Virus record (IMG/VR): IMGVR_UViG_3300021137_000006
Location: 1 to 64,000 of that record
DNA length: 64,000 bases
Direction: 5' to 3' (one strand)
Origin: a virus
Positions within the stretch are counted from its first letter, which is position 1. Each line of letters opens with the position of its first letter. The notes under the pieces were generated by a model. It was not told the DNA's origin. It saw only the letters and a program-made list of their open reading frames with translations, and did no database searches. Shown piece after piece: positions 1 to 64,000 of this stretch. The position numbers and the translations under genes were made by a program.

Positions 1-1
1 A

Positions 2-748
2 ACTACGTTGCACACTAAGTTGGGTGTTACAACCTTATCTGGTAGCAATACAGGTGATCAAACAATCACACTAACTGGTGACGTAACTGGCTCAGGTACC
101 GGTTCGTTTGCAGCTACTCTCGCCAATACAGCAGTAACAGCTGGTTCGTATACTCGTGCAAGCGTTACTGTTAATTCAAAAGGCCTAGTAACAGCTGCAT
201 CGAACGGTCCAGCTATCAATCTGGCCTCTGATGTTACTGGAAATCTTCCAGTGGCCAATCTAGCAAGTGGTACAGGCGCCTCCGCAACGACATTCTTGCG
301 TGGTGATAACACTTGGGCTACTCCAGTTGTTCCAGCTTCAGTCGGCATGGTTTCGCGCAAAGTAACTGCTGTAAGCAATGGCATCACTGGATACATTGTC
401 CTTGTTGGAATGGGAACACAATCAGACATGAATGCAATCACTGCAACGGTGACCGGCGGAAACATGATTACTCTCACCACGGTTCCGGCTAATTTATTCT
501 TAGTCTCGATGTCTGCTCACATTCCGTCTAATTTCAACGCAACTGCAACTTGGAGCTTTGTATATCCAGACGTTTATGGTGGACAGGATTTACTATCAAT
601 CAGCACTCCAGTGTTTGTGGGATACAATGAAGCAGGTGCCGGCCCAGCATCGTCTAATTCATACCTTGCTGTATCGGCTGGTATTATTACTGCAACTCGC
701 TCTGGGTTGGCACTAAATGCTGGTGCTCACCACAAACTATCGCTATAA
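2..748 (+). CDS. tail-fibre-like protein, 5' end outside window
   Basis: The frame is open to the left edge, so only the C-terminal 248 codons or so are visible. The product is rich in Thr, Ser, Gly, Ala and Val, with short beta-strand repeats of the type seen in phage fibre shafts (for example [13 protein letters not shown] near the N-terminus, matching the KVTLDSFGRVTG phrase of the giant fibre at 3517). It ends in a less repetitive domain of about 100 residues, which may be a tip or a trimerisation region. It is followed by more fibre genes on the same strand, so it most likely belongs to the virion's adsorption apparatus. The TTG at 8 is simply the first possible start and is unlikely to be the real one. 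Confidence 0.6.
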
Positions 749-792
749 GTACCCTCACCCAGTTACTGGGTTTGGCCACTAAATCGTGACGT

Positions 793-799
793 CTAAATA
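793..799 (+). promoter_or_regulatory. late promoter motif CTAAATA
   Basis: CTAAATA, 44 bases before the start at 844. It runs directly into the left arm of the hairpin at 799-822. Confidence 0.5.
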
Positions 800-827
800 A
801 AACCATGTAAAAGCATGGTTTTGTTTT
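799..827 (+). terminator. hairpin, probable terminator
   Basis: AAAACCATG pairs with CATGGTTTT (9 bp, 6-base loop) and is followed by GTTTT. It separates the truncated fibre gene from the next one. Confidence 0.6.
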
Positions 828-843
828 ATCTAAAGGATTTTAA

Positions 844-2193
844 ATGTCATTAACAGTTTTCCAAGCTGGGATCACACTAACGAGTGTGATCGAAAACGGT
901 AACTACGGTTCGGGTAACTACACGACATCGTTTAATTTCACCGACCACGAGGGCGTATATCTAGGTACTGATGTGCGAGTTGGGGATGCGATTGTGTTAG
1001 ATACTTCCACTATTGATCTCGGAACGCTATCTAGATATACGATTACCTCGATCACGGCTCAGTCATTCGCAGCACTTACTGTCATTATGCAGTTTGATGC
1101 AGACAATGGAGTTCCGTCATCTGACTTATCAGGATACGACTTCACGATCGTTGGATTAATTACCCGAAAGACTCCAAACTACAGTTTACTCAATCTACCA
1201 TCGCTGTTGATCCAGGGGCTAACTGACAAGTTTGCATTCTATCTGATCAACTACATGAACGTTGGTATTGTAGATAATCTCACCTCTGGTGGCGGCGGTG
1301 CTTCAGTTAAACCGGATTGGAATGCACTATCAACAGCTCCTGCAGGTATTCTTAATAAACCTATTTTGGGTACAGCATCTCCGTTGAACGTTCCGGTGAC
1401 TGGAAACGCATCGTCGGTACAGGTAGTTCTAGGTAGCGACACTCGGCTATCAGGTCAAGTTCTCACTAATGGTTCCCCAACGCCAACTACTATTGGCGGA
1501 ATTGCTGCAGGTACAACATTCGCATCAATTCCGGTCGAAACAGTTTTGCAAAATTTGTTATATCCGTACCAAGTTCCTGCATTTTCATCATTTAATCTAT
1601 CTGGTCAGTCGACTCCAATTGAAGTTGGCGCGTCTGTCACCGGTGGATCACATACGTTTACTTGGGCGATCACGAATTCGTCCAATGTTACCGCAAATTC
1701 GATTTCGATCATCGATGCAACAACGTCAGTCACTCTTGCATCCGGACTGCCAAATACCGGAACAGATACACTATCGATGCCATCGGTTACTAATATTGTT
1801 GCAGCGACTCATCAATGGAAAATCCAAGCAGTTAGTACAATCGCTGCGACCTTTTCTACTACCTATTCAGTAACTTGGCAATGGAAGCGGTTTTACGGCG
1901 AAAGCATCAATACTTCACTCTCAGCCGCAGACGTACAAGCGTTGAGAGTTGGAGGATTATCCTCCACATTCGTAGGAACGTACGTATTTATTGCAGGAGG
2001 CTACAAATGGTTAGCGTACCCAACGTCGTTTGGCACAGCGACTTCCTTTAAAGATCAAAGTACGAATTTGGACGTACCGTTCCAAACAGTTCAAACTTTG
2101 AGTATAACAAATGCTAACGGTATCACGACTAATTATAACGTACACAGAACATTGAATGTCATTGGTTCTGCTATGACTATCGTGGTCGCATAA
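844..2193 (+). CDS. phage fibre/baseplate-associated structural protein
   Basis: A 449-residue protein preceded by AAAGGATTTTAA, which gives a ribosome binding site. I do not recognise a named family for the whole protein. Residues around 155-205 have the wording common in phage fibre and baseplate-appendage proteins (PDWNALSTAPAGILNKP, then VVLGSDTRLSG). Residues 230-340 look like an immunoglobulin-like beta domain. It lies between two fibre genes, 12 bases before the next start, so the three are probably translated from one late message and built into the same appendage. Confidence 0.6.
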   Translation: MSLTVFQAGITLTSVIENGNYGSGNYTTSFNFTDHEGVYLGTDVRVGDAIVLDTSTIDLGTLSRYTITSITAQSFAALTVIMQFDADNGVPSSDLSGYDFTIVGLITRKTPNYSLLNLPSLLIQGLTDKFAFYLINYMNVGIVDNLTSGGGGASVKPDWNALSTAPAGILNKPILGTASPLNVPVTGNASSVQVVLGSDTRLSGQVLTNGSPTPTTIGGIAAGTTFASIPVETVLQNLLYPYQVPAFSSFNLSGQSTPIEVGASVTGGSHTFTWAITNSSNVTANSISIIDATTSVTLASGLPNTGTDTLSMPSVTNIVAATHQWKIQAVSTIAATFSTTYSVTWQWKRFYGESINTSLSAADVQALRVGGLSSTFVGTYVFIAGGYKWLAYPTSFGTATSFKDQSTNLDVPFQTVQTLSITNANGITTNYNVHRTLNVIGSAMTIVVA

Positions 2194-2205
2194 CAGGAAC
2201 AACCG

Positions 2206-3480
2206 ATGGCACTCATTCCAGGCTCAGTACGTGTAGCGGGCTTTATCGCTCCAACAGACTCCACAGACACGTACGCAGTAACAGACGAAACATACAACCG
2301 AGGTGGTTACCGAACAGTTGCTGACATAGCATCTCGTAATGCTATTACTTCCGATCGTCGCAAAGAAGGCATGATGGTCCGGGTTTCCGGAACAGGCGAT
2401 ACCTACATCCTAGTTGGTGGCATCCTAGATGCCAACTGGTCTCTAGTTAGTTTTGGAGGCACCAACAGTCTTCAGGTGCTAGCTATCGCACAAGGCGACA
2501 CTATACCTAACCCAGGCTCTCCTACATTGGTGTGGTCGAGTACGACTGGCACATTGCTGGTATGGAACGGGTCTAGTTGGATCGGAACACTTACTGATCC
2601 GGACTTACAGGCGATCACCAACCTCAATACTACAGGTATTATGGTTCGTACAGGACCAGGCGCTATTGCCACCCGATCCTTAGCAGGCACACCTGGACAA
2701 ATTCAGATTTCTACCGCTGATGGTATATTGTCTGGTCCAACAATTGCACTTACCAACACTGGTATAAATGTTGGTACGTACACGAAGATAACGGTCGATG
2801 CACAAGGTCGAGTAACAGCTGGCGATTCGTTATCTGTTACCGATATCCCGACAAATCTCCTCAACTTATATAAAGAAAACTTCACCACGGGTGGTGTAGC
2901 CAATGCTACTGGCGCTAATTCAGTCGCCATTGGAGATGGGGCTACTGCATCAGGTACAGATTCACTTTCGCTTGGTGCACGGTCATCTGCACAAGCCCCT
3001 AATTCCACTGCTATTGGTGAGTATTCGATCGCTCGTCAACAAGGCGCTGTCATGATGGCCGCTGGCCGCTTCGTTGTAAGTGGGGATGCACAAATTGGCA
3101 ACTACCTACTTAAAGGTGCGACGACATCTAACATACCTCGTCAGCTATACCTCGATGGACCTTCGGGTACCACCCCCCTAATTATTCCTGATAACAGCAC
3201 CTGGACATATAAAATCACAATCACTGCTCATCGCAGTGATGTTAGTGATGGGCACGCAGGGTACTTTATTAAAGGGGTAATATATAGACAGTCGGGGGCC
3301 GGAACGACTACTATGCAAGGAAGTGCCCAGATTGAAATTATTTCTCGAAGTAATCCAAGCTGGAGCATAAATACAAGTGCAGATAACGTGAATGGCTGTC
3401 TAGCCATTACAGTTACCGGCGAAACTGGTAAAACTATTCGTTGGCTAGCCCACGTTGAGACCGTAGAGCTTACGGCTTAA
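2206..3480 (+). CDS. fibre protein with trimeric-adhesin-like head repeats
   Basis: A 424-residue structural protein. Residues 80-130 include LLVWNGSSWIG, a tryptophan phrase also used in the long proteins at 3517 and 32998. Residues 240-275 contain SVAIGDGATASG, LSLGARSSAQAPNS and TAIGEYS, the 14-residue left-handed beta-roll pattern of YadA-type trimeric adhesin heads. The last 95 residues or so (from TWTYKITITAH) can be aligned by eye with the C-terminus of the giant fibre that follows. The protein is therefore probably a trimeric shaft carrying a shared C-terminal module. The start follows the previous stop by 12 bases. Confidence 0.65.
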   Translation: MALIPGSVRVAGFIAPTDSTDTYAVTDETYNRGGYRTVADIASRNAITSDRRKEGMMVRVSGTGDTYILVGGILDANWSLVSFGGTNSLQVLAIAQGDTIPNPGSPTLVWSSTTGTLLVWNGSSWIGTLTDPDLQAITNLNTTGIMVRTGPGAIATRSLAGTPGQIQISTADGILSGPTIALTNTGINVGTYTKITVDAQGRVTAGDSLSVTDIPTNLLNLYKENFTTGGVANATGANSVAIGDGATASGTDSLSLGARSSAQAPNSTAIGEYSIARQQGAVMMAAGRFVVSGDAQIGNYLLKGATTSNIPRQLYLDGPSGTTPLIIPDNSTWTYKITITAHRSDVSDGHAGYFIKGVIYRQSGAGTTTMQGSAQIEIISRSNPSWSINTSADNVNGCLAITVTGETGKTIRWLAHVETVELTA

Positions 3481-3516
3481 AGAAAAAATTGTTTTTAATT
3501 TTAAAAGGAAAAAACT

Positions 3517-6500
3517 ATGTTATTTAATCACGACAGTGGCCTGATTCAAAGCATCTTGACCATTGACACCTCCGTTGCTCCAGCCCTAGGTGGCAGCAAC
3601 ACCCTACAAATCATCGGTACTGGTGGTTTGATTTTACCAGTTGGTACTGCGGCACAGCGCCCACAGACTCCAGTTGCTGGTACACAACGTTTCAACTCCG
3701 ATCGTAATCAAGTTGAGTACTACAATGGTACAGCTTGGATCGAAGGTGCTGACGGTACTGTGCAGTCGATTACAGTTACAAGCTCTGATGTTGGTGGTCT
3801 AACCGTTAATGGCGGCGCTACTGCAACAGTTACGACAACTGGCACGTTCGCAATCGCTCTTGATCCAACTCTGGTCAATTTGGCGAAGTCGGTACCTTCA
3901 GCATCTGGTGGTCCAGTTGTTCGTCTAGCTGATGATACATTCATTAGCCGTTCGTTTTATGCTACTGCCCCAGTTACCATTGTAAATGGCGACGGCGTCG
4001 CTGGCGACCCAACGATCAGCGTCAATGCTGAATTGACTGGCTTGTCGACACAATCTGCAGTTGGTTATGTATATCGCACAGGCGCTGGTGCTTACACTGA
4101 GAAAACTCTAGCAGTTTCCGGCGATCTAACGCTAACACTATCTGGTGATACGACAACCTTCGGTTACACTGCATCGGGTGACCTAGCAGCTCTAACTGCA
4201 CTAGGCAACGGTATCGTTGTTAAGACTGGTGTGCATACGTATGCAGCTGGTACAATCGGCGTGTCTGGTACGGAACTATCTATCACTGGTGCTAACACAG
4301 CTACTCCAGTTATCACATACACACCATCCGCAAATGTTGCAGCAGTTAATGCTCTAACAGGCACTGGTTACGTTACTCGTCAAGCTGACGGCTCCCTAGT
4401 CCAACACTCCATCACTGGTACAACAAGCACCACCACTGGTTCTATCGTTGTTACAGACGGCGGCAGCGTAACTGGCACGTCAATCAGCTTCACACCAGGC
4501 GTTGAACTAGCTAAACTAGCTGCAACTGCTGCTCATGGTGTTCTAGTTCGTGATACAACTGGTGCTTACACTGGTCACAATATTGTTGGCGCACACAACA
4601 TCACTGTTACAAACGGTACTGGTGATACTGCTGGTGATATCACAATCGATTACAATGCAGGTGCCAATCTGACTGCTCTAGCTGCTCTAGCTGGTACAGG
4701 TTACCTAGTGCAAACTGCTTCCGGTGCGTTCGTCGAAAATACATTCGCCGTCGGCGCTGGTGTAACTGCTGGTCACCTAACTGTGACTAACGGTTCTGGC
4801 GTTGCTGGTGCTACCTCATTCGACTTCGTCGCAGGTACTGAAATTGCTGGTCTAGCTGCTCTAAGCACACTAGGTCTAGTTGCTCGTACAGCTGCTGGCG
4901 CTTACCTACCGGTCACACTAACTGCTGACGCAGCTTCTGCTACTGGCCAAATCACAGTCACCCATGGCGCTGGCGATGCTAACCCAGTTATCGGCTTCAC
5001 AGCTGGCACTGAAATTGCTGGTCTAGCTGCTCTAGGTACTTCAGGCCTAGTTGTTCGCACTGCTGCTGGCGCTTACACAGGCACTTCCCTAACTGGTTCT
5101 ACTAGCTCTGCTGGTACACTAAGCTGGACAAATGCTTCAGGCGTTACCGGTTCCCCTACTCTAGCGTTCACACCTGCTGCAAACATCGCTGCTCTAGCAA
5201 CAACTGCAGTTACAGGTCTACTATCCCGCGACGGCGCAGGCGCAATCACTGGTAAAACAGTTGTTGGTCAAGGTTCTATCGTTGTATCGTACTCTGGCGA
5301 CAATATCAATATCTCCTACACAGCTGGTGCTAATCTAGGTTCCCTAGACAGCCTATCTGGTCTAGGCTTCGTGATGCAAACAAGTGCACACGGCTTCGAA
5401 GAACGTGTTCTAGCTGGCGTAACTGGTAATACAGTTATCACAAACGCAAACGGCGTAAACGGCAACCCAACGGTTGACTTAGCTCCAGTTACCCAAGCAA
5501 CTTCTGGTACCTTCTCCAAGGTCACACTAGACAGCTTCGGTCGCGTTACAGGCAACACTCCAGTTACAACTGCTGACATCACAGCTCTAGCTGACGCAAC
5601 TTACGTAAATGTAACTGGCGACACAATGACCGGTGCTCTAAGCATGGGTGGGTTTGCAATCACTAACTTGGCTACTCCAACAAACAACACAGACGCTGTT
5701 ACAAAACTATACGTTGACGCGATGTCCACTGGTTTGTCATGGAAACAATCTGTCAAGGCTGCTACAACAGGTAATGTTGCTCTAACTGGTGCTCAACTAG
5801 TTGATGGTGTTACGATGGTTGATGGTGATCGTGTGTTGGTCCGTACTCAGACAAACCTAGCAGAAAACGGTATCTGGATTTACTCCGCTACTGGTGCTTG
5901 GTCACGCGCTGCTGATTTGGATTCTCCACAAGAATCCAAAGCTGCCACAATGTTCGTTGAACAAGGTGCAACTCTAGCTAACTCGGCTTGGACCCAAAAG
6001 GACATCGTTTCCGCAATCGGTTCTTCACCGCTAGAATTCGTTCAGTTCGCTGGTGCAGGTTCTTACTCTGCTGGTACAGGCTTGACTCTAACAGGTAACA
6101 GCTTTGCTATCACTTCTCCAATTGCTACTACCCTAGGTGGTACAGGCTTATCTACAATCGGTACATCCGGTCAAGTTCTAGGCGTTGGTGCATCTGGTAA
6201 CCTAGAGTACAAATCAATCGTAGCTGGTGCAGGCACTACTGTTACAGCAACTGCAGGTCAACTAGCTGTTGCTAACACCGGTGTTCTATCGAATATCGCT
6301 GGTACAGGCATCTCTATCGATGCAACAACTGGTAACAGTACAATCAGCAACACTGGTGTTCTAACTGTCTCGACAGTTGGTACTGGTATTGTTAACACAG
6401 TTGCTCACAATGGTGTTGTAACAATCACAGGTAACGCAGTTGCAACCGCAACCGCAGGCCGTGGTATTACTGCAGTCGTTACCGCAGGCGACATCGCAAT

Positions 6501-8673
6501 CACCAACACTGGTATCCTTTCTGCAACAGCAGCTGGTACAGGCGTGTCGGTATCTACAGACGCATTTGGCGCCTTGACAATCACTGGTTCTGCTACTGCA
6601 GTTCACGCTGGTCTAGGTATCAATGTAACTCAAACTGGTGGTGACGCTACAATCCGGAATACTGGTGTTGTCGTACTAGCCTCTGGTACAGCTTCTCTAG
6701 CAACCGCATTTGATGCAGTTACAGGTACAGCTACAGTCACAAACAACGGTATCACATCAGCAGTCGCTGGTACAGGTATCACAGTAAGCAACTCTGGCGT
6801 TGGTGCAGCTACGATCGCAAATGATGGTGTCCTAACAGTCGCAATCACAGGTTCTGGTATCACAAACTTCGCAGCTGCAAAGGGCGTTCTATCGATCGTT
6901 GGTACAGGCGTTGACACAATCGGTGTAGTTTCGGGCGTATCCGCTTCCATCACTGGTGGCGTTCTAGCAATCGCAAATACGGGCGTAACTGGACTATCGT
7001 CCACCAACACTGGTATCACAGTAAGCACAGCAACTGGTGCAGTTACCCTAACCAACACTGGTGTCCTAGGTCTAACGACAATTGGCGCTGGCGTAGCTGT
7101 AACAGGTACGAATGCAACCGGTCTAGTAATTACCAACACTGGTGTCACATCCAACGTTGCAGGTACAGGTATCCATATCGACAATGCGACTGGCGTAAGC
7201 ACAGTTAGCAACACTGGTGTTCTAAGTGTTACTACAACTGGTGCGGGTCTAACAGCTCTATCAAGCGCAACTGGCGTAGTCTCCTTCAGCAACACTGGTG
7301 TTACATCTACAGTTGCTGGAACTGGTATCACAGTTTCCGACGCAACCGGTGCAGTTACAATCGCTACAACAGCAGTTCTATCAGCTACTGGCGGAACAGG
7401 TATCAGTATCACAGGTACAAACGCAGGCGGCCTAACAGTTGCTAATACAGGCGTTGTAACCCTAGCAGGAACAGCTAATGAAGTAACAGTTGCAAATACT
7501 GGTACTGCATTCACAGTTAGCCTACCAGCTTCTGTAACGATCGACACAGCTCTAACCGTAACTGGTCTAGGTGCTAATAAGACTCTAATCACTGGTGCAG
7601 CCGGTCTAGTGTCTGGTGTTGCTCTAACAAATGGTCAGTTCCTAATTGGTGCAACTGGTGCAGCTCCTGCAGCCGCAACAATCACTGCTGGTACAGGCGT
7701 TACAGTGACTCCTTCTGCAAACGGTCTAACGATTGGCTTGTCAGGCGGTGCTGCTGCTGTAACAAGCGTAACTGGCGCAATTGCAGTTGGCTCTACTGCT
7801 GCTCTAACAGTGACAAACACTGGTACAGCACAAGCTCCTGTGATCACATACGGCGTTGCTGCTGGCCTAGAAAGTCTAACTTCTCTAGCAGCTCAAGCAG
7901 GTCTAGTATCTGTTGATGCAACTGGTACAGTATTCACTGCACGTTCGCTAGTAGCTGGAACAGGCGTAAGTCTATCCAACACAACTGGCAGCGGCGATAT
8001 TACAATCGCTAACACTGGCGTGACTTCTGTTGGTCTAGCTCTACCAAGCATCTTTGGCGTATCTGGTTCACCAGTTACAACGACAGGTACTCTAACAGCT
8101 ACCCTAGCATCACAAGCATCTGCCGTAGTATTCGCTGGTCCAGCAACTGGTTCTAATGCAGCTCCAACGTTCCGTGCTCTAGCATACACCGATCTACCGA
8201 TCGCTCTATATGCTGAAAGCACGACAGCTAAGACAGTTGATCTAACTGCTAACGAAGTGTCTCACGCATCTGGTAACTTTGCAGTTGCTGGTGACGCTGC
8301 TGCAGTAGAAATGGTTCTACGCAACACAACTGCTACCGCTACTCCTACAGAAGCGTTCGTTGACGGTGCCGCACTACGTGCAGCTCTACCAACAAATGGC
8401 ACATGGGTGTTCACAGTGCAAGTGGTTGGTCGCGGTACAGGCGCTGCTTGTGCATATCGTTTCGACGGTATCATCAGCAAAGACAGTGCAAATTCATCCA
8501 CAGCATTCATCGGTGTTCCATCGAAGGCAATTCTAGGTGAAACCACGACGTTGACTGACGCAAACGTCACAGCTGACGCTACAAACGGTGCTCTAGCAGT
8601 TACCGTAACTGGTCTAGCTGCTACTTCAATGAAGTGGGTTGCTACAGTTCGCGCTACGCAAGTTATCGGTTAA
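3517..8673 (+). CDS. giant repetitive tail fibre protein
   Basis: A 1,718-residue protein with AAAGGAAAAAACT before the ATG. Residues 50-75 carry RFNSDRNQVEYYNGTAWIEG, a fibre N-terminal phrase. Residues 100-700 hold long, loosely repeated beta units. Residues 705-850 form a domain common in phage fibres (NLATPTNNTDAVTKLYVD, then VDGDRVLVRTQTNLAENGIW). Residues 900-1500 hold more than a dozen short units built on NTGV with GTGI. The C-terminal 130 residues or so resemble the end of the preceding fibre. Leucine is coded almost entirely by CTA, as in the capsid gene, which suggests a highly expressed late product. The shallow, drifting repeats are typical of a fibrous trimer rather than an enzyme. 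Confidence 0.8.
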   Translation: MLFNHDSGLIQSILTIDTSVAPALGGSNTLQIIGTGGLILPVGTAAQRPQTPVAGTQRFNSDRNQVEYYNGTAWIEGADGTVQSITVTSSDVGGLTVNGGATATVTTTGTFAIALDPTLVNLAKSVPSASGGPVVRLADDTFISRSFYATAPVTIVNGDGVAGDPTISVNAELTGLSTQSAVGYVYRTGAGAYTEKTLAVSGDLTLTLSGDTTTFGYTASGDLAALTALGNGIVVKTGVHTYAAGTIGVSGTELSITGANTATPVITYTPSANVAAVNALTGTGYVTRQADGSLVQHSITGTTSTTTGSIVVTDGGSVTGTSISFTPGVELAKLAATAAHGVLVRDTTGAYTGHNIVGAHNITVTNGTGDTAGDITIDYNAGANLTALAALAGTGYLVQTASGAFVENTFAVGAGVTAGHLTVTNGSGVAGATSFDFVAGTEIAGLAALSTLGLVARTAAGAYLPVTLTADAASATGQITVTHGAGDANPVIGFTAGTEIAGLAALGTSGLVVRTAAGAYTGTSLTGSTSSAGTLSWTNASGVTGSPTLAFTPAANIAALATTAVTGLLSRDGAGAITGKTVVGQGSIVVSYSGDNINISYTAGANLGSLDSLSGLGFVMQTSAHGFEERVLAGVTGNTVITNANGVNGNPTVDLAPVTQATSGTFSKVTLDSFGRVTGNTPVTTADITALADATYVNVTGDTMTGALSMGGFAITNLATPTNNTDAVTKLYVDAMSTGLSWKQSVKAATTGNVALTGAQLVDGVTMVDGDRVLVRTQTNLAENGIWIYSATGAWSRAADLDSPQESKAATMFVEQGATLANSAWTQKDIVSAIGSSPLEFVQFAGAGSYSAGTGLTLTGNSFAITSPIATTLGGTGLSTIGTSGQVLGVGASGNLEYKSIVAGAGTTVTATAGQLAVANTGVLSNIAGTGISIDATTGNSTISNTGVLTVSTVGTGIVNTVAHNGVVTITGNAVATATAGRGITAVVTAGDIAITNTGILSATAAGTGVSVSTDAFGALTITGSATAVHAGLGINVTQTGGDATIRNTGVVVLASGTASLATAFDAVTGTATVTNNGITSAVAGTGITVSNSGVGAATIANDGVLTVAITGSGITNFAAAKGVLSIVGTGVDTIGVVSGVSASITGGVLAIANTGVTGLSSTNTGITVSTATGAVTLTNTGVLGLTTIGAGVAVTGTNATGLVITNTGVTSNVAGTGIHIDNATGVSTVSNTGVLSVTTTGAGLTALSSATGVVSFSNTGVTSTVAGTGITVSDATGAVTIATTAVLSATGGTGISITGTNAGGLTVANTGVVTLAGTANEVTVANTGTAFTVSLPASVTIDTALTVTGLGANKTLITGAAGLVSGVALTNGQFLIGATGAAPAAATITAGTGVTVTPSANGLTIGLSGGAAAVTSVTGAIAVGSTAALTVTNTGTAQAPVITYGVAAGLESLTSLAAQAGLVSVDATGTVFTARSLVAGTGVSLSNTTGSGDITIANTGVTSVGLALPSIFGVSGSPVTTTGTLTATLASQASAVVFAGPATGSNAAPTFRALAYTDLPIALYAESTTAKTVDLTANEVSHASGNFAVAGDAAAVEMVLRNTTATATPTEAFVDGAALRAALPTNGTWVFTVQVVGRGTGAACAYRFDGIISKDSANSSTAFIGVPSKAILGETTTLTDANVTADATNGALAVTVTGLAATSMKWVATVRATQVIG

Positions 8674-8694
8674 TTGTTAATCTAACTTCTCTAC

Positions 8695-8720
8695 AAAGGG
8701 GCCCTTCGGGGCCCCTTTTT
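8695..8720 (+). terminator. strong rho-independent terminator
   Basis: AAAGGGGCCC pairs with GGGCCCCTTT across a TTCG tetraloop, followed by a T-run. It closes the fibre operon. Confidence 0.9.
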
Positions 8721-8855
8721 GTTTCTTAAACTGGTACTGCACGTATCAATCCACCTTGTTGTAGATTACCACAACTCTATCCAGACGCTCCCGTACAATC
8801 TGTTGTTTGGTATACGGAATCGGTAAACATATTCGCTTGTATATTTTGTTACCCT

Positions 8856-8863
8856 TATAAATA
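8856..8863 (+). promoter_or_regulatory. late promoter, perfect TATAAATA
   Basis: TATAAATAAAG, 25 bases before the start at 8889. The same extended 11-mer occurs at 41816. Confidence 0.7.
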
Positions 8864-8888
8864 AAGCTAGACTAGCACCGTACGTGTA

Positions 8889-9305
8889 ATGAATACAATA
8901 AAGACTCGGTTGGCAGACATCTTAATGCTGTCACTACGCCCAACTCAACTAATGCTCAGCGCATTCGCCGTTATGATGTTAGTAGCCATCCTATTTCAAC
9001 ATGCAATTCCGGGGATAGCGTACGTACCTTCTGTCAGTTCATATTGGGCCGTTGGACTTTTCGGATTATACGGCGCATTAAGTGCGTATTGTGGGTTTGC
9101 TGTAACTCGATCGCCTAGATGCGTTACTGTCCGGTATGGATCATCGTTTCTTGGAGTGGTGTTGTGGTCGCTTGTTTTCGCAGCAGAACTGGCAAACCAT
9201 GATTCGGATTCGATGATCGCTTATTTAATGCCTATATGTATAGAAGCTATGGTGATAGCTCAACTTACAGCTAAAGTGCGCGAACAAGATCGGCGGGCTC
9301 TATGA
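8889..9305 (+). CDS. small integral membrane protein, four predicted helices
   Basis: 138 residues. Hydrophobic stretches lie at about 20-38, 48-70, 84-103 and 106-127, separated by short charged loops, so it should span the inner membrane four times. No family is recognised. It overlaps the next gene by four bases (ATGA), which implies coupled translation with the coiled-coil protein. A pair like this could be a holin with a partner or an inner-membrane exclusion factor, but nothing in the sequence decides between them. Confidence 0.6.
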   Translation: MNTIKTRLADILMLSLRPTQLMLSAFAVMMLVAILFQHAIPGIAYVPSVSSYWAVGLFGLYGALSAYCGFAVTRSPRCVTVRYGSSFLGVVLWSLVFAAELANHDSDSMIAYLMPICIEAMVIAQLTAKVREQDRRAL

Positions 9306-9682
9306 CTGAAAACGATCTAGTCACGTACGCATCTGGTACAGTTGCGGCGGTCGGCGGAGTAGTGTTCGGTCTACAAAAAATCATAAAGATGTGGTCGAGT
9401 GATAAGAAGGATATCTACAAGAACAGTGTCGAGACTGATCTGTTTCAGCGACTAAGTGACGAAACTAAACGATTGCACGAACAAAATATCAATTTATCCA
9501 AGACGATTGAACACCTTCGTGAGGAGCTTGGTAAGTTGCATGAAGAAATTACGATATTGCGTATCGAAAACACGACATTACGCAGAGAGATTAGTGCACT
9601 ACATGATGAGCTTGGTGAAATTAGAAGCGATCAAAAAAATTCGCGCATTCCGCCAACTGCACCAATGAACGTTCAGTTGTAA
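9302..9682 (+). CDS. membrane-anchored coiled-coil protein
   Basis: 126 residues: a short N-terminal hydrophobic segment (residues 8-27, GTVAAVGGVVFGLQ), then a basic patch, then about 75 residues of heptad coiled coil (residues 40-112), ending in a Pro-rich tail. This is the shape of single-pass phage membrane proteins such as spanin-like or holin-associated proteins. It is translationally coupled to the four-helix protein upstream. A separate, better spanin pair lies at 45585-46294, so a spanin role here is less likely. Confidence 0.6.
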   Translation: MTENDLVTYASGTVAAVGGVVFGLQKIIKMWSSDKKDIYKNSVETDLFQRLSDETKRLHEQNINLSKTIEHLREELGKLHEEITILRIENTTLRREISALHDELGEIRSDQKNSRIPPTAPMNVQL

Positions 9683-9714
9683 CATTCCCCTAAATTAACA
9701 GCAAATTCAGTGTA

Positions 9715-9721
9715 GTAAATA
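9715..9721 (+). promoter_or_regulatory. late promoter GTAAATA inside a small hairpin
   Basis: 22 bases before the start at 9744. TGTAG (9711-9715) and CTACA (9724-9728) flank it as an inverted repeat. Confidence 0.55.
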
Positions 9722-9743
9722 CCCTACATTCTTTGCTGTTACC

Positions 9744-10592
9744 ATGGAATACCAAAACCCACTCTTACGCACTCTTCGTCTCCCTGGTGAAACTGTTACC
9801 CTACCGAGCAAGGCGCTATTCTACGCAAATGGTGAAGTAGCTCCAAATGTTGTTGCCACTGGTGGTGAAATCTACGTTCAACCGATGACGTCGTACGAAG
9901 AGATCTTGATGAAGACCCCAGACCTGTTATTCACGGGTCAGGCAATTGTCCAGACGTTTGCAAATTGCATTCCACAAATCTATAACCCGCTTGAATTGCT
10001 TGCCGCTGACGTCGATTTTCTACTGATTGTGCTACGTAAAATTTCACTCGGCGCCCAGTTGGCTATAACATATCACCACAATTGCGAAAACGCGGCAACC
10101 CATGACTATATGATTGATATTGCTCAGTTCGTTAGACAGGCGAAATATGTTGATCCGTCGACTGTTCTTAATTCGTTCGTTCATACGTTGCCAAACGGTC
10201 AAGAGGTGCACCTTCGCCCCTTCCGATTGAAGAATGTTCTCGAACTTTCGCAACTCGCTGTTAATGAACCGCACGGCGCCGACGTTTCTTCGATGGAAGA
10301 GATTGATTTCGTAACGAGGTTGCTAACAGCAGGGACCCTACCAACCATTGAGTACGTCATCGCAGACGGAGAACGAGTGGATGATCCTCAGTTCGTGGAA
10401 GAATGGATCAAGGCACTACCTGGATTGTGGCTTAAGGAACTCGCAACTGTAATCGAGAGTGCTAATAAATGGGGTGTGGATCCAGCTGCACCGATAGTTT
10501 GCAAAGACTGTGGAGTTGAGTTATCGGTACAAATTCCATTGAATCCTCAGAATTTTTTTACACTACCCTCCGATCAGGAAATCCTGAACTAA
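9744..10592 (+). CDS. 26: baseplate hub protein, T4 gp26-like
   Basis: 282 residues, matching the T4 baseplate protein family (PF12322 in my recollection): an N-terminal LRLPGETVTLPSK opening, a central EEILMKTPDLL segment and a C-terminal zinc-type CKDCG region. T4 gp26 is about 208 residues, so this one is longer. It sits just upstream of the tape-measure candidate, where tail assembly chaperones are found in many phages. Near its 3' end is a seven-T slippery run (10553-10559); a -1 shift there would add the downstream 62-codon frame. This makes a G/GT-type chaperone role an alternative or additional reading. Confidence 0.7.
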   Translation: MEYQNPLLRTLRLPGETVTLPSKALFYANGEVAPNVVATGGEIYVQPMTSYEEILMKTPDLLFTGQAIVQTFANCIPQIYNPLELLAADVDFLLIVLRKISLGAQLAITYHHNCENAATHDYMIDIAQFVRQAKYVDPSTVLNSFVHTLPNGQEVHLRPFRLKNVLELSQLAVNEPHGADVSSMEEIDFVTRLLTAGTLPTIEYVIADGERVDDPQFVEEWIKALPGLWLKELATVIESANKWGVDPAAPIVCKDCGVELSVQIPLNPQNFFTLPSDQEILN

Positions 10593-10620
10593 TCTCTGAG
10601 TTGTTCAAGGGGTTGGAGGG
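10553..10620 (+). promoter_or_regulatory. candidate programmed -1 frameshift signal
   Basis: The zero-frame codons AAT TTT TTT form the slippery heptamer T TTT TTT at 10553-10559. Six bases later CCCTCC (10566-10571) can pair with GGAGGG (10615-10620). A second hairpin lies inside, TCAGG (10574-10578) with CCTGA (10583-10587). A -1 slip enters the frame that continues without a stop to 10789. Confidence 0.55.
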
Positions 10621-10789
10621 AGAGGTAGAAGCGTTGTTAAAAGAAATAATCGAACTTACGTATTTTATGCGGGGGGCGATTACGTATGATCAGATGATGA
10701 CTCGTACGCACTTGGAGCGTAAGATGATAAGTGAGTTTTTATCTACGCGACTTGAAGCAGAATCTGCAAAAATGAATCCGAACTATTAA
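10601..10789 (+). CDS. 62-codon frame, probable frameshift extension of the gp26-like protein
   Basis: The first possible start is a TTG at 10601 with no ribosome binding site. The frame is open upstream past the slippery run at 10553-10559, adding 14 codons (YTTLRSGNPELISE) before the TTG. The product is alpha-helical and charged (EGEVEALLKEIIELT, then THLERKMISEFLSTRLEAESAK). Lying between the gp26-like gene and the tape-measure candidate, it has the position, size and frame of the T part of a G/GT tail chaperone. It could also be an independently started small baseplate protein. I favour the frameshift reading. Confidence 0.55.
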   Translation: MFKGLEGEVEALLKEIIELTYFMRGAITYDQMMTRTHLERKMISEFLSTRLEAESAKMNPNY

Positions 10790-10798
10790 CTGGGTGTG

Positions 10799-10805
10799 CT
10801 AAATA
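10799..10805 (+). promoter_or_regulatory. late promoter CTAAATA
   Basis: 24 bases before the tape-measure start at 10830. Confidence 0.55.
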
Positions 10806-10829
10806 CCTGTTACTCACCAATCTCACTAA

Positions 10830-13800
10830 ATGGCTACACAAGGCGCGGGCGGACCAACTACACAGCCTCAGGGCGGATCAACTACTCCACCTCCGGGAGG
10901 ACCAACTGCTTCTCGAGCTTCGACAAATAGAGGTGACAATCCAGCTATCGACTCAGTTAATAACGGCCTTCAGGTATTAACAGCTAAACTTGCATCTCTT
11001 GCAGCTACTGTAGTTGCAACTCAAGTTGCAATGATGTCGACTTCTAAGACAACTGCAGCTCTCGCTGGACAGACGAACTCTCAACTTAAAAAGCTGACAG
11101 AAGCGTCGATCAATTCAATTACTTCCGAACTTGCAGCACTCGAATCTGCGTCTACAACAGCTGCTCGAGTTATTGACGAATCCACTGCTGCTACTCGTGT
11201 TAAAACCAAAGCAGTTGATGCGGAAATTGCTGGAATTTTCCAAAAAGCCCGCGCAGATGTAGAAGCGACAGCTGCAGCTAAAGCAGCAGTTAACACACTC
11301 ACCAAAGCAAAAGAGGCTGAAGCAATAGCATCAGGCAAGTCTTTTGCTATGTTAAAATCTTCGATACTAAGCATCGAATCGGAGCAAAAGCGTGCTAGAG
11401 AAGCACTAGCCAACTCCGCAGCCGCTTTAGCAAAGTTGGAAGAGGAGTACAACTCTGCTACCGTTCGTACCAAAAAGCTAGATGATCAAATTACACAAGC
11501 TGGAAAAACACTCGAAGGGCATCGCAAGACAGTAGAAGAAGTTGATATCCGATACAATGCCCATGGCGTCGCTCTTGGTAAGCACGTTAATGTGATGGAT
11601 GTTGTGACTACTAAGCTGCTTGGATTTAGTGCAGCTCTGTCCTTTGCTCAAAATGCTAGCAAACTATACGACGAAGCGAATGAAGCCAAGAAAACCGGTA
11701 ATTACGGTAGTTCGTGGGAATTTATGTTGGGTCAAGTTCGTGCTGGTGTATTAGGCGTATCTTCCAAAGTTTATAACGAGCTAAACGCACAAACGCGTGG
11801 ATCTGCATTAACCGACGCTGGTGGACAAGGATCGTTCGATCGGAAGCTCTGGTCGGCTACTAACAAAATGACTGAAATGGCTGGCAATCGTGAAGAGGGT
11901 GCGAAATTAGCTGCTCACACTTTTGAAGCTACTGCAACTGTAGGAGTTAGTTCGAAAATCGCTTCCGAACGGATGGACGAATTAGCCGATGGGTTCAATC
12001 GACTATCTAAAATCACAGGTAAAACAGTCGGAGAAATGGCTGAACTCACGTTTGCTATCACAAAGGATGTCGATCACCGTGCGATAATGCTCGGAATGGC
12101 ACCAGAGGAGCGGGCAAACTACATGCTAAAGCAGCAGCAGGATTTAGTCGATCTAAAGCTACAAGGGTACAGTATTGAACAAGGGCAAGCGTTGCAAAAA
12201 ATCGCAATGCAGCAACGTACTGATACACTTGCTGCTCGTGTGCACAAGCAAGCAAGTGCACAACAAACGATGTACACGATGGCATCGCAAGTCGGTGGCA
12301 AAACTGGCCAGGAAATGCAATCGATTGCGCAGCGTCGTCAAGCTGTGGATCAGGAGCTGATGAATAAGCAGCACACGACAGAAGAGCGGGATAAGCTTCG
12401 GAAGGACCGCGCCGTACTTGATGCAGAATTTCAAGCCAAGTATGAACAAGCAGGAGCATCTGGTGAATTAACCGGGTTGCAGGAAGCTCAGCTTGAAGAA
12501 CAAAACGCGAAACTAAAAAGTAGCACTGGTGTGACAGCAGCACAGTCTGCGATGGAAAAACCAAACGCAGCTAAAATTAAAGAGAAAAGTGAAGAAAAAG
12601 CTCAAGGTTCAGACATTGTATCAAAAACCGTCGATACTGCCGCTGGCTATGCCAGTGCTCTTAGTCACAATACGATGGCGTTAGTAGCATTGTCGGGGGT
12701 AATGACAGCATTTATGTTTTTCAAGGGTGGCGGAAAACTTAGTCTAGGTGGAGCAGCGGAAATCAAAGATGCAATATCTAAACATTTCAATTTCGGCAAA
12801 CAAGCATCAACAGCTGGTAAGGCATCAGAGTTTATCGGCCCACTAAAACCAACTGCAGCTGAGATGGTTGGTCCAGCTAAACCAACTCTTGGTCAAAACC
12901 TTTCTAAAATAAAAGCTGCGGCCCCTGCCGTTGGAGCCGAAGCGCTGCAAGATCTCAAAGGTGGTGCAGTGACGCGCAATCTTAGTAAACTTGGTAAAAT
13001 CCCAGGCGTAAAGAGTTTAGGGATGATTGGAACAGTAATTGGAGTTGCATCAGCAGCCTCTGATATATCCGATATCAGCAAAGAGGTTAAGGCTGGTGAA
13101 CTAACGGAAAAACAAGGCACTGTAAAAAAGGCAGGGGTAGTGGGTAGTGCAGTTGGAAGTATGGCCGGCGCCGCAGCCGGCGCCGGCCTAGGTATGTGGG
13201 GTGGTGCTGCAGCTGGTGCAGCAATTGGTAGCGCAGTCCCTGTCGTTGGAACTGTCATCGGAGGGTTAGTTGGTCTTGCTATCGGCGCCGCCGCTGCATA
13301 TGGCGGCTCGAAACTTGGTGAAATAGCTAGTGAAAAAATAGCGGAAGTTGTCACATCCGACAAGACAGAGGGTGCTATTAAGCAAGTTGCCGAACCACTA
13401 GCGTTAACTGCGAAGGTTAAAGGAGGGCTACCAGTCTCACCAGTCCCACCTTCGTCTGCTCTAATCATGGGTATTGAATCAGCTAATTCACAAGCTCAAA
13501 CTGGTAACCTCGCCCCGATTAGTACATGGGGGGGTACTGCATCGAAGCCGGACCGCGATTTTGATCCACTCAGTACATCCATATACCTCAAGCCGAATAA
13601 AACTGCTGGTATTGCTCCATCGGGCGGAGGATTCGGGATTGCATCGAAGCTGGACCGCGATTTTGATCCACTCAGTACATCCATATACCTCAAGCCGAAT
13701 AAAACTGCTGATTTAAACAAAGGCATCTCGGAGCCTAGTCCTGCAGCTTCTCCGCCCATAGCGGCTCAAACCTCTATTGAAGCGTTGCAACGCACCTTCT

Positions 13801-13952
13801 ATCAGAAAGGGATCGCATTCTTTGATGCTTCCGATCCGTCAGCGAGCCATGATATGCGTCAAAAATATCTCAACGTGTTGCGATATACTGCCACTAATAC
13901 TGCACTATCATCTTCTGCGTTTTCTCAAGCACCGGTAACACAAGGGGCATAA
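10830..13952 (+). CDS. tape measure / tail hub-associated protein candidate
   Basis: 1,040 residues. The N-terminal 40 are Gly/Pro/Thr-rich. Residues 60-260 are Ala-rich coiled coil, residues 330-560 are helical, residues 607-632 form a hydrophobic segment (ALVALSGVMTAFMFF) and residues 730-835 are a strongly hydrophobic Gly/Ala region with at least two membrane-like helices. A long helical protein with internal hydrophobic segments directly after the gp26/frameshift pair is what a tape measure looks like. T4 gp29 is shorter (about 590), so the family match is by architecture, not by motif. Residues 903-960 contain a recent 34-codon tandem duplication. Confidence 0.6.
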   Translation: MATQGAGGPTTQPQGGSTTPPPGGPTASRASTNRGDNPAIDSVNNGLQVLTAKLASLAATVVATQVAMMSTSKTTAALAGQTNSQLKKLTEASINSITSELAALESASTTAARVIDESTAATRVKTKAVDAEIAGIFQKARADVEATAAAKAAVNTLTKAKEAEAIASGKSFAMLKSSILSIESEQKRAREALANSAAALAKLEEEYNSATVRTKKLDDQITQAGKTLEGHRKTVEEVDIRYNAHGVALGKHVNVMDVVTTKLLGFSAALSFAQNASKLYDEANEAKKTGNYGSSWEFMLGQVRAGVLGVSSKVYNELNAQTRGSALTDAGGQGSFDRKLWSATNKMTEMAGNREEGAKLAAHTFEATATVGVSSKIASERMDELADGFNRLSKITGKTVGEMAELTFAITKDVDHRAIMLGMAPEERANYMLKQQQDLVDLKLQGYSIEQGQALQKIAMQQRTDTLAARVHKQASAQQTMYTMASQVGGKTGQEMQSIAQRRQAVDQELMNKQHTTEERDKLRKDRAVLDAEFQAKYEQAGASGELTGLQEAQLEEQNAKLKSSTGVTAAQSAMEKPNAAKIKEKSEEKAQGSDIVSKTVDTAAGYASALSHNTMALVALSGVMTAFMFFKGGGKLSLGGAAEIKDAISKHFNFGKQASTAGKASEFIGPLKPTAAEMVGPAKPTLGQNLSKIKAAAPAVGAEALQDLKGGAVTRNLSKLGKIPGVKSLGMIGTVIGVASAASDISDISKEVKAGELTEKQGTVKKAGVVGSAVGSMAGAAAGAGLGMWGGAAAGAAIGSAVPVVGTVIGGLVGLAIGAAAAYGGSKLGEIASEKIAEVVTSDKTEGAIKQVAEPLALTAKVKGGLPVSPVPPSSALIMGIESANSQAQTGNLAPISTWGGTASKPDRDFDPLSTSIYLKPNKTAGIAPSGGGFGIASKLDRDFDPLSTSIYLKPNKTADLNKGISEPSPAASPPIAAQTSIEALQRTFYQKGIAFFDASDPSASHDMRQKYLNVLRYTATNTALSSSAFSQAPVTQGA
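13538..13710 (+). repeat. 71-base direct repeat inside the tape-measure gene
   Basis: 13538-13608 and 13640-13710 are identical except for one C/T change; the period is 102 bases, so the frame is kept (34 codons). Both copies encode LDRDFDPLSTSIYLKPNKTA or the PDRDF variant. Confidence 0.9.
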
Positions 13953-13957
13953 CTTTT

Positions 13958-13976
13958 GTGTAGCTGTTGACTACAC
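13958..13976 (+). other. intergenic hairpin
   Basis: GTGTAG and CTACAC pair across a 7-base loop just before the late promoter at 13980. There is no T-run, so it is not a classical terminator. Confidence 0.5.
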
Positions 13977-13979
13977 GCC

Positions 13980-13986
13980 CTAAATA
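13980..13986 (+). promoter_or_regulatory. late promoter CTAAATA
   Basis: 33 bases before the portal start at 14020. Confidence 0.55.
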
Positions 13987-14019
13987 CTGTGATATTAAAG
14001 TCAAAGAATCCCATCTCTA

Positions 14020-15657
14020 ATGGCAAAAACAGCAAAGTTCGCAGGGTACTTTAAACTCATCAATGCTGATCCGACCCCAGCAGAAATTACAGACAATGTC
14101 GTATTCGATAGCGTTGCTGTTGGAAACATCACCGGTTGGTATTCAAACATCGTGACCGGATCAGGCAATCGTACTGCAAAGTACGCAGAATATGATCTAA
14201 TGGATGCTGATATTGAGGTGTCACGAGCGCTTGATATTATTGCAGAAGAAATGTCAAACGGCCGTGGCGATGCTCTTATCACACTAGACGTAGAGAACGA
14301 CTCGCTCACAGAAGCTGAACATGTTACGTTGCACACTGCACTCGGTCGGTGGAAAAAGAGTCAAGGTTTAGACTCTAAACTGTTTGATATTGCTCGTCAG
14401 CTTGTCAAGTACGGAGACGTGTTCTTCAACAAACCCGAACCATTCAGTAAGTGGGATTACATTCCGCCAAAGCAGGTGACTGGTGCATACGTCAATGAAA
14501 ACAATGCATCACAAGTGCTTGGATTTGTTGTTAACGAAGGTTATAAAAATGCGCAACACGCTGGTTACAACGTTGGCGTGAAGCAACAAGAGCTTGTTAT
14601 CAAGCCTGTTGCTAAAATCATTCGGTTCACGTTGAATAATGACATGAGTGATTCTGCTCCATTTGGTAAGTCGATCCTCGCATCGGTTTATCGTGCGTAT
14701 CAGCAAAAGAAGCTGATTGAGGACTCGATCATTATTTACCGTGTGCAACGTGCTCCAGAAAAGCGCGTATTCTACATCGATGTCGGTCGCATGCCGCCAA
14801 ATCGTCGTAAGCAATATCTCGAGCAGGTTAAGCTTGAAATGCGTCAGCGTAAGATTCCCGCACTAAGTGGTGATGGGAACGGATCTACAGTTGATACGGT
14901 ATACGATCCACAGGATATGATGGAAGACTTTTTCCTTGCTACTGGTGCAGAAGGTAAGGGAAGTAAGATCGAAATTCTACCAGGTGGACAAAATCTTGGT
15001 CAGTTAGAGGATTTGAATTATTTCGCTGATAAGCTCAGTCAAGGTTTGCGTGTTCCCTCGTCGTGGTTACGTGATGGCCAAAATGGCCCTGCAGTGGTCA
15101 ACGACGGTAAAGCTGGTGGCGCATTCATTCAAGAACTGCGCTTTGCTAAGTTTATCGAACGTCTGCAAGACCGGCTAATCGACACGCTTGATCAAGAATT
15201 TAAATACTTTTTGAAGAACGTTGGTATCCGTATCGATAATGAAGCGTTCTACTTACAGCTACCAGAACCATCCAACTTTGAAGCGTATCGTCAAGCAGCT
15301 AAGGATGCTGATTTGTTAAACGTATTCGCGAGCACAACTGGCATTCCGCAACTATCTCCACGATTTGCGATGAAACGATTCTTGCAGTTGACAGAAGCTG
15401 AAATCTCTGAAAACGAACGCTTACTTCGTGAAGAAAAAGACCTTACAGTAGATGATCCACAACTGTTAATGAAATTGTATCAACCTGATGCAGCCGCAGA
15501 AGGTGGTGGTGGCGGAATTGATGCAGGTGGCGGCGGTCTCGGTGATTTGAGCCTTGATACTGAAATTCCACCAGACGAGAATGCGGGAGAAGAAGGGGGA
15601 GAAGAAGCTCCGGCAGCTGAGGCTCCAGCAGCTGAGGAACCAGCTCCAGAAGTATAA
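14020..15657 (+). CDS. 20: portal vertex protein, T4 gp20-like
   Basis: 545 residues, close to T4 gp20 (524). Family phrases are YAEYDLMDADIEVSRALDI near residue 50, DVFFNKP near 130, PFGKSILASVYRAYQQKKLIED near 210-230, RAPEKRVFYIDVG, and the C-terminal GLRVPSSWL and QELRFAKFIERLQ. It forms the dodecameric ring at the head vertex through which the terminase packages DNA. The C-terminus (residues 490-545) is a Gly-rich then Glu/Ala/Pro-rich tail, longer and more acidic than in T4. It is followed at once by the prohead protease, the T4 order 20-21. Confidence 0.95.
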   Translation: MAKTAKFAGYFKLINADPTPAEITDNVVFDSVAVGNITGWYSNIVTGSGNRTAKYAEYDLMDADIEVSRALDIIAEEMSNGRGDALITLDVENDSLTEAEHVTLHTALGRWKKSQGLDSKLFDIARQLVKYGDVFFNKPEPFSKWDYIPPKQVTGAYVNENNASQVLGFVVNEGYKNAQHAGYNVGVKQQELVIKPVAKIIRFTLNNDMSDSAPFGKSILASVYRAYQQKKLIEDSIIIYRVQRAPEKRVFYIDVGRMPPNRRKQYLEQVKLEMRQRKIPALSGDGNGSTVDTVYDPQDMMEDFFLATGAEGKGSKIEILPGGQNLGQLEDLNYFADKLSQGLRVPSSWLRDGQNGPAVVNDGKAGGAFIQELRFAKFIERLQDRLIDTLDQEFKYFLKNVGIRIDNEAFYLQLPEPSNFEAYRQAAKDADLLNVFASTTGIPQLSPRFAMKRFLQLTEAEISENERLLREEKDLTVDDPQLLMKLYQPDAAAEGGGGGIDAGGGGLGDLSLDTEIPPDENAGEEGGEEAPAAEAPAAEEPAPEV

Positions 15658-15659
15658 CA

Positions 15660-15667
15660 TATAAATA
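15660..15667 (+). promoter_or_regulatory. late promoter, perfect TATAAATA
   Basis: 26 bases before gp21. Its last five bases are part of the left arm of the hairpin at 15663-15687. Confidence 0.7.
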
Positions 15668-15692
15668 GGGCATATACTGCCCTATTTTGTTA
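15663..15692 (+). terminator. hairpin with T-rich tail between portal and protease
   Basis: AAATAGGGCA pairs with TGCCCTATTT across a 5-base loop, then TTGTTAT. It would end or fold transcripts coming from the portal gene; transcripts started at the overlapping late promoter would lack most of the left arm. Confidence 0.6.
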
Positions 15693-15693
15693 T

Positions 15694-16335
15694 ATGAAAA
15701 CTTCATTTTTGCACGAGCTCTACACACCAGAGCAATCCCAAACTGTTACTGAATCGTTCGTTGACGAAGCAACAGGCCGTCGTAGCTGGTACCTAAATGG
15801 TATCTGTATGATGGGGGATGCTGAGAATCGTAACAAACGTCGTTACCCTGTGCAAGAGATTGCTAAAGCAGTTGAGTCTCTCCAAGAAGCTGTTAAGAAT
15901 AAGCAATGCTTCGGTGAACTGGACCACCCGCTTGATTCCCGTATCGCTATTGAACTTAAGAACGTTTCTCATATGTTCGAATCGTTAGCAATGCAAGGCT
16001 CTAACGCAGTGGGCCGTATCAAAATTCTTGAGACTCCAATGGGATCGATCGCTGCTAAAATTCTCGAGGGTGGTGGCCGTCTAGGAGTATCGTCTCGTGG
16101 TACAGGTGACGTAATGGAAGGCGGAGTTGTTAAGAACTTCCAGTGCTCTTGCATTGACTTGGTTGCTACCCCGTCTGCACAGAACGCAATGCCAGAATCG
16201 ATATATGAAGCATTGCAACAAGATGCACAGGGTCGTCGTGTACAAACTCTTGCAGAAGCACTGCAAGAAGATAAAGTAGCTCAGAAATACTTCGATAAAG
16301 AGGTTACTAAGTTTCTACGTAGCTTATTGGGTTAA
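15694..16335 (+). CDS. 21: prohead core protease, T4 gp21-like
   Basis: 213 residues, the usual size for gp21. The catalytic signature is visible: GELDHPLDSRI with the active-site His near residue 76 and GVSSRGTGDV with the nucleophile Ser near 131, as in the U9/S77 herpes-protease-like fold. It cuts scaffold and capsid precursors after Glu in motifs of the type (L/I)xE before DNA packaging. Its own N-terminus contains TESFVDEA, a plausible self-cleavage site. It ends four bases into the opposite-strand terminase gene, so the two genes converge with an overlap. Confidence 0.93.
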   Translation: MKTSFLHELYTPEQSQTVTESFVDEATGRRSWYLNGICMMGDAENRNKRRYPVQEIAKAVESLQEAVKNKQCFGELDHPLDSRIAIELKNVSHMFESLAMQGSNAVGRIKILETPMGSIAAKILEGGGRLGVSSRGTGDVMEGGVVKNFQCSCIDLVATPSAQNAMPESIYEALQQDAQGRRVQTLAEALQEDKVAQKYFDKEVTKFLRSLLG

Positions 16336-17969
16336 AACACCATCGGCATTTCATCAAAATCAGAATCGTCATCGTCAAACTCGTGCTTGCTCTCTTCACT
16401 TTCCTCAGTGGAGTAGAGCATGTCAAACGCCTTGTCGTCAAAGGCAGACAACTGTTTAACTACTCTACACGCTAATATTGACGACATTACACAATCATCC
16501 GTCATACCTTCCTTCGCCTGGTACGAACCTCCAACTAACACAAAGTTCTTGATTTCATGCACTAAGTCACGGCTATTAATTTTCATCTTGCCACTTTCGA
16601 CCATTTCCTTGAAAATCTTGCACCCTTGCGCTTTTGATCGTTTACTGGTGTTCAATCCGATCTGACCGTCTTCGGATACCATTTCAACATTCTCAGGCAA
16701 GGCTTCGTCGGTTTCGAATAGTGTAACAATACCTTCACCAACTCCATTATTCTCGACAGAAAAGTACACTTGCCAACCTGCAACATCAGCCTTTTCCCAA
16801 ATTCGTTTGATAGCAATATAGATATCGCCAGTTTTTGATTTATTAGACCGAAGTTCCATCATTTGTTCCATGCTTGGGTACTCAAATACTTCAACTACTG
16901 TAAAATCCTTACCAACTCCTTTACTCGGATCAACCGTTACGATGCACTGTTTTGCATAATCCTGTGACTCGACCTTGTGATGACGTTCAGGATTTTGCCA
17001 ATTGTTGTGTAAGTTTTGTGGTTGCCACAAATTAGGCTCGTGTTGTGCATACACAACCTTTTGCTGCTTCTCAAATTCTTTCCAAATTTTTACACCAAGT
17101 TCCTGAGATTTATGTTCGTGGGTCTGCAAATTAATTGCTTTCAAGCTATCGATTAGCAACGGATCACTTGACACCATCACACATTCGAACTCCTGCTCCC
17201 ATTTGAGAATTCCATTCTTTGCAATTTCACGTTTCTTGAAGTTTTCGTCTCGTCCAGGTACTTGGTGCCACTTGATTGTGAGTGGGGTCATTCCGTTAAT
17301 GTCTGCAACAGCCCCACGCCACAGTGTTGCAAATAAGTCGGAGTCCCCGTTGGGGGTGGATGTCATAAACAATTTACCACCAGTAGCTAGTGTAGGCGAA
17401 ATAGACGCCCAGAATTCTGTCTGGATCATTGGCCGCACGAACGCGGTTTCATCGCAGTATAGAATGGAGAATGACCCACCTCGCCCAGTCGTTTCGGATG
17501 TAGCATCTGATATGATCCGGCTACCGGTTTCGAATTTTAGTGATAGTTTATTCCAACCATCGTCGGTTACTCCGGGTTTTAAAAAGTCCGGAAGGTTTTC
17601 ATACATGTACTTGATGCGTGATATCATCTCGCTCGAGTTTTTATGCTTATTACTCGTTATAAGAACGGTCTTGTCTTTGTGGAAGATGCTAAACCAGAAC
17701 AAGTACGCGCAGCTTGTTTCGGACTTACCAGACTGTCGAGGAAACAGTGTAATAACATCCTTGTTATTGTGATATGCGAGGATCAGTTCGATTTGGTAGT
17801 CGTACAATCTGAATAGCGTGCGGCCGGTAACAGGGTGTCGAACGTACAAATACGTTTGAATGAAGTACACAGGTTCTCGAGCGCACTTCGCGAACTCCCT
17901 AACTTGGTCTGGAGTCATCTCAACTGTCGTTGCGTTCCCCTTCTTGACGTTTATATTCTTAGTTGCCAT
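16332..17969 (-). CDS. 17: terminase large subunit, T4 gp17-like
   Basis: 545 residues (T4 gp17 is 610). The N-terminal ATPase has a Walker A PRQSGKS at residues 77-83 and a Walker B ILYCDE at 169-174. The coupling motif is near MTSTPNG (about 205), and the C-terminal RNase-H-like nuclease opens with VTVDPSKGVGKDF near 345. It powers DNA translocation into the prohead and cuts the concatemer. No intron or intein is visible. It runs opposite to its partners gp20, gp21 and gp16, so the packaging genes are split between strands. A minus-strand late promoter precedes it. Confidence 0.95.
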   Translation of the reverse strand: MATKNINVKKGNATTVEMTPDQVREFAKCAREPVYFIQTYLYVRHPVTGRTLFRLYDYQIELILAYHNNKDVITLFPRQSGKSETSCAYLFWFSIFHKDKTVLITSNKHKNSSEMISRIKYMYENLPDFLKPGVTDDGWNKLSLKFETGSRIISDATSETTGRGGSFSILYCDETAFVRPMIQTEFWASISPTLATGGKLFMTSTPNGDSDLFATLWRGAVADINGMTPLTIKWHQVPGRDENFKKREIAKNGILKWEQEFECVMVSSDPLLIDSLKAINLQTHEHKSQELGVKIWKEFEKQQKVVYAQHEPNLWQPQNLHNNWQNPERHHKVESQDYAKQCIVTVDPSKGVGKDFTVVEVFEYPSMEQMMELRSNKSKTGDIYIAIKRIWEKADVAGWQVYFSVENNGVGEGIVTLFETDEALPENVEMVSEDGQIGLNTSKRSKAQGCKIFKEMVESGKMKINSRDLVHEIKNFVLVGGSYQAKEGMTDDCVMSSILACRVVKQLSAFDDKAFDMLYSTEESEESKHEFDDDDSDFDEMPMVF

Positions 17970-17991
17970 CGCACATACTGTAGTTTGCTAC

Positions 17992-17998
17992 TATTTAC
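17992..17998 (-). promoter_or_regulatory. late promoter GTAAATA, minus strand
   Basis: 22 bases before the terminase start. GTAG/CTAC (17980-17983 and 17988-17991) forms a small hairpin just downstream of it. Confidence 0.55.
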
Positions 17999-18004
17999 GA
18001 CAAT

Positions 18005-18028
18005 AAAAAAGGGGCTAAAAGCCCCTTT
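18005..18028 (-). terminator. rho-independent terminator of the tail tube gene
   Basis: AAAGGGGC and GCCCCTTT pair across a 5-base loop. Read leftward, the hairpin is followed by six T residues. Confidence 0.85.
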
Positions 18029-18047
18029 GTTCATGCAATACTGCGAG

Positions 18048-18638
18048 TTATCCGTTTAGACCAACACCACCTAGTGCCATGTTGTTAGCAACCGCGTTAG
18101 GGAAAGTTTGATACATGTGGTCGACTGAGATCGTCAAATCGATTGTCATAATATCAGATTTTGCGTAATCTACTTCGCTGCTTTTGTATTGAGAAATCAT
18201 ACAACCTTCATAGGTCCATGTTTCTAACACAAGACTATTACCATTTAGTAAATCAAGGATGGTAGCAAACTTGTACAAGCTACCTTCTTGACTAGAAGCG
18301 AGGAATGGTGCGCCGGCGCCAATAATCGACTGTTGTAACTGTAGTTGAGCTTGAACGATGCGACCAACGGATCCGCCGATATCGTCATCTAGCTTTAAAG
18401 TTAAATCACCAATATCATGCTTGCCAAGTACTTTCGCTGTAGAATTGTAACGATGTAACTTTTGGACTTCAAACTTCAACTCAGGACGGCCAATACTTTT
18501 AGCTTGCATTGATAGTGGAGTCGTGTTGGCCAAATCGCCAAATCCTAGGAAACTAACTCTCCATTTGTTCGATAGTTTTGGTTGTAGAAACCCGGTTCCG
18601 ATGTCCGGAACGCCACCGACTTGTGATAATGTGCTCAT
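18048..18638 (-). CDS. 19: tail tube protein, T4 gp19-like
   Basis: 196 residues (T4 gp19 is 163), with family features: an N-terminal NKWRVSFLGFGDL, the central FEVQKLHRYNSTAKVLGKHD and the C-terminal YEGCMISQYKSSEVDYAKSDIMTIDLTISVDH. It polymerises into the inner tube through which DNA passes. It has its own minus-strand late promoter and strong terminator, so it is a one-gene transcript, suited to a protein needed in very many copies. Confidence 0.92.
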   Translation of the reverse strand: MSTLSQVGGVPDIGTGFLQPKLSNKWRVSFLGFGDLANTTPLSMQAKSIGRPELKFEVQKLHRYNSTAKVLGKHDIGDLTLKLDDDIGGSVGRIVQAQLQLQQSIIGAGAPFLASSQEGSLYKFATILDLLNGNSLVLETWTYEGCMISQYKSSEVDYAKSDIMTIDLTISVDHMYQTFPNAVANNMALGGVGLNG

Positions 18639-18669
18639 TTTAAACCCTGTGTAGAAAAATGTATAACCT

Positions 18670-18676
18670 TATTTAT
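18670..18676 (-). promoter_or_regulatory. late promoter ATAAATA, minus strand
   Basis: 31 bases before the tail tube start; only 35 bases from the divergent plus-strand promoter at 18712. Confidence 0.55.
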
Positions 18677-18711
18677 GCTATTGCACAGAACCTGCGAAAA
18701 AAAAGTTTATG

Positions 18712-18718
18712 CTAAATA
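18712..18718 (+). promoter_or_regulatory. late promoter CTAAATA
   Basis: 23 bases before the ATG at 18742. It covers the second to fourth codons of the longer frame from 18709, which argues for the later start. Confidence 0.6.
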
Positions 18719-18741
18719 CCCAATCGCCTCTTTGTACCATT

Positions 18742-21129
18742 ATGAAACTTTCTACCCCCAACGCAACTCCGCTAGTTGAACGTGCTGTGACAGAGTTCTC
18801 AGACAGTCCGGATATTCAGGAAGGGGATGTTGCCAATCACGGAATGGTAGGTAACGTCAAAGTCTACCGTATACACGGTAACATAGCTGAGGTGATTGAC
18901 CGCAATGGCAAACATTTGAAGTTGCAGTTGAGTAGTTTACACCCAGGTGCAGTAACTGAAAAGGTATCCCCACCTGTTGCAGAAAATTACGACAAACACT
19001 CTGCTGCTGCTGCTCAACATGACAAGTTTATCCAAACTGGTAGCACAGATACTGCTACGTACAAAGCTGCGATCAAGCACCACGAACGTGCCGCAAAGAC
19101 TGCTCCTAACGACACGTTGCAAAACCTACACGCTCGCAAAGCAGAGCAATATCTAATTAAATCGAAAACAGCAAATGAAGCAACTGTATTGGAGCTCAGC
19201 ATTGATACTCTACAGGGTGTGCTCCGGAGCGAAGCACATAAACAAGTAAAGCACCTTAGTGATGCTGGTAAGCAACTTCGGGTGACTAGATCCGCGCGTG
19301 AAAAAATCGCACAAAAACAAGCTGAAGATATACTTGCAGCAAAAGGAGATTCGAGAGTGAAAACAGACATTAAAGAAGCGGGATTTCCACACGATGTTGA
19401 TCACATGCCTGGTCAAACGGTTCGCAACGCTCCTATGTCGACGGATGACGTACGCACTGCGGATTTTGCTCGGTGGGACCGCGCCGTAGATTCGATAAAT
19501 ACTAAGATGTTTCACGACGATTGTGAGTACGTTACCCACGGCGAACGTAAAAAAATATTTAACCCTGCTGGTGAAGTATTTGCCATTTGGGATGGCGTTG
19601 GTCAAGTAGGTTGGTTTAACTCTCGTGGTCAACGAGTTCGCACTGTGAAAGAAAACGCAGTAGCCGAAAGCGTTATGAGTGCTATTAAAAACGTAGGCAA
19701 AGCACTCGCTAAGCCAGTAATCAGTGATAAGGAAGTGGCTGATTATGCTACTGCAGCTCAGGTCGTTAAGCGTACGAAACTGGACCCAGCTTATAAAAAG
19801 CGATTCACTGCAGATCCAAAGGGTGCTACATCGGATGTGTGGAAAGAAGCCACTGGCGTACAAGAAGCTTCCCAACGATTTAATGTCGGTGATGTAGTGC
19901 ACGTGAAATGGCACTCAACCTCTAAACCAGTCAATCATGGTACTACCAATATCGATAAAGCATCTGCAACGTTCGCGCACGCTAAGCATCCTGAATCTGG
20001 TGACACAATTAAAGTACGTCAAGATACTGGCGCTGAAGCTGGCGCATCTGATGTAAAGGGTCACTTTAAATTCCATAAGAAAGTATCCGAAGCGCTTGAC
20101 GTGGCTGCATTGCAGGTAGGCGACCCTGTCCGGATTATTGGTAATGTCCAAGGCGCAGGCGAACAAGGCACGTTCGTCGATACAGGTATCAACGGCGCCT
20201 TTGTTGTAATTAAGATGGATGATGGAAGTAAACGATCATTTCACAGTAGCAATGTTGAGTACTATGACGGCGACGAAGGAGAAGATGAGTATGACGAGGA
20301 TGACCTCGGTGAACGTGTTGAAGAAGCTCACAAGTTAGGTGATGTTGTTACGATTACGAAAGGTCCGAAGAATACGGTTGGTAAAACTGGACATATCGGA
20401 GAGATCCGCCACGGTGCTTTCAAAGGGGCCAACAAAACATACACGATTGACCATGAAGGTGGATCTATCCAATTGTCAAAAACTCAATTTACTGGCGAAA
20501 AGGGTAAAAAAATGGTAAAAGAATCAATTCTAAGAGAAGCGCTCGTCGAAGCACCGGGTCAAGGGTACGGCCGCGAACGCTGGGATACTAATAATCAGGG
20601 GTATCAGGACCGCGAACAGGATCGTATGGACCAGTCTGGTCGCGATTTTAGACGTGCTGAAATGGATCAGGAACTTGCAGATGAGCATAACAATTATGCA
20701 GTTAATATCGATGGCCGTCAGTGGAAGGTGTTTTATGACCAACGCCGCGCAAATAATGTCGCTCGTTCGGTTATGCAAAAGTATCCTAACAAGAAGGTCA
20801 GCGTTCACGCAACTGGTGCAGCCGTAACTGAGGCAACACAAGAGGACCGAAAAGATACACGAACTCGTGCACTAATCGCTGATTATGAAAAACGTGCCAA
20901 AGCTACGACAAGCGATATCAAGAAACGGCACTTAATGGCAATGGCTACCCAGCTCCGTGACAACCTCAAACTAAACGAAACAGCTAAGCCTAAACAGCAA
21001 GCTGTTGCACCACGCAATTTCGTTGCAAAACACAGTCCATCAACTGGTGCGGGTACACATAGCAATAAGAAAAAAGCTGCACAACGTGGTGACGTCAAGC
21101 ACAAAGGAAAACAAATAGACCCCGAATGA
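18742..21129 (+). CDS. large virion or head-core associated protein, function unknown
   Basis: 795 residues from the ATG at 18742, chosen because the late promoter covers the earlier ATG at 18709. No overall family is recognised. Residues 20-60 and 385-600 contain several GDVV/GDPVR units (for example GDPVRIIGNVQGAGEQGTFVDTG) that resemble small KOW/SH3-like barrels. Residues 500-520 are very acidic. The C-terminal third is charged and helical. The phrases KESILREALVEAPG and VKENAVAESV resemble cut sites of the gp21 protease. Lying between tail tube and head-completion genes behind a late promoter, it is probably carried in the head, but that is inference. Confidence 0.5.
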   Translation: MKLSTPNATPLVERAVTEFSDSPDIQEGDVANHGMVGNVKVYRIHGNIAEVIDRNGKHLKLQLSSLHPGAVTEKVSPPVAENYDKHSAAAAQHDKFIQTGSTDTATYKAAIKHHERAAKTAPNDTLQNLHARKAEQYLIKSKTANEATVLELSIDTLQGVLRSEAHKQVKHLSDAGKQLRVTRSAREKIAQKQAEDILAAKGDSRVKTDIKEAGFPHDVDHMPGQTVRNAPMSTDDVRTADFARWDRAVDSINTKMFHDDCEYVTHGERKKIFNPAGEVFAIWDGVGQVGWFNSRGQRVRTVKENAVAESVMSAIKNVGKALAKPVISDKEVADYATAAQVVKRTKLDPAYKKRFTADPKGATSDVWKEATGVQEASQRFNVGDVVHVKWHSTSKPVNHGTTNIDKASATFAHAKHPESGDTIKVRQDTGAEAGASDVKGHFKFHKKVSEALDVAALQVGDPVRIIGNVQGAGEQGTFVDTGINGAFVVIKMDDGSKRSFHSSNVEYYDGDEGEDEYDEDDLGERVEEAHKLGDVVTITKGPKNTVGKTGHIGEIRHGAFKGANKTYTIDHEGGSIQLSKTQFTGEKGKKMVKESILREALVEAPGQGYGRERWDTNNQGYQDREQDRMDQSGRDFRRAEMDQELADEHNNYAVNIDGRQWKVFYDQRRANNVARSVMQKYPNKKVSVHATGAAVTEATQEDRKDTRTRALIADYEKRAKATTSDIKKRHLMAMATQLRDNLKLNETAKPKQQAVAPRNFVAKHSPSTGAGTHSNKKKAAQRGDVKHKGKQIDPE

Positions 21130-21154
21130 GTCCTCGTAAGTTTGTAGCAACCCC

Positions 21155-21161
21155 ATAAATA
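21155..21161 (+). promoter_or_regulatory. late promoter ATAAATA
   Basis: 11 bases before the first ATG (21173) and 20 before the second (21182) of the HNH gene. Confidence 0.45.
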
Positions 21162-21172
21162 GACGCACTACA

Positions 21173-21907
21173 ATGCGATTTATGAACTACACCCTGCACT
21201 ACGACAGGTTGATGCTAAAAGCATCTACTCGGGACTTACCCTCTACTGTGTATACGGAAACTCATCACATTATTCCGAGATGTATGGGTGGGACGGATGC
21301 CAGCGTCAATCTAATTAGATTGACGCCAGAAGAGCACTTTTTGGCTCATCAGCTGTTAGTAAAAATGCATCCGGAGAATGTGAATCTAATATGCGCCGCC
21401 CACCTGATGTGTTATGGGAACAATGGTACTAGAATGCATAATAAGTCATTTGGTTGGATTAAACGTAAACTAGCACTAGTGACATCTGAACGATTTAAAA
21501 TAGTTAATAAACGACCCCAACAGACGGCAGAGTGTCCGCATTGTGGCAAAGTGGGAGGGGTTAATGCGCTACAACGATATCATTTCGAACGATGTACGTA
21601 TCATCCAGATAGTGCCCAACGTCAACACAACTTGACCTCGAGGGTTGGTAAACCACAATCTGATGCAACCAAAGCAAAACGAAAAGCAACTCAACGAGAT
21701 AACCCCCCACATCGAGGCAAACAACACTCTGCTGAAACAAAAGAACGACTTCGTGAGATCAAACTCCGCCCCGATAACCCTCGCCGTGGAATAAAAGCTG
21801 GTCCACAACCAGTTGTTACTTGCCCTCATTGTGCTAAAACAGGTGGAAAGAATAATATGGTAAAACATCATTTCGATAAATGCAGGATGAAAGACGCTGC
21901 TAAATAG
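21173..21907 (+). CDS. HNH endonuclease with C2H2-like fingers, probable homing endonuclease
   Basis: 244 residues. The N-terminal HNH core reads THHIIPRCMGGTDASVNLI followed by LTPEEHFLAH, the usual ETHHIIP type. Two zinc-finger-like units follow: CPHCGKVGG...HFERC (residues 119-141) and CPHCAKTGG...HHFDKC near the C-terminus. Between them is a basic nuclease-associated-modular-domain-like stretch (KRKATQRDNPPHRGKQHSAETKERLREIK). This is the layout of freestanding phage homing endonucleases. It stands alone between virion genes, so it is a mobile intruder. ATG 21182 is a possible alternative start given the promoter spacing. Confidence 0.85.
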   Translation: MRFMNYTLHYDRLMLKASTRDLPSTVYTETHHIIPRCMGGTDASVNLIRLTPEEHFLAHQLLVKMHPENVNLICAAHLMCYGNNGTRMHNKSFGWIKRKLALVTSERFKIVNKRPQQTAECPHCGKVGGVNALQRYHFERCTYHPDSAQRQHNLTSRVGKPQSDATKAKRKATQRDNPPHRGKQHSAETKERLREIKLRPDNPRRGIKAGPQPVVTCPHCAKTGGKNNMVKHHFDKCRMKDAAK

Positions 21908-21924
21908 TTCCACTACCTATCTAA

Positions 21925-21931
21925 CTAAATA
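21925..21931 (+). promoter_or_regulatory. late promoter CTAAATA
   Basis: 22 bases before the gp4-like start. A second CTAAATA lies at 21900-21906 across the stop codon of the HNH gene. Confidence 0.6.
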
Positions 21932-21951
21932 GCCTCTATATGGGGCTATTT
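21927..21951 (+). promoter_or_regulatory. hairpin ending 2 bases before the gp4-like start
   Basis: AAATAGCC pairs with GGCTATTT across a 9-base loop. The left arm is inside the late promoter and the right arm touches the start region, which has no clear Shine-Dalgarno sequence. Confidence 0.55.
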
Positions 21952-21953
21952 TA

Positions 21954-22382
21954 ATGTCAAAATATCATCAAGGTCGTTATCGCCCTGCCAATCCAATAAA
22001 GTTCGAAGGCGACCTCAACAATATCATCTTCCGTTCATCGTGGGAGCTACGGTGCCTGCAGTTTTTCGATAATAACCCATCGATCACAAAAGTGATGAGT
22101 GAAGAGATTAAGATTCCGTACTTCAACCCAGTTAAACGCAAGCCAGCGAACTACTATCCAGACTTCTACATAGAACTAACAGATAAAAACGGCAATAAGC
22201 GTAAAGAATTGTTGGAAATCAAACCTAGTGCCCAAATCCAGGAACAGGCTAAAGAAAATACGTACGCAAAGTTGATGAGAGCTGTGAATTACGCTAAATG
22301 GGAAGCTGCTGCAAAGTGGTGTGTTGAGCGTCAAATTACGTTCCGGTTGATCGATGAACATCAAATATTTGGAACAAAATAA
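21954..22382 (+). CDS. 4: head completion nuclease, T4 gp4-like
   Basis: 142 residues (T4 gp4 is about 150). It has the TnsA-like PD-(D/E)XK core: SSWELRCLQFFD with its Glu near residue 30, YYPDFYIE with the metal-binding Asp near 66 and LLEIKPS with Glu and Lys near 83-85. The T4 protein is needed to finish filled heads, probably by trimming the packaged DNA end. The stop overlaps the next start (22382), so it is coupled to the nucleotidyltransferase-like gene. Confidence 0.8.
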   Translation: MSKYHQGRYRPANPIKFEGDLNNIIFRSSWELRCLQFFDNNPSITKVMSEEIKIPYFNPVKRKPANYYPDFYIELTDKNGNKRKELLEIKPSAQIQEQAKENTYAKLMRAVNYAKWEAAAKWCVERQITFRLIDEHQIFGTK

Positions 22383-23428
22383 TGAAACTATCTAAAGTAT
22401 TCACACTTACTGAACAATATCTACAGAATGGTGGCTGGGACTCAACAGCTACTCAAAGTACAGTTGTTACCCCTGCTGTAGTAAAACGTGCTCTAACAGT
22501 TATACAAAAGTTTGCAGCAGATTTTAACCAATGGTTACTCAAGCAAGGGTTAGACGATCAAATCAAAGTTGGACATCCACTTGGTAGCAGCGCATACCAT
22601 GAAGTAGATCCAGAGGAAAAGGTATACGGCGATATCGATCTGCAAATCGTTGTACCGGATATGGAAGGTACTCACTCTGCGATGCAAAATCTGTGGAACG
22701 CTCGACAAGATCAATTCTTACAAGACACTCACCCAGATTATGTGCTGATGGATGCTGGCGAAAGTAAACCAGGCCACCCAATCTGCAAAATAGGTCCAGA
22801 TCAATACGTGCAGGTTGATTTTATCTGGCATATTGAACGTAATGCAGAGTGGGGACGGTACCGAACCACTCCAGAGCGTGGATTGAAAGGTCTGTTGAAT
22901 GGCAACATGTTCTCTGTGCTTGGGTCACTGTTGGATATGAGTATCCAACACGCAGGCGTGCAGTTAAAAGTATCCGCGGAAGGTAAGCAAGTGCCATTCA
23001 CAAACCGCAAGAACGTCACACTACACACAATTTCAACTTCTCCAACAACATTCATTCTTGATATTTTGTACTATGTTGCAACTCAATCTGGTCTTGATCG
23101 TAAGCAAGTAAAAGTTTCCTCGCAATTAAAATCTCACCCAGGTGTACAAACAGATAATGTCAAAGTGCAAGCACTAGCGCAAGGCATTAGAGGCCTCGCG
23201 CAAAGTTTTGAATTAAACCAGTTATATGGTAAGGGGATGCTTGCTGCATATGACTCAGTCGACTCGTTCTTGCATGCATTTACCGAAACGTACGCTACGA
23301 AAGTTAAAAACGAAATCGCATCAGCCAAGCGAGATAAAGCAGCCACCCCTGAAGCAATTGCTCGGGCTGATCAAGATAGACAGGTGATTCAACAAGGGTT
23401 AGACACTGTATTATCGTACTTCCAATAA
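22382..23428 (+). CDS. nucleotidyltransferase-fold protein in the head cluster
   Basis: 348 residues. Residues 64-92 read as a polymerase-beta-type NTase signature: GHPLGSS with Gly68-Ser69, then YGDIDLQIVV with Asp84 and Asp86; a third carboxylate is probably Asp146 in QYVQVDFIWH. The pattern GS...DxD...D is that of enzymes that move NMP to a protein, RNA or small molecule. The C-terminal half is helical and not recognised. Translation is coupled to the gp4-like gene, and scaffold and terminase genes follow. The substrate cannot be inferred. Confidence 0.6.
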   Translation: MKLSKVFTLTEQYLQNGGWDSTATQSTVVTPAVVKRALTVIQKFAADFNQWLLKQGLDDQIKVGHPLGSSAYHEVDPEEKVYGDIDLQIVVPDMEGTHSAMQNLWNARQDQFLQDTHPDYVLMDAGESKPGHPICKIGPDQYVQVDFIWHIERNAEWGRYRTTPERGLKGLLNGNMFSVLGSLLDMSIQHAGVQLKVSAEGKQVPFTNRKNVTLHTISTSPTTFILDILYYVATQSGLDRKQVKVSSQLKSHPGVQTDNVKVQALAQGIRGLAQSFELNQLYGKGMLAAYDSVDSFLHAFTETYATKVKNEIASAKRDKAATPEAIARADQDRQVIQQGLDTVLSYFQ

Positions 23429-23431
23429 ATA
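23425..23431 (+). promoter_or_regulatory. late promoter ATAAATA
   Basis: 22 bases before the start at 23454; overlaps the preceding stop codon. Confidence 0.55.
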
Positions 23432-23453
23432 CCCCATCATTTAAGCAGCACCC

Positions 23454-24662
23454 ATGTCAAAACAATTAACCCCGTCCATGATCGACACCCTTCGTAGAGA
23501 GTATGCGAAGATTGATCGTATTAATCCAGACTCTGCCAATTACAAGAACTTGGTTGCTAAGTTGGATAAATCTACACCAGAGATTCTACAACAACTTGCT
23601 AACTCAAACATCAAATTTGTATCCGGGCTTGCCCGCAATCGTGTTAAAAAATCACCCGCTCGTGTAGAAGAAGATAGTTCACCATCGTCTACCCATTCTG
23701 AGATTCTATCGAAGATGACCAGCGAACTCATGGCTCAGCCGTTCCTATCTGACGAAATAGCATACAAACGTGCAGTCCGTCGTTTACTGGTTGATAAGCC
23801 GGTGATTCCGGCAGCTCAAGTTGAACAGTTTGTTCGACGTTACATTAGCGCAAATCCGTACAACAAATATAAAGCATTGAAACGCGCATCGTCTAACCCT
23901 ATGCAAGCAACTCCAGAAATCCAACAAGAAGCCACAACGCTTGTAAAGACACAAACGAGTGGCAAAAAGACTGCTAAAGTCTATAAGGATACTGAGACTG
24001 GTGAATTTATTGTTAAGTTTTACGTTGACGGTAAGTATCAAAAAGATGCTGACTATCATACTGATAGCAAACAAGATGCTATGGATACAGCAAAAACCGA
24101 GACGAAAAAAGCTAACGAGAGTGTCGTTCGTGAAGCTGAAGCAGACGCCGCTGGTAAAGATGATAGCGATCCACGTGACATTGAAAAACGTACTCCAGAA
24201 GAACTAGACCTCGACTGGATTAGTAAATTCGACTTGGGTGAGATCAAAGAGGCTATCCAGAAAATCATCGACCACTTATCCGAAACGGATGATGAAGAAC
24301 AAATCGACTTGCTGCGTAACGACATCCGTATTCTTGACAATTTGCACGGCGCGTTGGGTAAAAAAGACAGCGCTGAAGTCAAGAAAAATTGGAAAATCGC
24401 AAAGTCTGAAGGTTCTGCAGAACACCTGCACGATGAGTTCAACCGTCGCATGGACGATGCTCTTGAATCAAAGTCCATGCGTGAAGGTTACATCGCCGAG
24501 ACGGAAGAGCGTAATACGTACAAAACTAAGTCAAAGTGGGATAAAGCAGCTCGTCAGTTCCGTGTTAAAGACACTGGTAAATCAAAGACAGCGTACTGTA
24601 AAGATACTGGTGCTATGATGGGCCGTTGGTCTGGTGAAAAAGGTTGGCTCGAAGTTTGCTAA
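23454..24662 (+). CDS. unknown head-cluster protein
   Basis: 402 residues, not recognised. Residues 1-150 are helical and basic, and residues 165-205 form a small beta unit (AKVYKDTETGEFIVKFYVDGKYQ). Residues 215-235 contain ESVVREAEADAAG, a possible gp21 cleavage site. Residues 240-340 are acidic helices. The C-terminal 50 residues form a compact WDKAARQFRVKDTGKSK domain ending in Cys. It has its own late promoter and lies just before gp16, gp22 and gp23, so it is probably packaged or acts during head assembly. Confidence 0.5.
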   Translation: MSKQLTPSMIDTLRREYAKIDRINPDSANYKNLVAKLDKSTPEILQQLANSNIKFVSGLARNRVKKSPARVEEDSSPSSTHSEILSKMTSELMAQPFLSDEIAYKRAVRRLLVDKPVIPAAQVEQFVRRYISANPYNKYKALKRASSNPMQATPEIQQEATTLVKTQTSGKKTAKVYKDTETGEFIVKFYVDGKYQKDADYHTDSKQDAMDTAKTETKKANESVVREAEADAAGKDDSDPRDIEKRTPEELDLDWISKFDLGEIKEAIQKIIDHLSETDDEEQIDLLRNDIRILDNLHGALGKKDSAEVKKNWKIAKSEGSAEHLHDEFNRRMDDALESKSMREGYIAETEERNTYKTKSKWDKAARQFRVKDTGKSKTAYCKDTGAMMGRWSGEKGWLEVC

Positions 24663-24692
24663 GCTAACCTAAACCCTCTGGCAGCTTGTGTA

Positions 24693-24699
24693 GTAAATA
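24693..24699 (+). promoter_or_regulatory. late promoter GTAAATA
   Basis: 20 bases before the ATG at 24720. The flanking sequence (TGTAGTAAATACCCTA) repeats that of the site at 9715. Confidence 0.6.
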
Positions 24700-24719
24700 C
24701 CCTATTATTGAGTATTGAA

Positions 24720-25151
24720 ATGCAAGCTGTTCCCACCTCCCATCCACTAGAGCAAGTATTCGATCTTGAGACTAACTCTACTCAACGCTCGTTAGTTACG
24801 CCTACTCCTATCGAAACTTTACCAGCTGTTGTTACTGCTCAGTATGACGATAAAGATTCGTCGATCGATAGTGAACTCGCCGCAGTCCACGCAGAAGCGA
24901 TGGCGGTTGCTAATGAGATGAAATCTCAAATGACGTTTGCCGATCCACGTGGATTGCCGCGAATGGGAGAAGTCGCAATTCAAGCACTTAACACTGCTTT
25001 AGATGCTATTAAGCAAAAAGCCGACATCAAGAAACACAAAGATAAACTAGCCGCTTCTGGTGGAATCGATGCTGTGAATAACGTCACAAACAACACTCTA
25101 ATTATCGATCGCAGTGCACTGTTGGATCGTATTATGGCTGGGGAACTATAA
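24720..25151 (+). CDS. 16: terminase small subunit, T4 gp16-like
   Basis: 143 residues from the ATG at 24720 (a TTG at 24708 lies too close to the promoter). The central helical pair (residues 40-105) contains FADPRGLPRMGEVAIQALNTALDA, matching the HPRAFEV region of T4 gp16. The C-terminal VTNNTLIIDRSALLDRIM matches the conserved end of the family. It binds DNA and regulates the large terminase in trans. It is separated by about 7 kb from the large subunit gene and runs in the opposite direction. Confidence 0.75.
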   Translation: MQAVPTSHPLEQVFDLETNSTQRSLVTPTPIETLPAVVTAQYDDKDSSIDSELAAVHAEAMAVANEMKSQMTFADPRGLPRMGEVAIQALNTALDAIKQKADIKKHKDKLAASGGIDAVNNVTNNTLIIDRSALLDRIMAGEL

Positions 25152-25201
25152 GACTCCCTCGCCGTAAGGTGACTTTTTTCGCTGGCATTCGGCTAACTTT
25201 A

Positions 25202-25217
25202 ATAAATAAAGTAAATA
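25202..25217 (+). promoter_or_regulatory. two overlapping late promoter motifs
   Basis: ATAAATA at 25202 and GTAAATA at 25211, 53 and 44 bases before the scaffold start. The leader is longer than elsewhere. Confidence 0.55.
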
Positions 25218-25261
25218 CGCCCACACTCAGTGCGCAATATACCCGCAAAGGACATTTAAAC

Positions 25262-26221
25262 ATGGCAACCGAAATTTTCCAAAAGCTACTCGAAAACGAT
25301 GTGCTGAATGAAGACACCAGAGCTTCTATCAAGACAGCTCTCGAGACTATTATTCAAGAAGCTAAGGACCAAGCTCGTGCAGAAGTTACGGAAGAACTAA
25401 CTGCCCGCTTTTCAGAAGACTTCGTAAAAGAACGTGATACCCTAATCGAGTCGATCGATGAGATGGTGTCTAAAGCTGTCATCGAGCATACTGAACAAGC
25501 CGGCAAATCATTGTCTGAGCATATCGAATCCCACGAAGCTGACATCGCTGCGTTCCGTGACCTAGAAGCTGAACAAGCAACTCGTCTAGTCGAATCGCGT
25601 CAAGAGCTCGTCGAATCGACAAAGAAGGATATCAAGGTTCTAGTTGAAAAGCTAGACGCATTCTTGGATACCGCGATTATTGAAGAATTTGAAGAGATCA
25701 AAGAAGACTTAGTTGAATCTCAACGTCTGGCACTTGGTTCGAAAATCTTCGAAGGCTTCCGCGCTGAATTTGAGCAATTTTACCTACAGAGCACTGGTGT
25801 TGCTAGTAAGGTCACAGAACTGTCCGAACAAGTTAAAGCTGCACAAGCTGAAAACGAAGGACTAAAAGAAAGCCTTGCTGCTGTAACACGCACAACTACA
25901 ATGTCGACAGTTTTGTCTTCATTGGAAGGCAAATCACGCAAAGTGATGGAAACAATTCTAGCAACTGTCGCTACTGACAAATTGCAAGAGACATACGAAC
26001 GATTTATCGACCGTGTGATCAAGGAAGGTGCTACCGCACCTGTAGCCGGGACCAAATCAGAGAAGGAAACTAAAGAAGTACTAGCTGAGTCGAAAGTAGA
26101 TCCCAAAACTGTAACGCTGAAGACTGGTGACACAAAGGCTAAACAAGCTGTTGTGACCGAAAGTGTTGGACTATCCGAAGCTGATAAGAAACGCCTATTG
26201 GCGACTGCGGGATTAGCGTAA
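25262..26221 (+). CDS. 22: prohead core scaffold protein, T4 gp22-like
   Basis: 319 residues from the ATG at 25262, which has AAAGGACA 7 bases upstream; the longer frame from 25169 has no such site and starts before the promoter. The product is highly charged, Glu/Lys-rich and almost entirely helical (residues 5-210). Several Glu-containing cleavage-like sites lie near the C-terminus (VLAESK, VVTESVGLSEA). T4 gp22 is 269 residues and has the same composition. It forms the inner core of the prohead and is broken down by gp21. Its place directly before gp23 is conserved. Confidence 0.88.
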   Translation: MATEIFQKLLENDVLNEDTRASIKTALETIIQEAKDQARAEVTEELTARFSEDFVKERDTLIESIDEMVSKAVIEHTEQAGKSLSEHIESHEADIAAFRDLEAEQATRLVESRQELVESTKKDIKVLVEKLDAFLDTAIIEEFEEIKEDLVESQRLALGSKIFEGFRAEFEQFYLQSTGVASKVTELSEQVKAAQAENEGLKESLAAVTRTTTMSTVLSSLEGKSRKVMETILATVATDKLQETYERFIDRVIKEGATAPVAGTKSEKETKEVLAESKVDPKTVTLKTGDTKAKQAVVTESVGLSEADKKRLLATAGLA

Positions 26222-26232
26222 TATTTTTACGC
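26216..26232 (+). other. hairpin between scaffold and capsid genes
   Basis: GCGTAA and TTACGC pair across TATTT, over the scaffold stop codon. It may act as a partial stop or a processing site that raises capsid over scaffold mRNA; this is inference. Confidence 0.4.
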
Positions 26233-26255
26233 AAACTCACTAAAAGGAAATTGAA

Positions 26256-27578
26256 ATGAACTTATTTGAAAATTGGAGCGAAACGAAAGAAGTTTTGCTA
26301 ACTGGCCTACAGGGCGAAAAGCGTAAAGTTGTTGACACTCTTCTTGAGAATCAAAAAACTTACAACCTAAACGAATCCGCAGCTTCTGGCTCAATCGCTG
26401 CACAAGATATCGCTGGCTTCCGTAACATCTTGATCCCTATGATCCGTCGTATTATTCCTGGTACGATTGCAACTGAACTAGTTGGTGTACAGCCAATGAA
26501 GGCTCCAGTCGGTATCGTTTACTCGATGCGTTACAAGTACAACGAAACTCTAGCTGCTCCTGGTACAGTGACAGCCGGTGAAGAAATGTTCGGCAATGCT
26601 GAACCAGTTCGTCGTTACTACTCCGGTGCTACTGATACTGCTCCTGCTGCTGGTGCATCTGGTATTGATAGCGGCACAGGTCAACCAAACATCACAGGCA
26701 TTCCATCTGGTCAAGGTTGGGGCGCAAATGCTGGTCACTCGGCACTAGACGGTTGTACCGTTGGTGGTTCTGGTGGTCAACTAGAAGGTTCTGGCGGCCG
26801 TAAGGTTTCTTTGGAACTAGTGTCACAAGCTGTTGAATCAAAGAGCCGTAAGCTACAAACTGGTTGGACCATCGAAGCGATGCAAGACTTGAATAGCCAA
26901 CATGGTATGAACATCGAAACCGAAATGACGACAGGTATGTCTGCTGAAATCGTTCAAGAAATTGACAACGAAATCATCAGCGACTTGCTAGCTCTAGCTG
27001 GTACAGTTTCTAACTGGGATGGTTCGCTACCTGGTGCCCCTGGTTACTATCGTCCAACATTCGGCGGTGATCGTTTTGCTCAACTAGGCATTATCATCAA
27101 CTACGTCGCGAATGAAATCGGACGCAAGACTCGTCGCGGTACTGCTAACTTCATCGTAGTTTCCCCAATGATCGTTTCTATTCTTCAGTCTGCTGCTAAG
27201 TCCGTCTTCGCCCCAGCTATCGAAGGTTCGTTCAAGGGTCCTAACAATACGATGTTGGTTGGTACTCTAAACGGTTCAATCAAAGTGTACTCATACTTGT
27301 GGAATCAAACCCAATCGACTGACATCGGTGGTACTGGTAACGACCAGATCCTAATCGGTTACAAGGGTGGTAACGGCGAGCAAGACGCTGGTTACTTCTA
27401 CTGCCCATACGTTCCATTGATGAGCACTGGTGTTATTATGAACCCAGTGACAATGCAACCAGTGATGTCCCTAATGACACGTTATGCTAAGGCTCAGTTC
27501 ACTAGCTCAGCAACGTCTCTTGGGAATTCTGCAGATTATTATGGAAAAATCACTGCAACAGGTGTTTCCTTCGCGTAA
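26256..27578 (+). CDS. 23: major capsid protein, T4 gp23-like
   Basis: 440 residues, with AAAGGAAATTG before the ATG. Family features are the N-terminal propeptide, RNILIPMIRRIIPGTIATELVGVQPM (residues 52-78), QTGWTIEAMQDL and a C-terminal SPMIVSILQSA...YKGGNGEQDAGYFYCPYVPL block. The likely gp21 cut is after Glu40 in NLNESAASG, giving a mature subunit of about 400 residues. Leucine is mostly CTA, as in the giant fibre, in line with very high expression. A strong terminator follows. Confidence 0.95.
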   Translation: MNLFENWSETKEVLLTGLQGEKRKVVDTLLENQKTYNLNESAASGSIAAQDIAGFRNILIPMIRRIIPGTIATELVGVQPMKAPVGIVYSMRYKYNETLAAPGTVTAGEEMFGNAEPVRRYYSGATDTAPAAGASGIDSGTGQPNITGIPSGQGWGANAGHSALDGCTVGGSGGQLEGSGGRKVSLELVSQAVESKSRKLQTGWTIEAMQDLNSQHGMNIETEMTTGMSAEIVQEIDNEIISDLLALAGTVSNWDGSLPGAPGYYRPTFGGDRFAQLGIIINYVANEIGRKTRRGTANFIVVSPMIVSILQSAAKSVFAPAIEGSFKGPNNTMLVGTLNGSIKVYSYLWNQTQSTDIGGTGNDQILIGYKGGNGEQDAGYFYCPYVPLMSTGVIMNPVTMQPVMSLMTRYAKAQFTSSATSLGNSADYYGKITATGVSFA

Positions 27579-27602
27579 TCTAACAGAGTTTTCAAACTCA
27601 CC

Positions 27603-27630
27603 AAAAAGGCCTCGAATCGAGGCCTTTTTT
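27603..27630 (+). terminator. rho-independent terminator after the capsid gene
   Basis: AAAAAGGCCTCG pairs with CGAGGCCTTTTT across AAT, then T. Confidence 0.9.
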
Positions 27631-27756
27631 GTTACCTGTTATATATGTCTCCTCACTAAGACCTGACGATTCGTATAGTCGAACGTTGATCACTATATCC
27701 CGTTTCTGTTAAGATTTATTTTTGAGTCAACCTGTCGTTTCGGACATCGATCCTCA

Positions 27757-27763
27757 CTAAATA
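27757..27763 (+). promoter_or_regulatory. late promoter motif CTAAATA before the reductase
   Basis: 57 bases before the start. GATTGGA/TCCAATC (27772-27790) forms a hairpin in the leader. A weak sigma70-like pair, TTGATC (27686) and TAAGAT (27710), lies upstream and would suit a nucleotide-metabolism gene expressed earlier. Confidence 0.4.
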
Positions 27764-27820
27764 ACTTCCTCGATTGGAATTTCTCCAATCTTCACGAACA
27801 CAATCACAAAGGAAAATCAA

Positions 27821-30034
27821 ATGGCAATAGGCAAACAAATGCTGTCGGAATCTAAGTTCTACATGGGTTACAGTAGATGGATCGACGGCGAAAGTCGCTA
27901 TGAAACGTGGGAAGAGTCCGTTAGTCGAGTGATGAATATGCACCGGGAAAAGTATGCTGACAAGATGACAGCAGAGTTGGAAACTCTAATCACTTATGCA
28001 GAACAAGCGTACAAAGACAAGCTGGTACTTGGCGCCCAACGCGCTCTTCAATTCGGCGGGGACCAATTATTTAAGCACGAAGCGCGGATGTACAACTGCT
28101 CAGTCTCTCATGCTGATCGGCCTTCATTCTTCAACGAAACGATGTACCTACTGCTATGTGGCTGCGGAGTTGGATTTTCCGTTCAACGTCACCACATTGC
28201 TAAGCTCCCATCGGTTGCACGTCGGTCACAAAAGAAGGTAAAGATTTTCCAAGTCCCGGATTCAATTGAAGGTTGGGCTGATTCATTTGCAGTATTACTA
28301 AGTAGCTATTTCACAGAAGGTGCGACTCATCCAGAATATCGCGGCTGTCAAGTGCATTTCGACTTTACAAAAGTTCGTCCAAAGGGTGCTTTGATCTCTG
28401 GCGGATTCAAAGCCCCAGGACCTGATGGGCTGCGTGCTGCACTCGTTAAATGCGAAGAGATGATCGAAAACCTACTGAGAGATGCACCAGTGACCAGCAT
28501 CACTAGTATCGTTGCATATGACTTTATCATGCACATGAGTGATGCAGTACTATCTGGTGGTGTCCGTCGCTCTGCTACAATTTGCGTGTTCGACAAAGAC
28601 GATAACACAATGTTGAAAGCAAAGACTGGTAATTGGTTCGTGGATAATCCACAGCGTGGTCGCAGTAACAATTCTGCACTGCTAATTCGTGACGATCTAA
28701 CGCGTGACGAGTGGGCCAACATTATGAAGTCTGTTAAAGACTTTGGTGAGCCTGGGTTCATTTTTGCAGACGACAAAGAGTTTATGTTTAACCCTTGTGT
28801 TGAAATTGGCATGTTGCCTGTTACTGAATCTGGTACCTCCGGCTTCCAATTCTGCAACTTAACTGAAATCAACGGCGGTCAGTGTACTACGAAAGAAATG
28901 CTCATTCGTGCATGCAAGGCAGGCGCCATTCTTGGGACACTCCAGGCTGGATACACGAATTTCAAGTATGTTTCGGCAGCTACTCGCGAAATCACTGCGC
29001 GCGAAGCTCTAATTGGGGTCTCTATCACTGGTTGGATGAATAATCCTGATATCCTATTTGACAAGCAGAATATGGTGGACGGCGCTACTCTTGTAAAAAC
29101 AATCAACAAGCAAGTAGCTACACTAATCGGCATCAATCAAGCTGCTCGCACAACTTGTGTTAAACCGTCTGGCAATGCAAGTGTTGTACTTGGGACTGCG
29201 TCTGGTATTCATGGTGAACACGCACCAAAGTACTTCCGGCATGTGCAGATGAATGCTGACGACGAAGTTGCGCAGATCATCAGCAAGATCAATCCGAAGA
29301 TGGTAGAAACCTCGGTTTGGTCGGCTAACGGTACAGATGTCGTGGTAGCGTTCCCGGTTATCACAAAAGTCGGGTCTAACTACAAACAAGATCTGATGGG
29401 TGTTGCACAATTGGAGTTTGTCAAACTCGCACAACAGTTCTGGGTAGAAGCTGGCACAAATGTCGAATTGTGTCGCCATCCGAAGCTGCGCCACAATGTT
29501 AGCAACACGATCTCCGTTGACAACTGGGACGAAGTCGAGCAGTATATTTTTGACAATCGTGCGCACTTCGCTGGGATTTCACTATTGAGCTCGTTTGGCG
29601 ATCGTGCGTACGTACAAGCTCCGTTTGCAGAAGTGATTGATGCTAAAGCAATTCTCGAACTGTATGGTGAGGGTTCACTGTTCGCATCTGGCCTAATTGT
29701 CGAAGCCTTACACGCGTTCAACGAAAACTTGTGGATCGCTTGTGATACAGTGATGGGATATGGTTTGAAATTAGATGAAGAAAACTCATCGGATATTCTC
29801 AAGCGAGATTGGGTACGTCGAGCGAACAAATTTGCAAAGAATTACTTCAAGGGGGATTTGCAACAAATGACGTTCTGTTTGAAGGATTGTTACAATCTAC
29901 ACAAATGGAATAACATTGTGCATACGATCAAATCTATTGACTTTGCAAGTGATTTATCGCAGAAAAGCTTTGTTGAAGTCGACTCCCTAGCAGGTGCGGC
30001 CTGCTCAGGAGGGGTTTGCGAGCTTACCTTCTAA
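27821..30034 (+). CDS. nrdJ: adenosylcobalamin-dependent ribonucleotide reductase, class II
   Basis: 737 residues, the size of the monomeric Lactobacillus leichmannii enzyme (739). It reduces ribonucleotides to deoxyribonucleotides for phage DNA synthesis using a B12 radical. Cysteines fit the family: Cys93 in YNCSVSH, Cys326 in FNPCVEIG, Cys345 in FQFCNLTEIN, and the C-terminal redox pair Cys728/Cys733 in ACSGGVCELTF. Other landmarks are LSGGVRRSA and TCVKPSGNASVVLGTASG. It is intact, with no intein or intron. AAAGGAAAATCAA precedes the ATG. It is oxygen-independent but needs host cobalamin or scavenged cofactor. It stands alone between two terminators. Confidence 0.92.
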   Translation: MAIGKQMLSESKFYMGYSRWIDGESRYETWEESVSRVMNMHREKYADKMTAELETLITYAEQAYKDKLVLGAQRALQFGGDQLFKHEARMYNCSVSHADRPSFFNETMYLLLCGCGVGFSVQRHHIAKLPSVARRSQKKVKIFQVPDSIEGWADSFAVLLSSYFTEGATHPEYRGCQVHFDFTKVRPKGALISGGFKAPGPDGLRAALVKCEEMIENLLRDAPVTSITSIVAYDFIMHMSDAVLSGGVRRSATICVFDKDDNTMLKAKTGNWFVDNPQRGRSNNSALLIRDDLTRDEWANIMKSVKDFGEPGFIFADDKEFMFNPCVEIGMLPVTESGTSGFQFCNLTEINGGQCTTKEMLIRACKAGAILGTLQAGYTNFKYVSAATREITAREALIGVSITGWMNNPDILFDKQNMVDGATLVKTINKQVATLIGINQAARTTCVKPSGNASVVLGTASGIHGEHAPKYFRHVQMNADDEVAQIISKINPKMVETSVWSANGTDVVVAFPVITKVGSNYKQDLMGVAQLEFVKLAQQFWVEAGTNVELCRHPKLRHNVSNTISVDNWDEVEQYIFDNRAHFAGISLLSSFGDRAYVQAPFAEVIDAKAILELYGEGSLFASGLIVEALHAFNENLWIACDTVMGYGLKLDEENSSDILKRDWVRRANKFAKNYFKGDLQQMTFCLKDCYNLHKWNNIVHTIKSIDFASDLSQKSFVEVDSLAGAACSGGVCELTF

Positions 30035-30051
30035 TGTAACTCAACTAACCA

Positions 30052-30089
30052 CCCAACTGGCAAACTCTCAGCCAGTTGGGTCCTTTTTC
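30052..30089 (+). terminator. rho-independent terminator after nrdJ
   Basis: CCCAACTGG and CCAGTTGGG pair across an 11-base loop, followed by TCCTTTTTCTTT. Confidence 0.85.
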
Positions 30090-30125
30090 TTTGTCGCTAC
30101 ATACTTAACCAACCTCAATATTACT

Positions 30126-30413
30126 ATGCAAATCAAACCTCTCCACGATTTTATCACCATTGAATTAGACATTCCTGCAACCGTTTCCGAAGGTGGTATT
30201 GTACTAATTCAACGCACTCCAGAAAAGGGTACCGAGACTGGTACCGTCGTTGATGTCGGCCCAGGTCTTTACGTTGATGGACGATTAGATGAGATGGTTG
30301 TTAAAGCAGGTGACAAAGTGCTGTTCAATAAAGGGACTGGCGCCCTGGTCGAACTCGACAGCAAAAAAGTGTTGTTTTTGAAGCAACGCGATATTATGGG
30401 AATTCTGCGTTAA
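30126..30413 (+). CDS. GroES-like co-chaperonin, functional analogue of T4 gp31
   Basis: 95 residues from the ATG at 30126. The upstream part of the open frame lies across the nrdJ terminator and is not coding. IKPLHDFITIELD opens the 10-kDa chaperonin fold, EGGIVLIQRTPEKGTETGTVVDVGPG gives the mobile loop and following strand, and VKAGDKVLFNKGTG completes it. T4 gp31 replaces GroES on host GroEL to fold gp23; this protein resembles true GroES more than gp31 does in length and wording. Its stop overlaps the convergent minus-strand gene by four bases. Confidence 0.85.
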   Translation: MQIKPLHDFITIELDIPATVSEGGIVLIQRTPEKGTETGTVVDVGPGLYVDGRLDEMVVKAGDKVLFNKGTGALVELDSKKVLFLKQRDIMGILR

Positions 30414-30646
30414 TCTGTCAGCTTTTCCCAAGCTTCATCATCTACTAAATGCATTTGGCCATCGTCTTCGATGGCCACCCATTGCCCGTCGGGGCATGAT
30501 GCGTATCGTAGCTTTACTTTGATTGGCATGATGCATCCGCACGCTTTGCACATCTTTACTGAATTGAATAGTGGACACTGTTTACAGATGTTGTACCGTT
30601 CTTGTGCAATTTGCACAGTGGTGAACATACTACTGATTAGCGACAT
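30410..30646 (-). CDS. small cysteine-rich, probably zinc-binding protein
   Basis: 78 residues with CKQC (residues 21-24), CKACGC (33-38) and a further Cys51 in ASCPDGQW, arranged like a zinc ribbon. Similar small proteins are common in T4-like phages but have no known role that I can state. It follows the 93-residue gene by one base and is probably translated from the same minus-strand message. It converges with the co-chaperonin gene. Confidence 0.65.
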   Translation of the reverse strand: MSLISSMFTTVQIAQERYNICKQCPLFNSVKMCKACGCIMPIKVKLRYASCPDGQWVAIEDDGQMHLVDDEAWEKLTD

Positions 30647-30647
30647 G

Positions 30648-30929
30648 TTAGGCTAATGACTTTACAATAGTGATTGGCATTTTACGTAAGTGCAACATAC
30701 CGTTGATTAGTGAAAACTCAATCCCAGGCAAACCTACTTGCATGATACTCAACTCTTCGTCGCTAAGGGTAACCCCAATCGGCGTCACTCGGTAGTTCGT
30801 GTAGAATCGATCAAGTGCTTGGGTAAGCGACTTCGCTGGATTAGCTGCATCAATTGGATATCCTACTGATTGTAGTGTAGTTTTTCCACTGCCGCAACAA
30901 CTAGACTTATTGACAAATGTAAATTTCAT
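30648..30929 (-). CDS. small phage protein of unknown function
   Basis: 93 residues, not recognised. CCGSGKTTLQSVG at residues 11-23 looks like a P-loop, but the protein is too short for a P-loop NTPase and has no Walker B. The C-terminal half is an amphipathic beta/helix segment. A minus-strand late promoter lies 19 bases upstream. It is the first gene of a two-gene unit with the zinc-binding protein. Confidence 0.55.
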   Translation of the reverse strand: MKFTFVNKSSCCGSGKTTLQSVGYPIDAANPAKSLTQALDRFYTNYRVTPIGVTLSDEELSIMQVGLPGIEFSLINGMLHLRKMPITIVKSLA

Positions 30930-30948
30930 AATTACTCTACTAAATGTA

Positions 30949-30955
30949 TATTTAG
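30949..30955 (-). promoter_or_regulatory. late promoter CTAAATA within a dyad, minus strand
   Basis: CTAAAT (30940-30945) and ATTTAG (30950-30955) form an inverted repeat that contains the promoter, 19 bases before the start at 30929. Confidence 0.5.
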
Positions 30956-30956
30956 C

Positions 30957-30973
30957 GGGGGCGAAATGCCCCC
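30957..30973 (-). terminator. GC-rich hairpin after phoH
   Basis: GGGGGC and GCCCCC pair across GAAAT. It has no T-run, so it may slow or protect rather than terminate. Confidence 0.45.
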
Positions 30974-30983
30974 TACTGACACT

Positions 30984-31814
30984 TTAGTACCCGAAACTTT
31001 CACAAGCCATAATCCAAGATTTGACTAAACTGCTTCGTACGATATCATCAACTGTAAACTCAACACAGGTGAAGTCCCGCATTGTTTTTGCAATCTTGAT
31101 GAATTCTTGCAATCCTGAAATGTCGTGCTTCGATTTTATCAAATCGTTCTGTTTCATATCCCCCGAAAAGATGATTTTGGAACGGTAGCCAGTACGACTC
31201 ATTACAGTATTCAACTCATGGAAACTCATTGATTGGCATTCGTCGACGATAATGATCGCATCATCAATGGAAATGCCACGAATAGCTGTTGTTGTAATGA
31301 AACGAGCATACCCTTGTTCTTTCAGGCGATCCCACGCGTCTGGTCTGTCGAACAACGTAGCACATATTTCCTTGTATGGCTGTTCGTAAATTTCTTGTTT
31401 TTCCTCGATGCTACCTGGCAAGAACCCTTGATCACGAGTCTGCACAGCAGAGCGAACTACGACAATATTTTTGAATGGGTTAGAACGATCGAGTACTTCA
31501 CCTAGTGCCTGATATAGTGCAATAAACGTCTTGCCAGTACCAGGTGATCCAAACAATCCCATAAAGTAGTCGCCACCCTTGTATGCCTTGAAAAACGCTG
31601 CTTGATTTGCAGTGAGCGGATCGAAACTCTTTAAATGATCTAATTTGAGTTTGAGAGCATTACTTACAACTGGCTGATGCCGATTCTTGCGCTCATCGTT
31701 CTCTACATGCTCTACTCGCTTTTGCAATCCAGACGGTTGAGGTTCGTGGTATTCAACTTGACCTGTTTCGTGTAAGAGCGCTGAGTGTTTTTGTCTTTTG
31801 GTATTTGATGCCAT
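30984..31814 (-). CDS. phoH: PhoH-like ATPase
   Basis: 276 residues. Walker A is GSPGTGKT at residues 89-96, followed by VVRSAVQTRDQGFLPGSIEEKQ, the PhoH family block. Walker B is IIIVDECQSM near 190. SGDMKQNDLI serves as the sensor region. The N-terminal 60 residues are charged and probably flexible. PhoH-like genes are frequent in large phages and are linked to RNA/nucleotide metabolism and phosphate stress, but the role in infection is not settled. It runs with the minus-strand group 30410-32870. Confidence 0.9.
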   Translation of the reverse strand: MASNTKRQKHSALLHETGQVEYHEPQPSGLQKRVEHVENDERKNRHQPVVSNALKLKLDHLKSFDPLTANQAAFFKAYKGGDYFMGLFGSPGTGKTFIALYQALGEVLDRSNPFKNIVVVRSAVQTRDQGFLPGSIEEKQEIYEQPYKEICATLFDRPDAWDRLKEQGYARFITTTAIRGISIDDAIIIVDECQSMSFHELNTVMSRTGYRSKIIFSGDMKQNDLIKSKHDISGLQEFIKIAKTMRDFTCVEFTVDDIVRSSLVKSWIMACESFGY

Positions 31815-31868
31815 TTACATCTTTCTTTGTTATCTTCAAACAATCATTCCGGATGCGTGACTGTTGCT

Positions 31869-32336
31869 TTAGACTGGAGGCTTACTGAGGTTGGATTGGG
31901 GTTGTGGCAATGAAGGTGGGGCGGGCTCCTGCTTTTGTTGGGGTTGAGCTTGTTGAGGCTTCTTACCTGGTTGGGCGTCTTTATCAATATCTATGGCAAG
32001 TTGCTTGACGGCTTTAGCGAGGTCCGTCTTAGTGGTAACAGTGCGAGTTTCCCAATGCACTAGATTTTGCTCAGTTTTTGCAAGCATGGTTGGAGCACGA
32101 GTGCCAATTTGCGCTACCTTGTCGGCTGTTTCTTTCGATGTTAAGTTAGACTTGATACCGTCGAATTCCCCCTGCTTTAGCTTGAGAACTTCGTGATATT
32201 TTGGGTTACTCAGTACCTGAAGCCCAGTGATAATCGCAGCAACGCGCTTACGTTGCTTCTCTTTGAGCTCGGTGATCTTACCAGATGTCATTGCACCAAG
32301 TACTCTCGATAAATATTGTCCTGCGTTGCTTGCCAT
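31869..32336 (-). CDS. unknown helical protein with Gln/Pro-rich tail
   Basis: 155 residues from the ATG at 32336; the longer frame (from 32369) starts inside the late promoter and is rejected. Residues 1-110 are helical and basic (LKEKQRKRVAAIITGLQVL). The last 45 are Pro/Gln/Lys-rich and disordered. No family is recognised. A minus-strand perfect TATAAATA stands 20 bases upstream, so it is a late product, possibly virion-associated. Confidence 0.6.
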   Translation of the reverse strand: MASNAGQYLSRVLGAMTSGKITELKEKQRKRVAAIITGLQVLSNPKYHEVLKLKQGEFDGIKSNLTSKETADKVAQIGTRAPTMLAKTEQNLVHWETRTVTTKTDLAKAVKQLAIDIDKDAQPGKKPQQAQPQQKQEPAPPSLPQPQSNLSKPPV

Positions 32337-32356
32337 TGGTGCTATTCCGTTTGTAG

Positions 32357-32364
32357 TATTTATA
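32357..32364 (-). promoter_or_regulatory. late promoter, perfect TATAAATA, minus strand
   Basis: 20 bases before the start at 32336 and directly behind the hsp20 terminator. Confidence 0.7.
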
Positions 32365-32365
32365 A

Positions 32366-32393
32366 ACAAAAAAGGAGGAGCATTGCGCTCCTC
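32366..32393 (-). terminator. rho-independent terminator after hsp20
   Basis: GAGGAGC and GCTCCTC pair across a 5-base loop. Read leftward it is followed by CTTTTTTGTTT. Confidence 0.85.
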
Positions 32394-32399
32394 GGTTGA

Positions 32400-32870
32400 T
32401 TACGTTGTTAACAACTTATCGTGTAGTGATTTTGATGTATTTTTACCACCGATCGGTACCGCCTTTGACTTTTTAGCCTCTGGTACGATGCGACTTACAC
32501 CAATTGTCAACATTCCATTTTCGAATGCAGCACCTACGACCTCCATATCCACTCCAAGTTGCCAGCGCCGCTCGAAAGCGCGTTGACTAATCCCACGGTG
32601 GACGTATTGCAGATCCTTATCTTCCGGTTGATCGAGTTGTTTTGCAGTCTTGACGATCAGCTGCATCTCTTCTGTGACGATTTCTATATCGTCTGATGAG
32701 TAGCCCGCAAGTGCAATTTGAATCACCCAGTTATCGTCCTTACGGATGATGTTGACTGGTGGATAGTTACCGACAAAACGTCTCACTTCAGTTGAGCGAG
32801 CGTGTTCGATTTGATTTACGATACGTTGGAAGTCGAGCATGAATAGCCCAGCGATGTCATTAGTAGTCAT
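32400..32870 (-). CDS. hsp20: small heat shock protein, Hsp20/IbpA family
   Basis: 156 residues with CAGGAGAACAT before the ATG. The alpha-crystallin domain covers about residues 38-130: PPVNIIRKDDNWVIQIALAGYSSDDIEIVTEE, then YVHRGISQRAFERRWQLGVDMEVVGAAFENGMLTIGV. These blocks match bacterial IbpA (for example RGIAxRxFER). It would hold unfolding proteins during infection. With the GroES-like protein it gives the phage two chaperone functions within 3 kb. Confidence 0.92.
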   Translation of the reverse strand: MTTNDIAGLFMLDFQRIVNQIEHARSTEVRRFVGNYPPVNIIRKDDNWVIQIALAGYSSDDIEIVTEEMQLIVKTAKQLDQPEDKDLQYVHRGISQRAFERRWQLGVDMEVVGAAFENGMLTIGVSRIVPEAKKSKAVPIGGKNTSKSLHDKLLTT

Positions 32871-32966
32871 TATGTTCTCCTGTTAAGCAAGTATGACTTG
32901 TATGGACCCAAATAGGCATCCATAATCGTATATATTAGAGATCGTCGAGGGTGGCGCAATTTTTCA

Positions 32967-32973
32967 CTAAATA
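32967..32973 (+). promoter_or_regulatory. late promoter CTAAATA
   Basis: 24 bases before the start at 32998. Confidence 0.55.
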
Positions 32974-32997
32974 GTTGACAATTGCACCGTACTACTG

Positions 32998-35901
32998 ATG
33001 ACTTCACAACCGTTTTTTGATGCTCCTGGTGGAATTCGCCGGGAAGGTAATGACCAAACCCTAACCTTTACCCGAACATCGCCGACGACTGGCACAGTAT
33101 GTTGGGCACCAGTTTCGACTAACTGCACCCCAAGTGGCAACTATACAGGTGGCGTACTCGTTGGTAGCACATCAGCCATCGGACAATCAGAAAAGCCAAG
33201 CGACGGAACGTGTTGCTATACTGGTGACCCTACGTTATCTCAACAACTTTTTGCTGGAGATGTACTCGGTAATGCAAAAGTGCTATGGAGTAGTAACACC
33301 GATGCCCAAACTGGATGCATCGACGTTACTGGGCTGGATGGGAATTGCTCAGCATACTACTTCGCATTTTTCGCCATCGATAACGTTTGTCGGTACAACC
33401 AAGACGGTATTTTTAGCTACTCCCAAGCACTATCCACCACCATCGTAGATTGCACTCAAGGTCACCAATGTCTACAGGCAAATGGCGCACGTCCGACGGA
33501 TCAATTGAACCTACTAACACCTGGTGGCGATGGGATCGATCCAGCCACTAAAATGTATGCTGTTACGTTAAATCTAGATGGTAGCCGGTACGACATTGTG
33601 CTCAGAGGTTCTTATCTAACGACGTATCAATCACTTGTTGATGAATTTTCAACTGCTTGGCAGCGAGTGGGTTCCCAATTGATCGAAACTCCGCACCCAC
33701 CGCACTATGGCGAATTTGTGTTTGCTAACGGAATATGGACGCAATTTGATGGAATCGTCGCTCGCCAAGTATTTCCATTATTCAGTAGCACCGATCCGCT
33801 TTCAGCAAGTGTAGGCGCGGTGTGGTTGAATACTATCGATAACTCACTCAACGTCTGGGACGGTATTAATTGGAATGCTGCCTCCCCAGCTATTAAATTT
33901 CCACAAGATCCGTCAATCGTCGCTTGTGACCAATATTGGTTCGACGGGCAGGTTGCCAACCAATTTGACGGAGTAACGTGGATCGCTCAACCTACGTATA
34001 CTCAGTTAACTGATCCGGCGAGCGCACCAGTCTTAACTTGCAGCTCGTTTTGGATCAATGATCAAAACTTCAGTCGCTGGAATGACACATCATTTGCTTG
34101 GAATCTAGTACAAGTGACACAATTTGCTGTTGATCCTATGAATGTGCCAAACGGAACATACTGGTTCAACCCACTCAACCTATCTCTCCAACTTTGGAAC
34201 GGCCTAGTGTGGGTCGGTCAAGTATTTGTTAATAGCACCGTACAACCTAACGAACCTCTTGCTAATGCACTGTGGTTCAATGGAGCTGCGAATACGCTTG
34301 CCAAATATAATGGACTAACCTCATTGTGGGATACACTCTCGGTTACAGTGCATTTCAAACCAGTCAATAATATCCATATCGGAGAATTGTGGTTCAATAC
34401 CACAATTTTCGCACTATCTGAATACACAGCAACTGGTTGGGTAGATGTTATGGCAGCGACGGTCACCTCGACGACCAATCCGGCACTACCACCAATTATG
34501 ACAGAGGGTACAATGTGGAAAAACACCACATCTGGCATTTGGTTTACTCGAAGTGGTACCAAGTGGAGTGGCGTCAATGTGGTTGATAGTGCAGTGGATC
34601 CGAGATCGTTAGTTACTGGATATTGGTACAACCCAGCTACAACTTCGTGGTATCAACGCGCTGGCGCTATGTGGATACTAGTAGTTCCAGATTTCAGTAC
34701 AGCATACTCCCCGACGACCGCTCAGCTTGGTTCTACGTGGTGGGATGGTACTCAACTCTGTCAACAGACTACAGTAGTTGCAGTTCCTTTTTCCTCTCCG
34801 TCTAGTCCAATCTCCAGTTGGACTGTAGTTCCATTTTCGACCACCCCAGTCTCTATATTAGTAGGTCAACGTTGGTTAAATACGACGTCTAATGTAGTTT
34901 CTCAGTGGTCAGGCAGCGCTTGGGTGGAGCAAGTTGCTCCGTATACAGTCGCATTTAACGCGAAAAATGACATTTTGCTAACCTCCACGACGTGTGGAGA
35001 ACCCTCGTCGATTGAGTTGATCAATGCTCCAGTAATATTCTCCCTACTCCGGTTGATCCCGTCGCACCCTGTGCCAGGACTAGACGGCAAATCAGGAACG
35101 CCAATGTATTTGGAAGTCGGCGTCGGCACGGATGGCAGCGTAGACGAACGTCGTTCAGTAATTGACAATCTGTACACTAGACTTGGTCACCCGATCGTTA
35201 ACGTTGAGCTAACCCGTAGTCAGATGGACTTAGCTGTGCAAAAGGGATTGGATTACATTCGTCGAGACAGTGGGGCTGGATACAGTCGTGGATATTTCTT
35301 CCTTGACCTGCACGCAGGTCAGCAGCACTATACACTAACAAGCAAAACTGTCGGATTCAATAAAATTGTGGATGTGTTGTACTTGTACAGACCACGCGGC
35401 GGTTTCCTAAATTCGACATTCGGTGGGGAAATTTACGGACAACAAATGTTACAGCAGTTGTACGTGTCTGGTACGTTCGATATCTTAACGTATCATTTAC
35501 TTGCTAGTTATCAAAACGTCGTTGCAAAAATGTTTGCATCTGAACTGCAGTATCAGTGGAGCGAGCGAACCCGAGTTCTTGCGATTATGCGTAAAATTGG
35601 CCGTAAGGAACGTATTCTTGTGGATGCAGTAATCGAACGTACTGAACAAGACTTGTTCACAGACCGCATTACGAAAAACTGGGTTGAAAACTGGGCATTA
35701 ACAGAAGCAAAAATTATGCTCGGTGAAATGCGCGGTAAGTATACGAGTCTGCCGGGTGCAGGCGGAGCAATCTCAATGAATGGGGAATCCCTCAAAACCG
35801 AAGCACTAGCCTCGCAGGCTCTGTTAAAAACAGAGTTGGAAGACTTTCTCGCGTCTGATGTCGAAACGTGGGGCATTGGTGCAAGTATCACCAAAGGATA
35901 A
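32998..35901 (+). CDS. long tryptophan-repeat protein fused to a neck/gp13-type C-terminal domain
   Basis: 967 residues. Residues 1-170 are Cys-rich and beta-like. Residues 235-650 hold about nine units of 35-50 residues built around LWFN...LxxWNGxxW (for example GTYWFNPLNLSLQLWNGLVW). Residues 700-967 form a different, helical domain: VIDNLYTRLGHPIVNVELTRSQMDLAVQKGLDYI, RGYFFLDLHAGQQHYTL, ENWALTEAKIMLGEMRGKY and LPGAGGAISMNGESL. That wording is typical of the T4-like gp13 head-to-tail connector group. A 700-residue appendage on such a domain could be a collar whisker. The next gene starts 4 bases later. Confidence 0.65.
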   Translation: MTSQPFFDAPGGIRREGNDQTLTFTRTSPTTGTVCWAPVSTNCTPSGNYTGGVLVGSTSAIGQSEKPSDGTCCYTGDPTLSQQLFAGDVLGNAKVLWSSNTDAQTGCIDVTGLDGNCSAYYFAFFAIDNVCRYNQDGIFSYSQALSTTIVDCTQGHQCLQANGARPTDQLNLLTPGGDGIDPATKMYAVTLNLDGSRYDIVLRGSYLTTYQSLVDEFSTAWQRVGSQLIETPHPPHYGEFVFANGIWTQFDGIVARQVFPLFSSTDPLSASVGAVWLNTIDNSLNVWDGINWNAASPAIKFPQDPSIVACDQYWFDGQVANQFDGVTWIAQPTYTQLTDPASAPVLTCSSFWINDQNFSRWNDTSFAWNLVQVTQFAVDPMNVPNGTYWFNPLNLSLQLWNGLVWVGQVFVNSTVQPNEPLANALWFNGAANTLAKYNGLTSLWDTLSVTVHFKPVNNIHIGELWFNTTIFALSEYTATGWVDVMAATVTSTTNPALPPIMTEGTMWKNTTSGIWFTRSGTKWSGVNVVDSAVDPRSLVTGYWYNPATTSWYQRAGAMWILVVPDFSTAYSPTTAQLGSTWWDGTQLCQQTTVVAVPFSSPSSPISSWTVVPFSTTPVSILVGQRWLNTTSNVVSQWSGSAWVEQVAPYTVAFNAKNDILLTSTTCGEPSSIELINAPVIFSLLRLIPSHPVPGLDGKSGTPMYLEVGVGTDGSVDERRSVIDNLYTRLGHPIVNVELTRSQMDLAVQKGLDYIRRDSGAGYSRGYFFLDLHAGQQHYTLTSKTVGFNKIVDVLYLYRPRGGFLNSTFGGEIYGQQMLQQLYVSGTFDILTYHLLASYQNVVAKMFASELQYQWSERTRVLAIMRKIGRKERILVDAVIERTEQDLFTDRITKNWVENWALTEAKIMLGEMRGKYTSLPGAGGAISMNGESLKTEALASQALLKTELEDFLASDVETWGIGASITKG

Positions 35902-35904
35902 TCA

Positions 35905-37665
35905 ATGAGTATTTTTCTCGATCCGTCTATTGTCCCACAATCCCCACTTGCTCCGGAAGTCCGCCTGCTTTTCCCTAATACGGATAAGTTTCTTGATCGA
36001 AACACCTGCCCGGATGTATGCGAGACTGGGGATTGCGCACCTCTCGCGTACCTCGCTCCGCTTCCTTCGACGCAAGGGCCTGGCTGCATCATCATTCAGC
36101 CGAATGGGTCAGTTGTCACCCCAACTCCCTCTGTAAAAATCCCAGCTGCTGGTCAATTAACTAACCGTTTAGCTGATAACAGTTATATCAACACAATTGC
36201 TCTCAATCAACTTGATATGGGCGGAGCAAACGCGTGCGTATTCAAGCTACTTGGAGTGCATCAACAAGGTACCTTAATCGACGCAGCTGGATTTGGCACC
36301 GCAATCGCAAGTGACTTTGTTCCGGATTTCCCGCCAAGTAACGCATTCGATCGATTCGCAACTCATTGGGTTAGTGATACGGCCGGTACAGGATTAATGC
36401 AATCGTGGGTGGGGTACGATTTCGGGGTAGTTAAGCGTCCTAACGGTCTCCAACAATATTCAAACGAGGCGGACGCAGAAGCTCGTAAGCACATTACTAG
36501 CATTGCGATTAAACAAGCTGGAACGATGCAAAACTGGGTATATCGTGCTCGAGTGGAACGCAGTGACGACGGAATCCGTTGGTTTGGAGTTGATGTTATC
36601 ACAATTCCACAAACGACAGACCGCAGCATCATTGCAGTCAAGATGAGTGTACCATCCCGAATGTGGAGATTGCATCCGATCTCTAGTGGCAACGACCGCT
36701 GGATTGTTGACACCCTAGAGTTGTTTGAATTTGTACAGACTGACATTGCTAACATTCAGGAGAGTCCTTTATTTCAAGAAAACCGTGACCGTTCGTACTG
36801 TGTAAATCCGGTTAAGATGAAGATATTTTATGATCTGATTGACATCAACACTGAGTTAGCGCGGTTCGGAATTGACTTACCGTCTGCAACCCTATCCATG
36901 ACGACGCACTTCGGCGAGACACTTCGGTTGCTTGGTCGAGGGTTTGTGATTGGGGATGTTGTTGAAATACCAAGTGAATTGCAGTTTACTCCTGACATGA
37001 AAATAGTACGGAAGTACGTTGAGGTAAGTGACGTTAGTTGGTCGACAAGGGGTTACACACCTGGTTGGACGCCGTTGTTCCAACGAATTACCGCCCGCCC
37101 GATGCTTGCTAAACAAGAGACGTTGGACATCATTGGTTCGCTAGAGCCGAATATTGGTGCTGACGGAGACGGATTCAACTCAATGAACACAGTGTTCTCT
37201 ACCGGCCCGTTTCAAGCAAATGAAAATATCCAGATTGCTGCGGATAGCATGACCCAACAACTAGGGATTGATGAACAGGTTGTTGCAAATATCGGAGAGT
37301 TACCCCAACAACAGATTGAGGTAGCTGCATCGATTGGAGTGAATCTTGCTAAACTTACTACCAACTACAACACAAGTGACGCTACCCGTACTGGAATGCC
37401 ACCAGCCGGTACAAAGCCAGCTATGTTTACCACATCGGACGAAACTGCTGGGTGGCCTGAGAACCCGAAAAACAATCAGTACCATCGGGTGACGTACGAG
37501 AGTCATACCACGGAGCAAATTCCTCCACGTCTGTACAAGTATAGTAAGGCTAAGAATCGCTGGGTGTATCTCGAAACTGATGAACGCTGGGCACAGCAAG
37601 CTAACAAGACGGCCCTGAAGTCATATTTAGTGGACGTTGATAGTAAACCAATTGAGGACATCTAA
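35905..37665 (+). CDS. neck/tail structural protein with discoidin-like domain
   Basis: 586 residues in a tight row (4 bases after the previous stop, overlapping the next start). Residues 1-60 include several Cys. Residues 110-275 resemble an F5/8-type (discoidin) beta-sandwich: PPSNAFDRFATHWVSD, SWVGYDFG, RARVERSDDGIRWFGVDVI and MWRLHPISSG, a fold often used for carbohydrate contact. Residues 290-430 are beta-rich, and the C-terminal part is polar. Position between the gp13-type and gp15-type genes suggests a collar or gp14-site role; I see no gp14 motif. Confidence 0.55.
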   Translation: MSIFLDPSIVPQSPLAPEVRLLFPNTDKFLDRNTCPDVCETGDCAPLAYLAPLPSTQGPGCIIIQPNGSVVTPTPSVKIPAAGQLTNRLADNSYINTIALNQLDMGGANACVFKLLGVHQQGTLIDAAGFGTAIASDFVPDFPPSNAFDRFATHWVSDTAGTGLMQSWVGYDFGVVKRPNGLQQYSNEADAEARKHITSIAIKQAGTMQNWVYRARVERSDDGIRWFGVDVITIPQTTDRSIIAVKMSVPSRMWRLHPISSGNDRWIVDTLELFEFVQTDIANIQESPLFQENRDRSYCVNPVKMKIFYDLIDINTELARFGIDLPSATLSMTTHFGETLRLLGRGFVIGDVVEIPSELQFTPDMKIVRKYVEVSDVSWSTRGYTPGWTPLFQRITARPMLAKQETLDIIGSLEPNIGADGDGFNSMNTVFSTGPFQANENIQIAADSMTQQLGIDEQVVANIGELPQQQIEVAASIGVNLAKLTTNYNTSDATRTGMPPAGTKPAMFTTSDETAGWPENPKNNQYHRVTYESHTTEQIPPRLYKYSKAKNRWVYLETDERWAQQANKTALKSYLVDVDSKPIEDI

Positions 37666-38423
37666 TGAGATCACAACCATATTTTTATTCGCATCAAATC
37701 GAACGGTACTTGATTCAGTTCACCAATATATTTTCCGGATTTGGTGTTAAAGTAGGATTAGGCGCACGCGAACAACAGATCACGGTCCCGGTGATGTACG
37801 GTAGCATCGATAAAGTTGTAGCATCTATCCAAGCTGGCAATACTCAGAACAAACCAGTGCGCTTGCCTGTAATCTCAGCATTTATGACCGGAATTGAACT
37901 CGCTCCTGATTTATACAAAGGTGTCGGACAGGAAGAACGTAGCTCGTATCTACCAAGTGGTGGACTACTACCGGATGACATTAAGGTTATTCATCGGTAC
38001 ATGCCCATTCCGTACCGAGTGACTGCGGATGTTTACGTATTTGTTAGCAATCAGCAGCAACAGTTGGAGTTACTGGAGCAGTTACTGATTTTATTCGATC
38101 CTACGTTACTGATACAAACAAACGACAGTAAGTTCGATTGGACTAAGTTGTCATACGTTGAATTAAAAAGCATCACATTAGAAGAGACGATCCCTGCTGG
38201 ATCTGAACCACGTAATATTCTCGCCAGATTGTCATTTAGCTTTCCAGTGTGGCTAACGCCTCCTGCAAAGTTAAAGGCTGACTTTGTTGAAAAAATATAC
38301 GTTCGTGTTGGGATTGCAGACGAAATGGATCCGAACACTATTGTAGAATTCTTTGACGGAGTTCCGCTTGATTATACGAAGGTAGCAGACGCTACTGAAT
38401 TTTTCACCCCGACTTCTGTGTGA
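37665..38423 (+). CDS. 15: tail sheath stabiliser / tail completion protein, T4 gp15-like
   Basis: 252 residues (T4 gp15 is 272). The start YFYSHQIERYLIQFTNIFSGF and then QQITVPVMYGSIDKVVASIQ match the conserved N-terminal half of gp15 (YFYNSSFRRYATLMGDLFSN...IRVPITYASK). IPYRVTADVYVFVSNQQQQLELLEQLLILFDP matches the middle. It caps the finished tail as a hexamer and joins it to the neck. Its 3' end overlaps a minus-strand frame by 52 bases. Confidence 0.85.
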   Translation: MRSQPYFYSHQIERYLIQFTNIFSGFGVKVGLGAREQQITVPVMYGSIDKVVASIQAGNTQNKPVRLPVISAFMTGIELAPDLYKGVGQEERSSYLPSGGLLPDDIKVIHRYMPIPYRVTADVYVFVSNQQQQLELLEQLLILFDPTLLIQTNDSKFDWTKLSYVELKSITLEETIPAGSEPRNILARLSFSFPVWLTPPAKLKADFVEKIYVRVGIADEMDPNTIVEFFDGVPLDYTKVADATEFFTPTSV

Positions 38424-38695
38424 ACACACTGCTTGGAGCAGTAGGTATTATATCGGTTTTTGTGTAGATTGAACGTAACGAACTTGGTGCACTTTCGGCA
38501 CCCTGTTGGTTCGTCCTTCCCATTCAGTAAGCAGTAGATTTGCTCCCGCACTCCTCCGTCGCACCAATCATATAGGTCTTGGAAATGTTGCCATGTCGAT
38601 CGGTGAATTTGTGCATATAACTCCCAGTGTGGGTTGAGCGTATACTTGCCGTGTTTGAGTACAAGTATTTTACTGCTTACTAATTTCCCTTGCAT
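38372..38695 (-). pseudogene. zinc-ribbon fragment of a homing-type endonuclease
   Basis: 107 residues on the opposite strand, overlapping the end of the gp15-like gene. Residues 45-95 read VREQIYCLLNGKDEPTGC, CRKC, FNLHKNRYNTYCSKQC and HTEVGVKNS, a zinc ribbon that in phages usually introduces a larger VSR/HNH-type homing endonuclease. Nothing of the nuclease part follows before the stop, so this is probably the remaining N-terminal piece. A CTAAATA motif lies 27 bases upstream on the same strand, so it may still be transcribed. Confidence 0.5.
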
Positions 38696-38722
38696 GTTGG
38701 TACGAAAGCGGATGTAATCCTG

Positions 38723-38729
38723 TATTTAG
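38723..38729 (-). promoter_or_regulatory. late promoter CTAAATA, minus strand
   Basis: 27 bases before the zinc-ribbon fragment at 38695. Confidence 0.45.
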
Positions 38730-38763
38730 GGATAAGTACGGTAGTACATTAAAAGGATCCATT

Positions 38764-40887
38764 ATGGCATCACTAGTTTCCCCAGGCGTAACAACTCAAT
38801 TAACCGACCAGTCGTTATTCGTTCCAAGCGTAGCGGATACCGTTCCGTTGTTTTTTATCGCCACTCAACAAAGCAAAAAGCAAACGGACGGCATTACAAC
38901 AGCTCTAGGTACAACAGAAAGCAACGTCGTTCGTACAATCACTTCATTGCAAGATAGTCTGACCCAGTACGGCATTCCATCGTTCCTTACAGCAACCTCT
39001 GGCGCAGCGCTACACGGTGATGCTCGTAATGAAGTTGGTCTGTTCACGTTAAATCGCTTCCTAGGAATCGGTAGCCTTGCGTATGTCGTTCGTGCTAATG
39101 TTAATTTGAGCGATGACTATACAGCCACGTCAACGTCTTGGACAGCTAAATCATCCGCCGCTGCTGCTGAACTCCAATCATTGATTTCAGCATATCTCAA
39201 CGCATATAACATGCAAAATGGTTACTTACCAACAGATCCGTTGTTTAAGATTACAGTTACGAACGTGGAATTGACTACGTTCATTAACCAAGTGATGTCG
39301 TCGATTTTTGCCGAAAACACATTCAGTAAAACCGAGGCTGACTTTTATCTAAACCGTTGGATGGCGGGCATTAGCGCAGCAGGCTCTCAAACTATCAGCT
39401 TCAGTGGTGCTGCAAGTTCAACTTCGGCAACTGGACTGGCTAATGATGCCACAGCATATACTGCAGTTATCGTTGTCGATGGCGTAGCCAAACCAGTGGT
39501 GGTAAGCGGATCAGCTGCTCAGACGATCGGAAACTTACTTGTTCAAATAAATGCCAAACTTGGTGGAACTGCAATTGCTTCGTTGACAGGCGGTAACATA
39601 GTAATTACATCAGCAACTGTTGGTTCAAACTCCTCAGTTCTAGTGATCGACACTAACTTGTTCACTTCTGTAATTGGTTACCGTTCCTTATTGTTAGCCA
39701 TTCCAGGCGCAAGCGCAATTTCGCCACTAAACGTGTATGCGAATGGCTTCAATCAGCCATCTACTAGTGAATATCTAGGCATGAAGGGCGTGATCGCAGT
39801 TTGGTCGAATGCTCTCGCATCAGGCGGCGGGGCAAGCGCAAATCCATACGAGTGGACAGCAATTGAAGCTTCACAAACGTTGCTAAATGCTACTGATGAT
39901 TTCGTCGTGACAGCTGAGTTCTCCAATGAGACTAGTCTAGGCGCTGCTGATGCTGAAAAACGTCAATCGATTGTCACCGCACTCCAAGCTATTATTAACA
40001 GCAACACAGAAGTTCGCTCTGAATTGTATGAGTATAACCTAGTTGTTTGTCCAGGTTTTGCTGAAGTTGTGGACGACTTGTTGACTCTAGTTGAAGATAT
40101 TGGCGAAGAAGCGTTCGTAATTGGTGACGTTCCTTATCAACTAACTCCAGAAGCAGCTGCCAATTGGGCTGTTGCTCCTGCGTCTGCTGCAGATAGTCGC
40201 CGCGTTAACCGCAATGTCGCTTACTACTATCCACACGCAATCGCATCGAATGTTGATGGTAATGACGTGTTCGTCCCTGCATCGGCAATTGCCTTGCGTA
40301 CCTACGCTTATAGTGACACCCAGAGTGAAGTTTGGTTTGCACCTGCTGGTGTTACTCGTGGTACCGTTACAGGAATCTCACGAGTTGGCTATATCAGTGG
40401 CATTCTAGGTCAACCTACCTCCTTTGTGGATGTTGCACTAAACAAGGGCCAACGTGACGCATTGTATCAGTATTTCAGCAACATCAACCCAATTGCTAAT
40501 CTACCAGGCCGTGGCATTCTTGTATTTGGTCAAAAGACCTCACAAAATGTTGCTAGCGCACTTGACCGTGTTAACGTCGCTCGTTTGGTTGCGTATATTC
40601 GCCGTCAAGCGCGTAAGCTTGGATTTGGATTCTTGTTCGAACCAAATGATACTATCACTCGTGCAAACTTCAAGTCGGCAATCGATGGTATGTTAAGCAC
40701 GATTATGACATCACGCGGCCTCGTCGATTACCTATCAGTATGCGATACTTCAAACAACACCCCTGCTCGTATTGGTGCAAATGAGTTGTATCTGGATATC
40801 GCATTGAAACCAATGATTGCAGCTGAATTTATCATCATCCCAATCACTGTTAAATCACAAGGAGCGAGTTTATCAGCATCGTCTTAA
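38764..40887 (+). CDS. 18: contractile tail sheath protein, T4 gp18-like
   Basis: 707 residues (T4 gp18 is 659), with AAAAGGATCC before the ATG. The start SLVSPGVTTQLTDQSLFVPSVADTVPLFFIAT is a sheath N-terminus. The C-terminal half contains the conserved VNPIANLPGRGILVFGQKT-like block (here NINPIANLPGRGILVFGQKT), followed by RVNVARLVAYIRRQ and LYLDIALKPMIAAEFI. Residues 200-300 form the surface-exposed insert domain. A strong terminator follows. Confidence 0.95.
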   Translation: MASLVSPGVTTQLTDQSLFVPSVADTVPLFFIATQQSKKQTDGITTALGTTESNVVRTITSLQDSLTQYGIPSFLTATSGAALHGDARNEVGLFTLNRFLGIGSLAYVVRANVNLSDDYTATSTSWTAKSSAAAAELQSLISAYLNAYNMQNGYLPTDPLFKITVTNVELTTFINQVMSSIFAENTFSKTEADFYLNRWMAGISAAGSQTISFSGAASSTSATGLANDATAYTAVIVVDGVAKPVVVSGSAAQTIGNLLVQINAKLGGTAIASLTGGNIVITSATVGSNSSVLVIDTNLFTSVIGYRSLLLAIPGASAISPLNVYANGFNQPSTSEYLGMKGVIAVWSNALASGGGASANPYEWTAIEASQTLLNATDDFVVTAEFSNETSLGAADAEKRQSIVTALQAIINSNTEVRSELYEYNLVVCPGFAEVVDDLLTLVEDIGEEAFVIGDVPYQLTPEAAANWAVAPASAADSRRVNRNVAYYYPHAIASNVDGNDVFVPASAIALRTYAYSDTQSEVWFAPAGVTRGTVTGISRVGYISGILGQPTSFVDVALNKGQRDALYQYFSNINPIANLPGRGILVFGQKTSQNVASALDRVNVARLVAYIRRQARKLGFGFLFEPNDTITRANFKSAIDGMLSTIMTSRGLVDYLSVCDTSNNTPARIGANELYLDIALKPMIAAEFIIIPITVKSQGASLSASS

Positions 40888-40905
40888 TCCGTTAAGAAGG
40901 TACCC

Positions 40906-40931
40906 AAAGGAGGGCTGTTTAGCCCTCCTTT
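40906..40931 (+). terminator. rho-independent terminator after the sheath gene
   Basis: AAAGGAGGGCT pairs with AGCCCTCCTTT across GTTT, then CCTTT. Confidence 0.85.
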
Positions 40932-40997
40932 CCTTTGCCTATATACTCAGGCATGGTCGCTCGATTCGCAACGATCATTAAAATCCCAAAGTAGTTG

Positions 40998-41026
40998 TTG
41001 CATACAAATCTCGATTAGTGCATTAT
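40998..41026 (+). promoter_or_regulatory. sigma70-type promoter TTGCAT-N17-CATTAT
   Basis: The -35-like TTGCAT (40998-41003) and -10-like CATTAT (41021-41026) are 17 bases apart, 36 bases before the start at 41063. There is no late motif here. Confidence 0.4.
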
Positions 41027-41062
41027 GAAATGGCTCTCTTATTACTTTAAAGGAAATTACAA

Positions 41063-41323
41063 ATGGCAAAGAAAGACACCAAGGCAGTTGAAGTTGCAGC
41101 TACAGAACCTACCATCACCGTTGATGGTGAGCAGTTCACAATCAGTGCACTGTCCCCACAAATTCAAAATGCAATCGTACTATTGAATAAGTGGAACGCG
41201 GACAAAACCGAAGCTGAACAAAAGGTGGTTCAATTGCAATACGCAGTGAACGCTCTATCGGTTGAGCTTGCAAAGGCAATCAAGCCTGCTGAAGAAGTAG
41301 CTGCTGAAACTGCTGCTGAATAA
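41063..41323 (+). CDS. small acidic coiled-coil protein
   Basis: 86 residues with AAAGGAAATTAC before the ATG. The centre is ITVDGEQFTISALSPQIQNAIVLL followed by a helix NKWNADKTEAEQKVVQLQYAVNALSVELAKAI, the layout of the small DUF6447-like proteins common in T4-like phages as far as I recall. The C-terminus is Glu/Ala-rich. A one-gene unit between two terminators, served by a sigma70-like promoter. Confidence 0.65.
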   Translation: MAKKDTKAVEVAATEPTITVDGEQFTISALSPQIQNAIVLLNKWNADKTEAEQKVVQLQYAVNALSVELAKAIKPAEEVAAETAAE

Positions 41324-41342
41324 TTAGCTCCCAAGCTACTCT

Positions 41343-41369
41343 AAAAAGTCTCCTACGGGGGACTTTTTT
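41343..41369 (+). terminator. rho-independent terminator
   Basis: AAAAAGTCTCC pairs with GGGGACTTTTT (one T-G pair) across TACG. Confidence 0.85.
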
Positions 41370-41370
41370 G

Positions 41371-41398
41371 TTGCCTTTTTGTGAAACTTATGTATAAT
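41371..41398 (+). promoter_or_regulatory. sigma70-type promoter TTGCCT-N16-TATAAT
   Basis: Consensus -10 TATAAT at 41393-41398. The expected start of transcription (about 41405) coincides with the ATG of the 52-residue gene at 41406. Confidence 0.6.
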
Positions 41399-41405
41399 GG
41401 GGTCT

Positions 41406-41564
41406 ATGCAAAACGAAACCGTATACACATTTACCTCTTCACAACCATTGACCAAGCAACAGCTTGAATATCTCAATAGGTGCATGTATAATATGCCAAG
41501 TGCAGACACTGAAGATTTTTCTGATGTCCCTGAATATACGACTGATATCGTCGAGGTAAAATAA
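41406..41564 (+). CDS. 52-residue protein, possibly from a leaderless message
   Basis: A small gene, MQNETVYTFTSSQPLTKQQL at the start and a C-terminus of acidic residues ending in IVEVK. Support for it being real: a consensus promoter directly upstream, a coding-like composition, and a stop one base before the GTG of the DksA-like gene. The -10 box ends 7 bases before the ATG, so the mRNA would begin at or beside the start codon. Function unknown. Confidence 0.55.
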   Translation: MQNETVYTFTSSQPLTKQQLEYLNRCMYNMPSADTEDFSDVPEYTTDIVEVK

Positions 41565-41565
41565 A

Positions 41566-41820
41566 GTGTCAGGATTTTCAGGGGACCCAGATGCAGAAGC
41601 AACCCACGCGTTAATACTTGCGGAAAACGCTCTGTACGCAGCTCGTCAAAATCTGTATACATCTACCAAATCTGCTGCAGAATGTGATGATTGTGGAGAC
41701 TCTATTCCCGAAGCGCGCCGCAAGGCTATGCCGGGAGTTTACCAGTGCATTGTGTGCCGGTCTTTGTTCGAAAAGACAATGCACAAGCAGAAAATCAAGA
41801 TGCTCGACAGAATCTTATAA
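41566..41820 (+). CDS. DksA/TraR-type C4 zinc finger protein
   Basis: 84 residues, GTG start with GAGG 9 bases upstream. The signature CDDCGDSIPEARRKAMPGV followed by CIVC (spacing C-x2-C-x17-C-x2-C) is that of TraR/YbiI-type proteins, the short relatives of DksA. These bind the secondary channel of RNA polymerase and mimic or modulate ppGpp effects. The N-terminal helix of 30 residues is typical for TraR (about 73 residues in the F plasmid). It is probably made early, from the TATAAT promoter upstream. Confidence 0.88.
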   Translation: MSGFSGDPDAEATHALILAENALYAARQNLYTSTKSAAECDDCGDSIPEARRKAMPGVYQCIVCRSLFEKTMHKQKIKMLDRIL

Positions 41821-41823
41821 ATA
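41816..41823 (+). promoter_or_regulatory. late promoter, perfect TATAAATA
   Basis: 28 bases before the start at 41852; overlaps the stop codon of the DksA-like gene. Confidence 0.7.
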
Positions 41824-41851
41824 AAGCGTAGCACTCTAGGATACTTATAAA

Positions 41852-42226
41852 ATGGATATTAACACACAACGTCGCATGCTTGAAATTGCCGGAATGTCTG
41901 GCGTAGTTCTGACTGAAGCGAAAAAGAAAACAACCGTAAAAGAAGACGCTCAGCAGTCTCTAGAACGCAAGTTTGGTGCCATCGGCACTGCAGTTGCTGA
42001 CATCATCGACAACTATAAGCAGATGGCGACTGAACCAGACATAGCGGATGAAATGGATGCAGCGCGCATGAGCCCAGGTAATATGTGGGGATACGTCGAA
42101 GACATGATCAACGACGCTCTCGCAGAAATCAAAGACAGCGAGGAGTACAAGCAATTGTGCGCAAGTCTGGCGGGTCAAACTACTCAAGTTAAGGCTGCGC
42201 CAGACCAAGGTATTTTAGACGTTTAA
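41852..42226 (+). CDS. small head-core or internal protein candidate
   Basis: 124 residues. The N-terminus MDINTQRRMLEIAGMSGVVLTEAKK resembles the N-terminus of the protein at 63434 (LLERLANMAGVSLKES), and both place a possible gp21 site (LTE/A, LKE/S) after about 20 residues. The rest is acidic and helical (residues 30-105). No family is recognised. A perfect late promoter and a terminator frame it. I infer a head-internal or core protein whose leader is removed by gp21. Confidence 0.5.
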   Translation: MDINTQRRMLEIAGMSGVVLTEAKKKTTVKEDAQQSLERKFGAIGTAVADIIDNYKQMATEPDIADEMDAARMSPGNMWGYVEDMINDALAEIKDSEEYKQLCASLAGQTTQVKAAPDQGILDV

Positions 42227-42242
42227 CACATCTTTTGTTTCG

Positions 42243-42250
42243 TATAAATT
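42243..42250 (+). promoter_or_regulatory. near-consensus late promoter TATAAATT
   Basis: 35 bases before the polymerase start and directly joined to the hairpin at 42251. Confidence 0.35.
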
Positions 42251-42280
42251 AAGAGGACATTCGTGTCCTCTTTTCCTTTT
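42251..42280 (+). terminator. rho-independent terminator with TTCG loop
   Basis: AAGAGGACA and TGTCCTCTT pair across TTCG, then TTCCTTTT; it ends a few bases before the polymerase start at 42286. Confidence 0.8.
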
Positions 42281-42285
42281 CCCAA

Positions 42286-45267
42286 ATGTACATATCCGCA
42301 AGTAAACAATTTGACAAAGTAATCGTTTGGGAGCAACGCACCAATCGTACGACACTTAATATTCGAACATTCATTGCACCTAATGAGTGTTACGTTCGTG
42401 TGCATGATTGGAAAGCGTGCAAGGCCAATCTTAAGCAAGCAGTTGCAGATGGTAATATGGAAGATATTACAGTTCTGAAACAGTTCCTCGGACTTGGTTC
42501 GAATGCTATTGATACTGTAGATACTCACGTATCGATGTACGGTGATCCTCTATATAAATTGACATTTTCTAAGTCAAAAGAGTTTCGTGCATTTACTGGT
42601 AGTGTCCCTGTCAATATTCGATTGTACGAAAGTGATATCCCACCAGAGTTAAAAGTATTGTCTGCGAATTATTATCAAGCAGAACTTCCAATACTTAATG
42701 TTACGTTTTACGATATTGAAGTTGAAGCGATTACTCGTATTCGTGATCCAGAGCAGTTGATTAATGTCCGTAGTATTATGGACGGCTCTGTGTATGAAAT
42801 GAAACTTCGTCACTTACGTAAAGTTGATAAAACAGACCACGATCAGTATGAATATAAGGAAAGACCTACTCAGCCATTTCGTCCGTTGACTAATTCCCCA
42901 CTGTTGTACGATGAGTTCGATCATTACTCGTCCGTAATGGATGCTGAAGCTCCAATTAATTCAATCGCATTTTATCACGCGTGGTTGGATGAGTATGTGT
43001 GCTATTGTGTGCCACCAACCACGTGGTCTATGGAAGAGTGTCAACAATACTTTAATTGGGACTTATTCCGAGACATCCCGGTCAAGTATAAAGTAATATT
43101 TTGTCAAAATGAAGCCGAGTTGCTAACATACTCGGTTGAAGAGATTCAGAATACGGACGTCTTATCAGGATACAATGCGTCAGTATTCGATGATCCGTAT
43201 TTTTCACAACGAGTGCAAACGGTGCTAGGTGAAGAGTGGTTTCATATGCTATCATTTCCGAAGGGTAAGAAACCGTATTATACTGAGCGTGAGATATTCT
43301 TTCGGCCGCAAAAGCAAGTTCAATTTGATGGTCGTATTACAACTGATTATTTAGAACTGTTTAAAAAGTTTACAGTCGAAGACCGAGATAGTTGGAGCTT
43401 GGAAAGCGTTGCTCAAGATCACCTTGGTGAAAAGTTCAAAAAGCTCGATTATGAAGGCACTTTGCACAGTCTATATCACGAGAATTTTCCTAAGTTTGTC
43501 CGATACAATATCCGAGATACTGAAATTCTACGCGAACTCGACCGTAAGTACAAATTTATTCAAACTGGTAACAGCCTAATCCACCAATCTACGTGTCATT
43601 ACAAGAATATTGTAGGTACAATCCGTACTGCGGAAATGTCTATCAATAATTACTGTTGGCATGAGTTGGGAATGCGAGTGCCAGATACGCAGGTGCTGGA
43701 CGAACAAGGCCAAGCAGAAGGCGCGTACGTGCTTGTTCCACAGACTGGTCTGCAAGATTGGTTGATTTGCGTCGACATCAACTCATTGTATCCAAACACC
43801 GAGCGTACTCTCAACTTGTCGCCGGAAACGATCATGGGTCAGTTTACAGAGTTTGGTAAAGCGTGGGAGGAGATTTTCCATAATACTGACGCTCAACTCA
43901 CACTGAAGTGGGAAAAGACCAATCGGACCGACACTCTACCTGCGTCTGAATGGCGTAAGAAGCTGTGGGAGCTGAAGTTCAGCGTATCTGGTTATGGTAC
44001 TGTATTTGACCAGAATAAAGAAGGTATTATCCCGCAGTTGCTTGGTAAATGGTACGCAGATCGTAAAGCATTCCAAGCAGCTGCAAAAAAAGCTGCGGCT
44101 AGAAAAGCCGAGCTCGAAAAGAACGGCGGCAGTCAAGATGAGATCGACGCAGCACAATCCGACTATGAATTTAATGACATGGCTCAATACGCTATGAAGA
44201 TTAAGCTCAATAGTCAGTATGGCGCACTGCTTAACCAGAACTTCCGATTCTACGATAAACGAATGGGACAGAGCGTTACGGCAACTGGCCGTCGCATTTT
44301 GCAACATCAGTTGCGTAAAGGTTGTGAGATCATTGACGGTGACTACAATATTGATCCGATCGTCGACGACGAGGATCCGCGGGCAATGCGAGGCGAGATT
44401 GCAAGCCCTTGTTTGATTTATGGCGATACCGATTCTGGTTACTTTTCGATCAAGAACATCGTTCCATCAGGTGCCACTACTGCATTCATTATTAAACTGG
44501 CTGACGAAATTGCTAACGAAATCAATGCATCTTTTCCGGAGTTTAATCAAAAAGCATTCTTATGTCAGCCTGGATACGATAGGTTCATTAAAACTGGTCG
44601 AGAACTTGTAGCAGATCGCGGATTCTTTATTCGGAAGAAACGTTACGTTATTCATGTGATTGACAAAGAAGGTAAAGCGAAAGATGAACTCAAGGCCATG
44701 GGTGTCGAAATGCGTAAAACCACTACTCCTCGTGACGTTAAGGTGTTTCTGCGGTCTTCGGCAACCATGTTATTAAAAGGTACCCCGGACAAAGAACTTG
44801 ACGAGTACATCGTTACGTATCGAGATAAGATTATCGATGATGTACCGCTGATGGAGATTGGTCTACCGAAAGGCATCAAGAAGATTGAATTCTACACAGA
44901 TAACTTTAGAGATGATCCTCATACTCGTTTGCCAGGCCACGTTGCAGCAGCGTTATTATATAATGAGTTTCGAGAACATAATAAGGATAACCAATCGTTG
45001 CAAATTGCCAGTGGAATGAAACTCAAAGTGTTCAACTTCAAATACAAGTTCGAGCACGAAGGTCGCATGTTTAACTCTATTGCGTTGCCGACAGACACAG
45101 AAGAGATACCCCATTGGTTTACAGAAGATTTTGCACCACTGATAGATAGAGTGATGCATTCGAAAAAGCTGGTTGATAATATGTTACATAACATGTTTGA
45201 TTCCATTCCACGACATGTGCCAACTCGGCACATGCAAGCAATTGAAGAAGAATTTGATTTTAACTAA
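42286..45267 (+). CDS. 43: replicative DNA polymerase, family B, T4 gp43-like
   Basis: 993 residues (T4 898). The 3'-5' exonuclease motifs are FYDIEVE (residues 140-146), GYNASVFDDPY (near 300) and YNIRDTEIL (near 405). Polymerase motif A is DINSLYP (about 496-502), motif B is KIKLNSQYGALLN (near 640) and motif C is YGDTDS (about 711-716). It replicates the phage genome with a clamp. The extra length over T4 lies mostly in the N-terminal 130 residues and in a Lys/Ala/Glu-rich insert near 590-620. No intein is seen. A terminator ends just before the ATG and there is no strong ribosome binding site. Confidence 0.95.
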   Translation: MYISASKQFDKVIVWEQRTNRTTLNIRTFIAPNECYVRVHDWKACKANLKQAVADGNMEDITVLKQFLGLGSNAIDTVDTHVSMYGDPLYKLTFSKSKEFRAFTGSVPVNIRLYESDIPPELKVLSANYYQAELPILNVTFYDIEVEAITRIRDPEQLINVRSIMDGSVYEMKLRHLRKVDKTDHDQYEYKERPTQPFRPLTNSPLLYDEFDHYSSVMDAEAPINSIAFYHAWLDEYVCYCVPPTTWSMEECQQYFNWDLFRDIPVKYKVIFCQNEAELLTYSVEEIQNTDVLSGYNASVFDDPYFSQRVQTVLGEEWFHMLSFPKGKKPYYTEREIFFRPQKQVQFDGRITTDYLELFKKFTVEDRDSWSLESVAQDHLGEKFKKLDYEGTLHSLYHENFPKFVRYNIRDTEILRELDRKYKFIQTGNSLIHQSTCHYKNIVGTIRTAEMSINNYCWHELGMRVPDTQVLDEQGQAEGAYVLVPQTGLQDWLICVDINSLYPNTERTLNLSPETIMGQFTEFGKAWEEIFHNTDAQLTLKWEKTNRTDTLPASEWRKKLWELKFSVSGYGTVFDQNKEGIIPQLLGKWYADRKAFQAAAKKAAARKAELEKNGGSQDEIDAAQSDYEFNDMAQYAMKIKLNSQYGALLNQNFRFYDKRMGQSVTATGRRILQHQLRKGCEIIDGDYNIDPIVDDEDPRAMRGEIASPCLIYGDTDSGYFSIKNIVPSGATTAFIIKLADEIANEINASFPEFNQKAFLCQPGYDRFIKTGRELVADRGFFIRKKRYVIHVIDKEGKAKDELKAMGVEMRKTTTPRDVKVFLRSSATMLLKGTPDKELDEYIVTYRDKIIDDVPLMEIGLPKGIKKIEFYTDNFRDDPHTRLPGHVAAALLYNEFREHNKDNQSLQIASGMKLKVFNFKYKFEHEGRMFNSIALPTDTEEIPHWFTEDFAPLIDRVMHSKKLVDNMLHNMFDSIPRHVPTRHMQAIEEEFDFN

Positions 45268-45275
45268 GGACTACT

Positions 45276-45548
45276 ATGAATGACCAAATCGACGATGTGA
45301 TAGATAAAAATGACCCAACTTTAATAGAGTTAGTTGCAACACCAACGGAGTTCGTCTCTACTGAGGGTACGCAATCTGTTGATTTAGATCCGACCAACGC
45401 GGCTCTGGATCCAAATAAACTCAACAGTGCGGATCTTGCGCAGTTCCGTAAAAATGTTCGCCGTCTTCAGGAAAAAACCCAAATTGAACAAATGAAGAAA
45501 GTATCTCACTTCAATCTTGGGGCGTTTTTCCCTATTGGTAAAAAATAA
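45276..45548 (+). CDS. small acidic protein, unknown
   Basis: 90 residues, 8 bases after the polymerase stop, with AAGGACT before the ATG. The N-terminal 60 residues are acidic and disordered, followed by a basic helix FRKNVRRLQEKTQIEQMKK and a hydrophobic end FNLGAFFPIG. The position suggests co-translation with the polymerase. No family is recognised. Confidence 0.55.
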   Translation: MNDQIDDVIDKNDPTLIELVATPTEFVSTEGTQSVDLDPTNAALDPNKLNSADLAQFRKNVRRLQEKTQIEQMKKVSHFNLGAFFPIGKK

Positions 45549-45549
45549 C

Positions 45550-45581
45550 ATAAATATGCGAAACCACGAGGCTTCGCATAT
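45550..45581 (+). promoter_or_regulatory. late promoter ATAAATA nested in a hairpin before the spanin gene
   Basis: ATAAATA at 45550-45556. ATATGCGAA (45554-45562) and TTCGCATAT (45573-45581) pair, so the right arm ends 3 bases before the spanin ATG. Transcripts begun at the late promoter would lack the left arm. Confidence 0.6.
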
Positions 45582-45584
45582 ATT

Positions 45585-46007
45585 ATGGGACCATGGGACT
45601 TTCTTTTAAAACCAACTAACCTTGTTATTTCGGTACTGTTGCTTACCGCTGGACTTTCCAGCGGTATTGCGTACTACATGTACCACCAAAATCTTACATT
45701 GCATGAACAAGTTGCAGTACAACAACGCGAATATCAAATATACGTTGAAACCCACAACCAGCAAATTAAACTATTAACTGCAACTATCGATGGACAAAAT
45801 AGTTCAATCGACGCGTTTAAGAAGAATGGCGACAAACAAGTGATCGAGATGGGTAAAGTGCAAACAAAGGTTGATCAAATGCGGGTTACTGCAGAACAAC
45901 AGCTTGCTGAACTACGTAAAACTAATACCGCAACCTACACGTGTGATCAGTCTATTCGATTTCTAATTGATCAGTCGAAAGTGTTAACATGGGGAGCAGC
46001 CAAATGA
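45585..46007 (+). CDS. inner-membrane spanin (Rz-like)
   Basis: 140 residues: a short cytoplasmic start, one membrane helix at about residues 12-32 (LVISVLLLTAGLSSGIAYYM), then about 90 periplasmic residues of coiled coil. The stop overlaps the start of the lipoprotein gene (ATGA at 46004), the usual arrangement of a two-gene spanin pair. Together they fuse inner and outer membranes in the last step of Gram-negative host lysis. The upstream hairpin may delay translation until late transcription. Confidence 0.75.
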   Translation: MGPWDFLLKPTNLVISVLLLTAGLSSGIAYYMYHQNLTLHEQVAVQQREYQIYVETHNQQIKLLTATIDGQNSSIDAFKKNGDKQVIEMGKVQTKVDQMRVTAEQQLAELRKTNTATYTCDQSIRFLIDQSKVLTWGAAK

Positions 46008-46294
46008 ACTACCTTATTGTCGCCGTAGCGCTTGTATTAACCGGTTGCCAAACGTGTCCAGCTCCGATGATCCAAGTAGAAACTCACGAAGTAAAAGTAC
46101 TCGTTCAACAACCATACCCTTTGATTAGTACTATTCCGCATCCCGTATTGGAAATCACTAAACTTGACACAACAGTTCCACCTGGAGTGGTAGTGCAAGC
46201 GTATCAAATTACTGTGCAACAGCTACTTAATCTGGTTGACCAGCTTGAAACTGAAATTACTGGAGTGAACAATGCGCGTCAACCAAGTCCTTAA
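46004..46294 (+). CDS. outer-membrane lipoprotein spanin (Rz1-like)
   Basis: 96 residues from the ATG at 46004. The signal peptide ends in a lipobox, VLTGC with Cys15. After that the protein is Pro-rich (PYPLISTIPHPVLEI) and ends in a short helix. Its overlap with the coiled-coil membrane protein identifies the pair. It would be anchored in the outer membrane and bind the partner's periplasmic end. The longer frame from 45989 is not needed. Confidence 0.75.
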   Translation: MNYLIVAVALVLTGCQTCPAPMIQVETHEVKVLVQQPYPLISTIPHPVLEITKLDTTVPPGVVVQAYQITVQQLLNLVDQLETEITGVNNARQPSP

Positions 46295-46589
46295 TCGCGT
46301 CAATGAAAGTTGGCTACCATTGTTACTAGGAGCAGCTGTTGGAAATATAGCTAAACGGTCTGGCGCAGGAAATACGCTTGCACTCATGGTAACTGCTGGA
46401 ACATATGCCGCTTTAACCAACCTTGCTCCAGCACATCGTAAGCAAGTGGTAGTCACCGCGACTACTCAATCAGAGGCGCTCGCTAACCAACGAGTTGTGC
46501 AAAATCTGATTGATAAAATGTCATACAAACTGGACGATGTTGAGTACATTGGGGCCCACGGCCGTAAATGGACACTCTCCGCTAAATAG
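46272..46589 (+). CDS. small membrane-associated protein in the lysis group
   Basis: 105 residues with GGAGTGAAC before the ATG, overlapping the spanin gene by 23 bases. Two moderately hydrophobic segments lie at about 14-27 and 35-52 (LPLLLGAAVGNIA, TLALMVTAGTYAALTNLA), followed by a soluble helical part. Neighbourhood and two-helix shape would fit a holin, but the segments are weak and I cannot confirm it. Confidence 0.5.
   Translation: MRVNQVLNRVNESWLPLLLGAAVGNIAKRSGAGNTLALMVTAGTYAALTNLAPAHRKQVVVTATTQSEALANQRVVQNLIDKMSYKLDDVEYIGAHGRKWTLSAK
46582..46588 (+). promoter_or_regulatory. late promoter CTAAATA
   Basis: 27 bases before the start at 46616; overlaps the preceding stop codon. Confidence 0.55.
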
Positions 46590-46615
46590 ATACTACAGAA
46601 CGGACCTATACTGAT

Positions 46616-48184
46616 ATGGAAAAAACTGACGCATACGTTGTGATGACGAATAACGCAATCAACATTGTTACTACTGACCCAAATGTAGCTGACCAAGCCA
46701 AGGCTCAAAACCCCGGCTCCGTTGTCAAACGCTTTCCGCTAACTGCAAAAATGCAAAACGGAAATGGCATCGTTGGTGAAGCACTAGACGGTGACTTCGA
46801 TACTGGCGAAGGCTCAATTGGAGCCGATGACGTGGAGTTTGTTGATGGCCCACCTCCAGGCGAAGACGGCGAAGAGCAGCCAATGGACGATATGGGTGAT
46901 GACGAATTTGGTGGTGAAGATGAAGAGAACGCAGACGTAATCTGCATGGATACTGAACTTGCTGTTCGTGTGTTTGAATACATTGCGCAAAATCAACTCG
47001 AAGGTGAAGAACTTCAAGCCATGGCTGACAAGATGGCTGACCTTGGCAATCAATCAGACGACGTCCTTACAGTAGAGCATTTTGACGAAATCACCGGTGG
47101 TGAACAAGGTAGTCAAGACGACATGGGTGACGAATTCGGCGAAGATGATTTCCCAGAAGAAGATGGCGATGATGAGTTTGCTGATGATAGCATGCAATCA
47201 CCTGAAGGTGAACAAGATGTCGAGCAAGACCTCGAAATCGGCGAAGACGCTTTTGATGGCGATACTTCGGACGACCAACTTACTGACGAGCCAAAATATG
47301 GTGCACAGACTAGTGAAGTTGACCCATATGAAGAAAAACTAGTGCAGCAGTTCTTATCAGGTCAAATGAGCCGTGAAGCCCTAATTGATGCCCTACAGAG
47401 TGGAGCCTCCACTGACTACTCTATGCACCAAGGTGAAATGGGTAATCCAGATATGCGTGACGATATGCAACAAGGCCGTCAGCGAATGATGGATCCGTAC
47501 GGTGATGATGTTACAGATGACTTCGGTGAGTATGACCGCGAAGACGATGACGAGGAATTCGACGAGTGCATGGATTACCGTTTAGGCGAAGATGCGCCAC
47601 CAGGCCAGCAGCAACAAAACGACCCAACTATTGATGCTCAGTATATGAATGGCTACAACACTGGCAAACGTGGCGGTCAAGCTACTCCACAAAATATCAA
47701 TACTCCACAAGGCTCGGCATATAACTCCGGCTTCAGTGATGCTAAAGGTGGCAAACCATCTGTTCCGCCAAGCAAGCGTCAAGGTGAAAGTGTTCGTGAA
47801 GCAAAAGCAGCCCCAACTGGTGCGTGGGTTGCGTACGCATCGTCTACAAAGTTCAAGAGATTCAAAACTCGTGAAGGCGCAAAGAACTTTGTAGAAGCTA
47901 ATACTGGATGGAAACTCGCAAGCTCTGAGCACTATGCTGACAAAATCCAAGCTAAATCTGTCAAAGAAGGTGTAGAAACATTCGCATCGTTCCTAGCTAA
48001 AATTGATAAGCCATCTCCAGGTGTGACTACTGTTGCTGCTTTATTCAAGGCTAAAAAAGGTGCAAAGACTATTGACAACACTGAAGACAAGCACTTCGAG
48101 ATTGTTCAGGATCCAAAAACGACAGCTGTGAAGATCACCAATGACTCTACGACAGGCGTTCACAAAACTTCCAACTCGTACTAA
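46616..48184 (+). CDS. highly acidic virion-associated candidate
   Basis: 522 residues. Residues 70-330 are extremely rich in Asp and Glu with Gly, Gln and Met (for example DDEFGGEDEENAD) and probably disordered. Residues 380-400 contain KRQGESVREAKAAPTGAW, a possible gp21 cleavage site (VRE/A). The C-terminal 130 residues form a basic folded part (WVAYASSTKFKRFKTREGAKNFVEANTGW). An acidic part plus a basic C-terminal domain behind a late promoter is what head-internal or DNA-mimicking proteins look like. The function is not known. Confidence 0.5.
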   Translation: MEKTDAYVVMTNNAINIVTTDPNVADQAKAQNPGSVVKRFPLTAKMQNGNGIVGEALDGDFDTGEGSIGADDVEFVDGPPPGEDGEEQPMDDMGDDEFGGEDEENADVICMDTELAVRVFEYIAQNQLEGEELQAMADKMADLGNQSDDVLTVEHFDEITGGEQGSQDDMGDEFGEDDFPEEDGDDEFADDSMQSPEGEQDVEQDLEIGEDAFDGDTSDDQLTDEPKYGAQTSEVDPYEEKLVQQFLSGQMSREALIDALQSGASTDYSMHQGEMGNPDMRDDMQQGRQRMMDPYGDDVTDDFGEYDREDDDEEFDECMDYRLGEDAPPGQQQQNDPTIDAQYMNGYNTGKRGGQATPQNINTPQGSAYNSGFSDAKGGKPSVPPSKRQGESVREAKAAPTGAWVAYASSTKFKRFKTREGAKNFVEANTGWKLASSEHYADKIQAKSVKEGVETFASFLAKIDKPSPGVTTVAALFKAKKGAKTIDNTEDKHFEIVQDPKTTAVKITNDSTTGVHKTSNSY

Positions 48185-48185
48185 G

Positions 48186-48497
48186 ATGATTCTATCAAAA
48201 GAGCAACAGGCGCTGATTGCTCAGCTTATTATTAAACGGGACCAGCCAGAGGAATGTTTTTCTCTGGTTCGTTCTAATGCTAAAACCTATTCATTTGGGC
48301 GATTTTTTGAAAAGAATGGGTTGCTATCGATTGACGTTGACTCAGTTACTCTAAATCCAGCATTATTCGTGCAAGCATATAGAAATGGTATTACAGACGA
48401 GGCGGGTGAGTTAACAGATGAGGGTACCAAAATGTCACAACAATCAATTGAGGAAACTTACAGGTTCCTTAGAGTGATGTTATCCGGCGCTTCTTGA
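48186..48497 (+). CDS. small protein of unknown function
   Basis: 103 residues from the ATG at 48186, one base after the previous stop. It starts with a helix (SKEQQALIAQLIIKRDQPEECF) and has LNPALFVQAYRNG in the middle. No family or motif is recognised. It is probably translated with the acidic protein. The last 29 bases overlap a minus-strand frame. Confidence 0.5.
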   Translation: MILSKEQQALIAQLIIKRDQPEECFSLVRSNAKTYSFGRFFEKNGLLSIDVDSVTLNPALFVQAYRNGITDEAGELTDEGTKMSQQSIEETYRFLRVMLSGAS

Positions 48498-48807
48498 TTA
48501 TTACTGATTGTTTAGGTACTGTCATTCCAACGACCTCTACTTGGGATGATGGCAATGACTGATACATTGAATACAGATGTTGATGTATTCGAGCATCGGT
48601 TAGTACGAGATTCAGATACACACTGAAGTATGATGATTGACTTCCACTACAGTAGTTGGTCCATAGTGTGTGCACTTGTTCAACGAATTGAGATCCGATA
48701 TCGACCAAAAACCCTTTGGTGAGGTCGTCTACTGTAACATCCGGAAAAAACCAACACGTCTTACCGTTGCGTATAATCTTCTGACATTTTGTCGCGTTAA
48801 CTGTCAT
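48469..48807 (-). CDS. possible small minus-strand gene
   Basis: 112 residues filling the gap between two plus-strand genes. MTVNATKCQKIIRNGKTCWF opens it, followed by an alpha/beta composition without a recognised motif. There is no TATAAATA-type site upstream on the minus strand and only a weak GGGAAT ribosome binding site, so it may be a middle gene or a chance frame. Without it the stretch 48498-48854 would hold nothing I can name. Confidence 0.4.
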   Translation of the reverse strand: MTVNATKCQKIIRNGKTCWFFPDVTVDDLTKGFLVDIGSQFVEQVHTLWTNYCSGSQSSYFSVYLNLVLTDARIHQHLYSMYQSLPSSQVEVVGMTVPKQSVIIKKRRITSL

Positions 48808-48854
48808 ATTCCCGGTGTAATCATCGTTGTACCCTCATACTTATGTGGGAATCG

Positions 48855-48861
48855 ATAAATA
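48855..48861 (+). promoter_or_regulatory. late promoter ATAAATA
   Basis: 22 bases before the ATG at 48884. Confidence 0.55.
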
Positions 48862-48883
48862 TAAAAAAGTTCCCATTACTACA

Positions 48884-49339
48884 ATGAAACTCATTGCAAT
48901 TTTCGAAGCAGGATTTGTCGATTATACTCGTGACGGAGATAGTAACGATAACACTCCACAAGATGCTACAAATCCTCCATTATCTGATGACCAGCCAGAG
49001 GGCGATGATGAATTCCAACAAGATGATGCGACGCAAGATGCCCAGCAACTAGACGGACAGGATGACCCCGATCGTCAAGGGAGCATTCGCACTGTACCGG
49101 AAGCTCATCTTGTCTATAAACGTAAGAATGAGAATAACTTATTCGACGAGCTGTGGATATACAAACAAAATCAACATGACACGTGGACAATGAAAACATA
49201 TGATGCAATTGTTGCTGGAAGTGATATTCCGAAGGGTGCTACCACGAGTCCGGACGGTTCTCAAACAGTTGACAGATGGGAAGTGGGAGACCCGAAGAAT
49301 ACGCTCGTGTTTGTTGAAATTAAAGGAATGGCGAATTAA
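48884..49339 (+). CDS. acidic protein with a C-terminal folded domain
   Basis: 151 residues from the ATG at 48884; the frame upstream crosses the late promoter. Residues 15-65 are Asp/Gln-rich and disordered, like the larger acidic protein at 46616. Residues 70-150 form a small beta domain (AHLVYKRKNENNLFDELWIYKQ, then KNTLVFVEIKG). The function is unknown; the shared style suggests the two acidic proteins act in the same compartment. Confidence 0.5.
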   Translation: MKLIAIFEAGFVDYTRDGDSNDNTPQDATNPPLSDDQPEGDDEFQQDDATQDAQQLDGQDDPDRQGSIRTVPEAHLVYKRKNENNLFDELWIYKQNQHDTWTMKTYDAIVAGSDIPKGATTSPDGSQTVDRWEVGDPKNTLVFVEIKGMAN

Positions 49340-49340
49340 T

Positions 49341-49562
49341 ATGTTTGTATCAAGCGACCAATTTTATCTAAATGTCCGATTGCTTCGTGGATTGCAAGGA
49401 TTGGGTATGAATATCCCCCCTACTAAAATGGCACAAAAGCAACTAATTGCCCGCCTTCTAATTGCTGAACTTGTTGATCCTCGTACAACTTACGTAGACA
49501 CCAACGCAAAGTCGATGTATATTGCAGAGATTAGGGCATTCTGTCCTGATTTGTTCCATTAA
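49341..49562 (+). CDS. small helical protein, unknown
   Basis: 73 residues, starting one base after the previous stop. It is helical throughout (YLNVRLLRGLQGLGMN, KMAQKQLIARLLIAELV). No recognised family. Tight spacing puts it in the same transcript as its neighbours. Confidence 0.5.
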   Translation: MFVSSDQFYLNVRLLRGLQGLGMNIPPTKMAQKQLIARLLIAELVDPRTTYVDTNAKSMYIAEIRAFCPDLFH

Positions 49563-49574
49563 CTTTATACATCT

Positions 49575-49865
49575 GTGATTACTGAAAAAACTCCCAAAGT
49601 GTACCTCAGTCGACGTAATTTACTTGCGTTGCTATCGAAACTGGACCGCGATGCTGAGGGCGACGAAACTACTTGCATGTTGATTAAGCATCAACAGCTA
49701 TCTCCATGCTACAAGCAAACAATGAGGTCAATTGCCGTTATTGCAGTTCAAGACGAAGAGTATTACAGTACTCAACAACGTCCAGCTGGTGAAGTTCACC
49801 CTGCTGATGAAATTAAGCTCACAACCCCCTCCACTGGCACTCAATTCGCTGGTCAAGTCATTTAA
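49575..49865 (+). CDS. small protein, unknown
   Basis: 96 residues with a GTG start. LSRRNLLALLSKLDRDAEGDETTCMLIKH is a helix plus strand reminiscent of small phage regulators, followed by VIAVQDEEYYSTQQRPAGEVHP. No assignment is possible. It lies 12 bases after the previous gene. Confidence 0.45.
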   Translation: MITEKTPKVYLSRRNLLALLSKLDRDAEGDETTCMLIKHQQLSPCYKQTMRSIAVIAVQDEEYYSTQQRPAGEVHPADEIKLTTPSTGTQFAGQVI

Positions 49866-49881
49866 CTCCGAAAGTCCCTAT

Positions 49882-50112
49882 ATGCAAACACGTCAGATTG
49901 CGCTTGTTGCGCCAAGTCTTGCTATCACCTCGTTCGAATTAGCGGATGTCGATGTCGACAGTTACATTCGGCATACTCGGTCCATGAAGCCGTCACATTG
50001 TGTATTCGTTGACAACGAAGTTGTTTATACTGGACTATTTGATTCCGAAACGATTTCTAAAGTTAAGAAGAAACTGAAGAAACAAACTGAAAAGGAACTT
50101 ACTAATGTCTAA
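49882..50112 (+). CDS. small basic-tailed protein, unknown
   Basis: 76 residues from the ATG at 49882. It has an N-terminal alpha/beta part and a Lys-rich C-terminal helix (KVKKKLKKQTEKELTNV). Its end overlaps the next gene by eight bases, so it is co-translated with the TGT-like enzyme. No family is recognised. Confidence 0.5.
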   Translation: MQTRQIALVAPSLAITSFELADVDVDSYIRHTRSMKPSHCVFVDNEVVYTGLFDSETISKVKKKLKKQTEKELTNV

Positions 50113-50956
50113 ATCACCATCATTCTGCACTATTGCTCCAACCGCATATCTTCCCGAATACGCCAGATATACAGGGAGCAAGTTTCACCTATTGCTTGCT
50201 CACCTATTACATACTGAATCAAAATATTATGACCCGGAGTATCTTGCTTTTTATCGGGACACTAAACAACCAGGGGAAGTGTATATTGGAGACAACGGGG
50301 CTTTTGAACTGGGAAATTCCTACGACCCTGATAAATTAATCACAATTGGCCAATCAGTTGGTGCAGATATTTTGGTACTTCCTGATTACCCAGGCATCCA
50401 TCACCAGATCACAATAGACGCTGCCAACGATCATATCCCGCAGTTTAAAGCAAATGGCTTTAAAACATTCTTCGTGCCACAATCTAAACCAGGCGACTGG
50501 AATGGTTGGATGACAGCATTCGAGTGGGCTCTGTTCAATCCTCAAATTGATGTCATCGGTATGTCCATTCTCGCGCACCCAATCGCACTACCTGACTATC
50601 CAAAGGGATATGCACGAGTAGTTGCAGCTGACCGTATTCGTCAATGGCTTGATGCGGATAAATCTCGTGCAGCTGCATACGAAGCAAAACACATTCACTG
50701 GCTTGGTTTGTTATCTCCAGGTCTTGAACTTGACCCACTGCTGAAGATGGGTATGGTTGATACACTTGATTCGTCAGGCCCAGTGCACTTTGGACATTGT
50801 GGGATCGGATATAACACATTTAATGAAAGTTGGGCGATTGATAAACAGTATGTACCAGAAGTTGATTTTGGTGCACATATGAATAAACGTGCCAAGCCTA
50901 TCATTGAGCACAATCTAACAATCCTGAACAATAAGTTCAAACAGTATCAAAAATAA
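50105..50956 (+). CDS. tRNA-guanine transglycosylase fold protein (TGT/DpdA-like)
   Basis: 283 residues. IGDNGAFELG (residues 61-70) followed by SVGADILVLPDYPG (near 89-102) corresponds to the DSGAFQ...IGADIxVxLDxP block of archaeal-type TGT enzymes. VPQSKPGD, IGMSILAHP and HWLGLLSPGLELDPL follow in TIM-barrel order, ending with VDTLDSSGPVHFGH. In phages such proteins (DpdA) exchange guanine for a 7-deazaguanine base in DNA to avoid restriction enzymes. The usual partner genes (QueC, QueD, QueE, FolE types) are not in this window, so a host-supplied base or a different substrate is possible. Confidence 0.6.
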   Translation: MSKSPSFCTIAPTAYLPEYARYTGSKFHLLLAHLLHTESKYYDPEYLAFYRDTKQPGEVYIGDNGAFELGNSYDPDKLITIGQSVGADILVLPDYPGIHHQITIDAANDHIPQFKANGFKTFFVPQSKPGDWNGWMTAFEWALFNPQIDVIGMSILAHPIALPDYPKGYARVVAADRIRQWLDADKSRAAAYEAKHIHWLGLLSPGLELDPLLKMGMVDTLDSSGPVHFGHCGIGYNTFNESWAIDKQYVPEVDFGAHMNKRAKPIIEHNLTILNNKFKQYQK

Positions 50957-50959
50957 ACC

Positions 50960-51517
50960 ATGATTATTTCCCCACAACGTGCTTTTGCTGAAGGGTTCGT
51001 AACCAATGTTGCCAATCCAGCTAAACAAGTCGGAAGCGACGGCATTGATTTAACTCTACTCGCTATTAATCGGGTCAACGACGATGACAAGTACCCTGCG
51101 GTATTAGCCGAAGACAAGAAGTTGACAATGCACCGATCCCACACTCTGGTCACGCCAGTCAACCTGACGCAACTGTATGGAATCAAAAGCGGGTACATTC
51201 TCGAACCGGGCATATACGATTTCACGTTCAATGAGGGATGTGAGTTAGTTGGTGGGATTGCTGGTTTATTGCTATTGCGTAGCACATTCGTCAGAAACGG
51301 TTGCATCGGCCAATGCGGGCTCCACGACAATGGGTTCAAAACTACTAACCTGGGGATGATGGCTCATGTGATTCGACGCACCGTCGTTGAAGCTGGTATG
51401 CGCACCGCCCAGATTGTTTTGTGGGAAAGTGCCTCGGCTAAGGAATACGACGGTACATATCAAAATCAACTAGGTACGAGCTGGAAAGCAACCGCATCTA
51501 CAAACATTGTTCATTAG
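50960..51517 (+). CDS. dCTP deaminase / dUTPase-fold protein
   Basis: 185 residues, 3 bases after the previous gene. The trimeric dUTPase-like fold is indicated by QVGSDGIDLTLLAI (N-terminal), GYILEPGIYDFTFNE, then LLLLRSTFVRNGCIGQCGLHDNGF with the conserved SxxxRxG-type segment, and QIVLWESASAKEYDGTYQNQ near the end, as in Dcd. It would make dUMP/dUTP from dCTP or control dUTP and so feed thymidylate synthesis. Its neighbour, the TGT-like enzyme, raises the alternative that it serves DNA base modification. Confidence 0.7.
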   Translation: MIISPQRAFAEGFVTNVANPAKQVGSDGIDLTLLAINRVNDDDKYPAVLAEDKKLTMHRSHTLVTPVNLTQLYGIKSGYILEPGIYDFTFNEGCELVGGIAGLLLLRSTFVRNGCIGQCGLHDNGFKTTNLGMMAHVIRRTVVEAGMRTAQIVLWESASAKEYDGTYQNQLGTSWKATASTNIVH

Positions 51518-51518
51518 T

Positions 51519-52115
51519 ATGTCAAATAAAACGAAAATCCTATTCATCGACGTCGAAACTTCAGGTTACGATTTAAACGACATGATGGACCGGTCAGGGA
51601 ATGGTAAATTCCAAATGACCTCCCTTGGCGCGATCGTTGCTAATGCTACTACACTAAAAGAAGTGGACACATTCTATACGGAGTTTAAGTTCATGGATGC
51701 ATGCCAATGGGATCCGGGCGCAGAACGTGTTCATGGACTATCTAAAGAATACCTCGAAGAAAATGGAGTTTCGTATGAAGATGGGTTTGTCCTGTTTGTT
51801 GAGTTTCTTTGCAAGCATTTCGATCCATCTCGTGCTATCACACTCGGTGGCCACAACGTAGCGACGTTCGACCGGCACTTCGTTATTCGGTTCTTCGAAC
51901 ACAACGACGCGGTCATCCAACTATCTGGTCACAGTGTTGATAGTTACACACTAGGTAAAGTGCTACTCAATGCGAACAATTCAAATGAATTGTTCGAACA
52001 AGTTGGGATCGATCGAGATACTCACAACGCGCTGGAAGATGCACGGGCTTCACTCAAGGCTGCCCGCCTTGTTAAAAAATTGTACGAAACTGCTCTAAAT
52101 ACTCAATTAATGTAA
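51519..52115 (+). CDS. DEDDh 3'-5' exonuclease (RNase T/DnaQ family)
   Basis: 198 residues from the ATG at 51519; the TTG at 51507 is less likely. Motifs in order: ExoI FIDVETSG with Asp11 and Glu13; ERVHGLSKEYL; ExoII GGHNVATFDRHF near 113-124; ExoIIIe HNALEDARASLKAA with His and Asp near 173-178. It could trim RNA (RNase T/oligoribonuclease-like) or single-stranded DNA. The next promoter motif lies inside its 3' end. Confidence 0.88.
   Translation: MSNKTKILFIDVETSGYDLNDMMDRSGNGKFQMTSLGAIVANATTLKEVDTFYTEFKFMDACQWDPGAERVHGLSKEYLEENGVSYEDGFVLFVEFLCKHFDPSRAITLGGHNVATFDRHFVIRFFEHNDAVIQLSGHSVDSYTLGKVLLNANNSNELFEQVGIDRDTHNALEDARASLKAARLVKKLYETALNTQLM
52095..52101 (+). promoter_or_regulatory. late promoter motif CTAAATA inside the exonuclease gene end
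   Basis: 19 bases before the start at 52121. Confidence 0.4.
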
Positions 52116-52120
52116 TTCAG

Positions 52121-52606
52121 ATGTTCACCTTCTTTCGCACCTTACTTGAAACACTTGAGGATACCCGCAAAACTGGTCACTATGTGGCTGCTAAAGTATC
52201 AAAGCAGACCACAGCTGACTTAAAAAAGTGGTGCAAAGAGAATAAAGTACCGACGTCGAAAGACTTTTTCGATAACTTGCATATCACGATCTGCTATTCG
52301 ACAAAAGTTTTCCCAATTGACGAGAATGATACGATCGATGACTTGTCGGACTGGAATGTGGATCCGATCGCTTTTGCAGAGTTCGGAAAAGATAATGATA
52401 AAAAATACTTGGTTCTAAAAGTTAAGAGCAACCAATGCGCTAGTCGTTGGCAACATTACCTCGATCAGGGCGCGAGTTACGACTTTGATGATTATCTTCC
52501 GCATATTTCACTTGCTCTGAACTTTAAGGGCGACCTCAATTCACTTGATCTGGATACCTTGCCAAAACTAGTACTAGATAAAGAGTACTACGAAAAACTT
52601 TCCTAA
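52121..52606 (+). CDS. 2H phosphoesterase, Acb1-like anti-CBASS candidate
   Basis: 161 residues. The two catalytic motifs are LHITICYS (His54, Thr56) and YLPHISLAL (His128, Ser130), the HxT/HxS pair of 2H phosphoesterases. The surrounding order also matches Acb1 as I know it from T4 (gp57B): YVAAKVSKQTTADLKKWCKENKVP before the first motif, LVLKVKSNQCASRWQHYLDQGASYDFDDY before the second. Acb1 cuts cyclic di- and trinucleotides and so silences CBASS immunity. Other 2H enzymes (RNA 2',3' or 2',5' phosphodiesterases) are the alternative, but the GASYDFDDYLPHIS wording favours Acb1. Confidence 0.75.
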   Translation: MFTFFRTLLETLEDTRKTGHYVAAKVSKQTTADLKKWCKENKVPTSKDFFDNLHITICYSTKVFPIDENDTIDDLSDWNVDPIAFAEFGKDNDKKYLVLKVKSNQCASRWQHYLDQGASYDFDDYLPHISLALNFKGDLNSLDLDTLPKLVLDKEYYEKLS

Positions 52607-52607
52607 A

Positions 52608-52847
52608 ATGGCTGACGATCAACTTCCCTTCTCACGTCTGCGGTACAACGTCGATAAAAAACGCAACCAAATCATTACTCACCAAGCCGAGTTGGTGGAG
52701 ATGGAGCGCGAATTGCAGTTGCGTTGTGATCACCTTGATATTGAGAGATTTCAAGAGCAAGCGGTTGGCGACTTCTATAGCGGCCCAGTTGTTGTTAATG
52801 TCATTCGCTGCAAGACTTGTGGATTTGTACGTAGACTTGCAGCATAA
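52608..52847 (+). CDS. small protein with CxxC, unknown
   Basis: 79 residues, starting one base after the previous stop. It has a helical N-terminal half (NQIITHQAELVEMERELQLRC) and a C-terminal strand with CKTCG. With Cys40 and His42 it could bind one zinc. It is probably co-transcribed with the Acb1-like gene. No family is recognised. Confidence 0.5.
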   Translation: MADDQLPFSRLRYNVDKKRNQIITHQAELVEMERELQLRCDHLDIERFQEQAVGDFYSGPVVVNVIRCKTCGFVRRLAA

Positions 52848-52886
52848 CTATACCCTTACCCCCGCGTACGTGATACAAGCCTGCTT

Positions 52887-52893
52887 GTAAATA
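52887..52893 (+). promoter_or_regulatory. late promoter GTAAATA
   Basis: 31 bases before the ClpP-like start. Confidence 0.5.
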
Positions 52894-52924
52894 AGCGCGC
52901 AACTCGCATGCGACAAGGGAAATT

Positions 52925-53602
52925 ATGCAAAAATTCAACAGAGCTTCAATAAAAAATGACATCGAAGACGAATTAGCTGACGATGAGCTTGCCCCTCGTC
53001 CTAAGTTTGGGTTCACTCGGACAATTCATGTTAAACATCATAACTTCTATCTCTATTCGGATATCGGACCTCCTGAAAACTACATCGAACTAATTCAAAC
53101 AATTCGAACTGCTGAAGCTACTGATCAAATTTATTTACACCTCAACACTGCCGGTGGTCACCTCGATACTGGCATTGCTATCGTGTCTGCAATTGCAGAA
53201 TGTCAAGGTACGGTTACTACTGTACTCGACTCACAAGCCTGCTCGATGGGCGCAATCTTGTTCCTTGCTGGTCACCAGTATATCGTCCACGATTGTGCAA
53301 TGATGATGTTCCACACGTTCAACGGAGGATTCGTCGGTAAGAGTTCCGATGTTGATAAACAGGTACAAGCGTACAAACGTCAGTACACGATGCTTGTCAA
53401 AAAGACGTGCTCTAAGTTTTTGTCAGCAGACGAAATTAAACGGATCGACAACGGTGAAGAACTGTGGTTCGCATCGGACGTAATTGGTAAACGACTGCGT
53501 GTGCTGCACAAAGAACAAATAGAAGAAACTCACACAAAGCCCCGTAAATCTAAAAAAGGTGTCGCCACTCTAGTAATCGAGGACACACCACCACTTGAAT
53601 AA
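52925..53602 (+). CDS. clpP: ClpP-like serine protease (S14 family)
   Basis: 225 residues with AAGGGAAATT before the ATG. The ClpP fold reads IYLHLNTAGGHLDTGIAI (residues 69-86), nucleophile Ser107 in QACSMGAILFLAG and His130 in MMMFHTFNGGF; the acid is probably in the following helical part. The N-terminal 30 residues are acidic and the C-terminal 35 are extra and charged. Phage ClpP-like proteins are usually head maturation proteases, but this phage already has gp21, so it more likely replaces or alters host ClpP. No Clp ATPase is seen in the window. The stop overlaps the primase start. Confidence 0.9.
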   Translation: MQKFNRASIKNDIEDELADDELAPRPKFGFTRTIHVKHHNFYLYSDIGPPENYIELIQTIRTAEATDQIYLHLNTAGGHLDTGIAIVSAIAECQGTVTTVLDSQACSMGAILFLAGHQYIVHDCAMMMFHTFNGGFVGKSSDVDKQVQAYKRQYTMLVKKTCSKFLSADEIKRIDNGEELWFASDVIGKRLRVLHKEQIEETHTKPRKSKKGVATLVIEDTPPLE

Positions 53603-54594
53603 TGTTCGAAACTGAAACACTTGAAAATGTAATTAAACAGAGCGGGATCTTGGGAACGAGGTCTCCCTCTTCCTCAGGTTGGCACATAGTTAAATGCAAG
53701 ATTTGCAACGACTACAAAGCTCGTGCTGGATTTATATTCGAAAATGGTGCTAGCACCTTTCATTGCTTCAATTGCGGCCACGCTGCTGGACATGCCCCAT
53801 CTTCGCAGAAATTCTCAAAAGGCATGTACGAGGTACTAACTGCGTTTAATGTAGACATTTCTGCAGCAAAAAAATCACTCTTCGCCTCGTTTGGTGCACA
53901 AGAAGACACAACGGAAGAAGCGATTCACCGTGAGCAATATCGTCAGCCTCCTCCAATCGAAGTCCCTTCAGAATTCGAATTCCTTAATGTTACTAATCCA
54001 ACCCATGCAGAAGCTATCCGATACACCGAAACCCGGTTCGTAGACTATGCAAAATACGGGTTGATGATATCGACAACAACTAACTCCAGAAACAAGTGGT
54101 ACAAGCGGATCATCGTCCCTATGTACAATCGTTCTAACCAAGTAATCTACTACCAGGGACGAACCTACGACAATCATGCCAAGCGTTGGGACAGTCCATC
54201 TGACCCAAAGGCGAATGTGTTATTTGGTTACCACAATCTTGATGATTACTCCAAAGACTACATCATAATCTGCGAAGGTCCGTTTGACATGATGAGTATT
54301 GACGGTGTAGCAATATTAGGAAGTGAGTTCTCCCCATATCAGATTCGAGTACTTACGGTGAGTAGTAAGAAGAAGATCGTCGTTCCGCAGCGAGATAAGC
54401 GGGGATACGCTCTTGCGTTACAAGCTCTTGAGCAAAACTACTCACTCAGTTTCCCAGATATTGGTGGTGCACAAGATATAAATGATGCGATCGTTAAGTA
54501 CGGAAGACTGTACACTGAGCAGCAAATAGTTGCCAAAATGACATCTTCTAAATACGAAGCGCAACTGAAGCTCGGCATGTGGTGTTCCACATAA
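53602..54594 (+). CDS. 61: DNA primase with zinc ribbon and TOPRIM domain
   Basis: 330 residues. The N-terminal zinc ribbon uses Cys32, Cys35, Cys55 and Cys58 (KCKIC, HCFNCGHAAG). The catalytic core contains KRIIVPMYNRSNQVIYYQGR and then the TOPRIM block YIIICEGPFDMMS with its Glu near 230. A C-terminal DIGGAQDINDAIVKYG segment completes it. It makes RNA primers for lagging-strand synthesis, equivalent to T4 gp61. No helicase gene is in the window. The gene overlaps the ClpP stop by one base, so the two are co-translated. Confidence 0.85.
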   Translation: MFETETLENVIKQSGILGTRSPSSSGWHIVKCKICNDYKARAGFIFENGASTFHCFNCGHAAGHAPSSQKFSKGMYEVLTAFNVDISAAKKSLFASFGAQEDTTEEAIHREQYRQPPPIEVPSEFEFLNVTNPTHAEAIRYTETRFVDYAKYGLMISTTTNSRNKWYKRIIVPMYNRSNQVIYYQGRTYDNHAKRWDSPSDPKANVLFGYHNLDDYSKDYIIICEGPFDMMSIDGVAILGSEFSPYQIRVLTVSSKKKIVVPQRDKRGYALALQALEQNYSLSFPDIGGAQDINDAIVKYGRLYTEQQIVAKMTSSKYEAQLKLGMWCST

Positions 54595-54615
54595 CTTTAC
54601 TATAACCTCACCTAT

Positions 54616-55212
54616 ATGATCACTTTCCCAAAATACCAACCAATCGCCAACGTCGTACTATCTGTGGATCTCAACAACGCAGCTACCCAGAATTCTACCG
54701 ATCTGCTACCGACGATTGGATACATCGGATTTGCTGAACCCCAAGGGGCAAAGGCAGTAATTGAGATCGATAGCCAAGGTAAAATTCTTGGTACCAATTC
54801 AAAAGCAGCGACAAAGTGGGCAAACGCCAACACCAGGTCGTTACTCTTAATTCACTCTAACCTTGTCGCAGCGCACGGCCTCCTGCCGGACAATATGACA
54901 CTAACCCTGGTTGGTTATATTTTTACAGGTTCGCTCACGCTGATCGACGCCCAGCTCGCCATAGACGGTAAACATAGTGTGTACTGGTTATCAGTCAAAG
55001 TACTCAATGAGTTGGTCGTGCGGGTGAGTAAAGTGCAAACTGCATTTGCTGACAACGCACTGTTCACTGAAATCAATTTCAACCAACCTGAATTGTTCGT
55101 CGAAGCAGCCACTCAAGCTGCAGACGGCGTGCCAATGTTGTGGCAAATCAGTCCCCACACTGAATTTGCAATCGCTCCTGTGCTACGTGACCCGTACCGC
55201 ATTGCTTTGTAA
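54616..55212 (+). CDS. unknown beta-rich protein, possible tail-tip associated
   Basis: 198 residues, 21 bases after the primase stop. It is beta-rich and hydrophobic (ANVVLSVDLNNAATQNSTDLLPTIGYIGF, TLTLVGYIFTGSLTLIDAQL). No family is recognised. The PAAR gene starts 2 bases after its stop, which suggests a shared late role at the tail tip. There is no late motif directly before it. Confidence 0.5.
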   Translation: MITFPKYQPIANVVLSVDLNNAATQNSTDLLPTIGYIGFAEPQGAKAVIEIDSQGKILGTNSKAATKWANANTRSLLLIHSNLVAAHGLLPDNMTLTLVGYIFTGSLTLIDAQLAIDGKHSVYWLSVKVLNELVVRVSKVQTAFADNALFTEINFNQPELFVEAATQAADGVPMLWQISPHTEFAIAPVLRDPYRIAL

Positions 55213-55214
55213 TC

Positions 55215-55379
55215 ATGCCAGCAGTTGCACGAAAGGGTGATCCGGATTCAAATGGAGACTCGATTACACAGGGCTCTCCATCTGTTTTTGCAAACGGCCA
55301 ACCTGTTGCACGAAAGGGTGATCCGGATTCAAATGGAGACTCGATTACACAGGGCTCTCCATCTGTTTTTGCAAACTAG
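55215..55379 (+). CDS. short PAAR-motif protein, T4 gp5.4-like, internally duplicated
   Basis: 54 residues: MPAVARKGDPDSNGDSITQG followed by SPSVFANGQPVARKGDP and a repeat of the same phrase. PAVARKGD and GSPSVFANG are PAAR signatures; in T4 the PAAR protein (97 residues) caps the central spike. Here the protein consists of two copies of a 24-residue unit made by a perfect 72-base DNA repeat. It has no Cys or His for the zinc site found in PAAR tips, so it may be a shortened form. Confidence 0.7.
   Translation: MPAVARKGDPDSNGDSITQGSPSVFANGQPVARKGDPDSNGDSITQGSPSVFAN
55224..55376 (+). repeat. perfect 72-base tandem repeat within the PAAR gene
   Basis: 55224-55295 and 55305-55376 are identical, with a period of 81 bases (27 codons). 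Confidence 0.95.
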
Positions 55380-55391
55380 CAAAACAACCTG

Positions 55392-55420
55392 TTGACCCAC
55401 TTTGTGAAATGTGTTACATT
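55392..55420 (+). promoter_or_regulatory. sigma70-type promoter, copy 1
   Basis: TTGACC (55392-55397) and TACATT (55415-55420), 17 bases apart. Confidence 0.65.
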
Positions 55421-55470
55421 AGACAAATCGGGTAGCAGAAAAAGTTAAAAAGAAATTTTGAAACAACCTG

Positions 55471-55499
55471 TTGACCCACTTTGTGAAATGTGTTACATT
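55471..55499 (+). promoter_or_regulatory. sigma70-type promoter, copy 2
   Basis: TTGACC (55471-55476) and TACATT (55494-55499), 17 bases apart, in the second repeat copy. Confidence 0.65.
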
Positions 55500-55536
55500 A
55501 GACAAATCGGTTAGCAGAAAAAGTTAAAAAGATCTG

Positions 55537-55565
55537 TTGACCCAAAAAGTTTTTTGATTTATAGT
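55537..55565 (+). promoter_or_regulatory. sigma70-type promoter, copy 3
   Basis: TTGACC (55537-55542) and TATAGT (55560-55565), 17 bases apart. It shares only CTGTTGACCCA with the other two, so it is an older or independent site. It faces the tRNA block. Confidence 0.7.
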
Positions 55566-55616
55566 TAGCCTTTTGGCATTGAGCCATATATACTCTTACA
55601 GTAGAAAGTTTTTGAA

Positions 55617-55721
55617 ATGTCTTCGTCCTTCGTGATTATTAGCAAACATACAATGAGTGAGCGCTTTAGCGATCGTTCGGATACTATGTGCGCCCTTGTT
55701 CAAGAAGGATGGGATGATTAA
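55617..55721 (+). CDS. possible 34-residue peptide
   Basis: ATG to TAA between the triple promoter and a terminator: MSSSFVIISKHTMSERFSDR followed by SDTMCALVQEGWDD. There is no clear ribosome binding site. It is the only open frame in this leader and could be a leader peptide or a short regulatory protein; weakly supported. Confidence 0.35.
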   Translation: MSSSFVIISKHTMSERFSDRSDTMCALVQEGWDD

Positions 55722-55747
55722 AGAATCGTTCTAACCGGATAAGAAAC

Positions 55748-55773
55748 AAGGGCTCCAAATAGGGGCCCTTTTT
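55748..55773 (+). terminator. rho-independent terminator before the tRNA block
   Basis: AAGGGCTCC pairs with GGGGCCCTT (one G-T pair) across AAATA, then TTT. It lies between the triple promoter and the first tRNA, so read-through or antitermination would be needed to express the tRNAs from those promoters. Confidence 0.75.
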
Positions 55774-55834
55774 ATTGCCTAATCGATCGAGGTTGGTGCA
55801 AGTAAGATCATTAAAAATTTGCGTGTGTTTTTAT

Positions 55835-55910
55835 CCCTGTGTAGCTTAATGGCTAGAGCAATCGGCTTTTACCCGATCAGGTGTCCGTTCGACTCGGATC
55901 ACAGGGACCA
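55835..55910 (+). tRNA. tRNA-Lys(TTT)
   Basis: Acceptor CCCTGTG/CACAGGG, anticodon stem ATCGG/CCGAT, loop CTTTTAC, T-loop TTCGACT, encoded CCA. Confidence 0.9.
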
Positions 55911-55925
55911 AAACTTATTCAATAG

Positions 55926-56138
55926 CTGTGTCCTAATTGTCACAGTATCACGGATACTTGGCGCGGTCGAAACAAACCCGCCAATAATGGAAAAAACGTT
56001 GTACAGGATAAAACGTTGTTGCAGCACTTACAAGACGCTCCTAACATCCGTCAAGGATTACTAAGAGCCGGATTAGCAGCAAAAGGCGCTAACTACGAAA
56101 GAGCGAAACAGTTATTGAATAAGAATTTGGGAGCGTAG
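55926..56138 (+). pseudogene. C-terminal remnant of an HNH endonuclease
   Basis: Seventy open codons directly after a TAG, reading LCPNCHSITDTWRGRNKPAN and then a helical tail (RQGLLRAGLAAKGANYERAK). LCPNCHS is the last HNH motif, nearly identical to LLCPNCHSLT in the intact gene at 60872. The N-terminal zinc and HN parts are missing and no start is available. It lies between tRNA-Lys(TTT) and tRNA-Lys(CTT), and its stop falls inside the second tRNA, the same arrangement as the intact HNH genes of this block. Confidence 0.75.
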
Positions 56139-56206
56139 CTCAACTGGCTAGCAGCAATCGGCTCTTACCCGATAGGTTCTGGGTTCAAATCCCAGTGCTC
56201 CCACCA
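56129..56206 (+). tRNA. tRNA-Lys(CTT)
   Basis: Acceptor GGGAGCG/TGCTCCC, anticodon stem ATCGG/CCGAT as in the first tRNA-Lys, loop CTCTTAC, T-loop TTCAAAT, encoded CCA. Confidence 0.9.
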
Positions 56207-56215
56207 CAACATTAT

Positions 56216-56290
56216 GCCCGGACAGCTCATCGGTAGAGCACTCGACTGATAATCGAGCGGTGATTGGTTCGATTCCAATTCCGGGCACCA
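56216..56290 (+). tRNA. tRNA-Ile(GAT)
   Basis: Acceptor GCCCGGA/TCCGGGC, anticodon stem CTCGA/TCGAG, loop CTGATAA, T-arm ATTGG/CCAAT with TTCGATT, encoded CCA. Confidence 0.9.
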
Positions 56291-56295
56291 ATTTT

Positions 56296-56370
56296 AGCCG
56301 CGTAACTCAGAGGCAGAGTAATCCCTTGATAAGGGATAAGTCGACATTTCGAAATTGTCCGTGGCTACCA
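56296..56370 (+). tRNA. tRNA-Ile(GAT), second, atypical
   Basis: Acceptor AGCCGCG/CGTGGCT, D-stem ACTC/GAGT, anticodon stem ATCCC/GGGAT, loop TTGATAA, encoded CCA. The T-stem GACAT/TTGTC ends in a T-T mismatch beside the loop TTCGAAA. The tRNA at 61595 has the same D-arm and the same T-arm feature. Confidence 0.7.
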
Positions 56371-56377
56371 GAAATAT

Positions 56378-56455
56378 ATCACTGTCGTCTAATTGGAATA
56401 GGACACTAGACTTTCAATCTAGCAAATGCGGATTCGACTTCCGTCAGTGATACCA
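56378..56455 (+). tRNA. tRNA-Glu(TTC)
   Basis: Acceptor ATCACTG/CAGTGAT, anticodon stem CTAGA/TCTAG, loop CTTTCAA, T-loop TTCGACT, encoded CCA. Confidence 0.9.
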
Positions 56456-56492
56456 TACTTTGTGATCGTCTATTGGTTAGGAGTTCTAACTC

Positions 56493-56499
56493 ATAAATA
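56493..56499 (+). promoter_or_regulatory. late promoter ATAAATA
   Basis: 18 bases before the endonuclease start at 56518. The bases before it (56461-56492) look like the 5' part of a tRNA without a matching 3' half. Confidence 0.5.
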
Positions 56500-56517
56500 G
56501 ACATAGGAGGACTTTTT

Positions 56518-57198
56518 ATGTCTATGGGTGGTTATCGAGAAGGCTCTGGTAGGAGCAAAACAGGGTACTACAATGGAATCTATTGTGGTAGCACTTACGA
56601 GTTGTGTTGGGTGATATATTCTATAGATCACGGAATTAACTTTACCCGATTTCCGGGATTATTGGAAGCTAATGGTGTCCGGTATTATCCAGATTTCCTA
56701 CTAGGTGACGGTAAGACTATCGTCGAGACGAAAGGGTATGAAGCCCAATTAGCAGTGGATAAGAAAACGGCTGTAGCAATTTCTCATGGGTATGTTGTGC
56801 AAGTTCTCCGTAAGGATGATCTAAAATACGCTTTCGATTATGTATCTGAAAAGTATGGCACCAAGCGATACCACACTTTGTATGATGGATACGCACCGAC
56901 GTATGACTATATTTGTGATTGTTGTGGACAGCCATTTCGAGTCGATTCTAAAAAGAAAACAGAACGAAAATTCTGCAATAGAGTATGTGCGGGTAAATTC
57001 CGAAAACAACTAATCCTGCAACAAGATGACTGGAGAGACCGAATTTCAGCATCCTTAACGGGACGGAAGGTTAAGCCGTATCAAAGAAAATATAAACAAA
57101 AGTGGATTACTGACGGTAAACTTAATACGAAGATTCAGTTTGATCTTTGTATACCGGATGGATTTCACCAAGGGCGAACAAATTCTGTGCAGGACTAA
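56518..57198 (+). CDS. PD-(D/E)XK-type homing endonuclease candidate with zinc finger
   Basis: 226 residues with a perfect AGGAGG 7 bases before the ATG. The nuclease core is YELCWVIYSIDHGINFTRFPG (Glu near residue 28), VRYYPDFLL with Asp near 60 and TIVETKGYE with Glu and Lys near 69-71, as in the TnsA/gp4 style. The C-terminal part has a zinc finger, CDCCGQPF followed by KKKTERKFCNRVCAGKF, which usually serves DNA binding in such proteins. It separates two tRNA-Glu genes, so it probably moves within the tRNA block. Confidence 0.75.
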   Translation: MSMGGYREGSGRSKTGYYNGIYCGSTYELCWVIYSIDHGINFTRFPGLLEANGVRYYPDFLLGDGKTIVETKGYEAQLAVDKKTAVAISHGYVVQVLRKDDLKYAFDYVSEKYGTKRYHTLYDGYAPTYDYICDCCGQPFRVDSKKKTERKFCNRVCAGKFRKQLILQQDDWRDRISASLTGRKVKPYQRKYKQKWITDGKLNTKIQFDLCIPDGFHQGRTNSVQD

Positions 57199-57220
57199 AC
57201 TCCTCAGCAGTGCCATTTAT

Positions 57221-57295
57221 ATCACGTTGGACTTCTAGTGAGGTCATCTGCCTTTCACGCAGACCAGACGAGAGCGTAACTCGTACGTGATGCCA
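57221..57295 (+). tRNA. tRNA-Glu(TTC), second, with non-canonical T-loop
   Basis: Acceptor ATCACGT/ACGTGAT, D-stem GAC/GTC, anticodon stem TCTGC/GCAGA, loop CTTTCAC, T-stem ACGAG/CTCGT. The T-loop is AGCGTAA instead of TTCRANY. Encoded GCCA end. Confidence 0.75.
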
Positions 57296-57379
57296 TTTAC
57301 CGCCCATCCTGTGAAGGACCGGCTTCGTGATGACTCGTTTATTGACCGAGGGATACCAAATAGTCAATAAGAATTTTAT

Positions 57380-57457
57380 GGCCTATGAGTCTGCTTGGTG
57401 TGGACGCTACCCTGTCACGGTAGAGATAGATCGGTTCAAATCCGATATAGGTCGCCA
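57380..57457 (+). tRNA. tRNA-Asp(GTC)
   Basis: Acceptor GGCCTAT/ATAGGTC, anticodon stem CTACC/GGTAG, loop CTGTCAC, T-arm ATCGG/CCGAT with TTCAAAT, encoded CCA. Confidence 0.9.
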
Positions 57458-57477
57458 ATTATGTTCGGGATCGAATC

Positions 57478-57484
57478 ATAAATA
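57478..57484 (+). promoter_or_regulatory. late promoter ATAAATA
   Basis: 23 bases before the HNH start at 57508. Confidence 0.5.
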
Positions 57485-57507
57485 TGTTCGATCACATGGA
57501 GTAGTGT

Positions 57508-57921
57508 ATGAAGAAAGTATGTTCTAAATGCCAGCAAGAAAAAGAGCTGTCGGAGTTTAGAAAAGACAAATCCCGCAAGGATGGGGTAATGTCAAGCTGC
57601 AAACAATGCACTAGACAGTTTTACAAAAGCCAGTATGTGACAAAGTACGGCGACAAATATGCGACTGCAAACAGAAAGCGTAGAGCTAATCAAGCAGCCA
57701 TGTTGTACGAATATAAGAGTAAGCAGAAGTGCTTATTTTGTGACGAGCGAGAGCCAGTCTGCTTAGAGTTCCATCACACCGATCCGTCAATCAAAGATTT
57801 TGGAGTCGGTTCGAGCGTGGGACGCAACTGGGAAAAGATCCTCGCAGAGATTGAAAAATGTGTGTGCCTGTGCAGCAATTGTCACAAAAAGGTACATGCA
57901 GGTTTATTAATTATACAGTAG
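57508..57921 (+). CDS. HNH endonuclease with zinc ribbon
   Basis: 137 residues. The N-terminal treble-clef-like part is CSKCQQEKELSEFRKDK then SSCKQC. The HNH core is CLFCDEREPVCLEFHHTDPS followed by CLCSNCHKKVHAGL, with the catalytic His pair in FHHTD. This compact type is common as a freestanding homing endonuclease in phages. The stop codon (TAG, 57919-57921) lies inside the acceptor stem of the following tRNA-Asp, so gene and tRNA overlap. Confidence 0.88.
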   Translation: MKKVCSKCQQEKELSEFRKDKSRKDGVMSSCKQCTRQFYKSQYVTKYGDKYATANRKRRANQAAMLYEYKSKQKCLFCDEREPVCLEFHHTDPSIKDFGVGSSVGRNWEKILAEIEKCVCLCSNCHKKVHAGLLIIQ

Positions 57922-57990
57922 TAGCATAGCGGCTAATGCACCTCCCTGTCTAGGAGACTACCGCGGGTTCGAGTCCCGTCTACTGTGCCA
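57915..57990 (+). tRNA. tRNA-Asp(GTC), second
   Basis: Acceptor ACAGTAG/CTACTGT, D-stem GCA/TGC, anticodon stem CCTCC/GGAGA (one mismatch), loop CTGTCTA, T-arm GCGGG/CCCGT with TTCGAGT, encoded GCCA. Its first seven bases overlap the HNH gene end. Confidence 0.85.
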
Positions 57991-57994
57991 AATA

Positions 57995-58067
57995 TGGGTA
58001 GCTTAGCATAATGTAAATGCGCTCACGTTGAGTGAGAGATATTGAGCCATCTCAATAGACGCCCCCA
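57995..58067 (+). ncRNA. degenerate tRNA-like sequence, possibly Gln(TTG)-like
   Basis: Begins GGGTAGCTTAGC like a tRNA 5' part and ends in CCA, with a hairpin ATTGAG/CTCAAT in the T-arm position. The acceptor pairs over only four bases and the would-be anticodon loop CGTTGAG lacks T33. Probably a decaying tRNA. Confidence 0.3.
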
Positions 58068-58073
58068 AGTTTA

Positions 58074-58133
58074 AGGATACGAACAGCAAATCTAAACAAT
58101 TTGACCTTTTAATTCAAACCTAAAGTGTATCCT
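58074..58133 (+). ncRNA. 60-base structured element resembling a D-arm-less tRNA
   Basis: The ends AGGATAC/GTATCCT pair over 7 bp. Inside, CAAAT/ATTTG encloses a 7-base loop CTAAACA, followed by TTCAAAC in a weak stem TTTA/TAAA. There is no D-arm. It could be a tRNA relic, a processing signal or chance; the stretch 58068-58143 contains no gene. Confidence 0.25.
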
Positions 58134-58143
58134 GTCTTATTTT

Positions 58144-58219
58144 CCACTTCTAGCTGACAAAGTATTAGCGCTGGGCTGAAAATCCAGAGATCCTGGGGCG
58201 GTACCAGGGGAGTGGGCCA
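58144..58219 (+). tRNA. tRNA-Phe(GAA), non-canonical T-loop
   Basis: Acceptor CCACTTC/GGAGTGG, D-stem GCT/AGC, anticodon stem CTGGG/TCCAG, loop CTGAAAA, T-stem CCTGG/CCAGG. The T-loop is GGCGGTA. Encoded GCCA. Confidence 0.75.
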
Positions 58220-58226
58220 ATTTTAT

Positions 58227-58302
58227 GCAGCCATAGCTCAGTTAGGAGAGCACCGGATTGAAACCCCGGGTGTCGCTGGGGCGGATCCAGCTGGTTGCAC
58301 CA
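58227..58302 (+). tRNA. tRNA-Phe(GAA), second, non-canonical T-loop
   Basis: Acceptor GCAGCCA/TGGTTGC, D-stem GCTC/GAGC, anticodon stem CCGGA/CCCGG, loop TTGAAAC, T-stem GCTGG/CCAGC. The T-loop is GGCGGAT. Encoded CCA. Confidence 0.75.
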
Positions 58303-58305
58303 TTT

Positions 58306-58313
58306 TATAAATA
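58306..58313 (+). promoter_or_regulatory. late promoter, perfect TATAAATA
   Basis: 20 bases before the exported protein at 58334. Confidence 0.7.
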
Positions 58314-58333
58314 TACTACCTCAGGAGAGTATT

Positions 58334-58657
58334 ATGAAGAAGATTCTTGTAAGTTTACTATTAGCTGTCGCAGCAAGTTCCGCATTTGCTGATCGTTGTT
58401 GCTACCGAGGTGGTTGGGGTCATGGAGGCGGCTGGATCGGTCCAGTACTCAGTGGTGTCATCGGGTATGAAATTGGACAAAGTCAGCGTCAGACGGTACT
58501 CGTGCAACAACAACCTGCGTATGTACAACCTGTGTATGTACAACCTGCTCCGATCATTATCACAGATCCCAACCAAGTTGTAATCAACGGCAAGCTGTAC
58601 CGCAAGCAATTGATGAATATCGATGGCGTAGTGCAGGAAGTGCTCGTAGCACAATAA
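58334..58657 (+). CDS. small exported Gly/Val/Gln-rich protein
   Basis: 107 residues with CAGGAGAGT before the ATG. A clear signal peptide (KKILVSLLLAVAASSAFA, cut after about residue 19) is followed by DRCCYRGGWGHGGGW, a hydrophobic GPVLSGVIGYEIG like a glycine-zipper segment, repeats of VYVQPA, and a C-terminal VINGKLYRKQLMNIDGVVQEVLV. It resembles bacterial periplasmic or outer-membrane small proteins, so it was probably picked up from a host. A late gene in a tRNA block acting in the envelope could affect lysis or superinfection; this is not shown. Confidence 0.65.
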   Translation: MKKILVSLLLAVAASSAFADRCCYRGGWGHGGGWIGPVLSGVIGYEIGQSQRQTVLVQQQPAYVQPVYVQPAPIIITDPNQVVINGKLYRKQLMNIDGVVQEVLVAQ

Positions 58658-58663
58658 CCACAT

Positions 58664-58737
58664 GGTTCGTTAGCTCAATGGTAGAGCACTGCTTTGACTC
58701 GGCAGACACAAAGGTTCGATTCCTTTACGATCCACCA
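58664..58737 (+). tRNA. tRNA-Val(GAC)
   Basis: Acceptor GGTTCGT/ACGATCC (one T-T mismatch), D-stem GCTC/GAGC, anticodon stem CTGCT/GGCAG, loop TTGACTC, T-arm AAAGG/CCTTT with TTCGATT, encoded CCA. The anticodon depends on the stem register, but this is the only register with a paired stem. Confidence 0.75.
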
Positions 58738-58744
58738 AACAAAT

Positions 58745-58832
58745 GGAAGGTTAATCTCACTGGGTGAGACACTGCTTCGAACGCAGTCGGACTCCGCAAG
58801 GGGTTAGAGTTCGATCCTCTATCCTTCCTCCA
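58745..58832 (+). tRNA. tRNA-Ser(CGA)
   Basis: Class II with a variable arm ACTCC/GGGGT. Acceptor GGAAGG/CCTTCC, anticodon stem ACTGC/GCAGT, loop TTCGAAC, T-arm TAGAG/CTCTA with TTCGATC, encoded CCA. Confidence 0.88.
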
Positions 58833-58853
58833 ATTTTTACAAAGCATAGAGGT

Positions 58854-58924
58854 GTGACGTTAGTGTAGCGGCAGCACCCCAGATTGTGATTCTGTTAGTA
58901 CGGGTTCGACCCCCGTACGTCACC
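58854..58924 (+). tRNA. tRNA-His(GTG)
   Basis: Acceptor GTGACGT/ACGTCAC, discriminator C, loop TTGTGAT, T-arm ACGGG/CCCGT with TTCGACC. The CCA is not encoded (CCT follows). Confidence 0.85.
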
Positions 58925-58945
58925 CCTGTGTGCTTTGTAACGTTC

Positions 58946-59022
58946 GGTGCGGTAGTATTATTAGCAATACGCGGTCCTCATAAGGCTGAATGAAGGGAGT
59001 GCAAATCTCCCCCGCACCACCA
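58946..59022 (+). tRNA. tRNA-Met(CAT) or Ile-type CAT
   Basis: Acceptor GGTGCGG/CCGCACC, anticodon stem CGGTC/GGCTG, loop CTCATAA, T-arm GGGAG/CTCCC with TGCAAAT, encoded CCA. Whether it is Met or a lysidine-modified Ile tRNA cannot be told from the sequence. Confidence 0.85.
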
Positions 59023-59028
59023 AATCTG

Positions 59029-59057
59029 TTGACCTTTTTGGAAATAGGGTAGATAAT
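59029..59057 (+). promoter_or_regulatory. sigma70-type promoter TTGACC-N17-GATAAT
   Basis: The same CTGTTGACC core as the three promoters at 55.4 kb; 28 bases before the small gene at 59086. Confidence 0.7.
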
Positions 59058-59085
59058 TACCGTATTGACAAACAAAGGACACAAA

Positions 59086-59274
59086 ATGAAGATCACAATC
59101 CACACTTGCCCTTACAAAGGTTTCCGCCACATCACCGTTGGTGGAGATAGTTCATCTTACACTGCTAACCTGTACGGAAAGTGCTGGAGCGTGTTTTACA
59201 AGGGACAGTTGATTGGTGCTACTCCGAAAGTGCGTCGGATTGAATTCATCATTGCTGAAAGTTTGAAGCCGTGA
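59086..59274 (+). CDS. 62-residue protein, unknown
   Basis: ATG at 59086 with AAAGGACAC 5 bases upstream; the earlier frame start (59065) is not needed. KITIHTCPYKGFRHITVGGD and YGKCWSVFYKGQLIGATPK suggest a small beta-sheet protein. No family is recognised. It is served by the sigma70-type promoter and so probably made early. Confidence 0.6.
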   Translation: MKITIHTCPYKGFRHITVGGDSSSYTANLYGKCWSVFYKGQLIGATPKVRRIEFIIAESLKP

Positions 59275-59281
59275 CTAAATA
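59275..59281 (+). promoter_or_regulatory. late promoter CTAAATA
   Basis: 30 bases before the start at 59312, directly after the preceding stop. Confidence 0.45.
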
Positions 59282-59311
59282 CGCTAATACACACAACACG
59301 AAGGTATAAAA

Positions 59312-59668
59312 ATGTCCCCAGAACAATTCTTGACGCTGGCTGGTATACCAGTAACAACACAGATCGTTCGTCGATTGAACGAAGCAGTTAAGTCAGGTGA
59401 TCAGTTTTCACAATCTAAAGCCAGAGTACTGGCGGTGATTGATACTTTCTACCAACAGTACGGGATCAAAGGGTATGTGAATAGGTTCTTTGATGCCGAA
59501 GCTGCAGCCCAGGGAATATTCTTTAAAGCTGAAGTCGGTAATTATAATCCGGAAGAAGTAGATGTGTCGGAAGTACTCGATGAGTTGAATAGCATCCCAG
59601 GAGTGCATGCTGAGGAGTGTTATACGGCAGATCAAACATATGGAGTAGAGATTACAATTAATCGTTGA
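59312..59668 (+). CDS. 118-residue protein, unknown
   Basis: GAAGGTATAAAA before the ATG. Residues 1-55 are helical (LNEAVKSGDQFSQSKARVLAVIDTFYQQYG). Residues 60-118 are alpha/beta and acidic (EEVDVSEVLDELNSIPGVHAEE). No family is recognised. It lies in a row of four small unknown genes between tRNA groups. Confidence 0.55.
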   Translation: MSPEQFLTLAGIPVTTQIVRRLNEAVKSGDQFSQSKARVLAVIDTFYQQYGIKGYVNRFFDAEAAAQGIFFKAEVGNYNPEEVDVSEVLDELNSIPGVHAEECYTADQTYGVEITINR

Positions 59669-59693
59669 CTTGTTTGTAGTGTGGTGAGATAAT
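59665..59693 (+). promoter_or_regulatory. sigma70-type promoter TTGACT-N17-GATAAT
   Basis: The -10 box ends 6 bases before the ATG at 59700, so transcription should start on the start codon itself. Confidence 0.65.
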
Positions 59694-59699
59694 TATCAC

Positions 59700-59876
59700 A
59701 TGAATAAATTTAAAGCACTTGCAGCGAAGTATGATTTCACCTTGTGGTACGATCGTAGTTTGAAATTGTGGTCACTGACTGATAATACAGGTCAGAAAGA
59801 TGCGTATTACTTCACCAAGCACTTGATAGTGTCTGTGTCACTGGAGGCATTCGAACATTATCACTTCAATGACTAG
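59700..59876 (+). CDS. 58-residue protein, probably leaderless message
   Basis: MNKFKALAAKYDFTLWYDRS at the start and HLIVSVSLEAFEHYHFND at the end, an alpha/beta mini-protein without a known family. The start codon sits at the predicted +1 of a good sigma70-type promoter and no ribosome binding site could be in the message. The stop overlaps the next gene. Confidence 0.6.
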   Translation: MNKFKALAAKYDFTLWYDRSLKLWSLTDNTGQKDAYYFTKHLIVSVSLEAFEHYHFND

Positions 59877-60093
59877 CATGCTGGTTAAAACTTACAAAAA
59901 TGTGTACAGCTCTGATCTACGAGCGCGAGCAGGGCATCCGCCTGATGTGCTGCAATTGCGAATCGTGGACGAAACTGGAGTCCTCCATTGGGTTGGAGAG
60001 CATGCGCTGCCAGAAGACGATGACGCATATCGTGCGAATCTTAAGCGAGTGAGAGCTCGGTTGGTGTACGCTGCGAAAAAACATGGGTATTGA
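59869..60093 (+). CDS. 74-residue basic protein, unknown
   Basis: ATG at 59869 overlaps the previous gene by eight bases; a second ATG at 59878 is equally good. LQLRIVDETGVLHWVGEHALP and then NLKRVRARLVYAAKKHGY suggest a strand pair and a basic helix, possibly nucleic-acid binding. No family is recognised. Confidence 0.5.
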   Translation: MTSMLVKTYKNVYSSDLRARAGHPPDVLQLRIVDETGVLHWVGEHALPEDDDAYRANLKRVRARLVYAAKKHGY

Positions 60094-60132
60094 CCAGTTG
60101 CTAACTTAATCAATTACAACGACTATTGACAT

Positions 60133-60387
60133 ATGATATACAAACAAACGGTTATCGCAATTTCTATTCACCAAACGGGTGTGAATCCAATCTTCGGTGA
60201 AGGTGCCACGCACGTTAAGTTGTGTGATGATGCAGCTGGGTATTTCATTGAGTTGAGTCAGGCAGACGAATCTGCTGAAAATGGTGTAGTGCGATTTGAC
60301 CCAACGGAATGGGAAGCAATCAACGCTGCAGTGAAGACGCTGCTAAATAGCGCACCAGTTGCAGACAACTTTGCTAGTGTTGTATAA
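60133..60387 (+). CDS. 84-residue protein, unknown
   Basis: MIYKQTVIAISIHQTGVNPI is the N-terminus, with THVKLCDDAAGYFIELSQ in the middle and a C-terminal helix. It has no recognised family and no clear ribosome binding site. Its 3' end carries the TATAAT promoter for the next tRNA group. Confidence 0.5.
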   Translation: MIYKQTVIAISIHQTGVNPIFGEGATHVKLCDDAAGYFIELSQADESAENGVVRFDPTEWEAINAAVKTLLNSAPVADNFASVV

Positions 60388-60388
60388 T
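60359..60388 (+). promoter_or_regulatory. sigma70-type promoter TTGCAG-N18-TATAAT before tRNAs
   Basis: Consensus -10 at 60383-60388, 9 bases before tRNA-Ser(TGA); it overlaps the stop of the preceding gene. Confidence 0.5.
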
Positions 60389-60397
60389 AAGAATATT

Positions 60398-60485
60398 GGG
60401 GTGTGGAGGTACTGGGTACCAAGCGGCTTTGAATACCGTTCCACTGTTAATAGCGGTGATAGTTCGATTCTATCACGCCCCGCCA
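60398..60485 (+). tRNA. tRNA-Ser(TGA)
   Basis: Class II with a variable arm CACTG/CGGTG. Acceptor GGGGTGT/ACGCCCC, anticodon stem GCGGC/ACCGT (C-A next to the loop), loop TTTGAAT, T-arm GATAG/CTATC with TTCGATT, encoded GCCA. Confidence 0.8.
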
Positions 60486-60491
60486 AGATTT

Positions 60492-60583
60492 GGAAGATTT
60501 TCTAGTCAGGGATACTAGCCGCGCTTGGAAAGCACGTGGAGCGTCAATGTGCGCCGGAGGTTCGAATCCTCAGTCTTCCGCCA
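60492..60583 (+). tRNA. tRNA-Ser(GGA)
   Basis: Class II. Acceptor GGAAGAT/GTCTTCC, D-stem CTAG/CTAG, anticodon stem CGCGC/GCACG (one mismatch), loop TTGGAAA, T-arm GAGG/CCTC with TTCGAAT, encoded GCCA. Confidence 0.82.
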
Positions 60584-60591
60584 TGAAATGT

Positions 60592-60708
60592 AGTTGCTCC
60601 TGCTGGGCCAGGAGTTCCCACCGAGGGTAGTATGCTATTCGATTCAGCTGAAAGTATGGTACACATAAATCCGCACGGTTCGGAAAGGTTCGAATCCTTT
60701 AGCAACTT
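60592..60708 (+). ncRNA. 117-base tRNA-like RNA with enlarged core
   Basis: The ends AGTTGCT/AGCAACT pair like an acceptor stem and a perfect T-arm AAAGG/CCTTT with TTCGAAT is present. TCCTG/CAGGA forms a D-arm-like hairpin and TCCG/CGGA a variable-arm-like one. The central 60 bases do not give a convincing anticodon arm and there is no CCA. It may be a tRNA with an insertion or a decayed one. Confidence 0.4.
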
Positions 60709-60716
60709 CGTATATT

Positions 60717-60791
60717 GCCCTTGAAGTGTAGACAGCGACACACTTGTTTCGTAATCAAGAGAGTGGTGGGCAGGTCACCACAAGGGCACCA
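60717..60791 (+). tRNA. tRNA-Thr(CGT), non-canonical T-loop
   Basis: Acceptor GCCCTTG/CAAGGGC, D-stem GTGT/ACAC, anticodon stem CTTGT/TCAAG, loop TTCGTAA, T-stem TGGTG/CACCA. The T-loop is GGCAGGT. Encoded CCA. Confidence 0.75.
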
Positions 60792-60871
60792 TTTAAAAGA
60801 GTTTTCGTCCCCTGCGAGAATTCTTCTAAATGGTCGGATTTTTCAGACTATATACATTAAGCGGATACAGA

Positions 60872-61288
60872 ATGGCGTACAGCAAGCACAATATAACATG
60901 CTTACACTGTGGCACGGAGCGAGAACAGAGCAAACACTCAGCAAGAGGAAAGTTCTGTTCAAACAGGTGTCAAGTTGATTACCAGTACAACCAGTTTATA
61001 CAGCGTTGGTTAGCTGGCGAGGAGACTGGTTTGAGTGGACAGCGTGGAATAAGTTTGCACGTTCGACGTTTTGTATTTGAAAAGTTTGATAGCAAGTGTG
61101 TTGAGTGTGGCTGGAATCAAAAGCACCCAACAGATGGTCGAATTCCACTGGAAGTAGATCACATAGATGGTAACTGGATGAATACGACGGAATCTAATTT
61201 GCGGTTGTTGTGTCCAAACTGTCATTCACTTACGATAACTTATAAGTCGAGAAATCGACAGAGTAGTAGAAAGTACAAGCCCGATTAG
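60872..61288 (+). CDS. HNH endonuclease
   Basis: 138 residues from the ATG at 60872 (a longer frame from 60830 is possible). N-terminal zinc-ribbon CLHCGTEREQSKHSARGKFC and CSNRC; HNH core CVECGWNQKHPTDGRIPLEVDHIDGNW followed by NLRLLCPNCHSLT. The core is the same type as the remnant at 55926. The stop codon TAG (61286-61288) falls within the next tRNA, directly after its acceptor stem. A freestanding homing endonuclease sitting against a tRNA. Confidence 0.88.
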   Translation: MAYSKHNITCLHCGTEREQSKHSARGKFCSNRCQVDYQYNQFIQRWLAGEETGLSGQRGISLHVRRFVFEKFDSKCVECGWNQKHPTDGRIPLEVDHIDGNWMNTTESNLRLLCPNCHSLTITYKSRNRQSSRKYKPD

Positions 61289-61426
61289 CTCAGGGGTAGA
61301 GCAACCGCCTTTTCGGAGAGGATAATGACCTCTCTCCACAGGAGATTCTCACGAGTCTCCTGTACAGGAGGATAACTCCAAAAGGTAAGCGGTAGGTCGT
61401 CTGTTCGAATCAGACATTGGGCACCA
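61279..61426 (+). tRNA. tRNA-Thr(GGT) interrupted in the anticodon loop
   Basis: Outer parts are canonical: acceptor GCCCGAT/ATTGGGC, D-stem GCTC/GAGC, anticodon stem ACCGC/GCGGT, T-arm GTCTG/CAGAC with TTCGAAT, encoded CCA. Removing 61311-61383 (73 bases) between T33 and G34 gives loop CTGGTAA. Other nearby cut points would give other anticodons, but the surrounding sequence fits Thr(GGT). Confidence 0.75.
61311..61383 (+). other. 73-base structured insertion in tRNA-Thr
   Basis: Contains two hairpins, GAGAGG/CCTCTC (61316-61334) and ACAGGAGA/TCTCCTGT (61338-61363), and direct repeats of ACAGGAG (61338, 61364) and GGATAA (61320, 61370). The flanks CCTTTT...GGAG and CTCC...AAAAGG can pair. 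It is far too short for a group I intron. Confidence 0.65.
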
Positions 61427-61433
61427 AAATTTA

Positions 61434-61508
61434 GCTCCTAAAGTGTAGATGGCGACACACTGGTTTTGTAATCCAGAAAGCGAGGTTCAAGTCCTCGTGG
61501 GAGCACCA
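61434..61508 (+). tRNA. tRNA-Thr(TGT)
   Basis: Acceptor GCTCCTA/TGGGAGC, D-stem GTGT/ACAC, anticodon stem CTGGT/TCCAG, loop TTTGTAA, T-arm CGAGG/CCTCG with TTCAAGT, encoded CCA. Its D-arm is like that of tRNA-Thr(CGT). Confidence 0.88.
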
Positions 61509-61513
61509 TATAT

Positions 61514-61588
61514 GGGTCGTTAGTTCAGCGGTAGAACTCTATCCTTACACGGTAGCTGTCGGCGGTTCGATCCCGTCACGACCCACCA
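61514..61588 (+). tRNA. tRNA-Val(TAC)
   Basis: Acceptor GGGTCGT/ACGACCC, D-stem GTTC/GAAC, anticodon stem CTATC/GGTAG, loop CTTACAC, T-arm GGCGG/CCGTC with TTCGATC, encoded CCA. Confidence 0.9.
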
Positions 61589-61594
61589 CCTTAT

Positions 61595-61669
61595 ACGCGG
61601 GTAACTCAGAGGCAGAGTAACTCTGTTACATAGAGAAGGCCGGGATTTCGAAATTCCCCCTGCGTACCA
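61595..61669 (+). tRNA. tRNA-Val(TAC), second, atypical
   Basis: Acceptor ACGCGGG/CCTGCGT, D-arm ACTCAGAGGCAGAGT identical to that of the tRNA at 56296, anticodon stem CTCT/AGAG, loop GTTACAT, T-stem GGGAT/TTCCC with a T-T pair beside the loop TTCGAAA, encoded CCA. Confidence 0.7.
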
Positions 61670-61673
61670 ATTT

Positions 61674-61748
61674 GCCCATTTATTTCAGTGGTAGACAGCT
61701 TTCTTGGTAAGAAAGAGGACATTGGTTCAATTCCAATAATGGGCACCA
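61674..61748 (+). tRNA. tRNA-Thr(GGT), uninterrupted
   Basis: Acceptor GCCCATT/AATGGGC, anticodon stem CTTTC/GAAAG, loop TTGGTAA, T-arm ATTGG/CCAAT with TTCAATT, encoded CCA. Confidence 0.88.
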
Positions 61749-61792
61749 CTTATTGCCACCAATTCCCAGCAATCTCTGCTGTAAGTAACTAC

Positions 61793-62506
61793 ATGGCAAA
61801 AATCTTCTTACGCTTACCATCCACGTCTTCAGTGGACCTACGACCAGATGCTGATTATGTTATCAATCAGCAATCGTACGGCTCTTGTACAGCAAACGCA
61901 GGGTGCGCGTGCATGGAAATTATGTACAAGCAACGTAATGATGTGTCGATCGAATTTAGTAGATTGTTTTTATACTTCTGTGAGCGGACATTAGAAGGTG
62001 CACCCGACGACGATGTCGGTGCACCGGCTGTTCTAATTGGAGAATCTTTACTAACTTACGGAGTGTGCAAAGAAGAATTGTGGCAATATAATAAAGAGAA
62101 TATGTTCGATACTCCACCCCAAGCTGCGTTTGATCAAGCACTCTCTTATAGAATTGCTGGATATCGACTATTAGATGGAGCCTTACTTACCGCAATTAAA
62201 ACCAGTTTGAATAACGGTGTCCCAATTTTGCTTAGTTTAATTGTAACAACGTCATTCAGAACCTTGACGGGACCCTGGAAGACTCATAACTGGAACACTA
62301 CAATAACACGTAGTAATAAAGTACTCGGTGGACACGAAGTTGCGATCATTGGATATGATGATGCTGCTAAGCGACTGTTAATTGAAAATTCCTGGGGACG
62401 CGGATGGGGAGATGGTGGATTCGGCGGCATTCGATATAGCGCTATCGATTCTCAACTATTCGGAGACCTGTGGGTCCTACAACCAAATTTTGCGACTGTA
62501 TCATAA
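61793..62506 (+). CDS. papain-like cysteine protease (C1A fold)
   Basis: 237 residues from the ATG at 61793; the longer frame runs back into tRNA-Thr. Catalytic set: Gln26/27 and Cys32 in NQQSYGSCTANAG, His181 in GGHEVAIIGYDD, Asn199 in IENSWGRGWGDGGFGG. This is the mature domain only: no signal peptide and no inhibitory propeptide, so it would act in the host cytoplasm. Small papain-type proteins are uncommon in tailed phages. Its last 15 bases are also the 5' acceptor stem of tRNA-Arg(GCG). Possible roles are cleavage of a host factor or a toxin-like effect. Confidence 0.85.
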   Translation: MAKIFLRLPSTSSVDLRPDADYVINQQSYGSCTANAGCACMEIMYKQRNDVSIEFSRLFLYFCERTLEGAPDDDVGAPAVLIGESLLTYGVCKEELWQYNKENMFDTPPQAAFDQALSYRIAGYRLLDGALLTAIKTSLNNGVPILLSLIVTTSFRTLTGPWKTHNWNTTITRSNKVLGGHEVAIIGYDDAAKRLLIENSWGRGWGDGGFGGIRYSAIDSQLFGDLWVLQPNFATVS

Positions 62507-62568
62507 CTGGATAATGTCCAACCTTGCGAGGGTTGATTATGGAGGTTCAAGTCCTCTCGGTCGCACCA
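62492..62568 (+). tRNA. tRNA-Arg(GCG), overlapping the protease gene
   Basis: Acceptor GCGACTG (inside the protease C-terminal codons) pairs with CGGTCGC. Anticodon stem CAACC/GGTTG, loop TTGCGAG, T-arm GGAGG/CCTCT with TTCAAGT, encoded CCA. The D-stem is weak. Confidence 0.78.
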
Positions 62569-62575
62569 CTAAATA
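62569..62575 (+). promoter_or_regulatory. late promoter motif CTAAATA
   Basis: Directly after tRNA-Arg(GCG), 24 bases before tRNA-Ser(GCT); it could drive the tRNA and bL33. Confidence 0.4.
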
Positions 62576-62599
62576 AACACACGCAATTTTGATAGTTTT

Positions 62600-62685
62600 G
62601 GAGAAGTGGCGAAATGGTAGCCGCACTTGTTTGCTAAACAAGCACTGGAAACGGTGTGCAGGTTCAAGTCCTGTCTTCTCCGCCA
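62600..62685 (+). tRNA. tRNA-Ser(GCT)
   Basis: Class II with variable arm CACTG/CGGTG across GAAA. Acceptor GGAGAAG/CTTCTCC, anticodon stem CTTGT/ACAAG, loop TTGCTAA, T-arm GCAGG/CCTGT with TTCAAGT, encoded GCCA. Confidence 0.92.
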
Positions 62686-62710
62686 ATTTATACAACTAGG
62701 AGCTTAACAC

Positions 62711-62881
62711 ATGGCACGCAAGCACGGTAGAGAACTAATTAAACTAGAGTCCACATCCGGTTCAGGACACTTCTACACAACTGACAAGAATAAGAAGACT
62801 ACTCCGGGGAAACTGGAGTTCAACCTGTACGACCCAATCATTCGCAAGCACGTCGCTTACAAAGAAGTTAAGCTCAAATAA
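62711..62881 (+). CDS. rpmG: ribosomal protein bL33
   Basis: 56 residues with AGGAG 8 bases before the ATG. The sequence follows bacterial L33 along its full length: [20 protein letters not shown], then [17 protein letters not shown], then [12 protein letters not shown] (E. coli L33 is 55 residues with [20 protein letters not shown] and RQHVIYKEAKIK). It is the zinc-free form, without the Cys pairs of C+ L33. It would enter the 50S subunit near the E site. The wording is closest to the beta/gammaproteobacterial type, which hints at the host. It stands between tRNA genes, so it is part of the phage's translation set. Confidence 0.93.
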
Positions 62882-62888
62882 CAGAATT

Positions 62889-62993
62889 TTGTAGTTAAGT
62901 CGGTCAGACTTTGGTAAAGGCGATGCGGAATGGTTTAGGCCACGTTAAATATCGAAGCGCATCTTAATGATAATGTGTGCAGCCTACTACAAA
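62889..62993 (+). ncRNA. 105-base structured RNA between bL33 and tRNA-Arg
   Basis: The ends TTGTAGT/ACTACAA pair over 7 bp. Inside are AAGTC/GACTT (62896-62910) as a small hairpin and GATGCG/CGCATC (62922-62927 with 62958-62963) around a 30-base loop. It has no T-arm and no CCA, so it is not a normal tRNA. It could be a tRNA relic or a separate small RNA. Confidence 0.4.
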
Positions 62994-62996
62994 TAT

Positions 62997-63074
62997 GCGT
63001 CCGTAGCTTAACTGGATAAAGCACTGGAATTCGAATCCAGTAGATTGCACGTTCAAGTCGTGTCGGGCGCACCA
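62997..63074 (+). tRNA. tRNA-Arg(TCG)
   Basis: Acceptor GCGTCCG/CGGGCGC, D-stem GCTT/AAGC, anticodon stem CTGGA/TCCAG, loop ATTCGAA, T-arm GCACG/CGTGT with TTCAAGT, encoded CCA. Confidence 0.9.
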
Positions 63075-63089
63075 TTTTACCCTACTGTG

Positions 63090-63096
63090 ATAAATA
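63090..63096 (+). promoter_or_regulatory. late promoter ATAAATA within a hairpin
   Basis: 23 bases before the start at 63120. TGTGATA (63086-63092) and TATCACA (63100-63106) pair around it. Confidence 0.55.
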
Positions 63097-63119
63097 AAGT
63101 ATCACACATAGGGCTCACC

Positions 63120-63410
63120 ATGTCTCTCAACACTGTCTCTACCATATACGACTACGATATCGCTGATATCGCGTACTTCATCGTACCTCGCACACAAGCT
63201 GATACTACCTTCAAGCAGATCTCATTAAAGAAGTGCCAAATCCTTGCAAAACGCAGCTACGTTCAGCCAACTCAATCGACTCCGACTATTATCGGACCAA
63301 ACATTTCAGTTGTTCAGTATGATGTCAGATTCCTAGACAACACTACTCTCACGGTGATTCCGTCCCAACTACTCTCAGGGATTGAAGCTGTTGCTAACAT
63401 CATTGCATAA
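63120..63410 (+). CDS. 96-residue protein, unknown
   Basis: ATG at 63120; the longer frame starts within tRNA-Arg. The product is beta-rich: IYDYDIADIAYFIVPRTQ, then VVQYDVRFLDNTTLTVIPSQLL, ending in a short helix. No family is recognised. Late promoters on both sides put it among single-gene late units, possibly a minor virion protein. Confidence 0.55.
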   Translation: MSLNTVSTIYDYDIADIAYFIVPRTQADTTFKQISLKKCQILAKRSYVQPTQSTPTIIGPNISVVQYDVRFLDNTTLTVIPSQLLSGIEAVANIIA

Positions 63411-63413
63411 ATA
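63407..63413 (+). promoter_or_regulatory. late promoter ATAAATA
   Basis: 20 bases before the start at 63434; overlaps the preceding stop codon. Confidence 0.6.
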
Positions 63414-63433
63414 ACTGAAATAATCCACATACT

Positions 63434-64000
63434 ATGTCATCACTACTAGAACGCCTCGCCAACATGGCTGGAGTCTCACTAAAAGAATCTGAGTTCCCTC
63501 GGTTCAAGACTATCAAGATTCCTCTAGTCGATGTCGGTCTCGATGATCAACCAGAAGCTGTCATTATGCAGTTCGCGCAAAAAGTCGCAGAACAGAATGA
63601 CGTACTAACAATCGAAGACTGTCGCGTTAACCGTAAGGCTGGTACTCTTGAATTTGATCCAATGTTGTCAAACGGGGAAGTATCACCGCGTCAAATCGCA
63701 GCTTTCCGCAGCTTCGCAATGGATTTTTTGAGCGATCCTGAAAACATTGACACGTACGAGAGCGTGCAAAAAGGTAAAACTGAAGATACTGCTAACTATG
63801 AAAAAGTACTCGGACATAATAATGCAATGTCGGGCTCTAGGCATCCAACAGCTATAAAACTAAAAACCGCACCTAAGGGATATAAGTTTAATGCTACTGG
63901 TCATCTCATACAGGAAGCTACTGGTAGCAACACACCGTATGATGAACTTGGTGCTTGGAAAGCTGCTGCAGCGAAAGCTGGTCTTGAAGTGTATTCACAA
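63434..64000 (+). CDS. late protein with gp21-type leader, 3' end outside window
   Basis: 189 codons up to the window edge without a stop. The N-terminus MSSLLERLANMAGVSLKESE resembles that of the 124-residue protein at 41852 and contains LKE/S, a possible prohead protease site; a second, LIQE/A, lies near residue 157. The middle is acidic alpha/beta (KIPLVDVGLDDQPEAVIMQF). No family is recognised. The leader similarity and late promoter suggest a head-internal protein. Confidence 0.55.
   Translation, partial: MSSLLERLANMAGVSLKESEFPRFKTIKIPLVDVGLDDQPEAVIMQFAQKVAEQNDVLTIEDCRVNRKAGTLEFDPMLSNGEVSPRQIAAFRSFAMDFLSDPENIDTYESVQKGKTEDTANYEKVLGHNNAMSGSRHPTAIKLKTAPKGYKFNATGHLIQEATGSNTPYDELGAWKAAAAKAGLEVYSQ

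Follow-up and report, generated by a model that had tools for sequence, protein, structure and literature searches.

A conserved 73-nt insert in the anticodon loop of a phage tRNA-Thr gene: a candidate short structured intron outside group I

To our knowledge, the tRNA introns of bacteria are thought to be self-splicing only. In Lak megaphages, tRNA introns belonging to no Rfam class were reported in 2019, one of them lying in a tRNA-Thr(TGT) gene and possibly encoding a tRNA itself; their sequences are conserved between phages and their mechanism is unknown (Devoto et al., 2019, PMC6784885). The original prediction for the locus described here had taken all known phage tRNA introns to be group I, a statement that the Lak introns make out of date (PMC6784885), and the literature searched yielded no later study of introns of the Lak type. 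A short insert lying next to a homing endonuclease gene has a precedent in T4 gene 60 (PMC5009743), and the work on SegB shows that homing endonucleases are able to amplify phage tRNA loci (PMC13096335). The locus that we describe is of the Lak type, in that an insert matching no Rfam family lies in the anticodon loop of a phage tRNA and is conserved between phages.

The window, that is, the whole stretch of 64,000 nucleotides that was analysed, comprises bases 1–64000 of an 81,867-base virus contig. With introns allowed, ARAGORN found a single interrupted tRNA in it, a tRNA-Thr at 61279–61426 with an insert of 73 nt, which was missed by the same program at its default setting without introns and by the Rfam search. 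A stem-based scan recovered the exon pairing (acceptor 7/7, D 4/4, T 5/5) and a CCA encoded at the 3' end. Both methods thus confirmed what had been predicted, a tRNA-Thr with canonical outer parts and a 73-base insertion in the anticodon loop, and the anticodon stem ACCGC/GCGGT described as closing around the insertion was recovered by the scan with 5/5 pairs. When the gene was compared with isolate phages and plasmids by BLAST, the matches were limited to the exons, with intact tRNAs, or were due to chance, and a pattern scan for interrupted Thr tRNAs of the GGTAA type gave 12 matches, all of them ordinary tRNAs lying side by side. The gene and its neighbours are arranged as follows:

60717 to 60791, + strand: tRNA-Thr(CGT), upstream neighbour (Rfam)
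60872 to 61288, + strand: free-standing HNH endonuclease gene (PF01844 and PHROG HNH matches)
61279 to 61311, + strand: 5' exon of the tRNA-Thr, with the acceptor 5' strand, D arm, anticodon stem 5' strand, C32, U33 and U34 (ARAGORN -i and stem scan; nearest bodies Thr(TGT))
61312 to 61384, + strand: 73-nt insert or putative intron, UUCGGAG...CUCCAAAAG, placed for a junction at 34/35 (ARAGORN -i)
61385 to 61426, + strand: 3' exon of the tRNA-Thr, with G35, U36, A37, A38, anticodon stem 3' strand, variable loop, T arm, acceptor 3' strand and A73-CCA (ARAGORN -i and stem scan)
61434 to 61508, + strand: intact tRNA-Thr(TGT), downstream neighbour (ARAGORN; same order in the related phage L433)
61674 to 61748, + strand: intact tRNA-Thr(GGT) (ARAGORN)

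When viral contigs were scanned for a 20-base word taken from the insert's 3' end, one other record contained it, L433, which belongs to the 109,810-base contig G048. There, the same insert interrupts a tRNA-Thr at the corresponding position, and the gene lies in a syntenic array that runs Ser(TGA), Ser(GGA), an odd tRNA-like gene, Thr(CGT) and the interrupted Thr, followed by Thr(TGT), Thr(GGT), Arg(GCG) and Ser(GCT). The two inserts are identical at 69/73 positions (94.5%), with three of the four differences located in a loop or linker and the remaining one in a terminal wobble pair, whereas the exons, with the loop left out, are identical in 48/67 aligned columns (72%; Fisher p = 4e-4 for the difference between insert and exons). 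Among the 21 exon stem pairs, 13 are the same, seven have changed on both sides and still pair and none has changed on one side only, the single pair broken in L433 being 13–22 of the D stem. Conservation of the insert in a related phage, which had been named beforehand as a check, is borne out by these figures together with the compensatory changes. Those changes need not all postdate the split, however, as the exons may have been swapped with other Thr tRNAs, given the similarity of the window exons to Thr tRNAs from other phages. The neighbouring tRNA-Thr(CGT) is 96% identical between the window and L433 by alignment, and strong conservation is therefore not confined to the insert.

Only two members of the insert family are known, those of the window and of L433, both from metagenome contigs, which counts against reading the insert as an intron. 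Structure model R1, applied to 200 loci, returned the two known members, their reverse strands and one chance match, and so gave no relative of the window insert besides L433. A three-hairpin insert in L188 was considered as a relative and rejected, being unrelated by the same model. Searches for relatives through the terminase yielded just fragments or distant records, none of them with the insert, and a search through the papain-like protease encoded in the array yielded none.

Some other features of the array were observed. The odd tRNA-like gene (window 60591–60712; L433 10035–10154, − strand) is 80% identical between the two phages and about 115 nt long; its acceptor (AGTTGCT/AGCAACT) and T arm are paired, with two compensatory changes, a second T-loop-like sequence, TTCGATT, lies inside it, and it is possibly another interrupted tRNA. 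A hairpin, AAGAGTTTTCG...CGAGAATTCTT (window 60792–60835), follows tRNA-Thr(CGT) and is about 90% identical in L433. The array of the window also holds the papain-like cysteine protease gene (PF00112; 61739–62506); IMG/VR yielded no relative of it, and L433 has no gene at the matching place.

A seven-base anticodon loop can be restored in three ways, giving GGT with a cut at 33/34, TGT at 34/35 and TTT(Lys) at 35/36. We compared the tRNA body with 2,245 distinct intact tRNAs taken from the fetched loci. The best matches were Thr tRNAs with the anticodons TGT, TGT, CGT and TGT and did not include any Lys tRNA; for the L433 body, too, the nearest was a Thr(TGT) tRNA, whose CTCGC/GCGAG anticodon stem is identical. 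Since the body is nearest to Thr(TGT) and Lys is absent from the best matches, UGU with a split at 34/35 is the best supported reading and probably the correct one. The GGU anticodon originally proposed is possible, at the price of a 33/34 cut, but less likely than UGU, the nearest intact bodies being Thr(TGT) for both the gene and its L433 ortholog. A cut at 34/35 yields the loop CTTGTAA in both genes.

Folded alone, the insert reached −32.8 kcal/mol, as compared with −17.3±3.0 for shuffles (z = −5.2). The fold contained three hairpins, not the two first described, and in the MFE fold of the whole gene a further helix joined the ends:

61315 to 61335, + strand: hairpin 1, 7 bp with a 7-nt loop (insert fold); in L433 the loop is changed and the stem is kept except for the terminal wobble pair
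61338 to 61363, + strand: hairpin 2, 11 bp with a UCAC loop (insert fold); unchanged in L433
61367 to 61379, + strand: hairpin 3, 4 bp (GGAG/CUCC) with a GAUAA loop (insert fold); unchanged in L433
61309 to 61384, + strand: end-pairing helix, CUUUU at 61309–61313 with AAAAG at 61380–61384 (whole-gene MFE fold)

In the whole-gene fold, the CUUUU/AAAAG helix extends the anticodon stem and GUAA is left bulged. Rfam matched nothing to the insert at E <= 1, in the window or in the L433 region, and with this result and a total of 73 nt the catalytic core of group I (P3–P8, with the G-binding site in P7) was not found. The end signature of group I, a U at the exon end and a G at the insert end, appeared only for the 34/35 cut (CTT/TTCGG...AAAAG/GTAA). 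No bulge-helix-bulge of the archaeal type (EndA, 3-4-3) was present in the window gene or its L433 ortholog, and a search of 61312–61384 for tRNA-like arms (a T arm plus an acceptor-like stem) gave no T loop and no tRNA match. The earlier judgement that the insert falls outside group I therefore holds, as it is without the core and without an Rfam match.

Scans of viral contigs and the stem-based search gave about 40 phage tRNAs with inserts of 22–123 nt in the anticodon loop. Most of these inserts contain a T arm together with an acceptor-like stem, and many are truncated or whole tRNAs, the NCCA end of the nested tRNAs directly abutting the last three or four bases of the loop (the last three in the whole-tRNA inserts of L019, L053, L222, L225 and L260); RNase P and 3' processing could provide an excision route for them. 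The insert of L027 is a mere hairpin plus TCCA. Removal at 35/36 restored the isotype of the nearest intact body in 19/38 cases, compared with 5.4 after shuffling. At loci picked by their HNH gene alone and treated by equal rules, with 252 normal genes alongside, insertions of 18–130 nt fell in the anticodon loop in 10 cases, in the D loop in one and in the T loop in none (p about 5e-4), one more insertion, between the D and anticodon arms, being a doubled anticodon arm. The nested-tRNA pattern gave 110 matches in 84,980 cellular genomes, of which three were reported as interrupted and one, on the small contig L364, was judged real; owing to this near-absence, the nested type looks virus-specific. 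An isolate also carries such a gene, namely Agrobacterium phage Atu_ph07, in which an unannotated tRNA-Lys (L300 7124–7244, corresponding to MF403008 68136–68306) with a TGCAAAT loop is split by about 48 nt.

The window insert shares its class of site with this wider set and differs from it in fold, having no T loop and no tRNA match. Its split at 34/35 (or 33/34), as opposed to mostly 35/36 in the class, counts against the intron reading, and so does the fact that, unlike most of the class, it has no tRNA-like arm recognisable by RNase P. We are evenly divided on whether phages carry a widespread class of short, non-group-I anticodon-loop introns with an undescribed mode of removal, of which the 73-nt insert would be a distinct conserved family; as alternative routes of removal in such a class we propose either a new small ribozyme or the joint action of tRNA-processing nucleases and an RNA ligase.

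Further inserts were recorded during these scans. Nested whole or truncated tRNAs lie at L019 100–225 and 693–846, L053 9184–9327, L222 2123, L225 679, L260 3664 and L313 5003, and compact inserts like that of Atu_ph07 occur in L097, L114, L169, L179 and L183. tRNA inserts of 40–60 nt with a (G)ACAGCAA motif recur in L043 (12938–13436), L053 (11561–11920), L019 (5824–6095) and L024 (7448 and 11850); they sometimes apparently lie 5' of the anticodon arm and have no Rfam match. At L024 5952 and 7891 and at L054 7928, 9575, 10709 and 16223, the inserts consist of a hairpin that often resembles ACNGAGTAAACNGT and, after it, a tRNA-like minihelix or a whole tRNA. Contig G048 has another tRNA (40342–40449, − strand) with a 32-nt hairpin insert in its anticodon loop, and L018 has a tRNA-like gene with two successive anticodon arms (13593–13686).

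From these sequence comparisons, we consider it likely that positions 61312–61384 are a short structured intron outside group I in a working tRNA-Thr(UGU) gene. We prefer this reading because the same insert occupies the same site in L433 while the exons have diverged and kept their fold; because both differing bodies are nearest to Thr(TGT) and a 34/35 cut gives the same loop in each; because the insert is far more stable than its shuffles and its changes in L433 are confined to loops, linkers and a terminal wobble pair; because the wider class favours the anticodon loop and removal of its inserts restores a matching isotype; and because the relative encodes a protein of the T4 RNA ligase 1 family, although in a split gene. 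The splicing, its exact cut sites and its enzymes we infer. The precursor would fold as a cloverleaf with the insert stacked onto the anticodon stem, and pairing of the insert ends would bring both splice sites together. The insert would be cut out between U34 and G35, most likely through nuclease cuts, and an RNA ligase, whether a phage tRNA-repair enzyme (Rnl1-like) or one from the host, would seal the nicked loop, so that a normal CUUGUAA anticodon loop results. An unusual splicing route, one of the explanations first put forward, would thus fit best with an insert that is conserved in L433 and is not group I.

A candidate for the sealing step was found in G048, which encodes the N-terminal domain of the T4 RNA ligase 1 family (PF09511) with a KADG motif:

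G048 26382 to 28421 (L438 6382 to 8421), − strand: T4 Rnl1-like RNA ligase gene, apparently split

On the opposite strand, a NUMOD3 homing-endonuclease gene apparently interrupts the ligase gene. Beyond it, the C-terminal half of the ligase likely lies, as read from motifs; no tool matched that half. No RNA ligase was found in the window's own 82-kb fragment, which counts against the intron reading, as does the lack of enrichment of PF09414 ligases in insert-bearing contigs (11/16, compared with 14/23 controls, p = 0.74). RtcB was absent from the insert-bearing contigs, including that of the window and G048. Since such phages commonly have ligase genes whether or not they carry inserts, the evidence for a ligase in sealing is suggestive only.

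The same fold and conservation could be explained if the insert were a functional RNA carried on a tRNA scaffold, matured by RNase P and at its CCA end and never spliced. Such an RNA might have a regulatory role or serve as a decoy for anticodon nucleases. In favour of this, the insert is very stable and better conserved than the exons, the array holds two spare Thr tRNAs, and the exon stems would be retained for folding and end processing. Nevertheless, we find this explanation unlikely, because the loop remnants still read Thr in two different Thr bodies and because the class keeps the agreement between body and anticodon across the gap, which a scaffold would not need.

The HNH endonuclease gene next door ends inside the tRNA, as had been predicted, its stop codon being U8-A9-G10 (61286–61288), and a stop at the same −9 offset in a tRNA was seen in about ten further cases of the family, in which such overlaps of the stop with a tRNA start are frequent. 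In the viral contigs, 46/83 family copies had a tRNA within 120 bases downstream (<=120), and Thr(UGU) made up 12/46 of these tRNAs, compared with 61/1248 in the background (p = 4e-6). Some members apparently lie inside tRNA group I introns, as judged from sequence, and in L021 a group I intron in the next tRNA was confirmed by Rfam; among isolate phages, relatives touching tRNA-Thr genes occur, for example, in Klebsiella phage vB_Kpn_B01 and Streptomyces phage Jada. In L027, an HNH gene is followed by a Thr(UGU) tRNA that is split by only 22 bases and stands beside an intact one. At the L433 site the HNH gene is absent, and no relative of it was found anywhere in G048. Insert and endonuclease are thus not inherited together, and the insert is therefore independent of the HNH gene, which is a tRNA-seeking neighbour and no necessary part of it. 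The mobile-element link drawn earlier through this gene is not supported, the relative having the insert without it and the family being a general neighbour of phage tRNAs.

We regard as quite improbable a MobA-like cassette, in which the HNH enzyme would cut uninterrupted tRNA-Thr(UGU) while the insert protects against the cut and spreads by means of it. The strong tie of the family to Thr(UGU), its members in tRNA group I introns, the arrangement in L027 and the presence of the same insert within the exons of two Thr lineages would all suit such a cassette, but, besides the L433 insert that occurs without the window's HNH, most HNH-adjacent Thr genes are uninterrupted, and splicing would still be required to keep the tRNA working.

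The interrupted gene may be dispensable, because two intact Thr tRNAs lie nearby, but the idea that the spare Thr(GGT) tRNA covers a loss is not needed to explain the data. With such redundancy and a homing-type HNH gene adjoining, the tRNA could have been broken by a chance or mobile insertion that was then tolerated. A pseudogene of this kind is very improbable, however, as the insert recurs at the same site in the syntenic but diverged L433, where the stems are intact through compensation except for one D pair; that two different, near-intact Thr bodies hold the same insert in the same place speaks strongly against a dead gene or an assembly error. A degenerate group I intron that has lost its core is hardly credible, even with the U and G at the 34/35 junction and HNH relatives in tRNA group I introns, since 73 nt are too few for P3–P8, Rfam gave no match at E <= 1 and a remnant would not be conserved beyond its exons.

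A conserved insert with neither a group I core nor a bulge-helix-bulge, among some 40 split tRNAs, would imply an undescribed splicing route in phage-infected bacteria, and since tRNA finders without an intron option miss such genes, phage tRNA counts and the codon arguments built on them are incomplete. Among known systems, tRNA group I introns such as that of cyanobacterial tRNA-Leu(UAA) resemble the insert in the 34/35 split, with U before it and G at the insert end, but they measure about 190 nt or more and have a core, whereas the insert has 73 nt and none. The protein-spliced tRNA introns of archaea and eukaryotes are likewise short structured inserts in the anticodon loop with intact exons, although they sit at 37/38 and not at 34/35, and the gene has no bulge-helix-bulge, nor was an RtcB found in either contig. 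Nested phage inserts (L019, L053, L215, L260, L313, Atu_ph07 and others) share the anticodon loop and the large tRNA arrays, but they lie mostly at 35/36 and have a T arm and acceptor-like stem, often with NCCA, none of which the window insert has. The 50-nt bypass element of T4 gene 60, with MobA, is also short and structured and adjoins the gene of a free-standing homing endonuclease; it interrupts an mRNA and is skipped by the ribosome, whereas the insert described here lies in a tRNA gene and occurs in L433 without the HNH gene. The Lak introns resemble the insert in being outside Rfam, conserved between phages and in one case located in tRNA-Thr(TGT), although, as compared by description, that Thr intron may encode a tRNA, whereas the window insert has three hairpins and no tRNA-like arms. 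Within a kind that is already known yet unexplained, the window insert is a new variant, not tRNA-like and with a conserved relative.
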